Assembly: GCA_905250025.1 (NCBI GenBank)
Contig: CAJNOJ010000034.1
Location: 535,582 to 599,581 of the forward strand
Direction of reading: 5' to 3'
Source of the DNA: Adineta ricciae
Taxonomy: Eukaryota > Rotifera > Eurotatoria > Adinetida > Adinetidae
DNA length: 64,000 nucleotides
This document shows positions 1 through 64,000 of this stretch, in pieces (the first letter of the stretch is position 1; each line of letters opens with the position of its first letter). The notes beneath the pieces were generated by a model. That model was not told where the DNA came from. It searched no databases and was given only the letters and a program-made list of their open reading frames with translations. Position numbers and translations under genes: made by a program.

Positions 1-1081
1 ATAAGATCAATGTTTGATCTCATTGAGTGATGAGCATCGTGTGTTATGAATACCCATTGGCGACAAATTATACAGAGATCTGCTCATCTTTCTTTGATCG
101 TAATGTGAAAGAATCGGATTAGAGAAAATTGCATTTCGCGTGAGATTATTGAAAGATAAATCTGTTTGTCATTCATTTACACATTCGAAGTGCAAGAGTA
201 CTATATGAACATCCTTCCGATTGACAAATCAAATACACAAGTGAAGATATACTGAAACAAGAAGATCAGTTTATGAAAGATAACACTTCTATGCTGATTA
301 GACTCTTCAAGATGCACACAGCGGGATGATCGTATGGTTGATAGACGAGAAGCAGTTCGAATCGAGATGTTAAATGAACGTCGGTAAAAGATTGTTTTAC
401 ATATCACCTCCATTGACTTGACACACATTCTTTTACAAATCAGAATTGATTACATATGAGCTGTAACCGATTGCTTTCTAATTTATGGCTATTATTCCAA
501 TAAAAAAACAAGTTCAAGTGTTAATGAGAATGGACGACGACGGCAACGTCGTATTATTTGCCGATGCGTGACACGTAACACATGAGAATAAAATCTCGAA
601 GTGTACTTGTTTGCCACTTCACTTGACTTCATTTCCATTTTTCGATTAAGCATCGCTTTTTCTGGCTCAGACTCTTCCTGATAATTGCATAGCATGCATA
701 AGCAGAGATTAGGATGAGTGAGTGAATATATGCCAACCTATGGCGAGAAAATGAGACGAATTCGAAAAGTGTTAATTAACGAACGAGAAAGATCGATAGC
801 GACTGATTGCAAGGATCAGTTTGTCGAACATAAGAGCGTCAAAAGCAAATGATTGTGAAGAGCTATTATGAAGAAAAAGGTACAAATGAGCAATCGAAAA
901 CACATCGCACGAACGATCTTATCTCGATGATCGATATGACGTACCGTTACGGTTCGAGTTGTCTAATGTCTAATCGTAAGAAAATGTTTATTAGGATTGT
1001 ATCGCTATGTTCTAATTTTATTTTACAGAAAAATAACAAAAATAAAAATGAATCTAGATTACAGAAAAGAAAATCTATTCA
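1..1081. other. Intergenic stretch, no gene seen
   Basis: Only short open frames without family motifs or coherent splice chains occur on either strand. The right edge abuts the stop codon of the minus-strand CSTF2 gene, so the part just below 1081 is expected to be its 3' untranslated region. I see no tRNA-like clover and no repeat. Confidence 0.5.
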
Positions 1082-2152
1082 TCAAAGAGAAATCATTCCA
1101 CTCTGTTGCATTTGCTCTCGCAAGAGAATAATACTTGCTCGTTGATCTGCAGGTAGTTGAGCAATCTGCGCTTCAGTTAATTGAAGAACTTGCATCAACA
1201 GTTGAGCTTTCTCTTGATCTGTACGTGATAGAGGTGCATTGCCCGTGAGGTTTGGATTAGGCTGGCCTAAAGGACCTGTTGGCATTGAAAAATTCATCGA
1301 TGCTAATTGCGGATGAAATGGAGGCGGTGGAACGATAGGTAAGGGTGGCTGTGGAACAAGATTAGGTGGCGTTGGAAATGTATGGTTAGGCAATAAGCCA
1401 CCGACGAGATTGTGTGCTGTTGCCGCCGCTGTTGCTGGTGACGAATTATTTATAAGATTGATGGCTGAACTATCTGGTCGTTTGTGAAGCATATTGGTTG
1501 CTTCGTTTGGTGGAATTAGACCCATGACAACCAATGATTGTAGCATGGCATACGTTAATTGTGGATGTTGAATGAGAATATTTCGTGCTTCAGTTGGATA
1601 TTCTTTGATGATCGTCTGCATTTGTTTCATTAGATCGACGACTTGCTCAGGTGGAAGATTGACTACAAACGACACAAGATGAAATGTAAAAAACATGAAA
1701 GATTCAACAAAGTATGGTACCTATGGTTCGAGCAATAACTTCAGGGACTTTGTCTGGAGTTACATTAGCACTTTGAACAGTTTCAAATGTTGATGTGCCC
1801 ATAGCAGTTTGTTGATGAAGTAAACGTAATTCATCTGCTTGAGATGATGCTTTATCGACTCGTAGCGATCGACCAGCAAAGTCGAAACCATTCAAATTTC
1901 GAATCGCACTCTGGGCCATGTCGGCATCTATGACAGACATTATCTTTTTACTATTTATAAAAAAGATCGATACTCACCTGCGTATTCAGCGAATCCATAT
2001 CCTTTTGGATTTCCAGTTTCTCGATCTAACACAATTCGAAACGACAAAACCGGTCCGATAACTGTAAAGATCGCTTTCATATCATCTTCCGACGTTCCAT
2101 GTGGAATGTTACCGACAAATACTGATCGTGCTTGCTTTTCCTCGACAGACAT
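1082..2152 (-). CDS. CSTF2: Cleavage stimulation factor subunit 2 (CstF-64)
   Basis: RNA-binding subunit of the nuclear CstF complex, which recognises the GU-rich element downstream of the poly(A) signal during pre-mRNA 3'-end cleavage. Three exons (2152-1978, 1927-1721, 1662-1082) sum to 963 nt, giving 320 aa. The N-terminal RRM shows RNP motifs SVFVGNIPHG and GYGFAEYA. The hinge region follows (PPEQVVDLMKQM, then ARNILIQHPQLTYAML), then a Pro-rich segment. The conserved C-terminal helix bundle is visible as LLMQVLQLTEAQIAQLP. The ATG at 2152 is the first in-frame ATG after an upstream in-frame stop near 2222. The protein is much shorter than vertebrate CstF-64 because the long Gly/Arg-rich region with pentapeptide repeats is missing. 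Introns are 50 and 58 nt. Assignment is firm. The exact start is the least certain point. Confidence 0.93.
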
Positions 2153-2778
2153 TTGTTTCAATCGATCGAAATTAACTTTCAAGTAAATGACACTATATAC
2201 GAAGTTCTCATAGACTGTTTTTCATTGGTTGATAGAATTCATTGAAGTCTTATCAACATGCATTGCAATTCGTAGTGCATAAATGAGTTGATAATTAGTT
2301 AAAAACTGAACGAACCAATTATTGAAAGAAAAAACGTCGATCGAGAAACAAACATACAGATTATTTGTTCTTGAAATGAACTTTTTTTAGTGTCGGATGT
2401 TGAAACAAGGTGTAAGATAAGAGTGCCGAATAGGTTTGTTTTATTCGTTTTCAGGTCTGATTTTCTTTTTCTCGGTCATATTATAATTGAAAAAACCAAA
2501 TCGAAAGAGGGAGCGACAACAACAAAACGAATCGCTGATTTCTCCTGTCGTTTCTTTTCGTTATCTACTATTTGTAGACAGTCAAATCGTATCCAAACGA
2601 AACATATAGTTCATTCGACAAGAACGATTTGATTGTGCAGGAAAACTCAAGAACAGAGAACGCACGAACATCTGTCTTTTTCTTGCATCTCCTCACTCAT
2701 CGCAATTATTTTTTCTTCTATATTTGCAAGACAAGATTTGTTATCATTATCATTAGTGACTGATTGTTTTATATTTCA
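2153..2778. promoter_or_regulatory. Divergent intergenic region between CSTF2 and DIDO/PHF3-like gene
   Basis: This stretch separates two start codons facing away from each other, so it should hold both promoters and 5' UTRs. I see no clear TATA box at a sensible distance. No coding exon was recognised. Confidence 0.4.
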
Positions 2779-5700
2779 ATGAATACAAGTACACATTCGA
2801 CTGCTAGCAGTTCAAAAGGTAAGGATTTCAACGAAGCAACATGGAAGAAAGAAATCGAACGGATAGAGAATGCGACAAAGAACTACGCTTGCATATAATT
2901 CCACGGTCTTCTGTCTGTACCGAACAAATAAGCAGGAAAATGAACGGGCGGTTTATCCGGCAGCGCAAAGGATTCACGAGAAACCAAAAGTCGAGAGATT
3001 AACCGACAATAGCAAGAGGAATTCGTTTACTATAGTTCTGTTGACGAACTACTAGCGCCCTCTTTCGAAATCGGCTGAGGATCTTGGAAGCGGTATTATC
3101 GGTTTTCTGACTTTGTCCAAGGCTCATGTAACCTAAAAAATGTTCAAATAAAGCGAAAGACGTTCATCGCTCGAAGAGAACATAAAGGAGCTATGGTATC
3201 TTTGAAACTTTCGCCACGAGCTTACTATGTATGAAGTAGCCATCTACTCGAGTATAGTCGATTTCACATTTAATAGTATTAAAAATAGGAATAAGAATCA
3301 GCTTATTTCTTCTAACTAAAGGTGTCGCATATTTGACTATATTCTTTCTATTGTAGGTTCACCAAGTGATAATCTTGGTGTCGATGACAGCAACAGTAAA
3401 GATACCAGTTCGTCGAATTGCGTACAGTAATGTTTCATTTGTTCTGTTTGCATATGAACAAGAGCATGAAGTCGATGTGTTTTCTATTTCAGAGAAGACG
3501 ATGATGACTCATTTACGATTCGTAGTCGAAAATCTTATCCACAACGAGTGAACCGACCAAAACTAAACTATCGCGATCTTGAGCGAGGTATGTACGATGC
3601 GCATGAACTTCGCCAGTCAAGTTGGGCACTTGGCGGCCCAACGTTTCTGAATAGAAACAATCGAACTGGTAAAAATACTACGAATTACAGTGATGATGAG
3701 AACGACGACGATGACAACGATCAAGATATGCCCGCTGATGACGATGAAAACGAAGAAATGTTTAATGAAAAGAAAAGTAAATCAAACGATGATACCGATC
3801 AAAAACATCGTCGTCTTTGGTGCATATGTAAAAAACCATGGGATCATTCCCGACTTATGTTACGATGTGATTCGTGTGCCAATTGGTATCATGGAGATTG
3901 GTAATCTGCAGATCTTCAGAACATTATCGAATTGTAATTTATGCTCGTTATTTTAGCATTGGTGTAACAAAAGAACAAGCAAGAGTATTGGATATGAACG
4001 GCGATCAATTTGTTTGTCCGCCATGTCGTGGTATGATAGATTCATGAAAGGAACCTATCAATTGAATTCGTTTATTTAGGAGTAGCATCTTCTAATTCAG
4101 GAATCAAATCAGGACGCTCGTCTGATGAATCGCTGTTGATTAAACGAAAGCGAATCGATGCTGTTTCGCCCAGTGATCGCAAGGTCGGAGAAAGAAATGG
4201 CAATGTAAACGCTGCGAAAAACCTGACCCTTTCTGAGCCATCAAAACGTCCCAAAACTGGAGTATTCTTTCAGCGTGATACAACGACCGTAAGAATTTTA
4301 CTCAGAAAAAGATATGTACACACATATTGTCTTCCAGGAACCACAAATTCATTGTATTGCCCATGGCTGTAGCAATTGGGCAAAATCAAGTTGGGTCTAT
4401 TGTTCACCAGCTTGTATTCGTCGTCATATCAATGATACACTTCAAGCTATTCAACGCAGTAAAGGAACAGTATGTCATCTTAAATGAATCGATGTTTTAT
4501 CTATGCTTTCATTTTCCAGGATAATGAGAATCCACCAACTCGTGAAGATATTCTTTTGTATCAAAGTCGAACCAAGAAAGTTCTGGATCGAAAATTGGTG
4601 CCTAAAGTCGAAGACCTATGCACTTGGATTAATCAAAATCCCTCGTATGAAATTGTTAAACCTGCTTTAAGACAGTCAATTCTACTGACAGCAAACGAAT
4701 CCAAATCGGCTATACAACCTACTCTCGCACGTTCACCATCATTAATCGCTCCAAAAACTCCTACAACACCAACAACGCCAACTTCGACAAAACCGAAACT
4801 TTCCTGGGTACCACTTGCACCAAATACAAAATCAATGCCAATTAAAAAAGCTCCCGTTCAACTCGGCAAACAAACAAGTAATACACCCAGTTCACCAAGT
4901 GTTCCCAACTATGCCGACATTCGAACGAAAGTTCCTCAAGCGTTATACGATAAGATAATAGCGAGGTAAGGGCGTGTCTTTCACTTATTTTTTCTCTTTA
5001 AGATCTCGTATCTGTTTCAGATTGGAAAAATCTGGTGAAAAAACAATTTCAAACGAAGACATTCACACGCTTACAAATAAAATCGAAGAAGAAATGTATC
5101 GCGTTTATGGTAAAGTTGATAATTCTTATAAGAATAAATTTCGATCCCTTCTGGCCAATATCAGTAATATGAATAATAATGTAATTCCCCTATGATATTG
5201 TTCAACAAGCAACTTTTCTGATCGTTTGTGTTTCTAGTTTTTCTATAAACATATCCTATCGAAAGAAGTCACAGCAAAACAAATCGTAGCTATGAAACCA
5301 GAAGATATGTTACCACCTGGTAAGACTGAGAAAGAAGAGACATAGAACGAAATTATGCTTTCGAATGATCTAGAGGAGAAAGAAAAACGCAAGGATGATT
5401 TTAACAAAGAAGTTCAAATGATTATGAAAGCTGAAGAACAAACAGCCGAAGAAATGGCAAGACGAGCTCGAACAAAACTCACACGGCAAGGCATTGTCGA
5501 TAATGACTCAGTTTTAACAATGTTAAAAGAAGTAAATTAACTTTGTTAGAAACGTTTTGACCGATGATCTTGTTTTTCTAGAAAGAACAAATAATAGGCC
5601 AAGAGAAAACTAATAAAAGCACCGAAGCTAAACCGGTTCAAACATCTGAAGTTAGTCGCGGGCATAAAAAAGCTGAAAATAATTCCAATGTCAAATCGAT

Positions 5701-7565
5701 TCCAAAGGCAAAAAAACCGACGACGTCCACAACAGATCAAAAACCTGCACTCAAGCCTAAACCAAAACCTAACCCTATAGTTTCCACATCTACTGATGAT
5801 ACAAAGTCAGCATCTAGTGATCAGCCAGTCAATGTCAGTTCAACAGAATCAAAAGCGTCATCACCAAAACGCATAATTCCAACAGAAGCAATACCCCAGC
5901 CTATGGAACCATTACTAATGGCAAAGCAAGTAGATCAACAATCACCGGCATCACCAATTCGTGAAGAATCACAAAGATCACCACCACTATCAACATTCAT
6001 GCCTGTTGATATTGACAATGATTATATCGAGCCAGAGAGTCCAACTGGTATCGATGCTTTACTCTACGATGATGATGATGATTTGAATAATGTTGCCACC
6101 CACTCTCGTCCTTCCATAAATCATCAACTTTCCGAATCGTCCGGTGACAACACTGACTACGCACCATCAGTACCAGCATCAGTTCGTAATGATTATAATC
6201 CTTTGACTGCATCGAAACCAAAAACAGAATCATCATCAGCGTAAATATCAGCAATCGTTGGAAACATTCATTTATAAATATTTCTCTTTCTTTTCCAATA
6301 GGTATCTACCGACACCCATCGCTCGTCCATCCAGTGTCAACACTCAATGGCGTGGTGTTATTCTTCCAACTGACGCAAAAATTCCATGTCAATCTACACA
6401 AATATATGGTGATAGTGAATATCTCATTGCTGACATTCCTGAACAGCTTGGTGTTCTTGGCCGCCTACGACTGGGTGATCTTTGGGATTATGTCCGTGAT
6501 TCACTTCCTGTACGCGATGTCGTCATTCTTACACTTGTTTCGTCCAATAATAATGAAAATCAAGCGTTTTCACGCTACGTTGAGTTCATGCGTGCATCTG
6601 GTCGTGCCACAGTGATCAACAAACGATCAGAACCAACAGTCATTCGTGATATGTACGTCCTACCAGCTGATACAAAAGATTGCTCATCAAATGTTCTCGA
6701 AACATTCTCACTACCAAAAAGTGTTGATTTGCAACAACTATTTCTTGTTGTCATTGGTGTTGGAAAGAAATCCAGCAAGTCTGCCAGTCGTTCAAATGAG
6801 ATTCATTCAATGAGCAATCTCACTTATAAACCAGTGGCTTTGCAAGATCCAGCATCGCAACGAGATCCTCGATTGCTCAGGCACAAAGATCCACGCTTAG
6901 CGACAAACACCTCAGCAGAACCAACAACAAATATTGCCGAAAATACTAGTCCTCCAACATTGCAATCGTCAAGTATTGATCGTATGAATCAAATACCACC
7001 GAGACCGTACGTAGATATTTTTTATCAATTGAACAAGTTCTTATGTTTATTCATATTTAGTTCTGCTAATGACATGAACAAACTTATCTTCGAATCTTTT
7101 GAGCGAATACGACAATCGACGTCACTCGATGCTATTCAATCGATAACTCTCTCGACTATTGAGTTGTTGAATTCTTCTGGACATGCAGATCTAAGCGCAA
7201 GATTTGCGAAAGATCTTCCAGCAGTTATAGCACAATGGCAAACTACAAAAGATTCCGCTGCCAATACTTCTGCAACATCGGATGATAATCTTAACGAAGA
7301 AAACATGGAAGTGGACGATGAACAAGATGATAAAAACAAAAAACAATCATCATCTATCAGCGAATTTAACGATGTTGATTATCGGTTTCTTGATCCGGAA
7401 GATGTAGATCATCGCATGGAAACAACGAACTATTCGGCCACTGGCCAACAAGATCCGATGATTAAATCCCATTTCCCTAGTTTATTTCGTACTCATATTG
7501 ATGCCGACGATCGATCGTCAACATCTCACTTGTCATCAGAAGATCGAAAGAGAGTTAATTCTTAA
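2779..7565 (+). CDS. PHD finger / TFIIS-central / SPOC protein, DIDO-PHF3 family
   Basis: Chromatin and RNA polymerase II-associated regulator. In this family the SPOC domain binds the phosphorylated Pol II C-terminal domain and the TFIIS-like domain docks on the polymerase. Thirteen exons (first 2779-2818, last 7061-7565) sum to 3648 nt, about 1215 aa. The domains appear in family order. An acidic N-terminus is followed by a PHD finger split over two exons (LWCICKKPWD, LRCDSCANWYHGD, then FVCPPC). Next come a second Cys/His cluster (CIAHGCSNWAKSSWVYCS), the TFIIS central domain (NYADIRTKVPQALYDKI through KNKFRSLLANI), a Lys/Pro-rich linker, and a SPOC domain at 6350-6780 (WRGVILPTDAKIPC, LRLGDLWDYVRD). 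The start lies in a 40-nt exon (MNTSTHSTASSSK). One intron (7007-7060, 54 nt) is stop-free and in frame. DIDO1 and PHF3/SPOCD1 cannot be separated by eye. Confidence 0.92.
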
Positions 7566-7704
7566 TTGTCAATAATGATTTCATTGTTTTGTACAGGTGA
7601 TAGAAGAACAACATCGTGAAAAGAAAATGAACTTCTATAATGTTTGCTAAACAAACTAGCGCTTACTTGTTTTTCTTTTAACATATGGTTATTTTGTTTC
7701 TCGA

Positions 7705-7710
7705 AATAAA
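7705..7710 (+). promoter_or_regulatory. Poly(A) signal of the DIDO/PHF3-like gene
   Basis: A canonical AATAAA lies 140 nt after the stop codon at 7565, on the coding strand. Confidence 0.6.
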
Positions 7711-7879
7711 GAAAGAATTTTGTGAATATGAAAAAACGCACTTGACTAACAAACTGTTTTTGAAATGTTTATTATATAAATAAAGCGTTCTTTTTCGAAA
7801 GTTAACTTTTCATAGTAGACAAATCGACTGTTTAAAAATAAGAGAAAATCAAGTATGACAGCAATCGCTTTGTAGAACT

Positions 7880-8126
7880 TTAACGCAAATGCATTAACGC
7901 AAATTCTTCTTTTGTTTGGTAGCCATCCCATACACCTTGTGGCCGAGTCGGTTTTGGAATGGTTCTATACTTAATGATCCAACCATTCGTCGATGACAAT
8001 GATAAAACGGAATCATCATTGTCAGAAGTTTTGTTTGAATCACAGCGTCTATAGTAAAAATGGACAGATTTAGATACAATCATGTGATTTTGTACTTTAC
8101 TCGAAAGTCGAAATTTTATCTGCCAT
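7880..8126 (-). CDS. Small two-exon protein of unknown function, 64 aa
   Basis: I do not recognise this gene. Exon 1 (8126-8101) starts MADKISTFE. A 52-nt GT-AG intron (8100-8049) is followed by exon 2 (8048-7880), and the sum of 195 nt is exactly 65 codons including the stop. The N-terminal half is Ser/Asp-rich. The C-terminal half has an ordered look (GWIIKYRTIPKPTRPQGVWD, then GYQTKEEFALMHLR). No signal peptide or membrane segment is visible. It lies between the DIDO/PHF3-like gene (convergent) and the coiled-coil gene (same strand). Support is the clean splice pair and frame, not homology. A chance open frame remains possible. Confidence 0.4.
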
Positions 8127-8575
8127 GTTTTCACGCACGATTAATCTTTGATAACGGCTTTACCAAGTGATGAAGCAGGTTGCTGTGAGAATGTCGAAAA
8201 AGATGAATGAAAAACAGGCAAGCTGATATTACTCACATTTTTCCAAGTTTTACGAACGGGCTTAGCTAGATGTTTTGATGATAGCATTCAGACATTAAAT
8301 GAATCGGTAAATTAAATGAAAGTATGAACGAAAAGCGTGAACATAAAATTTAGCCAATCAATGCACGTTTTACTCCTTGTACTATGAAACACATCATCTT
8401 GTCAATGCGTGACACGATACGCAGTAAGACGTGATCATCGACGTATATATATAGTTTTAACTCGTCCTCGTTCCGAGGTGTTCATGTTCGAACAGATAAT
8501 AGTTATATCTAATTTTCATCTTTATTTTTACAAAATACAACAAAAAAAATTGTTTCGATGCTAACCGATCGCCAG
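8127..8575. other. Short intergenic stretch with poly(A) signal
   Basis: No gene seen. TTTATT at 8521-8526, a reverse-strand AATAAA, is placed correctly to end the coiled-coil transcript whose stop codon is at 8576. The remainder should carry the promoter of the 64-aa gene. Confidence 0.4.
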
Positions 8576-9432
8576 TTATCGATAATAGATTGCACTACCT
8601 TCCTTCCTATAAAACGACAAGAATGATTTCGTTTCGAAAGACAAAAACTTGAAATTTACCAGTAATTATCCAATCGTTTCTTGAACAATGGGTCCATTTG
8701 ACTTGTATCGAAATCCGCGCCTATGTTAAAACATCTCTCTCAACAGTTTCAATTCTCATTTGTCCACATACTTTGAAAAGTATTCGATTTTGTTAATGAA
8801 TCATTGTGTTCTTTCGTAGTTGCTAGTATACTTCGATCATTGACATCACTTTTCAATGCACTCAAACCAGTTTCATACGCATCGACAAATTTTGATATCT
8901 AAAACCGATCTTAGTCTTTCTATCCGTACGGTTCGTTTTCTTACTTGTTCGTAATTTTGTTTGGCGTTCTTCTTCCTTCTCGCCTCAACTTTATTGTACT
9001 TGTATTGCAATTTTTCCAAAGCATCTAGTTCTTTTTCGACTTCTTGTCGATCGTAGGTATTTCCCGACTTTTGTAAATCTTCAAGAGCACTGTAACGTTG
9101 GTCCAGTTCAGCTTGCAATTCTACAAATGATATTGATTTACTGAGAAAAATAAGTTTGAATGAAGCTTTCTGGTTACGTTCTAGTAAGAGATCATCCGCT
9201 TCGATTTCTTTCAGATTTTTTTCCGTTGTTGGTTGAATATGTTTGGAAAAGCCTGGAAAAAAATGTGAATTATTCGTTGTTTTTATTTAATTTTCTTCCT
9301 ACTTTCGTTCATACATGTTACATACAGAAACGAGTCCATTTGTCTAAGTAAATGAAAGAAGGAAAAAGATTGGACAAATGGTAAAAATCAAACGAACCAA
9401 TCAGAATCGAGTTGGGTTATAATTTTACTCAT
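8576..9432 (-). CDS. Coiled-coil protein of unknown function, 157 aa
   Basis: Six exons can be chained with GT-AG junctions: 9432-9429, 9252-9178, 9120-8945, 8898-8772, 8720-8660 and 8606-8576. They sum to 474 nt with every phase consistent. The first exon is only ATGA, giving MSFSKHIQPTTEKNL. Residues about 15-85 are strongly helical and charged (LEQLQAELDQRYSALEDL, ELDALEKLQYKYNKVEARRK), as expected of a coiled coil. The C-terminal part (FVDAYETGLSALKSD, MDPLFKKRLDNYWKEG) is less charged. I could not assign a family; a subunit of a structural or tethering complex would fit but is a guess. Exons 2-6 are better supported than the 4-nt first exon, whose start lies only 22 nt from the oppositely oriented PSMA3 start. 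A reverse-strand AATAAA lies at 8521-8526. Confidence 0.6.
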
Positions 9433-9454
9433 TTGAATTTAAAAAGACAAAAGC

Positions 9455-10654
9455 ATGTCATCGATCGGCTCCGGAGTATGTTGAAAATTTTTTCCATGTT
9501 TTTAAATAAATTCCTATGGTGATTGTATTTCAATTAGTATGATTTAAGTGCTTCCCAATTTTCTCCTGACGGTCGCGTCTTTCAAGTTGAATATGCCAAC
9601 AAGGCAGTCGAAGCAAGTGGAACTATCGTCGCACTACGATGCAAAGATGGTGTTGCATTTGCAGTAGAAAAGATCGTCACCTCTCGTCTCTATGAATCTG
9701 GTTCCAATAAACGAATCCATAATGTTGATCAACATATTGGAATGGTTCGCAAGAATAACCGTTGTTTCACCGAAATAAATAATTTCTATTTAAGGCTGTA
9801 GCTGGTCTTCTAGCAGATGCTCGACAACTCTTAACTGTCGCTCGTGATGAGGCTAAACAATATAAATATGACTATGGAGTGTCGATCCCGGTGAAAGTAA
9901 ATACGAGGTTTTCATTTGTGATCTTTTAATGAGGTTGATTCAGTATCTAGCTGATCGACTTGCTATGTACATGCATGCTTATACATTGTATGGATTTGTT
10001 CGACCATTTGGCTGTTTCATCCTCTTGGCTGCTTATGAAAGTGATGGTCCACAACTGTATGGTGTCGAACCATCAGGTGTGACTTATGTAAGTAGTTGTT
10101 TTTAGACAAAAGAAAAGCGTTCAAATACTACTGATTTGATGGTTCAGAATTACTTTGGTATTGCTGTTGGGAAAGCACAACAAACAGCGAAGACTGAAAT
10201 TGAAAAATTGAAGGTAAAATCTATCGATCATTGTACAACGGATATACATTCGTATATTGGTGGTGTTTTAGTTGTCGGAATTAAAATTGGAAGATGGAAT
10301 CAAAGAAGCAGCAAAGATGTAAGCTTGAATCGATTCAATATTCTCGTTTATAAAATCGAACACTCATTCTAGTATCTATCAAGTTCACGATGAAGTCAAA
10401 GATCGAATGTTCGAGTTAGAACTCAGTTGGGTGGGAAAAGGTAAGTCGACTAAATCAAAAGAAACAATTTCGAATCTGATTTTAATTTAGTTAACGATGG
10501 CAAACATGAACGAGTACCAACAAACGTCTTTGAAGATGCTGAAAAATTCGCTAAAGTAGGACGAAATTCTCGTGCATGATATACAGTATTGTCATACTTG
10601 TTTCGTATCTAGGCATCGTTGGAAGAAGCAGATGATGATGACGATGAAATGTAG
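9455..10654 (+). CDS. PSMA3: Proteasome subunit alpha type-3 (alpha-7)
   Basis: Structural alpha-ring subunit of the 20S proteasome, acting in nucleus and cytosol in ubiquitin-dependent protein degradation. Exon 1 (9455-9475) encodes MSSIGSG, joined to [20 protein letters not shown], the signature N-terminus of this subunit. Later exons give [58 protein letters not shown] and [16 protein letters not shown]. The last exon encodes an acidic tail ([10 protein letters not shown]). Nine short exons are visible with introns of about 45-70 nt. Length is as expected for the family, about 255 aa. AATAAA at 10796-10801 is a likely poly(A) signal. The gene is divergent from the coiled-coil gene with almost no space between the start codons. 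Confidence 0.97.
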
Positions 10655-11121
10655 AAAATCTACCATTGATCTTTCATTTTTCTTTGTTATTTCTTTTATC
10701 CAGCGAGAACGACTGTTGTCTTCATAGACGGTAACATGTCGTTTTTTTTTAATCAAGATGATAAAGAACAAATTTTTACACACTCACTGATGAATAATAA
10801 AAATAACAAGAAAAAAACGAAACTTTTCTCGAGATAAATACTCCGTTCAGAGTGGCGGCGACAAGAAACGAGAGCATTTGAGCTGTAAGTATAGCCATCA
10901 TCAAACTGCCTTCCAGTATCGACTAGAATAATTCAATTTATTGATATTGAATTACATAGCTTTCTTTTCTCCTTCGTATTTGCTTGTAGCGCGATAATCA
11001 TAGAAGAGAGAGAACTATTAAAAGACTGCATTGTTTTTACTTGATTGCTATTTGCCTGTATATAAAGCTGCTTGTGTAATCGAAGAAAGGGCAAACGCAT
11101 TCCTTTTGATTTTTCTTTCTA
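10655..11121. other. Intergenic: PSMA3 3' end and decarboxylase promoter
   Basis: No coding exon seen. The left part holds the PSMA3 3' UTR and its poly(A) signal near 10800. The right part holds the TATA-like element before the decarboxylase start. Confidence 0.4.
11058..11067 (+). promoter_or_regulatory. TATA-like box of the decarboxylase gene
   Basis: TATATAAAG lies 55-65 nt upstream of the ATG at 11122, a sensible distance for a core promoter with a short 5' UTR. No expression evidence is available. Confidence 0.4.
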
Positions 11122-12837
11122 ATGGAGGACAACATGGCACATACAGAGCTCGGCACTTTGTTAGTACGAGCATCGAAGAAATTGTATGAAGCTGTGGATG
11201 ATGCTTATTCATTAGATGAATGGAAAACACAGATGGTTTGTTTAATTAATGAAATCGCTCAACTGAAATTATTGTGTTCGTCAACGACAACAATACCACA
11301 ACGTTGTATGAATACCACATCTCTCGATCCTGTCGACTGGTCATCGGCCAAGAACGTCGCTCATAAAACGTTGGATGCCACTCTAAATTGCATTCAAACA
11401 AGACGTGATAAACCAGTATGGCAGCCTGTTCCAGATGATGTTCGATCAGTTATCAATGACGAATCACTGCCTGAGCACGGCCTAACACTCGCCAAAGTAT
11501 GTGATGATGTATTGAATTATGTCCTACCGTATGCAAGGGGTAATACACATCCTCGATTTTGGGGATGGGCGATGGGTGAAGGTACGCTTGGTGGCATATT
11601 AGCTGAAATGTTGGCAGCAACAATAAATATAAATGCTGGTGGATGTACGCATAGTGCAGTTCTTGTTGAGCGAAAGGTTATTCATTGGATGCGGCAAATA
11701 TTTGGTTTTCCTAAGGTAGAACATGGCGGAATAGTTGTTAGTGGAACATCAATGGCTACCATTATTGCTTTGGCATCGGCACGTCGTCGATTCCTGACGA
11801 ATGTCCGAGAAGATGGTATTGCTAATGCGCCACGTTTGATAGTTTATGCATCGACCGAAGTACACATGTGTGTAATCAAAGCATTAGAACTGTTAGGTAT
11901 GGGATCAAAGGCCATACATTTCATTTCAGTTGATCGTGACTTTCGTATGAATATTGACGAGCTCAAAACAGCGATTGATGACGACCAAAAGAATGGTTTT
12001 CTTCCATTTTGTGTTATCGGAAATGCAGGTACGCATGTAAGTCAAACTGGTTCTATTCACTTTCGTTTGTTCATTCCAGGAACAGTCAATACGGGTGCTT
12101 TTGATAATCTTCTGGAGATTGCATCGATTGCACGAACGCAAAATCTGTGGTTTCACGTCGATGGTGCTTTTGGTAGTTTGATTATACTCGATCCACAGCG
12201 GCGCCATTTAATACATGGTATAGAACAGGCCGATTCTTTGGCCTTTGATTTTCATAAATGGCTTCATTGTCCCTACGACGCTGGTTGTGTTCTCATTCGG
12301 GATGGAAATGATCTTCTATCGACATTTTCTGTTCATCAGTCTTATTTGGCAAATACGGAGCGTGGTTGTGCTGGTGACAAACCTTGGTTTTGCGATTTAG
12401 GAAGCGAATTATCACGTACATTTCGTGCATTAAAAGTATGGTTTACATTAAGAGAACATGGGACGATCAAATTAGGCGAAAAAATTGCTGACAATTGTGA
12501 ACAAGCGCAATATTTAGGTTCTTTATTAGAAAAACATGCATCTCTCGTACGTGTCATTCGCCCAATAACATTAAACATCGTTAATTTTCGGGTGGAACCC
12601 GAGGAATTGGATAGATCTAACGAAGCTTTAATAGATGTATTCAATAATGAACTTTTAAATGATATTCAAATATCTGGTATTGCAGTTGCATCAACAACCC
12701 GTATTCATAGTCGACTTTACATTCGTGTCTGCATTATCAGTCATCGTACTGTTCTGGAAGATTTCGACATATTTGTCAACAATCTTTTTGCTATGTGTCG
12801 TACTCGTCTACACAATTTGAATTCATCTGTGAACTAA
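11122..12837 (+). CDS. Group II PLP-dependent amino-acid decarboxylase, bacterial-like
   Basis: Member of the aromatic-L-amino-acid/glutamate decarboxylase fold family. It should remove the carboxyl group of an amino acid with pyridoxal phosphate, probably in the cytosol; the substrate cannot be read from sequence. Visible motifs are NTHPRFWGWAMGEGTLGG near the N-terminus of the core, GGIVVSGTSMATIIAL (cofactor phosphate-binding region), WFHVDGAFGS (Asp that holds the pyridine nitrogen) and AFDFHKWLHCPYD with the Schiff-base lysine. The open frame runs 571 codons, but 12029-12079 is a 51-nt GT-AG intron without a stop. Splicing restores GNAGTVNTGAF and gives 554 aa. The motif wording resembles bacterial and fungal pyridoxal-dependent decarboxylases more than animal DDC, HDC or GAD. 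With a single intron in the coding sequence, horizontal acquisition is plausible. A second in-frame ATG is at 11134. Confidence 0.93.
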   Translation: MEDNMAHTELGTLLVRASKKLYEAVDDAYSLDEWKTQMVCLINEIAQLKLLCSSTTTIPQRCMNTTSLDPVDWSSAKNVAHKTLDATLNCIQTRRDKPVWQPVPDDVRSVINDESLPEHGLTLAKVCDDVLNYVLPYARGNTHPRFWGWAMGEGTLGGILAEMLAATININAGGCTHSAVLVERKVIHWMRQIFGFPKVEHGGIVVSGTSMATIIALASARRRFLTNVREDGIANAPRLIVYASTEVHMCVIKALELLGMGSKAIHFISVDRDFRMNIDELKTAIDDDQKNGFLPFCVIGNAGTHVSQTGSIHFRLFIPGTVNTGAFDNLLEIASIARTQNLWFHVDGAFGSLIILDPQRRHLIHGIEQADSLAFDFHKWLHCPYDAGCVLIRDGNDLLSTFSVHQSYLANTERGCAGDKPWFCDLGSELSRTFRALKVWFTLREHGTIKLGEKIADNCEQAQYLGSLLEKHASLVRVIRPITLNIVNFRVEPEELDRSNEALIDVFNNELLNDIQISGIAVASTTRIHSRLYIRVCIISHRTVLEDFDIFVNNLFAMCRTRLHNLNSSVN

Positions 12838-12874
12838 CTAGTTATGAATATACAACATAGAGTTATGATAATGA

Positions 12875-12880
12875 AATAAA
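12875..12880 (+). promoter_or_regulatory. Poly(A) signal of the decarboxylase gene
   Basis: AATAAA 38 nt after the stop codon on the coding strand. Confidence 0.6.
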
Positions 12881-13061
12881 CAAAAGTTAGAAATTCGATT
12901 GTTTTGCGTTTGATGAAAACCGATCAGTTGTTCATATTGCCTTCTCATAGAGATAGCTCGACAGGCACAAAGTTGAGATTGAACAATTTTATTATGAATC
13001 AATTTATGTATTAGTCAACAAAATAAACAATATATCTGACAATAGAAAAACAATTTTATTA

Positions 13062-13544
13062 TTAACTTCTTGATCGACGTTTTCGTTTTGTTTTCTTCTT
13101 ATGCTCTTCTTTCTTTCGTTTCTTTCGATCATGTTTTGAATGTTTCTTCTTTTTCCTCTCATCTTCACTACTGCTCGTTGAGTCTCTTCGTCTGGATTTG
13201 TTTATCTGTCGTTCGTAATCTTTGGGATATTTCTGCATGAAAAATGCATGATCCCATCGATCCGCGTCGACTCCAAGATTGCTTGGCAATGGTGGACCAA
13301 ATTCAGCTTCTGTCTGCGGATTGCTAATTATTTTCACGCTGCTTCTATCTTCAGATGACGATGATGATCGATGTCGGTGCTTTTTGGAACGGGGCGAGCG
13401 TGATCGTGATCGTTGTCGTCGTTGAACAGGATTTGTCTCTCGTTCTTGTTCACGTTGACGCCACATTGCGTCTTCTTCCGTGAGACGATTATGAAAAGTC
13501 ACAGTTGTGATTGATCGCTCGAGAAATCGATGCCGAGATGCCAT
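13062..13544 (-). CDS. NKAPD1-like basic nuclear protein, 160 aa, one exon
   Basis: Single-exon gene with an ATG at 13544. The N-terminus reads HNRLTEEDAMWRQREQERE and the middle DADRWDHAFFMQKYP. Both recall the human NKAPD1 (C11orf57) pattern of an HN..EE..MW motif followed by DRW.H...YP and then a Lys-rich tail. The second quarter is Arg/Ser-rich (RRQRSRSRSPRS) and the last 45 residues are almost all Lys, Arg, His and Glu. This composition points to a nuclear, possibly splicing-associated protein; the molecular role is not established. The NKAPD1 match is from memory, so it stays tentative. Any RS-rich splicing cofactor is the alternative. It shares a 256-bp divergent intergenic region with the DGK gene. 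Confidence 0.55.
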   Translation of the reverse strand: MASRHRFLERSITTVTFHNRLTEEDAMWRQREQERETNPVQRRQRSRSRSPRSKKHRHRSSSSSEDRSSVKIISNPQTEAEFGPPLPSNLGVDADRWDHAFFMQKYPKDYERQINKSRRRDSTSSSEDERKKKKHSKHDRKKRKKEEHKKKTKRKRRSRS

Positions 13545-13800
13545 TTAGTCGTATCAATATTGTATCGTTTCTGTTTGCCGTGTTGTTTCAACATACACGG
13601 TGAAAAATTTTGATGGTTTATTGCATTGACCAATTGGAGAACAGTAAACAATCGACATTCCATTCCATCAGATAGATTAATATTTTTCTTTTAATCCATT
13701 TCTATTCTGATTCATTGATTAAAATATTTAGATGGTTTCTCTCGGTTGGCCCCAGACAGTATTAGAATAAACCATCGATTGAGTTTATCTGCTAATTAAA

Positions 13801-15225
13801 ATGAATTCACCAAGTGACAATAATTCAACGGTTGTACAAAAACCATTGATGGAGGTGACAGAAAAGGATGCGTACAAAGAAAAACTCATCGCATTTGTCA
13901 ATCCGAAATCGTATGAAAAGATAAAACTGTTTTCAGCAGAAATTTGTCGATTAATTATTGTTTAGTGGCGGTTTACAAGGTCAAGTGGTATTTGAACAGT
14001 TGAGAGCTCAAATAGGTGAAGAGAATGTTTATGACCTGATTAAAGATCATGGACCACAACGAGGTTTAAAAGAAAATCAAAATGAGAAAAATTTGAGAAT
14101 TATCGGTTTGTAGTGCTTCTTTCCTCGTGCGTTTTTGCAATGTATAGGTAAACTTGATCTTTTTTCTAGCATGCGGAGGCGATGGTACAGTTGGTTGGGT
14201 ACTATCTGCGCTCGATGCTTCACAGATGCAGTATATGGACTTTATTAGTGTCGGCGTCATTCCATTAGGAACAGGAAATGATATGGCGAGATTTCTTGGC
14301 TGGGGTGTTGGATATCGTGGTGAAGCGTTAGCACCTGTCATTCAATCGTTAGCTATTTCAGAAGCACGCCTACTCGATCGATGGAATATTGAAATACAAT
14401 CTACGGCTCACACAGGTATCGCCACTTTAAAAGTAATCTTACTAAGATAGACAAACGAATAGAGTCAATGAATGTTCGTCTTTCAGATTCCACAATCTGT
14501 GTTCAATAATTATCTTAGTTTTGGTGCCGATGCTCAGGTATCGTACTCGAAATCAACAACAATCTTAGTAACGATCTATTCATATCTATGTAGATCGCTC
14601 TTGATTTTCATGAGAAACGCAATGCGAGTCCGCGTCGTTATGCTAATCGAGTATTCAATAAACTAGCGTATGGCTGTATCAGTTGGTATGTTAACAATTC
14701 CACGTTGACTTATTTACATTGATGTTTCTGCTTGTTAGTAACACATTTTTCGATCGTCAATATCTCTTTGGAAATATTGCTAATTTCTTCGAGCTACATG
14801 TCGATGGAAGAAACATGGACGAAGATCTCTTTCATTTTCGTCCTGATGCTATACTGATATTGAATATCGCATCGTATGCAGCTGGAACGAATCCTTGGCA
14901 AGGCACGTATGATAATCTTTGGTGTGCGCAATCGCAAGCTGATGACGATCGATTTCGTGAACAGAGTTGTTCAGATGGCTACTTAGAAATCATCGGTTTT
15001 AAACATTTCGAATTAGCACGTATTCGACTTGGACGACGTGGCCATCGTATAGCACAAGGAAACGAAATAAAATTAACTATTCGACGAGATTTACCTATGG
15101 AAATCGATGGTGAGCCATTTCTACTCGGTCCTTGTCAGATTACAATCACACGAAAGAATCAAGCTCGAATGATAATCACGGATCGAAGTCAAGCGGCTCA
15201 ACAAATTCAATCTAAACGTGTCTAA
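13801..15225 (+). CDS. Diacylglycerol kinase, catalytic plus accessory domains only
   Basis: Phosphorylates diacylglycerol to phosphatidic acid, linking two lipid signals. Six exons (13801-13910, 13966-14105, 14170-14432, 14487-14537, 14594-14685, 14739-15225) sum to 1143 nt, 380 aa. The catalytic core begins with AFVNPKSGGLQG. It continues with NLRIIACGGDGTVGWVLSAL, the glycine-rich ATP site, and VIPLGTGNDMARFLGWG. The accessory domain follows (NNYLSFGADAQIALDFHEKR, NKLAYG, LNIASYAAGTNPWQG, DGYLEIIGF). The protein stops shortly after, at SKRV. No C1 (zinc-finger) domain, EF hand, PH domain or ankyrin repeats precede the catalytic core. Animal DGKs normally carry at least two C1 domains, so this is a minimal form. 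The ATG at 13801 starts about 30 residues before the first catalytic motif. Confidence 0.93.
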
Positions 15226-16202
15226 AACCTATTGAGAAGAAAAACACGTCTGTTTTTCTTACATCATACGCCTTGTCATTCGAGATTATTCATTCTGACA
15301 AACAAATAGATCCCATACGAGCTTAGACATAAACATACTCTTTCTCCCTCTCCTACAATATCCTGTTACTCTTTAACTCACGTCTTTGTGCTTATTTTTC
15401 GTTTTTATTTTCTTATTAATATTTGTATACGAGTAATGATCTCCTATACATTCTCTTCATTTTCTATAGGCCGCGCTATTTTGATAAATTCTATGTTGGA
15501 GAATCGAATATTTTTCTTTTATCTCAAGATATTGAAATTTAAAAAAAACTGAAGAATGTTTCTGAAAAAATATGTGTGATCGTCAAACATTGTAGTTAAA
15601 ATTTTTTACTAATAAACTGTGCTCGAATGAATGTGAATACTCAGCAATACTTTTCCTATGAAATCTACCATGAATAAGTAACAGCAAATAACTCAAATAC
15701 GAATAGCATTGAGAATATGTCTCAGGTATCTTTGTTATGCAAAGAAAAACATCTCTTTCTTGTGAGTCAACGACACGTTACTGTAATTTCATTTGACGAG
15801 CATCATGAATTTTCTCTTATTGCTACTGCTGAGCATAATGAGACGTCAACAACATCATCATCATACCTCTGCGTGACATATTGTCGTTACTATGACTTTG
15901 GTTTTCAAGGAAATAGTTCTTCGTCAAGTCTTTTCGATCTTTAAAAGTACGATTCTGTGTTAAGGTTTATTGCTCGATAACATGATACCATATAAATACT
16001 ATTGGAGCAGTTTGAACGCGTACAAACAATAGTCAAAAAGTGGGTAAACGGACAAAAAAGAAAAAGAATAATTCGCAAGGCGTACGGAAAACCAGAGAGA
16101 AACGTTCCTTTCTGATCCTCCATGCGTCCTGTGAGCTGTTGTTTTTGTTCTATTTTGCCTGTTTATTCACCTGTCCACGGATGATACCATCAGTTGGATC
16201 TC
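15226..16202. other. Convergent intergenic region DGK / WDR54
   Basis: Contains the 3' UTRs of two genes pointing at each other. An AATAAA near 15610 suits the plus-strand DGK transcript. No exon with family motifs was found; the open frames here lack coherent splice partners. Confidence 0.4.
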
Positions 16203-17848
16203 TTATGCACGAAGGACTATCACTTCATTGGAATCGTACATGGAAATGGCGATATCAGCTTGAGAGGAATGCAGAAATTTCACACCTACTAATTGACTGT
16301 TCTCAATTTGATGATTACATTCATGATTTATCTAAATGTAAAATATTTCTCCTCCAAATGCAACTCCGTCTGTTTTACTTGTAGATCTTCGGCATCACCG
16401 GTTAGTTGCCAAACTCTAACATAGCAATCGTCACTGACGGACGCAACTAATCCTTCATCATTACAATCGATCGCGTTGATACATCGCGAATGTGCAGTGA
16501 TTGAACCGACGATTTGCGCTAATGAAATGTCCTCGATAATCATACATAATAGTTTTGAACGATCTTTACTTACCATTCTCAACATCGAAAATCTGGATCA
16601 TACCGTTAGCATAACCTGCTATAACACAGTTCTTCCACATTGCTAATGTTGTTATACCTCCGGTGCTCGTAGGTTGAATATTACTGATCTGCGACATCGT
16701 ACCGACATTCCATATAAGAATCATGCCACTAGTGTCACTCGAAACCAAGTATTCATCATTTGCAACTAAACCTGTGATACCACATTGATGACCTTTAAAG
16801 ATTTAATGAATAATTTTGCATGATTGAAAAGATCGTTGTTTACCTGAAAGTGTCTCTTTGACGAAAATATTTGTTCCTTTGGGTGGAATATTAAACACGA
16901 GAATGTCACCATTGTGGATACCTGAAGAAATTTAAGGATCAGAATTCCGCATGATACTAGTGTGGCGATTTTCTAGCGGAAGAGACATATGCGTCGATGT
17001 ATGTACGCTTTCATTTATCGCTCCGTCGCGAGGATCGCAACAGTCGTAAACAAAACGCAGTCTTTTATACGCGCACATTAGATAAGGAGGGTTAGAGTGA
17101 GAAAAGACAACCGCAAGAACAAAACCAGGGGCAATATGAGGGTAAAATATAACGCATATAACAGCTTCGTCACAAATAAAATATGCTTACCAACACAGAG
17201 TAAATTTTGGCTTATACCGACAATACCGCGAGAATATGTCGATGCTTCTGAAAATCACTTCAAGCGTATACAACTTATTGAACATATTATTTAATTACCG
17301 ATTCGTCCCGGTGGGGTTTTATCGAGCATATGAATATGTAAATTTGCAGTTCCCTCGGGATCATAAATCTTCAATTTAACACAGAGGTACATATATAAAT
17401 ACGCTCTTTGAAAGTCTTACTTGAATACTTTTTGTACAAGCCAAAACCAATATACTTCGAACTGGTAGACTGATAAATGCTGCCTACAACGACTCTTTGT
17501 GACAGAATCAGTTAAACCAACAAAATCTTACTTGTACAACATGAGCAATATATCGAGCATCATTGTCTGCTGCAGGCGTATTATTAGTGCCTATTGCTCG
17601 AGTGATAACCTGCCCGTGAATTTGTTTTTTTCCGTCTTCAGAAACTGTCACCTTAAATACAACTATCTTAATATCAATGTTAACTTGACATTTTGTCAAC
17701 CTACCATAGCAAAGCCACTTTTATGCGAAACGCCGTACGTCGCCATTCGTGATTTCGCAGAACGTAGGACAGTGAGATTATTCGGAAAATGGGAAGCACT
17801 CCATTTAACAGAAATCAACTGAGACGATTTCGTATACGAAAGAGGCAT
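16203..17848 (-). CDS. WDR54: WD-repeat protein 54
   Basis: Cytoplasmic beta-propeller protein of poorly defined function. The start (ATG 17848, MPLSYTKSSQLISVKWS) and the order of segments follow human WDR54 as I recall it. PPKGTNIFVKETLSG is followed by LVSSDTSGMILIWNV, then NCVIAGYANGMIQIFDVENG and ITAHSRCINAIDCNDEG with DDCYVRVWQL. The open frame seems to stop at 16328, but 16378-16332 is a 47-nt GT-AG intron. Splicing it out joins LTGDAEDLQ to INHECNHQIENSQLVGVKF and ends at NEVIVLRA, stop at 16203, matching the family C-terminus. About seven exons are separated by short introns. I did not fix every internal boundary. Confidence 0.8.
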
Positions 17849-18466
17849 ATTCAGATTTGATTTATCTGAAACGACCCATTGTTTTATACTTAATTTTTTA
17901 AAATTATTCTTGCAAAAAACAATGAAAAATTTACGAACGTGTGTCGGAGAAATACTCGATAAATTTTCAATCTTGTTTTATGTGCCTACATTAGATATTC
18001 ATCAAATGCTAATAACTAATGTTATTGCGCTCGCTCTCTAGTGTGTGCTCTCGTCTCCTATCAAGTACTTTCATACTCGACGACAGGACTCGATAGAAAT
18101 GGTAAGAGAATAACATTTACATAGTTTACTCGGCCATTGGTATTCGCTGTTCTATAGCAATACCTCTATTCAATCAAGCTAACTATTAATGCACTTCGAT
18201 GCTGGAATTTTTTTTCTAGAAAACTTATACTAGTCAATTATACGATCAATTTTTCTCTAATGAACAATAAACGAAAGATTTTACACAAATACTCGATGTT
18301 AACATTGTATGTTCGTGTTTACTTGTTTATTTTTTCCACCTATCGTCGTTCGTCCATTGATTCCTTCACTCGTTTGAATTCCAAGTTTTTCTCGTATTGT
18401 AACGCTCTCGTTTAACCGAACTATCTTTTCTTTGAAATTTCAGATTTTTCAATATCTCCATACGAC
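17849..18466. promoter_or_regulatory. WDR54/RPS18 divergent region with RPS18 5' leader intron
   Basis: A pyrimidine-rich stretch around 18035-18060 resembles the 5'-TOP starts typical of ribosomal-protein mRNAs. A donor at 18102 (ATG followed by GTAAGAG) and an acceptor ending at 18443 would define a 342-nt leader intron, long for this locus. The acceptor could instead be a spliced-leader trans-splice site. Both readings are inference. Confidence 0.45.
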
Positions 18467-18934
18467 ATGTCGTCACCATTAATTCAACCAGAAAAATTTC
18501 AACATATTCTTCGTGTGCTCAACACGAACATAGATGGTCGTCGTAAAGTTGGTTATGCTTTAACAGCTATCAAAGGTGTTGGTCGTCGTTTTGCTCATGT
18601 TGTTATACGTAAGGCCGATGTCGATGCAACTAAACGTGCTGGTGAATTGACTGAAGAAGAAGTCGAACGCGTCATCACCATTATTGGTAATCCAAGACAA
18701 TATAAAATCCCTGACTGGTTTCTCAATCGTCAAAAAGATATCAAAGATGGCAAATATTCACAAGTGACATCCAACAATCTTGATACCAAAGTTCGTGACG
18801 ATTTAGAACGTATGAAGAAGATTCGTGTCCATCGTGGTCTCCGTCACTACTGGAACTTACGTGTACGTGGTCAACATACAAAAACAACCGGTCGACGTGG
18901 TCGTACTGTCGGTGTATCGAAAAAGAAAGCTTAA
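18467..18934 (+). CDS. RPS18: 40S ribosomal protein S18 (uS13)
   Basis: Component of the small-subunit head, contacting tRNA and the large subunit. The 155-aa protein is intact in one exon: [20 protein letters not shown] at the N-terminus, [32 protein letters not shown], and the basic tail [20 protein letters not shown]. Length is almost identical to the animal orthologue (152 aa); the N-terminus has a few extra residues (MSSPLIQ). Codon use is that of a highly expressed gene with many CGT arginines. The 5' leader appears to be spliced upstream of this exon. Confidence 0.98.
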
Positions 18935-20068
18935 AATCAACGATGAGAGTTTTATTGTTTTTGATCTTGTTATTCATCATCGTTAGGAAAGATTAAAAAC
19001 AACAAAAAAAAAAGAGTATAATAAAAATAACAACCAGAAGAAAAGAATTTCAAACAGTAATCCTTGTTAATTTATGAAAATCTTTCCTTTCCTAATGGCG
19101 AGTACTCCATAAAATTTATTCAGACGTATTGTTGAGTATGGTTGGATATGTGAGACATACCAGAAGTGCAAAATACACTCAGCTGCGTGATGTCATTCGA
19201 AAAACGTCCTCTATGTTGTATCAGAAAGAATAAATGACAAACGAAAATTTAGTGACCCGCCTCGGCATTGACCATCCGGAGATCTTTGCGAAAGGCGAAA
19301 CAAAATATGGAGATATTCAATACGTGGGTATATTCACCGTTTGCCTTAAAAGGAGCTTTTGTATTCGGTTATACTCAAGAAGATCTGTTAGAATGTGCTC
19401 TTCTTGTAGCTAGATGATTCATCAGTTGAGAAAACAAAGCGCTATCGAAGATACATGGCATTCACGGTACATAGAATCGTAACTAAAAAGATCTTTAGAG
19501 AAAACTGAATTTACTGTGAATGTCTCTCGCATTTGCACTATCTACTCACGTACAATGGTAGCCGTCAGAAAAGCAATCTTGAAAACACATAGCATTATGT
19601 CTCGCTATGCAGTCTATTTTTATCATAAGATGAAGATTTTTCTCAGGCCAAACGTATTATTAATCTTAATGAAAATAGATTTGTTTTCGTACTTTAATAG
19701 GCAGATATGAACAAAATTTCGTGCGGAATCGTTTAAATAAACAGTATGAAGATGTCATGCAGAACTGTTTCAATATAAGGTATGTTGGAAGAATTATATC
19801 TGAACTGTTCTCAACTGTTTCACGATGAATAGTAAACGGCACAAAATCAGCAAATATTCAGCCGTAGGCGAAAATGCCTGCAAATATTCTAAACAACATT
19901 CTCAATTGCAGAGGATTATTGATTAGTGAAAAATGAGAAATGATATTATATATCTTCGTGGATTCGATTGGTAATAAATGTATTTTGAATGAATATTGCA
20001 AAAAAAAACAACAAGTAGACATGATTTAGTTATGAACGAATCAAATCACGGTGCGGATTCAAAATGAT
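18935..20068. other. Intergenic stretch, no gene seen
   Basis: Holds the RPS18 3' UTR. Beyond about 19100 it is AT-rich single-copy-looking sequence without recognised exons. A less AT-rich patch at 19250-19310 has no open frame worth naming. No repeat or RNA gene was recognised. Confidence 0.4.
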
Positions 20069-20339
20069 CTATGAGAATGACCTTTTCTGATCATTTACAG
20101 ATTGATTAGATGTTTCAGTTGTACTCGATGACGAGAAAGTATTTATTCGATGAGCAGAATCATTTGTGTTCGCAGTAGTTGATGTCAAAGACGTTTCTTG
20201 CTGGTAGTCATTCTTAACAGTATCGTTCGCGCTATGATCGGACATTTCTATGGAAATAAATTCAAGGTTAAAAGATTTACCAGATACTGACTGTATACTT
20301 ACTTTTATATGTACGAGGATCACCTCCATTCAAACTCAT
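20069..20339 (-). CDS. Small two-exon Ser/Thr-rich protein, 71 aa, unknown
   Basis: I do not recognise this gene. Exon 1 (20339-20303) encodes MSLNGGDPRTYK. A 55-nt intron with the donor GTAAGT and acceptor CCATAG follows, then exon 2 (20247-20069). The total is 216 nt, exactly 72 codons. The product is hydrophilic and rich in Ser, Thr, Asn and Asp (QQETSLTSTTANTNDS, FSSSSTTETSNQSVNDQKR), probably disordered. It lies about 1 kb downstream of the FMR1/FXR stop codon on the same strand. An acceptor-like CATAG just before the ATG means it could be an alternative 3' exon set of that gene, but nothing ties the two together. Confidence 0.4.
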
Positions 20340-21321
20340 AGCTATGTCGTGATGATATAATATTCGAAGATGGCACGTGTATGATATTATTGGCTGATGA
20401 GTTACAATGAAAATAGATGAGAATCGTTGTTCTCCTTTTATATACTCACGAGACTACATCGATTTGAAAATATTTAGTCTAGAGAAATGGTTTGAGTATT
20501 GTGTTCTACATGCTGCCACTCGTTCTTCTCTTTGCTACAGTAAAAAGAAACTAGATTCATATTATCTCCCTCTCTCTTTCCTCTCGCTGTTATTCTTCAT
20601 TGAGTTTAAGTCACGTGAATCTCCAGACATGGCATTTGAGTATAAGACAACATTCGCATATCATTGATTCATCAGAGGAATTCCATTATATTCAATCAAA
20701 GATAGACTGTGTATCAACATTCGTCTAGATGAACATAACTTGTTGTCACCATCTCGTTTTTCTTTAATACTTGTTTTTTTAGCAAAAAAGAAGGAAAAAA
20801 GTGCAATGAAAGAAAGAGAGAAAACGCAAGAAAGTAAAGAAGTACAACGAAAGAAGATTTTATGATTCTCATGTATGTGACGATGTGTGTTGTTCGCTGA
20901 TGCAGGACATGGGACAGAGAGAAAGATATAGAGCGAGAGAGACAAAGATTCACACGTGATTAACATCATCAGTCATAAAAGAAACGAAAACGAGCTAGAT
21001 TTTGAAACGAAAGAGAACATAAGAAACGTACACGTCAAAGGGTAAGGATCACAAGAAGGAGCACGAGTAAATTTGCTCTGTGTCGATTAATCTGGTTGCT
21101 GGAAGACAGATGTTGATTTAGTCATTATGTTTACTCCGTTTAAAACGATGAAATCAAGCAGACGAATAAAAGCATGTACAAAAACATGAGAAAGCAGCAA
21201 CCATGAAGAAAAAATACACACATGCGCACACAAATATATATGTAATATATTAGGCGACGAGAATAAAAAATCAAATATGTGGATTGTTTTTTCATCAATA
21301 TTTCCTAGTCTGTAGAACACT
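20340..21321. other. Intergenic / 3' flank of the FMR1/FXR gene
   Basis: Purine-rich and pyrimidine-rich tracts at 20760-20960 dominate. Their open frames are compositional artefacts. The upper part should be the FMR1/FXR 3' UTR and the lower part the promoter of the 71-aa gene. Confidence 0.4.
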
Positions 21322-24300
21322 TTATTTGACACCATTGGTATGTTGTTTGGGTGGCCGTTGCTCTTTAGGTCCGCTACCGTTTATCGAGTCGGATGCGGAC
21401 ACATCGTTGGACTCTGTTCCATTGTTGGAGGATGTTTGTTGAGATTTCTTCGATGACATCTGGTGCGATTGTCCACCAATACCGTAATTCTCTTCGTAAT
21501 ATTCATGTTGATTATTATTCATATTATTGTTATTATATCGATAATTGTTACCACCACGATTGCCACGAGAATTACCATATCGATAGCGTTGCGTTGAATA
21601 CTGATCATTATACTGTTGTTGACCTTCTAAATGAGAAAATTAGTAAAGATTTTCATATATGGAATTTTTCACATACCATTGGTTTCCTGAACATCATAGG
21701 TTGTGCCTTCAGCATCATTGTTTCGACGACGATCATTATAACCTACGAAGAAAGCAGTTCGTAGTAGATATTCAACATTAGTTTCATCAGTTAGTCACAG
21801 CAAACATGCGTCTGTTATTATAAAAATAGAATGCGTTCGTTTAGATGCATGCGAGCCGATCATCTTGTTATATATGCATGGAGCAAAAGAGAAATTAAAG
21901 AAAGCATTCATTGTTATATGCACACCTTGGCGGTTAGGTAGTGGTGGTCGACCACGTTGCCAGCCGCGTCGACCACCTCGTCCACCAGCACCTCTGGGTA
22001 GCGTAGCTGAATGTATCATACTGTCAGTGCTGTAGCCAGCCTCTTGTTGTTGTTCACTTTCGACCTGTGCTGCCCAGTCACGAAATTTTCGACCGGTACC
22101 AACCGTCGATGATGCTGCATCGCCACACTCACTAGCTTCGTCTGCGAAGATAAATATGATCATCCTTGTGTTTCTCGTATGAGACAATGAATTTTTCTCG
22201 TTTCAAAAAAAGAACAAGAAACTCGCTCAGACTAACACTTACCACCAGTGCCAGCATCACTTTGTGTGCCACCACGATATAAATTACCACCAGCACCACG
22301 ACGTCCGCGATTAGCACTACCTCCGCCGAAGTTATTTGATCGACGAGATTGTTGATTGTTGTAATTATCACCACGCTGTTGTTGTTGAGGGTAGGATTGC
22401 TGTTGATAATTAGTGTCACGGAAACTTCGTGTACTACCAGAATTACTCATTCGATCGGACTCATAACTAAAATAACAGATTCAATCTCTATTTTGTACTG
22501 TTGTCTCGAAAAACTAAATGAATTGACTCATACCGTTGCGGTCGACCACCTTGATAGCCCATTCCCGCTGTTATGTTCATCGAAGTGCCTTGCTGTGGAC
22601 CAACGATTGTACGAAATTGTTCATTCACTTGGATCTTCTTTTCTTGCAATTCGTCGAATTCCTTTAGAGAACAACACCTTCTTATCACACCAAAGCATCT
22701 TCTGCACAAAAACGTACTTTTAGAGAAGCTAAATGGTATTCGAGTAAAACTTTTGCATTGGCGATGCTTTCCGCTGTACCGACAAAGATAAAGGGCACTT
22801 GACTCTAGAGAACAATCAAGAATTTGCGCAAATATTTGAAGAATATACTTTAACTTACAGGATAATTGCTTTCATCATGTGCTGTTGGTTGTTCATTATC
22901 TCCTTCAATTTTAACACGCACTACTCCGCTTCTATCCACTATTTCTTGAATGATATGACCTTTTTTACCAATAACTTTGCCTAAATTTGCCAATCAATCC
23001 AGAAATGTTCTTATCTTTACAATTCCTGCACTTACCTATCAGTTCTCGCGGAATTGACACAGCATCTTCAGTATACTCGAGTATACTACGCGCTTCTTTT
23101 ACAGCTTTGTCCGTCTACAAAAATGCAGATCATTTTCAATAATGAAAGAAAACTCCACGACTGGTCCAGATCTTACATCACCAAACACTTTAATCGTACA
23201 AGTTTCATCCTCAACTTCAATAGCTGTGACGCCAGGTACTTCACGTGCTTTAGCAATGTTTGATCCATGTGAACCAATAGCAAGACCCATTAGTTCGGTT
23301 TTGACAGTGAATTTTTCGAAAAATTTGGATGTTTGATTGACCTTGATTCGCTATAAAAGAGAGAACATCTCTTCAATAGAGCTAGTTACGTACGGTCATA
23401 TCGATCTTACTTCAAGTTGTTTCGAAACTTTTTCTGTTTCTTGAACAAGTTTGGCTTTTGAACGTAAATTTCGAAAATGCATTTCGGATAATATTTGAGC
23501 ACGGCGAATTGTACTGTCATTGTCAGACTAGAAGGTCAAAATTCGAATTATGCATGGACAAAGTCAACAATGACATTCGACATACGATAACAACAAGACA
23601 TTCTTTTGCTTTATCATATCGAACAATTGCAGCACCCGATGTTTTCTTGAAATCTTTGTGATTTGCTGGATTATTACATCTAAAAATGCATAGCCATAGT
23701 TGCTTTTTTGTCTGAATAAAAAATCGAATCCTGCTTACGCTTCTTGACTCTCTTTGGGAACAGGTAGTTCTATCCGTTTAAACATTGAATAAGTGATCGG
23801 TGGACTAATTAATAATGAAAGCAAAGTTTCCGCGTAGCTGTTCGAAGAAGAAATCAGTTTTACTTTGTATTTGGATAGCGAATTCTATCACTCGGTACGA
23901 TGTCCGAATAAACAGAGCCTTGAGCACTGCCTTTATAATCAACAACAAAAAATTCGCCTCTGAACATTTTTGCAGTTGCCGGCCACCAGCCGAGTGGCTC
24001 GTCTTCTTTGGCTTTTGCGAGAACCTAATGGAGAAAGAGAATGAAATGAAACCATCATAACCTAATGTGCGATATATCATACTTCACATGCATCGCCAGG
24101 TGCTAGTTTTTTTAGATCACTTGGTTCTGGTGGTAGTCGGACGCGATTATCAGAAAAGGGAACTTTTGTTGGAGGGAGAAAACTACGAAATCAAAATCGA
24201 TCGAATGAGAATTATCTAATCAAATGGCATTGAAACTTACTCTTGATCATATTTAACATCAATACCGATTGTATCCACATCATGAACATGTGCCTAAAGT

Positions 24301-24392
24301 AAAAAGTCTTGGCTTGCTATTGATAATATCAAATGATTTACTTTGTAGTAGGCACCGTTAGGATGTCCCACTTCAACGCTGAGATCGTTCAT
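21322..24392 (-). CDS. FMR1/FXR family RNA-binding protein
   Basis: Cytoplasmic, polysome-associated regulator of mRNA translation and stability. ATG at 24392 gives [18 protein letters not shown], the first Agenet/Tudor repeat. A second Tudor follows ([20 protein letters not shown]). KH1 shows [20 protein letters not shown] (GSHG loop) and KH2 shows [20 protein letters not shown] (GKKG loop). A conserved segment [20 protein letters not shown] comes next. The C-terminal half is Gly/Arg/Asn/Gln-rich with RGG-like patches ([21 protein letters not shown]) and ends [12 protein letters not shown], like the vertebrate ...NGVP end. About a dozen exons are interrupted by 50-90 nt introns. Invertebrates usually have one such gene, so FMR1 and FXR1/2 cannot be distinguished. 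Confidence 0.93.
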
Positions 24393-25015
24393 TTGTGCTT
24401 CTTCGAAATAGATCTATGTATTTTCAATCAGATCAAACGCCTGTTGGAGACGATAATAACAGTAGGAAAAAGGTGATGTTTCTGAGTACCAAGATACACT
24501 AATACATGCAGTTGACAATCACTGACGATGTTCTTTTTTTCTCTTTGATTTGCTTAATGATTAATGAAAAAGAGATACTATCTAGAATACAACGTTAGAT
24601 TATATAATACAACGTCATAACCTTCTGTCGACATCGAGAAAAATCCACGAACGCTGCTAGTAAATTTTGTCGAAACTAGCGAATAGTAACAATATTTTGC
24701 ACTAATAGGAAAATAGATTGTACAGGAAAGTGAACAGACGGAAGCCTTGTTTGTTTATTTACTTTTCTTCTTTTTCTCTCAAAGATGGATTTGTTAAGAA
24801 GTTACTTCTTGGTAAAGAATGGAACGACCTCTGTCAAGAAAAAAGACTTGAAACTAGACAATAATTCGCATATATTCAGACAGGCATTGATGTCAACATC
24901 AACTTGAGTCAATTTAATCTCAAAACAAACAAGAAACTTTTCGTATAGATGTCGCTCGTACGCAATTTATATATGAAAATACAGAAAATGAACTATTCCA
25001 ACTAGGGTTTGATTA
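24393..25015. other. Intergenic: FMR1/FXR promoter side
   Basis: Lies upstream of the FMR1/FXR start and downstream of the small membrane-protein gene, both on the minus strand. No exon recognised. Mostly AT-rich. Confidence 0.4.
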
Positions 25016-25551
25016 TCATGATTGATTTCTAGTAGTTGCATCCGCCGACGATGAGGAACTGGTCACAGCTGCCGAACGGTCCGCAGTAGTTTCATCCGCA
25101 TTCGTTTCTATTGTTTCCTGCATGGTTTGTTCATAGGACGGTGGTTTATCCGAACTATTCGATATCATTGAAGTGTATCGAGGCGGATACGAATAATCAT
25201 ACGTTCCCGGAGGTATCTGATCGCTATTATAAATCGGAATAATAGTTGCCATATACGTTTGTTGTTGTGCTAGAAAGAACAAAATGAAATTTCGAACATT
25301 TTCAAGTTATTACTGCTCACCTCGTCGTAATTGTTTTTGTCGGCATCGAAGATAGAAATAGACGAGTGCGATGATAAATAAAATAGCTAATGGTATAATG
25401 ATTCCTACAGCACTAAAACAATTCAATGAAGAAGCAGAAATGACATTTTTTTTCTTCAGCGAAATGCTTCTGACATGTCTTACACGTAAGTTGAGAGATG
25501 AGAAGCACAGTACTCATATTTGGCACTGTCAGCGTCGTAGCATGTTGCCAT
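25016..25551 (-). CDS. Small single-pass membrane protein with PPSY motif, about 137 aa
   Basis: Three exons (25551-25484, 25412-25321, 25269-25016) sum to 414 nt. A short Cys-containing N-terminal segment (MATCYDADSAKYEYC) is followed by a clear transmembrane helix (VGIIIPLAILFIIALVYFYL) and a basic stop-transfer (RCRQKQLRR). The cytosolic tail holds Tyr/Pro-rich sequence (PPGTYDYSYPP), a PPSYEQ late-domain or WW-ligand motif, and a Ser/Thr-rich end. This layout recalls small shisa/CYYR1/WBP1-like adaptors that recruit NEDD4-type ubiquitin ligases, but I cannot name the family. The sequence just 5' of the ATG ends in TAG and could be an acceptor, so an upstream signal-peptide exon may be missing. 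Confidence 0.55.
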
Positions 25552-27408
25552 TTTGTTCTAGTAGGTTCGATAAGATATAAAATAAACACACATTCAACAA
25601 ATAGTTATGTCTTTTTCTCAAATGAATAATGTCGTCAATCGATTCTGTTTCCTCCATAATCAACAATACAGTTTTTTTTGCGTTTTTTTTTCATTCTTTT
25701 TCGTGCAATGCAATACATATATATGTATGTGCAAAAAAAAAACAGGACAAACGTACCTTTTTTCCTCTCAGCCCTGCACTTGTCAGTTTGTCTCTCTAGT
25801 ACACCATAAAAGCGCACCCTGATGACTCGGCGTCACGCTTTATGCTTTCAGAATTCGATGAATTCATAATTATTTGAAAGGAAAAAAAACGAGAGAAATG
25901 AATCCTTACCTTCGGTCGATCGATATACCCTTGACGTTTTTTTTTCTTGTCGTATGCAGCAAAGGAATAATTTGCCATCAGTTCGTGTCTTTGAAAGTAT
26001 GTGCGAAGCACTGTTCAACAAAATCAAATAGTTTGAGACAAGTGAAATCTCCCATTGTTTTAAATCTCGTGATAATCATCTTAATTGAAAATGAATGTAG
26101 ATATGAACCAAGGGTACAGACCAAAACCAGATATCGATCGAAACTGATATTTATCGTTCTATTTGTTTATCATTTTTTCTATCTTCTCGGGTTCAATTAG
26201 AATATGCTCTATTAACTTTCATAGCTTTGAAATCAATCTACGAACGACCGAGCGATGAGTACCTGAATTTGAACGATGAGCTATGCCCGCTGTCAAAAAT
26301 TATTCAATATCACAGATATGCGCATTTCATCTCAAAGTCTAGTACAATTACACAACCAAATTTCGTATTGAGCTATTTCTCTCCTAATTGATGTCAATCA
26401 ACGGTGCACATTAGTAATGAAAACAAAGATACAAATTTGATTTCCGTCGTGGATACGGAAATGATTCTAATTAACTTCGGCAATCAAACAGAAGAGGAGC
26501 GATTCGAGTATAACTACATGATTTGTTTCTTTTATTCATCAGAATCGATTGAAGACAAATGTTAATCGAAAGGAACAGAGAGAAGAAAGGAAAACCAAAT
26601 TTCATTATTTGCTTATGATTTTGTTTTTCGAAAGCTAGACACGAGTGTACAACTGATCATCAATAAAGACGACACAGGTCAAAGAGAAGGAAAAAAAAGC
26701 AAGACAAGTTTTATTTTCACACATAAACATACATGTTAATATTCTTCTTTAAACAAATTTGACAACTCTCACCCTCCATCTTCTTTTCTTTTCGTCACAG
26801 AAGCAGCAGAAGAAAAACAAAAACAATAGGACAAGATACATGTAAGTTTGTTTGTTTTTTTCGTGTGCAAAAGAATTATCAGACATTTGATTTCAAAGAG
26901 AAGAGAGAAAAAAAAGAAAACAAGAAGTGCAGCGTTTTTTTTTGTTTCGATATATGTTCAAAAGAAAAACGAAAGAATATGAATGAATGGACAAACGCAC
27001 ATTCGTCTAATCTACTACAGTCTAACTCATGCACAAAGAAAGAAAAGAAAAGAAAACACATGAGAGATATACATGACCTGCGCACGTTCAGGTATCACTG
27101 AGACCGTACAGAAATTTGCCTAGATTGGAAGCAATAAGAAAGATTTCCTGATAAATCTACGAGAGGGGATCGAGCACCACCCACTTTTGGAAAAAATATA
27201 TGCGGGTAGAGAAAGAAAGGGAAGGAGCGAAACACGACTACAACCACAGTGAAGAAGAGATAGATAGGAGGGATTTTCTCTTATTTCTCGTTTAAAAAAC
27301 ACACAAACTCACTGTTGATTATTAAAGAACAAACGAAAGAAAGAGGAAAAATTGCGAGACGTTTGTACACACAAATATCGATATTTGTCTTTTTGTTGAA
27401 TAGGAACA
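25552..27408. other. Intergenic, low-complexity, no gene seen
   Basis: Long A- and T-runs and purine-rich tracts (26580-27080) give open frames of biased composition only. An undetected signal-peptide exon for the PPSY membrane protein may lie near the left edge, and the right edge is the PIM-like 3' UTR. Confidence 0.4.
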
Positions 27409-29357
27409 TTAATCTTTAACCCAAGCATGCTCCAGTAAGGATTCAAATGACGGGCGTCGGTCAGGATTTTGGGCGAGACAACGTTGAATTAGATTTTTCA
27501 ATGAAGCTGACATATGTGGTTTGAGAACTAACTTGTGACCAGTGATATCCTCTTCACTTTCAAATGGTAGACTACCACAAACCTAAAACCAACACAAATC
27601 AAACGAAACGAACCGAGTTTTCGACTTACCATATCATACAGCAGCACACCGAGTGTCCATACGGTCGATGGAATACCTGCATAACGCTTTTTCGTGATGT
27701 ATTCAGGCGATTTATACTGTTTTGTGCCATGGAAATCTGAATAATAGGATGTTGAGGATTTACAAATGGCACTGGCACCAAAATCGATCAACACGAGTGA
27801 TTCGGATTCCAGATCAACTAAAATGTTTTCACTTTTGAGATCACGATGTACAACGCCCTTTCTAAATAAAGACAAATAGAGATCTATTAGTATCAATGAT
27901 GTAATCAAGTCTTTTCATCAATCATTATACAAGAAGAACGAACAGCTGCGACGAACACTTCACATATGTAACCATCTTGTGTCTTTTTTATTAGTATGAT
28001 ATTAAAATTTTCTAGTCATTCATTTCAAAATTCACATGATTGCTTCGAGTTACTTTCACGTTTAATCACTGCAGGGCTGGTATGATTTATCTCTTTTGCA
28101 ATACTTTCCTCATTACAGCTGGCATACTTGACAAAATTTGTTCTTCATCGATGTGAACATCTGTTGTACCTTCGAGGGTTCCTTTCCAGCAATTTAGTTC
28201 TATATCATCATCAATTTCAATGAACCTTGGGATAGTCTAAACAGTACTTGATCGCAGTAGTGTCTCTGATCTGGGTCTGATGCATATCTACTTTCTCTCG
28301 CACTCTGATTTGTATCGTCGACAGCGTGGCAGCTATTTGTTTATGCTTGAATCTTACCGTAGCATGGCTAGATTGATATGCACTAATTGTTGAAAGAATT
28401 TTCGCGCTGTTGCTTCGCTTAAATGGCCACTCTCAGTCGACTCGAGAAAATCGAATAGATCTTGACAATTACGTAAACGTTCCATGACTAATATCCAGTG
28501 TTGAGCATTCTCAAAATAATCATACACATGAATAATACCTAGCAAAGATGAATAAAGATGTGTGCCAACCGAAAACATATCGAGAAATACTCTACCTTGT
28601 ATTTCATGCACGGCTTTATGTAGTAAAACTTCCGCTGGATACTTTTTCTGACTAATCATCAACCAATTTTTTGTTTTCTCTTTTGGAATAAACTTGACTA
28701 CAACTGGTTTATTGTCACTCAAACGAGTGCCTTCGTAGATATCGGAAAATCCTCCACTTCGGATAAATTCACCCAATTGATAATAGTCACCAAAATTCGA
28801 TTTAATCACATCGAATCGTACCATGTTGAAGAGAACTTGTTCGATTGATAATGCATCCACAGTTGGAGAATAGTTCGGTGTTTTTAAAAGCATCGACGCT
28901 GTAGGACTTGAATTTGTAGTTTGTTCATTTTGTGTACGCGTGTGGTTTATTAGAAAATCTTTCTTTGTGGTTAATGATAGTGATGATGACGACGATGACG
29001 AAGATGTATTGGAACAACTGGATGGAAATTGTAGTTGATTATTTTCATATGGACGATACGCATTGAAACGTGTCGTCAGGGATGCTGAAGACTTTTGTTC
29101 AGTGGAATTGGACGACGACGACGATGGTGGTTGTTCTTGATCACGATAAATTCCGGCAGGTAGAATACGTGTTGACATGAATGATGATGGTTCGATAAAT
29201 TCGGTTAAGGATGATGTTGATGATGATGAGGAAAGGGAAAAAACAGCTACACTATTATTGCCATGATCTTCATTAGTGTGCAAGGACGATGACGACGAAG
29301 ACGATGATGATGATGTTGATGATGAGTCAACTTCAGATAGTTTGTTATTGTGATCTT
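27409..29357 (-). CDS. PIM-like serine/threonine kinase (5' end incomplete)
   Basis: Calcium/calmodulin-kinase-group protein kinase resembling animal PIM kinases. The N-terminal extension is dominated by Ser runs and is probably disordered. The kinase domain starts [19 protein letters not shown]. It continues with [14 protein letters not shown] (catalytic Lys), [20 protein letters not shown] and QDLFDFLE at the hinge, [14 protein letters not shown] and LIDFGASA. After [14 protein letters not shown] it ends in [19 protein letters not shown], stop at 27409. Ser/Thr position, hinge and C-lobe follow PIM, but the hinge has Arg where vertebrate PIMs have their characteristic proline insertion. One intron (about 57 nt, near 28590) is in frame and stop-free; another (28357-27862) is unusually long, 496 nt. 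The first exon seen begins after an acceptor at 29358; the true start could be upstream or an internal ATG such as that of MSTRILPAG. Confidence 0.85.
28087..28236 (-). other. Open 50-codon stretch inside the PIM-like intron
   Basis: Within the long intron, on the same strand, an acceptor-like TTTAG is followed by 49 sense codons and a stop. The translation looks protein-like ([19 protein letters not shown], then [19 protein letters not shown]). It does not join in frame to the preceding kinase exon. It may be an alternative terminal exon, a nested gene remnant or chance. Confidence 0.25.
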
Positions 29358-32300
29358 CTAAAAAAAACGAACAGAATTTGAATGATTTGCAATTGATTGA
29401 AAACTTTAAGAAAAAACTATATCCAGCTGAACACCACACGTCTACATGCGCTTGTTCTGTTTGCTTGGTTTGACCGTTTAGAAGCAATGTACAATCAGCT
29501 ATTTTCTCTCTCTCCTTCTTTCTTTCTTTCTTTCTTTCTGTAACTGGCCGGTCGATGTCCAGCGAAAGCATATGTATATACGCGACAACACTTCACCGAA
29601 TTTTTTCTTCTCCTCTCTTCTTCTTCCCCTTCTCTTTCCTTTGCACTAACCCATTTTATATGAATAAACACACTCACTCGTTCGACAGCTGAAACGAATA
29701 CGTACTCGTCCGTCTACAGTCGAAGCTGTCCGGGATACACTATTTTTCTCCTGTCTTGACACTTCTGCTGTCTCCTTCTCTCTTCTCTTTACGTTTTTTT
29801 TCTCTTCTCATCCAATACTCGTAGAGTGCATATACGTTCAAGGTTCCTTCGTTACATGGGTACACGCACTGCAATCTGTCACATACTTTCTAGTTAATGT
29901 TACGTAATGCAGAACAAAAAAAACGAGAGAAGAAGAAAAAGAAAAGAAAGAAGTGTCAAAAAACGATTCATTTCTCGATATTTACTGGTTGAGCAAACGA
30001 GTGTATTGATGGACGATGCCGTTAACCACAAAAGAGAGAGGGAGAGAGAAAGAATTGTATACTAGCAAGAAAAAGAAAGAAAATATTCAAGGAAGAAAAA
30101 GCTATCATATGAGGCAACGACGAAAAGGATAAAAAAGAAAGAAAGAGAACAGTTTCTTCATTAATGAAAGAAGAAGAAACAAAAAAGAAGTTTGCGGTCG
30201 AAGCTGTATCGAATAAACATGCATGCTCAGCCCACGCGTCGTAGCATACGGTTTTGACGACGGTAACTCGTAACTAATGTAAAATGACGAGGAAAAAAGA
30301 AATCATATGTTTCAGTCATTCTTTTCCATCGTTTTCTCTAAAGTGCATGGTTCTCAAAGCAAGGTCGTCGAGACTTTGGCGTATGTGTTCAAACAAGCAG
30401 ATTAATTCAATTTGCTTTTCTATTATCAACAATGAAATAGAAAAAGAAGAAGAAAAAGAAGAGAACGGCCTTGTCAGGACATATCTCGGGGTATAACAAC
30501 AAAAAACAAAAAATTTCTTTATTTCTTTCTATCTATCTGTGTTTGATGACTCGCTTTTATTGACTTTTACTATAACTGTCAGGACCTTGTAGTGTCGCCA
30601 ACATCGTGTTCTTTACTGTACTATTCGGATATACAACAACCTTGCTGTTCAATATGTGATCTATTTAAGCAACGGATCGAACACAAGAGTAAGAGACGGG
30701 AAAATGTGTAATTAGCCGTAAAACCTTGGTATATGCATTGCGACTAAACGATCAATCGATGAGAGAGATTCAAGGATGAATAGCGAGAATAGAAAGAGAG
30801 AAAAAAAAACGAACTGAAAGAACACGAAGCAAAAAATTGAAATAACAGTTTGCTGCTTTTTTTCAAAAGGAATTTATTCAGTTGTCATGTTGTGGCGATG
30901 ATGTTGGCTGCTATGATAAACTATACACAGCAACGATAGACGAACGCATACAAAAGAAACAGATGTTGTCTATGTAAACATACCAATAGACAGAACTAGT
31001 CGATTCTCGATCGAGAAAATTAGAGAAGGGATTAGCGACTAAACAAACCGGTAATAACCACCAATCATCAGTGATCATGCAGGTGGTACATGAAAGTGAA
31101 ATCATCATGTCAAAAGTCAAACTCACTTGATTTCGCAAGCACCATTTCCGAAGTCGATTTGCACGATTGTCTTATATAATAGGGTAATCTATTTGTCAGA
31201 GATACTGAAAGCTGATGATGAACATCGTTGATCTCGCCTGCAAGCATTGCCTGTGTCATTGACAAAATAAATATGATGATCGATGATGCGCAACTATTGT
31301 TTTTTGTTTTTCTCTATACGGGCGGCGGTTTGTTCTCGATACAGAAATGATTGTTTATCAGTGATCGATCGAGTAGTCATGACTGCCGTCGACGTCGAGA
31401 AAAGTTTTTGACAGGCGAAAAACAAACGAAAAAACGTCGTTTTTTCTACTCGAGAAAAAGCAACGAGAAAACTTGACTTTCATTCAATATCTATCTGCTT
31501 TCTTCTTCTTGCGTTAGACTAACATTAAGATATGACGTCGAGATACTATTTACCTTAGGGACACAATAAAAAAAGTCCTGAATAGTCAGATAAAAAGTTA
31601 TCTCTGTCTAGAAATCATATCTTCTTACCTAATGATGCATTATTAGTGACCATGTCACTTAAACATAAACTGGATTTGCTTTTGAAAAATCGAAGTAATC
31701 CCATGATTGGTTTGTTCTGAAGATTTCTTTTGATGATGATGTATATATATGTACACAGACACGAATGTGAAACAGAATAATAGAATAGTTTATGATATTG
31801 GAATTGCAAATAGATCTAAAAATTCCCCACATAGACAAAATATAGATCAGTTCAAAGTCGAATTATTTCGAGAAGGATAAATGGACCTACTTATTAACAC
31901 ATTCTTTCTAGTCCGCAGGCTGCTATGCAAAGACTAAACTGCTAAAATGTTCCTGACGAAAATAACTGCGAAATGCTAATCAAAACAGATAGAAAAAAAA
32001 GGAGAGGTCGGGTATGTCGTGGCATAACTTTACTCTTATCTACTGCTTCTGTCTGTTTTTCATGTAACTACGAATAGGTATGTATGCAATTTTACAGGTG
32101 ATTATTAGTTAGTGATTATATGTTTTACTCTCACTCTCTGCTTGTCTCATTTTACTTTTGCTTATCTCACCTGCATGTGTTTAGAGAGCAAAGAATAAAA
32201 ATCAAAGTTCGACTCTGTTAACCTGAATCAGATCATTTGTTTGATTTACATGAATATGTTATTATCAGCACATACACTAGAATCTTATCTTTTCATGAGT

Positions 32301-34170
32301 CAGTTTGCTATATAAACAAGTTAGACATACCGATTAAAGCAAGAACGTCATCTTGAAAGTCTGATTATTATTATTATGGTGATGATGTCATTTAAGAAAA
32401 GAAAGAAGACGAGACTGTGAGACGTGAGACTATTTTGTCGTTTGCTTTACCTTTTTTGACAATTTCTGCTGTACTTTTAAAGACTTACATATCGATGGGG
32501 AAAACGAGGAAGAGAAGAAATGTCATTTTTCTCAATCATGTGACTTCCCATTAGTCAGGTGTTCTATAGACAGCAACTCCCCGAATGTCATATGACGAAG
32601 ATAAAGGGGGTTGATTCACGCAGGGAGGTATTGGGCATCGTATAATTTTGTTTCGCGCTAATTAATTATCTACCTATTCGCTCATCGTTTCGTGTTACGA
32701 AAAACATATTTTGATCAATATTACGTTATGAAGATACCACTAGATCTGTTTTGGAAATATTCTCGTTGCTCAACTCGCTTTTTTCATGAAAGTGGAAATA
32801 AACATTTATATACAGAATATTATCGGTGTGTTGCCAATACAGAAAGCTAGTTACCGTCTTGAATAATCGAGAACAGGAACAGAAAGAGAAAAACATGCAC
32901 TTTTCAAGCGCACCTGCCATAAGCAGTACACGGCGTGACTCTCGAGTTAAACAAGTCTATCAATGTGCAATTAATACATCATGCTTAGACAAGATTTTAT
33001 ACTTTTCAACCATAAGTACATGTGTCATATGAAAAAAAACAATATAGACGAGGGCATTCGTTAGCAAATAATAAGGTGTTTTTCTTCTTCTATGAAAGTT
33101 TCTCATCTGTGTGCTTTGACAAGAGAATATGCGCTAAAAGCATGCTTCAGTGGTAAAGTTTTTCATGTAGACCTGATATTTAACAAAGACGTAGATAAAC
33201 GACAAGGATGAAGTTAGAAATATGTGCACGAGTTATGTAATGGCGTAATAGAATATAATTATCTACGTTATTATTTGTGATTGAATTGATTGTCTGTAAA
33301 CAAAACGTGTGATAAGACACGGCATGCAGAAATTTCTAGTTTCGAACGCTATTAGCACGACGGTCGGAAAGACGCGTGCCGTTCATTCCTGATTACCTTT
33401 TACCAACAACAGTCAGCTTGAATATGTCGGTGATGGTTCGAGCAGTGTGCGCTGTTGTTGAACGTGCCGACTCTACATGTAAAAATCTTTCTTTTTCGTT
33501 CCTTTCAGCCACTATGTTAAGACTTATGAACACACACGTGTCTGGACATGTGTTCAGATGTTATAAACATTCTTTCTCATTTGTCACATGAAATAAGATT
33601 ATACAATCACACATAGCTATAGAACAAATAATGTTAAGTCTGACTAAGAGAATAGGGTGATGCAACAACAACTCTAAGATCGTCTGTACGTAAAGTGCTG
33701 GGAACAATGTAACTGATATCGTAGATGATGCACATAATGAGAGACGAGAGTGTTCGTCGCGTTTTGTTGAACTATATAGATTGGGATTAAGTGATCGATT
33801 TCGAAGCCTGTGTTAGCATGTAAAAAAGGTAATGACAACCCATAATAATCATAAAACGTGATGAAAAGAAAAAGTATAATGCACTTGACCAGTGCATGCT
33901 TTCTTAGGAAAAATTACGGAAACAGTCAATTGGAGTCGTTCTCGTCTAACATCTGCGTACATCAATAATTCATACTGCGCCAATATCAGCTAGCATTGGA
34001 CAATAGAAGGACGTGGAAAAAGCGATTACATGATCAATATTTGCTGAGCATGATAAGGAAATGCAAAGAATATCGCTGGATAGTTAGTACTAGATATCTT
34101 GACTGAGATTTATTTGACGTAACTAGAAAAGTACAGAGGGATAGAGAATTCTAAATGTTCATTTTATGTA
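29358..34170. other. 4.8-kb gene-poor stretch
   Basis: No exon with recognisable motifs on either strand. Purine-rich tracts (29900-30180, 30420-30460, 30780-30850) and simple repeats are common. It may hold the promoter and leader exons of the PIM-like gene, the 3' UTR of the H+-ATPase, regulatory DNA or small genes that cannot be recognised by eye. Confidence 0.4.
29511..29539. repeat. TTTC microsatellite
   Basis: About six tandem TTTC units in a pyrimidine-rich tract upstream of the PIM-like exons. Confidence 0.8.
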
Positions 34171-37100
34171 TTAGACATTAGTTGTTGCTATATATCCATT
34201 GTTTCTATTGAGCAGTTTCGAAGCATGATGTGCCTAGAATGTAAAGAATTCACATAGCTGTATTTCAAATATAGAAGGATTTTACCTGTACGAGTGAAAA
34301 ACGTTGTAATTCGTTGCTGTCAACCATGAATAGTGGATTTTCATCGGCTTGATTATGCATCATTTTTGCAAAATTTCGATGATGATGTATTGATAAATGT
34401 TGAGTGTGGGGTGTGTAATATCTAGCAGTAGCTTGTGCGAATGTTTCTCTTCTTGAAGGTCTTTGAATTGAAGTTCTTCTTATGAAGCTGCGTGACGGTG
34501 GACCAAAGTTATCACTTGAGATCGTAGTTTGTCGACGAAGACGTTGATTTTCAGTAGACGGTTGAGCGGCAAACGTTTCAGCCATGGTTTGTGTATGTTG
34601 TCGATCGAAGTATGCACGAAGAGCGAACTAAATTCAAATACAGATTGTCGATCTCCTTGTTCGATCTGTGACAATTTACTTTCAAAAGATCTAATGGGAA
34701 GAACCAAATAATATTCCATATCCAAACAATAGCTGCCCATGTCCATCCACAACCGTGTATATGGGTGAAATTCCAGTTAGCCCAAACAGCGATGAATGTT
34801 GCAATCAGTTGAGCAATGAGAAAAGCACCGACGAGGACGATGGATGGACGTTCGAGAAAGAAGAAACTATGTGAACGAGTGATGAAGATCAATGCTTGAC
34901 TAATGGTTGACACTTGTAAATAGATAATCGAGTTTAAGACTGGATGATTGTAACCTGGATTGATATTTGATTGTGAATTGTATGGAAAGTGTTGAACACC
35001 GAATTTATCTTGAAAAAATGTTGTATCGACTGCAACTGCAAAGAAAGCAATCGTTGAGGCTGCTAGATAGACACCATATACGATCGCATATGTGAAGATT
35101 TCCGAGAGATGCCAACTGTTTGGATAAGAAGACGGTTTTACTCGATCTTTCGATATAGTTAAGATTGTACCGTCGTTGAGAATAGCAAGAATCAGAATCT
35201 AGAGAGCGTGTATGTGTTGATACATCATCGAAATTGAAATGAGTTGATTACCATAAATGAGGGAAAGTCGAATTTGTAAGCAAAGATCAGCACAGAAAAT
35301 CCGACCAAAATACGAATTGTTATGGAACATGTGTAGATAGCATAGTTTCGCATACGTTGGAAGATTTGTCTCGAGCCAAGAATAGCTAGAAATCAGAATA
35401 CAAGAACAATTGTATATCTCTTTCAAATAGGATTGAAGTTAAACATGAAACAAACTATTAAGTGCTATATTTACCATCGATAATGACTGATAAACCTGGT
35501 TCTGTTAGTACAATATCCGCTGCTGATCGCGCAGCATCGGACGCATCTGCAACGGCAACGCCCACGTTAGCTTTTGACAATGCCGGTGCATCATTGACTC
35601 CATCACCAGTCATTGCAATCATATGACCCATCTTTTGTAATCGATCAACAATCTCGTATTTGTGTTCAGGGTATACACCAGCAAAACCATCAGCATGTAA
35701 AACCAAATCGTCAATATCTCGATAACCAGAATCTGGTGGAGGTCCTTCTTTGAGCGTAGTAGAAAGAAACATATTATCGCCCATGCCGAGACGTCGGCCA
35801 GTTTCTTTAGCAATTGCTAATTGGTCACCAGTTAACATTTTAACTTTGACACCTATTCATTTCAAGTTATGAAAATAGGCACTAGAATATAGAAAAGATA
35901 CTTGCCAAGTTCTAACGCGCGTTGAATAGTTTCTTTGGTATCTTCACGTGGTGGATCATAGATAGGTAACAGACCGATTAATTTGAATCCATTTCCTTTT
36001 CCATCTTTTTCTCCACTAGGAACATCTTCAATGGCTACTGCCAATGCTCGTAAACCACGGCCGGCGAATTCATCAACATCAGCGTTTAATTGTTTGATTT
36101 GTTGATCCGTTTTGTCCCGTGTACATAAATCAAGAATTGTATGTGACATACCTTTGCTAATTCGATGTACACTTCCATCCTTCGTTTCTTTATAGGTGAT
36201 CTCTGTTCGTTTAATAGTTGGATTAAATCTATGAAAAATGACGTAAATATCTGGTATTCGTAACAACGGTTCTTTTCGTACGGTTTGAAGTCCAACTCTT
36301 GAATACCATCACGAACTTTATCTTTATCACCATATGTTGAGATAATGCACGCATCACTAAAACGAAAAACACGAATAAGAACTGGAATATGGGTACTTTC
36401 TGCTTGACCTACATCGCATCTGGATGTTCTAATCGAGAGGCAATAGCTGCATAACGAATGATCTCACCACTTTCAATATCTGCATATTTTTTTATTGTAT
36501 CTTTATCCACAACAAGTTTATTCAAAGTTAAGGTTCCAGTTTTATCCGAACAGAGGATGGTCACAGCAGCCAGTTCTTCAATTGCTGTGACATGCGTAAC
36601 AATCGCTTTATGCTCAGACAATTGTCTAGCACCAATAGCTAATGTAACCGATAAAACTGTTGGCATGGCAATGGGAATGCCACCAATCAGTAGTACGAGG
36701 ATGTTGTTAATGCCACGCCGATAGCTGTAGTGAAAACCAGCACTAGACATGAAGATGAAAATGTGGAAAAAACTAGGCATGTTGTTACATACTACATCAC
36801 AAAGATTTCAGCAATGATAAAGATTCCGATTGCAGCAATACAGAAGTTACCAATTTTAGCCAGAATTGTTTGTAGATGGCCAATTTCGTCATTGGCATTA
36901 CCTACTAATTTCGCTGCTCGACCGAAGAATGTGTTGACACCCGTGCCAATAACTGAAATATGAAGTAGCTTTCTTTGTGACGAAAATCGGTTGATTGTAC
37001 AGACCCACTGCTTCTCCTTCGCCTTGTTTACAGATTGAACCAGAAAAAATTTCATCACCATGTTTTTTATCTACAGGAAGTGATTCTCCGGTCAACGCTG

Positions 37101-37869
37101 CTTGATCTATTGAAATATCGCCTTGTTCGACTAGTTACGCAAACATTAATGAATGTTGCTCCTCTTTACTATCGAACAAGAACGCTCACCAATCAGTCGA
37201 CCGTCAGCTGGTATCACATCACCTAGTTTAATGCCAATAATATCTCCCGGAACGAGCTCAGCAGCGTCAATAACTTTCCACTGACCATTCCGTTTGACTT
37301 TTGCTTCTGGTGCTAAAGATTTCATCAAGGATTTCACTGCACTACCCGCATTACGCTGTTCAATAAATCCAATGATCGAGTTGGCCAGAAGAAGTAGTAT
37401 TATTCCGACGAAATCTTCCCAATCTGGTGCTCGACCGCCGCCATTCGATACAGCGATGGCAACGATGGCAGCTGCTTCCATGACCCATGAAAGTGGATTC
37501 CACATGAATAAAAGAAACTGAATGATAGGATTTTGAGTTTTCTCGTCTAAGCGATTGTGTCCGAACTAAATCAAAGCGAAAAGATACATCATAGGATTAG
37601 ATTCTCAAATTACTTTTTCAAGACGTTCTTTGATCTGATCATCATTTAGACCGTCTTTTTTTGTGCTAAAATAGTAGATTGTACAATCAATAAAAGGAAG
37701 AATCGAGTTGAATTACATACTCTAGCATTTTAAAAACGTCACCTTCTTTCATCGTCGACAGATCATATTTTTCTTTATTGTACATTTCTTCGACTGTCAA
37801 ATTTTTGACAGCCTGGGCAGGTATATTCACACTTGTGGATTTGGGTCTTCCATTCATCTCCGGTGCCAT
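34171..37869 (-). CDS. P3A-type plasma-membrane H+-ATPase, plant-like
   Basis: Single-subunit proton pump that exports H+ using ATP and energises the plasma membrane; typical of plants, fungi and protists. ATG at 37869 ([12 protein letters not shown]). Membrane segments 1-2 are at 37.35-37.5 kb ([36 protein letters not shown]). The A-domain shows TGESLPVDK near 37.09 kb. The phosphorylation motif [13 protein letters not shown] is near 36.54 kb, and [20 protein letters not shown] near 35.6 kb. The M6 region reads [20 protein letters not shown] and keeps the Asp that is essential for proton transport in plant AHA2. TM8-10 include [13 protein letters not shown] and [14 protein letters not shown]. 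About ten short introns interrupt the gene. The C-terminal regulatory tail is Arg/Ser-rich, unlike the plant 14-3-3 tail, and a last small exon (34171-34236) ends TTNV. The whole is intact. Confidence 0.97.
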
Positions 37870-39218
37870 AATATTAACTTTCTCCGATTCAACTACGCAA
37901 TACAACTAGCGAAAGACTAAAAAAATCACAGGCGATCAAATGTAAATCACATGCATTTATCTATTCACTTACCCTCACGCCCTAACCCTGGATACGACTA
38001 TGTAACCAAATGTCTGGTTAAAGAGTGACAAAGTAGAATATATAAATTCATAGACAACAATGGAAATAAAGAACGCACCAAGTAAACTGTACTTGTGAAC
38101 GTCCTTTTTGAATGTAAATCATTTCAAATTTCCCGCCTATTCATTCTTACATATAATGAAAGCACGCCGTGCATGTCGTCCATCAGTGTAAGTACAACTT
38201 TTCCTTTGTTACAAGCACAAGCGAACCTGCCTGACTTTTTCAAATAGTTCAATAAAACATCGATGATCAGTCGTCAATGCTTATCAAAACCTTTAGTAAA
38301 CACGAAGATCCTCTCTTGATCAGCTTATATTCATTAGGAAATGCTAATTGAAAGTTTTGCATTGAGATTATCTTTCTTACGCATTCATCCGAATGCAGAG
38401 TTTAATGTATGTAAATTCTTCGAGACAGCGCGCGCGCACACACAGCAAAAAGAAAAAAGAAGAAAACTGAAGAGCAAGACAAGAGAAAAAGATATGAACG
38501 ATAAACACCAAAGAAGAACACACAGTGGAATCGAACATATCTAGAGAAAACGAAGCGTAAGAAGTAAATAAAGGAGGAAGAAAGCACGAACACCAAAAAG
38601 AAACAAACTGAATGCGTACGCAGCAAAAGATAACTAATTGCGTGTCATCAATGTGTGCACGTCTATGTGACAATATGTTAATCAAGTCTGATTTTCTGAG
38701 GAGAAGTTCGAGAGCGCGCTGGAGTTAAATGAAAAACCGAACAGATCGAATATGAATATTGAATGTGCAAGAGAAACCAACAAATACAGAGACAGATCGA
38801 GAAAGTCAAAAGAAACAATTTCACTTTAGTTACAAAGAGAATAAAGAAGAGCACACACTGTTATTTTCAGGCGATATAAAAACGTGTCAAGTTAAGAAGA
38901 ATAAATTACGCGAAAATTATTTCAATATATATATGTACGTATATTCATGTGTGCAGAAANAATAACATAGAAAACAGATAGAGAAAAAAAACAAAATTAA
39001 TTGACGAAAAGTCAACACACTCCGTGAGTATCAAACATAGAAACACAAGTAAACAAGCAATAGCAGCGTTCGTGCAATATGACGAATGTTAGTTATAGGC
39101 ATGTAAGTTTTTTTAATAAGTAAACAACAGTAGAAAGAAAGAAAGAAAGAAAGAAAGAAAACTCTCTTCATCTTAATCTTTGCTGGTCATATTGATGGAT
39201 TGATAGTGGCATCGATTC
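37870..39218. other. Intergenic: MARK 3' flank and H+-ATPase promoter
   Basis: Contains an alternating CG/CA tract near 38427-38445, purine-rich sequence at 38440-38600 and one unresolved base at 38960. No exon was recognised; in particular I looked for a KA1 domain here and found none. Confidence 0.4.
39132..39160. repeat. GAAA microsatellite
   Basis: About seven tandem GAAA units just downstream of the MARK stop codon, inside its likely 3' UTR. Confidence 0.85.
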
Positions 39219-43023
<3,805 letters not shown>

Positions 43024-45298
43024 GTTTGTCCGTACAGCGAGTAATATTCGAAGAGAATTCGTGGAGTGTTGTGTATTGTTTGCAGTTGAAAAGTCTTCTT
43101 GCTAACAAAACTAAACTGTTCACCAGATCATAGAGAATGTTTCTAATAGAAATGGGATATTGATATTAAGAACACATGATTATCCCATTTGAAAAGTGAT
43201 CTCATAATCTAGAATACATTTCAATCGATTGAATTATTGGAAAGAAGAAAAAAAAAGAACTTGACTAGGTTAGTCTTCTTCTTTTCATATTGTTCGTCAA
43301 TGATCAAAACATATATACATGCTTATTGTACAGGTATCGGCCATGTTGAGTATATGTTTGTGAACCTCTCGGCTGACATACACAGGTGTTTGGCTAGAAG
43401 TTCGATGTAATAAACAAACAAGAAAACAACTCGATTTTTAACTTCTTTTGTCATCGATTTGAAAGAAATGATTCAAAGATAAATATGTTGGATTGAAATG
43501 AAGAATTCTCCCGACTTTATTGTAGATGACGCTAGGTGGTTAGATTGACAAGACGACTATTGCAGGTTTGCAGTTGACAACTTTTTCAGTGCGGTGATAA
43601 TAAAATCACTAAAAATAACTCGAAGACAATCGAAATTAATTGAAACATACCTGGAAATGTCGTCATTACAAAACGGCAATGAAGTGAGTTACCCATCTGT
43701 AAGAAATCTCTGCTCCAGGTAATATTTGTTAATGAATATGAGTTCGGCAATATGATGAATATTCTTATTTTGTTTTTCAAAAGCCTTGAGAAATTGTTTT
43801 TCTCTTTCAATGCCAACATGACATTACTTCCAACACATAGATCTACAAGTGTCTTATTTACAATTAATCGTTATCACACATGGTAAAGATACAGAACGAA
43901 GGCGAGATCTTGTAAATATATGTTGATGATTGATTGACAATTTTCCTTTGTTTTTCTTAACATTGTCGAAGTCAATTATATTATTGATGTGATATTGATA
44001 ATTAAAATGAAAGATTCCCCCAAGGTCACAAAACTAATTAAAATCAATCTATTCAGAATTGATGCAATGAATTGCATATAACCTATACATCCGGTCAGGA
44101 GTGTTTGCACAATTGAGAAACGCGTCTTGTTACTCAGGCAACAGAGTATTATTATTATTATTATTTATTATCCATGAATGATTGACAAATGAGCTTGCTC
44201 TCGATATTGGCAAGATAGTGTCTATTCAGCCATTTTCTGTGTGTTCACACATTGATTAAAATGTCGAATTACAGCCGGTTGCTCATTCTATGAGGAAAAT
44301 TCATTTAATGATGGTTAGTTAATCCTTCAATAAATTGTGAAAATACTAGTCGAACAGTCGTTTACTTGTTAAGTGGAGCATCTCAATTGCGACAAGCGTT
44401 TTTGGGAAGAGTTTCTAAAGAATGGGAATGATGCAGTCATGATCTGTGTCCTTAAAATCGACGAAGTTGATAATTAAATTCAGCATTTATGAAGCAAATC
44501 ATAAACAGTGCTTTAAATAGGTTTTCAGGGCACAAAAATTCGACCAATCGTCGATGATGACGAATTAATCGACCTCATTATTCGATATTTTCAATTCGAT
44601 TGATTTTCTATATCCCATACAATGTGACTAAAACAATAAATAACACATCTATAGCCTACTTCAGACTTCTTATTTTTATGATTTTCTCACTGTGTTTGCA
44701 TTCATCTATATTAAACTACTTAAATATGAAAACATCACGACCATATTCATCGTGTAATCAATACACAATTTTATTTACTTTGTAATTCTATGTCATCATC
44801 TGAAAAAAAAAAGAATTAGATTTGCGCTCCTATTTACATTTCATCAGTGGCAAGTCAACATCGATCAGTTCACATGGCACTCACTTATTGACGGCAGGGT
44901 CCAGAATTCTATTGACAGAAGCTATATACATCACGGACAAGTTTCCCTTGGAAAAGTAAAAAAAAATCACATCTTCTCGAAAAACATAATTAAAGTACTG
45001 TTCCTCTAACGAGCAAAATCTCAATATTTCGATTTTTTTCTCTTTCCTTTTAGGTAAACTCTCTTTTGTGTGAAGCTGAGAGTAATAAAAAGAAAATAAA
45101 AAGAGGAAGAAAAAGATGTCAAAGCTGATGTATAGGTAGTGAAATAATTTCTCTCAGGCTTGCAGAGAAAAAAGAAAGACATGCATGTTTCATTTCAACA
45201 CGTCAAATATTTATACCCATCATTTAGTTACAACCAATTCAAACAAATAGGTGAGTTTGGTGTTGTTTAATAGTTCACTCCTAGTCAGTTTGGTGCAA
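43024..45298. other. Gene-poor stretch upstream of MARK
   Basis: AT-rich, with an ATT/TTA microsatellite near 44146-44170. The right-hand end of the MARK gene is here, so its promoter and 5' UTR are expected between 43024 and about 43500. No other coding exon was recognised. Confidence 0.4.
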
Positions 45299-46193
45299 AT
45301 GTCTGCTGACTGTGGTTTTATGACTTATGAGCCGTTGTCATTCGACATTTATTGCAATGGTACCAAATAGAATGTGAAAAAAAAACGTGACATAGTTGTT
45401 CTTCTTCTTGGACAAGCACATTTTCTATTTTATGAATGTGAAAAGCGTTAGTGGATGTAAATGACGCATGCGTACGATGGATGAACGGTGACTGGCCTGA
45501 TTTCGTTTTCCAAATATTAACCGAATTGATACCGGCCTTTTTCATTAAATCTAGCGTTGAGAGAATTGAAGTAATCGTCGTCAGAGTATGTCTGTGTCGA
45601 TCATTCGATGAAATAGTCAGTTTTCAATTAGATATATTCGTACTTTTTAACTGAATACTTTTGTTGTTGTAAATGGCGGTATTCACGTATTTATATCCCG
45701 CCGTGTAGTATTATTTGGCCCCGTGAAGTTCGACCGAATCCTTTTCGAGCAAAAATTTCCTTTCCTCTTGTAGAATTATTCCGTCGATGCAAAACAGTTG
45801 AATATTTCGATTGGCAAGCAGAGAAAGTATGAGCTTGCGTTGCTAGTTAATTGTATGCTCTGTCAATTTCTTCACTGAGTAAATATTAGCATATTGTCAG
45901 ATAAAACCTGACTGATGTTGGGTTACTAATGAACAACGACAAGCTTTCACGTTGCTGCCATAAGAGTAAATACAGTATAGAGTAATTATAGAGTACAGCT
46001 GCCATCCGTATCCTTTTTTGAGATACAGTACTCCATTTGAACTCTTCTTGTTTGCAACAAACAAAAATAATCTTTGGTTAAAATCAATAAACTTATCGAC
46101 TGCGATTAACATATTCATTCGCAGAAAGATGCGAAGAGTACGTTTCACTCAAATCAATCATTCCTTATCTTCAATCGAACTCGATGCAAGTGA
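45299..46193 (+). CDS. Doubtful four-exon orphan gene, about 154 aa
   Basis: I do not recognise this product. Exons 45299-45359, 45446-45585, 45632-45826 and 46125-46193 can be joined by GT-AG pairs with consistent phase and end in a stop, 465 nt in all. The translation includes VRWMNGDWPDFVFQILTELI, IYIPPCSIIWPREVRPNPF and FRRCKTVEYFDWQAEK. The 46-nt intron between exons 2 and 3 is the best supported. The acceptor of exon 2 has a poor pyrimidine tract, and the last exon lies within a repeated segment. A TATTTATA-like element sits about 90 nt upstream of the ATG. The minus strand is also open over part of the region, so this could be a chance chain or a decayed gene. Confidence 0.25.
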
Positions 46194-46235
46194 CGCAGTT
46201 CCTACGGATGTGAGCGAAGATACGATTAAATACTA
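45999..46235 (+). repeat. 237-bp inverted repeat, copy 1
   Basis: Matches the reverse complement of 47266-47502 with four mismatches by eye, three of them in the outermost 20 nt. The segment is open in one frame (RRVRFTQINHSLSSIELDAS) and ends exactly at the unresolved base 46236. Confidence 0.95.
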
Positions 46236-46236
46236 N

Positions 46237-46344
46237 ATTGGTCTCATATCCCCCGAACTATTCTTCTCGTCATTTTTTTTGTATTGAAAGAACTATGCAG
46301 GTATCATATTACGTATGTCAATATGTTTTTTAAATAGAAATATT
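46237..46344 (+). repeat. 108-bp direct repeat, copy 1
   Basis: Appears identical to 47939-48046 over its full length. It begins immediately after the single N at 46236; flanking sequences on the right differ between copies. Confidence 0.95.
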
Positions 46345-46471
46345 GGTCGCTTACGAATTACCAGAAGTCGTCTAGAAACTCTAAAAAAGCTTTGTAAGAT
46401 TTTATTATACCGTACAGCAGGACAAGGTAGTTCATTCTGTTCCCCTGTCGCTCCTACTCGCTCGCCCTGCA

Positions 46472-46513
46472 GAGCGGACAGGACAGGAGAGCAGGGCGTC
46501 CTGTCCTGTGCTC
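46472..46513. repeat. GC-rich hairpin
   Basis: Left arm 46472-46487 and right arm 46500-46513 are nearly perfect reverse complements around a 12-nt loop. The island 46440-46515 is strikingly GC-rich compared with its AT-rich surroundings. Confidence 0.75.
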
Positions 46514-47265
46514 AGCTTTAAATGGGGCACACAATTTTTTCATGATTAACAATACAGCTGACATCAAGAAACGCATTTCATAAAATGGTTTTTCACAAAA
46601 AAAGCTTTTGGGGCTGTTTTCCTCTGGTCTGAAATTAGTCTTCGGATCCTAGTTTTTATGTTCGAAACGATTGTTTCCAGAATATATATTCTTTTCGCTA
46701 TGTATCCACTCAGAAAAATAAAAATTCTCCCTTAAAATTAGTAATACAGTCAGAAATTGGTTTGGAGAAATCAACTACAGGAATGTTTTGACAGTCGAAA
46801 ACTATTAGAGACATCGATAACTTTTCAACACCTCGAAGAATAATTTCGACACTTTCAAGTCAAGTATTACTCCTCTTCGCAATAAAATTTTCAAACAATT
46901 ATTGTGTACTGGTTTTGAAAAGTCCAATATTTCGATTTAAATGGACAACAATCCTTCTCATCTTCTCAGAAAAGGTTCTACTCAAAGTATGTCTTCTCTA
47001 GTTGCATTGACTAATAAACATATATTGCACAGTAATATTTCTAATTGTTCTTAGAGTTAGACTATCTTACTCACTTCTATGTCGATGTGAAACGATTATC
47101 ATGATGTCAGGTACACATCGATGATATATATATTCAATGACATTAGTTGACTTTTTTCAAGTAATGTTTGTTTACATAAACCAATCAAGCGTGCTATGTA
47201 ATGCATGGCTCAATAAGATGTGTGTTGGAGATTCTGAAAAAGAATAATGATTTTAATTTCTATCA

Positions 47266-47502
47266 TAGTATTTAATCGTATCTTCGCTCACATCCGTAGG
47301 AACTGCTTCACTTGCATCGAGTTCGATTGAAGATAAGGAATGATTGATTTGAGTGAAACGTACTCTTCGCATCTTTCTGCGAATGAATATGTTAATCGCA
47401 GTCGATAAGTTTATTGATTTTAACCAAAGATTATTTTTGTTTGTTGCAAACAAGAAGAGTTCAAATGGAGTACTGTATCTCAAAAAGGGGCACGGATGGC
47501 AG
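47266..47502 (-). repeat. 237-bp inverted repeat, copy 2
   Basis: Reverse-complement partner of 45999-46235. Beyond the shared boundary it continues with unique sequence that is absent next to copy 1, where the assembly has an N. Differences include one Asp/Glu change in the open frame. Confidence 0.95.
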
Positions 47503-47938
47503 TCCTGTTATACAGTCATGTGCGCCTTCTTCTGAAAGTCTACAGACGTACTTCTCCTTTCAACAGACTGTACAGGTAAAATGATATTGAATCCGCATGA
47601 GTTGTTCGTGTTAGTCTCAAAAGATTCGTGCTGACATACTTTTCTTTTATTCGTCAAGTCGAATGTACGGATTGTTAATATGGAGAATAAGTAATTCGGC
47701 AAATAGAAAAATATAATCTTCAATCATTCTCGTCATCATGTTTATTGTAGCTATAAAATTGACAGTTAGATTGGCGGTGCGCAGTTTCTTTCATGTCGAT
47801 ATTCAGATAAGAGATTACTTGATATTCAAGATGATTAAGTCTATATATCAGACTCACGCGTTAGAACAGATGAGAATTAGTCGATTACCTTTGCTGATTT
47901 AGATATCAATTACAGTATATCATTTTTTTCTCAATAAG

Positions 47939-48046
47939 ATTGGTCTCATATCCCCCGAACTATTCTTCTCGTCATTTTTTTTGTATTGAAAGAACTATGC
48001 AGGTATCATATTACGTATGTCAATATGTTTTTTAAATAGAAATATT
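47939..48046 (+). repeat. 108-bp direct repeat, copy 2
   Basis: Partner of 46237-46344 in the same orientation, embedded in different flanks on both sides. Confidence 0.95.
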
Positions 48047-48890
48047 CCTTTGCTCCCTTACCAAATCACATTGATTCAACAGAACAAAAGCTTCTTAACA
48101 TGATATTAAGTCCACATTTATATGTCAATTGTTGGCACACATCTCTTTGTGCTTCAAACATCACATTTTAAACTAGCCATAGACGACGCATGCTCATGCA
48201 TAATCATGATAAAACTAGTATATCGACTATTTAGTAAGTTCTTTACAAAGATCTATTTACGTTTTACGAAAGAATGCATCGAAATACCTTAGAAGGAGGA
48301 TGCAGATGTGGGTACACATGTCTACTATCGAAATACAGCCGCCTTAACCCTCACATTTAAAAGGTTGATATTTCAATTGTGTTCCTGTTCTTCTCTATGT
48401 CTCTCCTTCGACACTTGCTTAGAGGAACTACACAACTAGTGTTAAATACATACGATTAGTGTGATGTATGCATCGACATTTTCTGTGTGACACCCGTTAA
48501 CTTACTACGGCAGGTGAATTAATTAGTTTTCTGTTCGCAAAAGACGCGGACGACGTTTTTGGAGAGTTGGTGATTTTGTTTTACTATCTCGATTTTGTTC
48601 TCTTTTTTTTTGTTAAGAAAGATGTTTAAGGAGAGTGAATAGAAATAATTTACCCGAGGAGAAATTCTTCTTTTCCTTGAGTAGCTCTCGAGAAAAGAAA
48701 ATGTCATGATTCTGTGCGTCAATTTGAGGAAGAGAAAATGTCTCAAAGAAAAGAGAAAAAGTCCTCCTAGTAGAAAAATTACCAATTCAACGATGTTTAT
48801 TTAACCAGATTCATGTTATTTTCTTTGACAAAATGGTCATTAGCACTCATATGTGATTGTTTTATAGGAGCAGTTCTATTTCCTCGTCAA

Positions 48891-49904
48891 ATGTTGCCAA
48901 CAAGTAAACTACTCCTTCTCTTATTTATTCACTTTATCGGCGGTATTCTAATTGGTTATTTTATCGCGAACAATCGAGTCATGTATAAGACGAATTTCGT
49001 TCTAACACCATCATCAATAGAATCGCGTGGCGCACTGCAACATACACATAATTCCACTTCACATGTTGTTATAGTGAATTTTAGTAAACCAGTTAATGTG
49101 ACATTCAAATGTATGAAAACCAAAACACTGCTGAATTATTTCAATTCCCATATATGTGTTTACGATTCGCAAAAGGATATTTATGTCAGTAATTCGTTTC
49201 GCGAATCAACATCTATTTGGGAAGAAGAAGGCGTTACTCGAATACTTCGCGTACTTCTTCGTTATCCGCATTTAGATTTCATTGATATCGGAGCCAATAT
49301 TGGCACTTATACAATGTATGCAGCTGCCTTAGGACGATTTGTTCTATCTATAGAATGTTTTGGTCCAAATGTTGATCGACTTCATCGTGCAGTTCAATTG
49401 GCTGATGTCGGAAATCGAATTGCTCTAGTTCACAACGCATTGTATACGAAATCCGGCGAATATTTAAAATTGTCAAACGATGCACTAAACGTCGGCGGAC
49501 AAGAATTAGATGCTGCGATGAAACCCAACATTAGTAAATCGCTTTCACATAATCAAAGTCTTTCAAACCCTTATGTAGTGAAGACAATCCAATTCGATGA
49601 TCTTCTACCAGTTTTACGCGAACGCGGTTTACGTAGTGCAATTATGAAAGTTGACATTGAAGGCAGCGAAAGTTTTGTTGTGGAAGCTGGAAGTCAAATA
49701 TTCGATTCATTCGATATACCAATGGTTCAAATTGAATGGTTGAAAGTCCGCGTTTTTCCGAAACGTGTCAATATTTTGATCGACTTTTTTATTAAGCGTA
49801 ATTACGAACCACGAACGTTTCAATGTCAACTACTCGCTATGAATGAAGTTGAGAAGTGGCCAAATGATTTTTGTTGGACGAAAAAGAACTTCACATTTTG
49901 TTAA
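48891..49904 (+). CDS. FkbM-family methyltransferase, type II membrane protein
   Basis: SAM-dependent methyltransferase of the FkbM class, which in other organisms O-methylates sugars or natural products; substrate unknown here. The Rossmann motif I reads FIDIGANIGTYTMYAAAL, with acidic motif LSIECFGPN, and the later KVDIEGSESFVVEAG is the family hallmark. The N-terminus (MLPTSKLLLLLFIHFIGGIL) is a signal anchor, so the catalytic part should face the Golgi or secretory lumen; several NxS/T sites agree. I chose the ATG at 48891 (337 aa) because a splice-acceptor-like TTTTATAG precedes it. The open frame also extends to an ATG at 48813 (363 aa). The coding part has no introns, in contrast to its neighbours, which would fit retroposition or transfer. 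It converges on SMG1. Confidence 0.88.
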   Translation: MLPTSKLLLLLFIHFIGGILIGYFIANNRVMYKTNFVLTPSSIESRGALQHTHNSTSHVVIVNFSKPVNVTFKCMKTKTLLNYFNSHICVYDSQKDIYVSNSFRESTSIWEEEGVTRILRVLLRYPHLDFIDIGANIGTYTMYAAALGRFVLSIECFGPNVDRLHRAVQLADVGNRIALVHNALYTKSGEYLKLSNDALNVGGQELDAAMKPNISKSLSHNQSLSNPYVVKTIQFDDLLPVLRERGLRSAIMKVDIEGSESFVVEAGSQIFDSFDIPMVQIEWLKVRVFPKRVNILIDFFIKRNYEPRTFQCQLLAMNEVEKWPNDFCWTKKNFTFC

Positions 49905-50306
49905 ATTATTATTATTATTTTTATTCTTCGTTTTTCCTTCACCTTTTCTCAACGATGAATCAATTAGAGAATATTAATGTGCTATCAGGTGAAATTGGCC
50001 GTTTTTTTCTTCAATAGGCAAGTTGATAGTCATGTAAAAGAAATAGATCTGATTTATTTTCGTGTTTAACCGAGACAAAACGCTATTGAATCAGAAAAAG
50101 AAATGAAAGATACTCAGCCGAATTTTGTCATATTAATCACAGAAAACTATAGAGAAAACTGATAGCTGAAAAAAGAAACGACTTCATGTTGATACATTGA
50201 TTTTTCTCTACGGAGAACATCGAACGAGCTGTTCCATACGATACTTGCTGTTTAATTCATTGAATCTTTAGTTGAACCATAACTTTGAAAGATAATCTTC
50301 TTCATC
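49905..50306. other. Convergent intergenic FkbM / SMG1
   Basis: Holds both 3' UTRs. An ATT/TTA run follows the FkbM stop. No exon seen. Confidence 0.4.
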
Positions 50307-63726
<13,420 letters not shown>

Positions 63727-64000
63727 GTGAATTCAACACACCTAAATGGAAAGATTTCGTAGTACAATCATTTGAATTTCACACAGCGTTTCACTTTCTT
63801 TCCCAACCAGCCAAGCTAGCTGTCTGATCCTGAAGAAAACCAATCGAATTCTATTCGTTGATCTTCGTACTGAAGTCGATAGATAGCGCTGTATGTTGAA
63901 TCGTTTATGATTATTGCGCAAGAAAGAAGGACATGGACAACGATTGAAGCAAGTCTTGGACAAAAATATTTTATTTCAACAACAAAAATTATACAACCAA
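63727..64000. promoter_or_regulatory. SMG1 upstream region
   Basis: Sequence 5' of the SMG1 start on the minus strand; expected to carry its 5' UTR and promoter. No exon of another gene was recognised before the window ends. Confidence 0.35.

What the first reader, a model, noticed from the sequence alone, without database searches (positions are those of the whole stretch)
34171..37869. A plant-type P3A proton pump in an animal genome
The gene has [19 protein letters not shown] and the M6 LNDGT signature of plasma-membrane H+-ATPases, a class that animals generally lack because they use Na+/K+-ATPase instead. In C-terminal membrane segments it reads closer to plant AHA pumps than to fungal Pma1. 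It carries many introns of local size and sits between animal genes, so it is a resident gene and not contamination. A proton-motive plasma membrane would change transport physiology and perhaps desiccation recovery. The Arg/Ser-rich tail does not resemble plant or fungal regulatory tails, so its control may be new.
Basis: partly seen in the sequence, partly recalled or inferred. Interest (0 to 1): 0.85.

Follow-up and report, generated by a model that had tools for sequence, protein, structure and literature searches.

The report
Plant-type proton pumps in an animal
An animal genome, probably a bdelloid rotifer's, carries a family of at least eight apparently intact proton pumps of the kind that energise plant cell membranes, three of which have lost the key proton-carrying residue, so the rule that animals run their membranes on sodium pumps alone may have an exception that can be tested.

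Summary
Window 37869..34171 (minus strand) holds a 13-exon gene for a 1007-residue P3A plasma-membrane H+-ATPase (TIGR01647, 1079.7 bits against a cut-off of 615.5). It is closest to plant AHA2 (57% identity), not to fungal Pma1 (38-40%). It is resident: C84 is colinear at 92-94% over most of window 20064-51976, and a much older copy (C22) lies between homologues of the same neighbouring genes. The genome also has wnt genes and Na+/K+-ATPases.

Five keep the H+-accepting aspartate of TM6 (AHA2 Asp684); two of these five (C33, C17) lost the K+-site Asp617. The other three (C70, C127a, C127b) have Asn684 plus I287T, yet their catalytic part is under strong purifying selection. Tails resemble neither plant nor fungal regulatory domains; five end in TTxV-COOH, the shape of a PDZ ligand.

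The donor is undecided: horizontal transfer looks likelier than retention from the holozoan ancestor, but no eukaryotic P3A beyond plants and two fungi could be sampled. Expression, location and pumping are untested.

The parts
37721..37869 (-). exon 1 (start codon at 37869), cytosolic N terminus
   Evidence: gene model
37614..37665 (-). exon 2
   Evidence: introns 1 and 2 are shared in position and phase by 8 of 8 P3A copies
37190..37565 (-). exon 3, TM1-TM2 (Asn106 equivalent) and start of the A domain
   Evidence: domain names by alignment to AHA2
37005..37130 (-). exon 4, A domain with TGES (37081-37092)
36796..36952 (-). exon 5, end of A domain and TM3
36413..36742 (-). exon 6, TM4 with GGIPIAMP (36661-36684) and phosphorylation motif DKTGTLT (36526-36546)
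36282..36356 (-). exon 7, N domain
35906..36228 (-). exon 8, N domain; followed by a GC-AG intron
   Evidence: C84 has the same GC donor
35475..35852 (-). exon 9, P domain with GDGVNDAP (35584-35607)
35252..35385 (-). exon 10, TM5 with the Arg655 equivalent (SITIRI, 35309-35326)
34680..35198 (-). exon 11, TM6 with LNDGT (35166-35180; H+-acceptor Asp codon GAC at 35172-35174), then TM7-TM10
34286..34627 (-). exon 12, cytosolic C-terminal tail rich in Arg/Ser; the conserved element [16 protein letters not shown] (34210-34309) begins here and runs into exon 13
34171..34233 (-). exon 13, last 20 residues ending ATTNV-COOH, and the stop codon

Best explanation
This is a genuine P3A-I-type plasma-membrane H+-ATPase gene of an animal, one of a resident family of at least eight. 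It was at this place before the duplication that separated the C34/C84 copies from C22. Mechanism by analogy with AHA2: ATP phosphorylates the Asp of DKTGT; one H+ is held on the TM6 Asp (Asp684 equivalent) against Asn106 and is expelled outwards when Arg655 approaches in E2P. That makes a single-subunit, electrogenic proton exporter. Shown here: family, intact reading frame, the residues known to matter, residency, relative age and purifying selection on the catalytic part. Inferred: that it pumps H+, that it sits in a plasma membrane, and that it is held or switched through its own Ser/Thr/Arg tail and PDZ-type C terminus. The likeliest origin is horizontal transfer from an alga, protist or other P3A-I donor (about 0.7), against retention from the holozoan ancestor (about 0.25).
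For: Family: TIGR01647 1079.7 bits, next 316; AHA2 1010 bits; 57% identity to AHA2. Tree of 16 sequences: the eight copies form one clade (100/100), joined to the two plant sequences (99.8/100), apart from two Pma1, two prokaryotic P3A, one P2-like and one P3B-like sequence. Residues: Asn106, Asp329, Arg655, Asp684 and GGIPIAMP present in the window gene. Residency: 12 small introns and GC3 0.306 beside six other window ORFs at 0.265-0.346; colinear C84; C22 with homologues of flanking window ORFs on both sides. Selection: dN/dS 0.066 for C34-C84 and 0.084 for C34-C22. The genome is an animal's: wnt and Na+/K+-ATPase present.
Against: No transcript, protein, location or transport data. Apart from two plant and two fungal sequences, no eukaryotic P3A (algae, oomycetes, Ichthyosporea, other rotifers) could be sampled, so neither the donor nor transfer as such is shown. 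The tail is under weaker constraint than the rest (dN/dS 0.13-0.72 across the ten pairs), which weakens claims about its function. dS exceeds 1 in seven of ten pairs, so those ratios are rough. Three bdelloid papers searched for 'ATPase' in their main text gave none, but their supplementary lists were not open to me. Bdelloid identity is inferred.
Confidence: 0.8

Rival explanations
1. Vertical retention: the holozoan ancestor had a P3A-I pump, most animals lost it, and this lineage kept and expanded it. It works the same way; only the history differs.
For: P3A-I is reported in Ichthyosporea (relatives of animals, recalled), amoebae and fungi (PMC9708826 section 6). The gene predates the C34-C22 duplication. 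Two intron positions are shared by 8 of 8 copies and one by 7 of 8. There is no trace of the streptophyte R domain.
Against: It would need many independent losses across animals. [quoted passage not shown] Bdelloids are known for foreign genes, 6% of them from algae or plants in Adineta ricciae (PMC3499245).
Confidence: 0.25
2. Contamination or misassembly: an algal or plant gene joined to animal contigs.
For: Plant H+-ATPase contamination does seem to occur in public records: L038, a 3485-base contig filed under a bacterium, encodes a full plant-like H+-ATPase with its R domain.
Against: Eight divergent copies with shared small introns. C84 is colinear at 92-94% over most of window 20064-51976, and C22 has homologues of the same neighbours on both sides. 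Codon GC3 matches other window ORFs. The tails are not plant-like.
Confidence: 0.02
3. It is not an H+ exporter: the family has been turned to another ion or a regulatory role, and the window gene is canonical in sequence only.
For: Sister copies C70, C127a and C127b have Asn for Asp684 and Thr for Ile287; C33 and C17 lack Asp617. AHA2 Asp684 mutants show no H+ transport except D684E (PMC5387105 section 11).
Against: The window gene, C84 and C22 keep Asn106, Asp329, Asp617, Arg655, Asp684 and GGIPIAMP, and their catalytic part has dN/dS of 0.057-0.07.
Confidence: 0.1

Closest known systems
Arabidopsis AHA2 and land-plant plasma-membrane H+-ATPases (P3A-I)
   Same: 57% identity to AHA2 over the part held in PDB 5ksd; GGIPIAMP, Asn106, Asp329, Asp617, Arg655 and Asp684 all kept in the window gene.
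   Different: The tail shows no similarity to the plant R domain of L038 (score 22 against a shuffle mean of 27.2; 455 of 500 shuffles reach it); no YTV end; animal host.
Fungal Pma1 (P3A-IIc)
   Same: Same P3A family and overall plan; 38-40% identity.
   Different: TM4 is GVPVGLP and the Arg655 column is His in both Pma1 sequences. The ascomycete tail is marked by a C-terminal HEK sequence (PMC9708826); the window tail hit no PDB chain up to E = 10.
Prokaryotic P3A ATPases (L039 Chlamydiia MAG, L043 Epsilonproteobacteria MAG)
   Same: Over the TIGR01647 cut-off (1074.4 and 913.6 bits); Arg655 and Asp684 columns kept.
   Different: 39-41% identity to the window gene; on the other side of the tree.
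Animal Na+/K+-ATPase (P2C)
   Same: Same superfamily and the general role of energising a plasma membrane (PMC10654040); present in this genome too.
   Different: TIGR01106 gives the window protein only 186.2 bits against a cut-off of 946.1.

Membership tests
P3A plasma-membrane H+-ATPase (TIGR01647) | full-length match over the curated equivalog cut-off | tested here: met
   1079.7 bits against 615.5, profile positions 1-754 of 755; C127a 1024.2 and C33 1065.7. The other five copies were not scored as whole proteins.
P3A plasma-membrane H+-ATPase (TIGR01647) | H+ acceptor Asp in TM6 (AHA2 Asp684) | tested here: met
   Met in the window gene and 4 other copies; not met in C70, C127a and C127b, which have Asn. 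Those three are P3A by descent and profile, not by this feature.
P3A plasma-membrane H+-ATPase (TIGR01647) | Asn in TM2 (Asn106) and Arg in TM5 (Arg655, plant register) | tested here: met
   8 of 8 copies. The Arg is not specific to plants: both prokaryotic P3A sequences have it in the same column.
P3A plasma-membrane H+-ATPase (TIGR01647) | pumps H+ out across the plasma membrane | not testable with these tools
   needs expression and transport assays
P3A-I clade | GGIPIAMP in TM4 (published synapomorphy, PMC9708826) | tested here: met
   Exact in C34, C84 and C22; GGLPIAMP in C33 and C17; GGIPTAMP in C127a and C127b; GGIPTAMS in C70
P3A-I clade | placement inside a broad P3A-I tree | tested here: inconclusive
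   Groups with two plant sequences at 99.8/100, but no other P3A-I eukaryotes were available
Land-plant PM H+-ATPase with R domain | C-terminal R domain ending YTV | tested here: not met
   Tail no better than shuffles against the L038 R domain for 5 of 5 tails tested (C34, C22, C70, C127a, C33); the window gene ends ATTNV
Animal P2C Na+,K+/H+,K+-ATPase | TIGR01106 over cut-off | tested here: not met
   186.2 bits against 946.1

The most novel reading that the evidence does not exclude
This animal runs a plant-like, proton-energised membrane beside its sodium system, with a P3A family that has diversified after arrival: canonical pumps (C34, C84, C22); an Asn684/Thr287 class (C70, C127a, C127b) re-tuned to another ion or serving as non-pumping, K+-sensitive partners inside pump oligomers; and a class without the K+ site (C33, C17). 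It is anchored and regulated through an animal-type tail (basic Ser/Thr cluster, [17 protein letters not shown]-like TTxV end), and works with H+-coupled HAK/KUP K+ transporters that the same genome carries.
Probability: 0.35. Interest if true: 0.87.

Novelty: new variant of a known kind. Interest (0 to 1): 0.75.

Why it matters
Reviews divide cell membranes into sodium-energised (animal) and proton-energised (plant, fungal); one paper calls the two pumps strictly exclusive to animal cells and to land plants/fungi respectively, with both kinds together only in some protists and chlorophyte algae (PMC6985207, passage). An animal with an old, expanded, selected family of P3A pumps beside Na+/K+-ATPases makes it testable whether one animal can use both currencies. 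The Asn684 copies are natural counterparts of mutations that abolish H+ transport in AHA2 (PMC5387105). They could show what a P3A pump does when it stops moving protons, or which ion it can move instead. If the tails prove regulatory, they would be unrelated to the two described regulatory domains, plant and ascomycete.

Tried and rejected
Single-gene view: rejected. Whole-genome searches by family (8 of 211 candidates scored) and by protein (45 of 176 scored) gave the same eight loci, each with stretches of 68-98% identity; every other place was at or below 46%, over partial stretches. Eight is a lower bound.

Gene models: only C34 and C84 are complete from first to last residue. The models of C22, C70, C127a, C127b, C33 and C17 come from a local alignment to the window protein and stop short at one or both ends (query spans); their C-terminal ends were read on in frame.

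Plant R-domain homology of the tail: rejected (5 of 5 tails no better than shuffles; phmmer of the window tail found 0 PDB chains). The C34 and C127a tails are homologous (score 187, 0 of 500 shuffles reach it); C34 and C33 tails are only weakly alike (45, 3 of 500).

Viral carriers: one scan of viral contigs gave 32 pattern matches and no relative.

Prokaryotic relatives: 20 loci confirmed in one capped scan. Six were translated and five used in the tree (L038, L039, L040, L041, L043); L054 was left out as a second P3B-like sequence. The other 14 were not examined. L039 and L043 are P3A by profile; 'P2-like' (L041) and 'P3B-like' (L040, L054) are my labels from the sequences, not tested by profile.

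Shared neighbourhoods of C70, C127, C33 and C17: ORFs of C70, C22 and C33 were compared with 30 kb of C84, C22 and C70 and 10 kb around each C127 copy, C33 and C17 (C22-C84 and C33-C17 pairs were not printed). The matches printed fall within the P3A genes, so no flanking gene links these loci in what was fetched. The place of C22 relative to C34/C84 and the Asn684 clade is unresolved (33.7/50).

Structure prediction: not attempted.

Papers: ten searches. Judged by titles and starts of abstracts, none listed a paper that reports a P3A pump in a rotifer or other animal; 'bdelloid' with 'plasma membrane H+-ATPase' gave 0 papers, and 'Adineta' with 'H+-ATPase' gave one, on plant glutamate receptors. 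Seen: section 6 of PMC9708826, section 9 of PMC10654040, section 11 of PMC5387105, and passages of these three and of PMC3499245, PMC5916493, PMC4632278, PMC3410407, PMC13143946, PMC10003446, PMC6985207 and PMC11051447; the rest only as listings. Subscription papers and all supplementary tables were out of reach, so earlier notice in a gene list is possible.
Full report
What is there. On the minus strand, 37869 to 34171, thirteen exons join into 3024 nt with one terminal stop and give a 1007-residue protein. The twelve introns are 48-89 nt long; eleven are GT-AG and intron 8 is GC-AG (GCAAGT), a GC donor also seen in the C84 partner.

What family. NCBIfam TIGR01647, the P3A proton-efflux model, scores 1079.7 bits against a cut-off of 615.5; the next model scores 316, and the Na+/K+-ATPase model only 186. 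Among solved structures AHA2 scores 1010 bits, yeast Pma1 516 and Neurospora Pma1 513. Identity is 57% to AHA2, 52% to a plant cDNA-like sequence (L038, full length) and 38-40% to Pma1. TM4 reads GGIPIAMP, the synapomorphy that PMC9708826 (section 6) gives for clade P3A-I. That clade holds land plants, green algae, stramenopiles, fungi, Ichthyosporea and amoebae. In a maximum-likelihood tree of 16 sequences (812 columns, LG+G4) the eight copies from this genome form one clade (100/100) joined to the two plant sequences (99.8/100); the two Pma1 fall with two prokaryotic P3A sequences (93/87). With only plants to stand for P3A-I, this tree argues against a fungal-Pma1 or prokaryotic affinity but does not name the donor. 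The animal's own P2 pumps were not in it.

The genome is an animal's and the gene is resident. Wnt domains score up to 215 bits here and ring in 0 of 14 prokaryotic controls; that wnt is confined to animals is recalled. Na+/K+-ATPase alpha genes are present, two of them over the curated cut-off with their exons summed. The neighbours on both sides are protein kinases, one of them MARK-like. Contig C84 matches window 20064-51976 in order, in four blocks at 92-94% DNA identity with two short gaps; only 30 kb of C84 was fetched. Contig C22 carries a P3A gene 78% identical in protein, with homologues of window ORFs from both flanks (27531-29592 and 39820-41883) on its own two sides in the same order. 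Synonymous divergence from it is near saturation (dS 1.7-1.8). So the gene sat between these neighbours before an old duplication of the region. One close partner and one old colinear copy is what a bdelloid rotifer, a degenerate tetraploid, would show; that name is my inference from recalled knowledge. Codon GC3 is 0.306, within the 0.265-0.346 of six other window ORFs.

A family, not a gene. Searches of the whole genome by model and by protein find the same eight loci: C34 (window), C84, C22, C70, two on C127, C33 and C17; other matches are at or below 46% identity. The eight models hold no internal stop, though all but C34 and C84 are incomplete at one or both ends. Introns at query residues 49 (phase 2) and 67 (phase 0) are shared by 8 of 8, and the one at 396 (phase 2) by 7 of 8. 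Eight more positions are shared by the six copies other than C33 and C17, and one at 987 by four; C33 and C17 have four of their own. Pairwise dN/dS over the whole coding sequence is 0.066-0.141 in the ten pairs tested. In the tail alone it is 0.13-0.72, highest between C127a and C127b, so the tails are less constrained. In seven of the ten pairs dS is above 1 and the ratio is rough.

How it would work. For AHA2, H+ binds Asp684 (TM6), paired with Asn106 (TM2), and is released when Arg655 (TM5) approaches (PMC5387105, passages and section 11). The window protein has all three, plus the phosphorylated Asp. PMC6985207 (passages) notes that Arg655 is kept in streptophyte pumps and missing from typical protist and chlorophyte ones, and that its lack was linked to failure to build a membrane potential. 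The Arg here (8 of 8 copies) therefore suggests a pump able to work against a large gradient; it is no proof of plant origin, since the two prokaryotic P3A sequences also have Arg in that column. This is inference; nothing was measured.

What was not expected. Three copies (C70, C127a, C127b) have Asn instead of Asp684, with AAT or AAC codons where the others have GAC or GAT. The eight sequences in the alignment that are not from this genome (two plant, two Pma1, two prokaryotic P3A, one P2-like, one P3B-like) all have Asp in this column. The same three copies have Thr for Ile287, the TM4 column where the P2-like sequence L041 has Glu. Asp684 mutants of AHA2 show no H+ transport, except D684E, and appear to accumulate in E1P (PMC5387105 section 11); one review states that the D684N pump is hypersensitive to K+ (PMC13143946, one passage). 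Yet these copies keep TGES, DKTGT and GDGVNDAP, and C70 against C127a has dN/dS 0.077 in the catalytic part. They are therefore probably maintained for something other than ordinary H+ export. In all, 31 positions are fixed differently in this group out of 374 that are invariant in plants and the other five copies; the C33/C17 pair has 29 changes private to it by a similar count, so the number alone is not unusual. What is notable is where they fall. C33 and C17 have Ala for Asp617, the side chain that holds the K+ of the P domain. A possible parallel for a non-pumping partner is petunia PH1, a P3B protein that raises the transport of the P3A pump PH5 (PMC10654040, passages).

The tail. The 135 residues from the end of TM10 match no PDB chain up to E = 10, and for 5 of 5 tails tested the score against the plant R domain is no better than shuffles. 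The C34 and C127a tails are clearly homologous to each other (score 187 against a shuffle mean of 31). An element like [16 protein letters not shown] is recognisable in C34, C84, C22, C70 and C127a/b. Beyond it the ends look unalignable by eye, except that five copies in three diverged lineages finish TTNV (C34, C84), TTAV (C22) and TTPV (C127a, C127b); C70 ends SDKI and C33 and C17 end PRT and PKT. T-x-V-COOH is the class I PDZ-ligand shape, and also fits the 14-3-3 C-terminal mode; both labels are recalled. Several RRxS/T stretches would suit basophilic kinases (recalled, untested).

Wider physiology. The same genome has 20 matches to HAK/KUP K+ transporters (PF02705) at about nine loci on six contigs; the family rings in 6 of 14 prokaryotic controls. 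Copies on C479 appear intronless; those on C7 and C19 have eight introns each and no stop in the aligned part. [quoted passage not shown] I read this as compatible with H+-coupled uptake in this animal, not as proof of it. A search for Trk-type transporters (PF02386) did not complete.

Origin. [quoted passage not shown] Bdelloid rotifers carry many foreign genes, 6% of them from algae or plants in one species (PMC3499245, passages). That favours transfer, but P3A-I in Ichthyosporea keeps retention open. Either way the arrival is old, because it precedes the C34-C22 split.

Verdict. The window gene is a new member of a known kind. The family around it, with natural Asn684 pumps and an unrelated tail, is a new variant.

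Noticed in passing
G000 C7:281814-283431, C19:415569-417272, C75, C282, C390, C479 (L064-L069): HAK/KUP-type K+ transporter genes (PF02705) at about nine loci on six contigs, some apparently intronless, two with eight small introns; unusual for an animal (recalled) and fitting a proton-coupled membrane.
   Followed up: partly
L038 (NZ_WTYV01000019.1, Alteraurantiacibacter buctensis, 3485 bases): A contig filed under a bacterium encodes a full plant-like plasma-membrane H+-ATPase with an R-domain-like tail ending HYTV; very likely a plant transcript contaminating the record.
   Followed up: partly
window 35853-35905: Intron 8 of the pump gene has a GC donor (GCAAGT), shared with C84, whereas C22, C70 and both C127 copies have GT at the same position.
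   Followed up: partly
G000 C127:166000-169500 and 190900-194300: Two P3A copies 97% identical in protein lie about 25 kb apart on one contig in the same orientation: tandem duplication or two haplotypes joined in assembly.
   Followed up: no
window 27531-29592 and 39820-41883: Protein kinase exons on both sides of the pump; the exon at 40750-41100 is closest to MARK kinases and 98.75% identical over 80 residues to C22.
   Followed up: partly
G000 C14, C71, C95: P-type ATPase stretches, mostly 39-43% identical to the pump around the P domain, not assigned to a class here.
   Followed up: no
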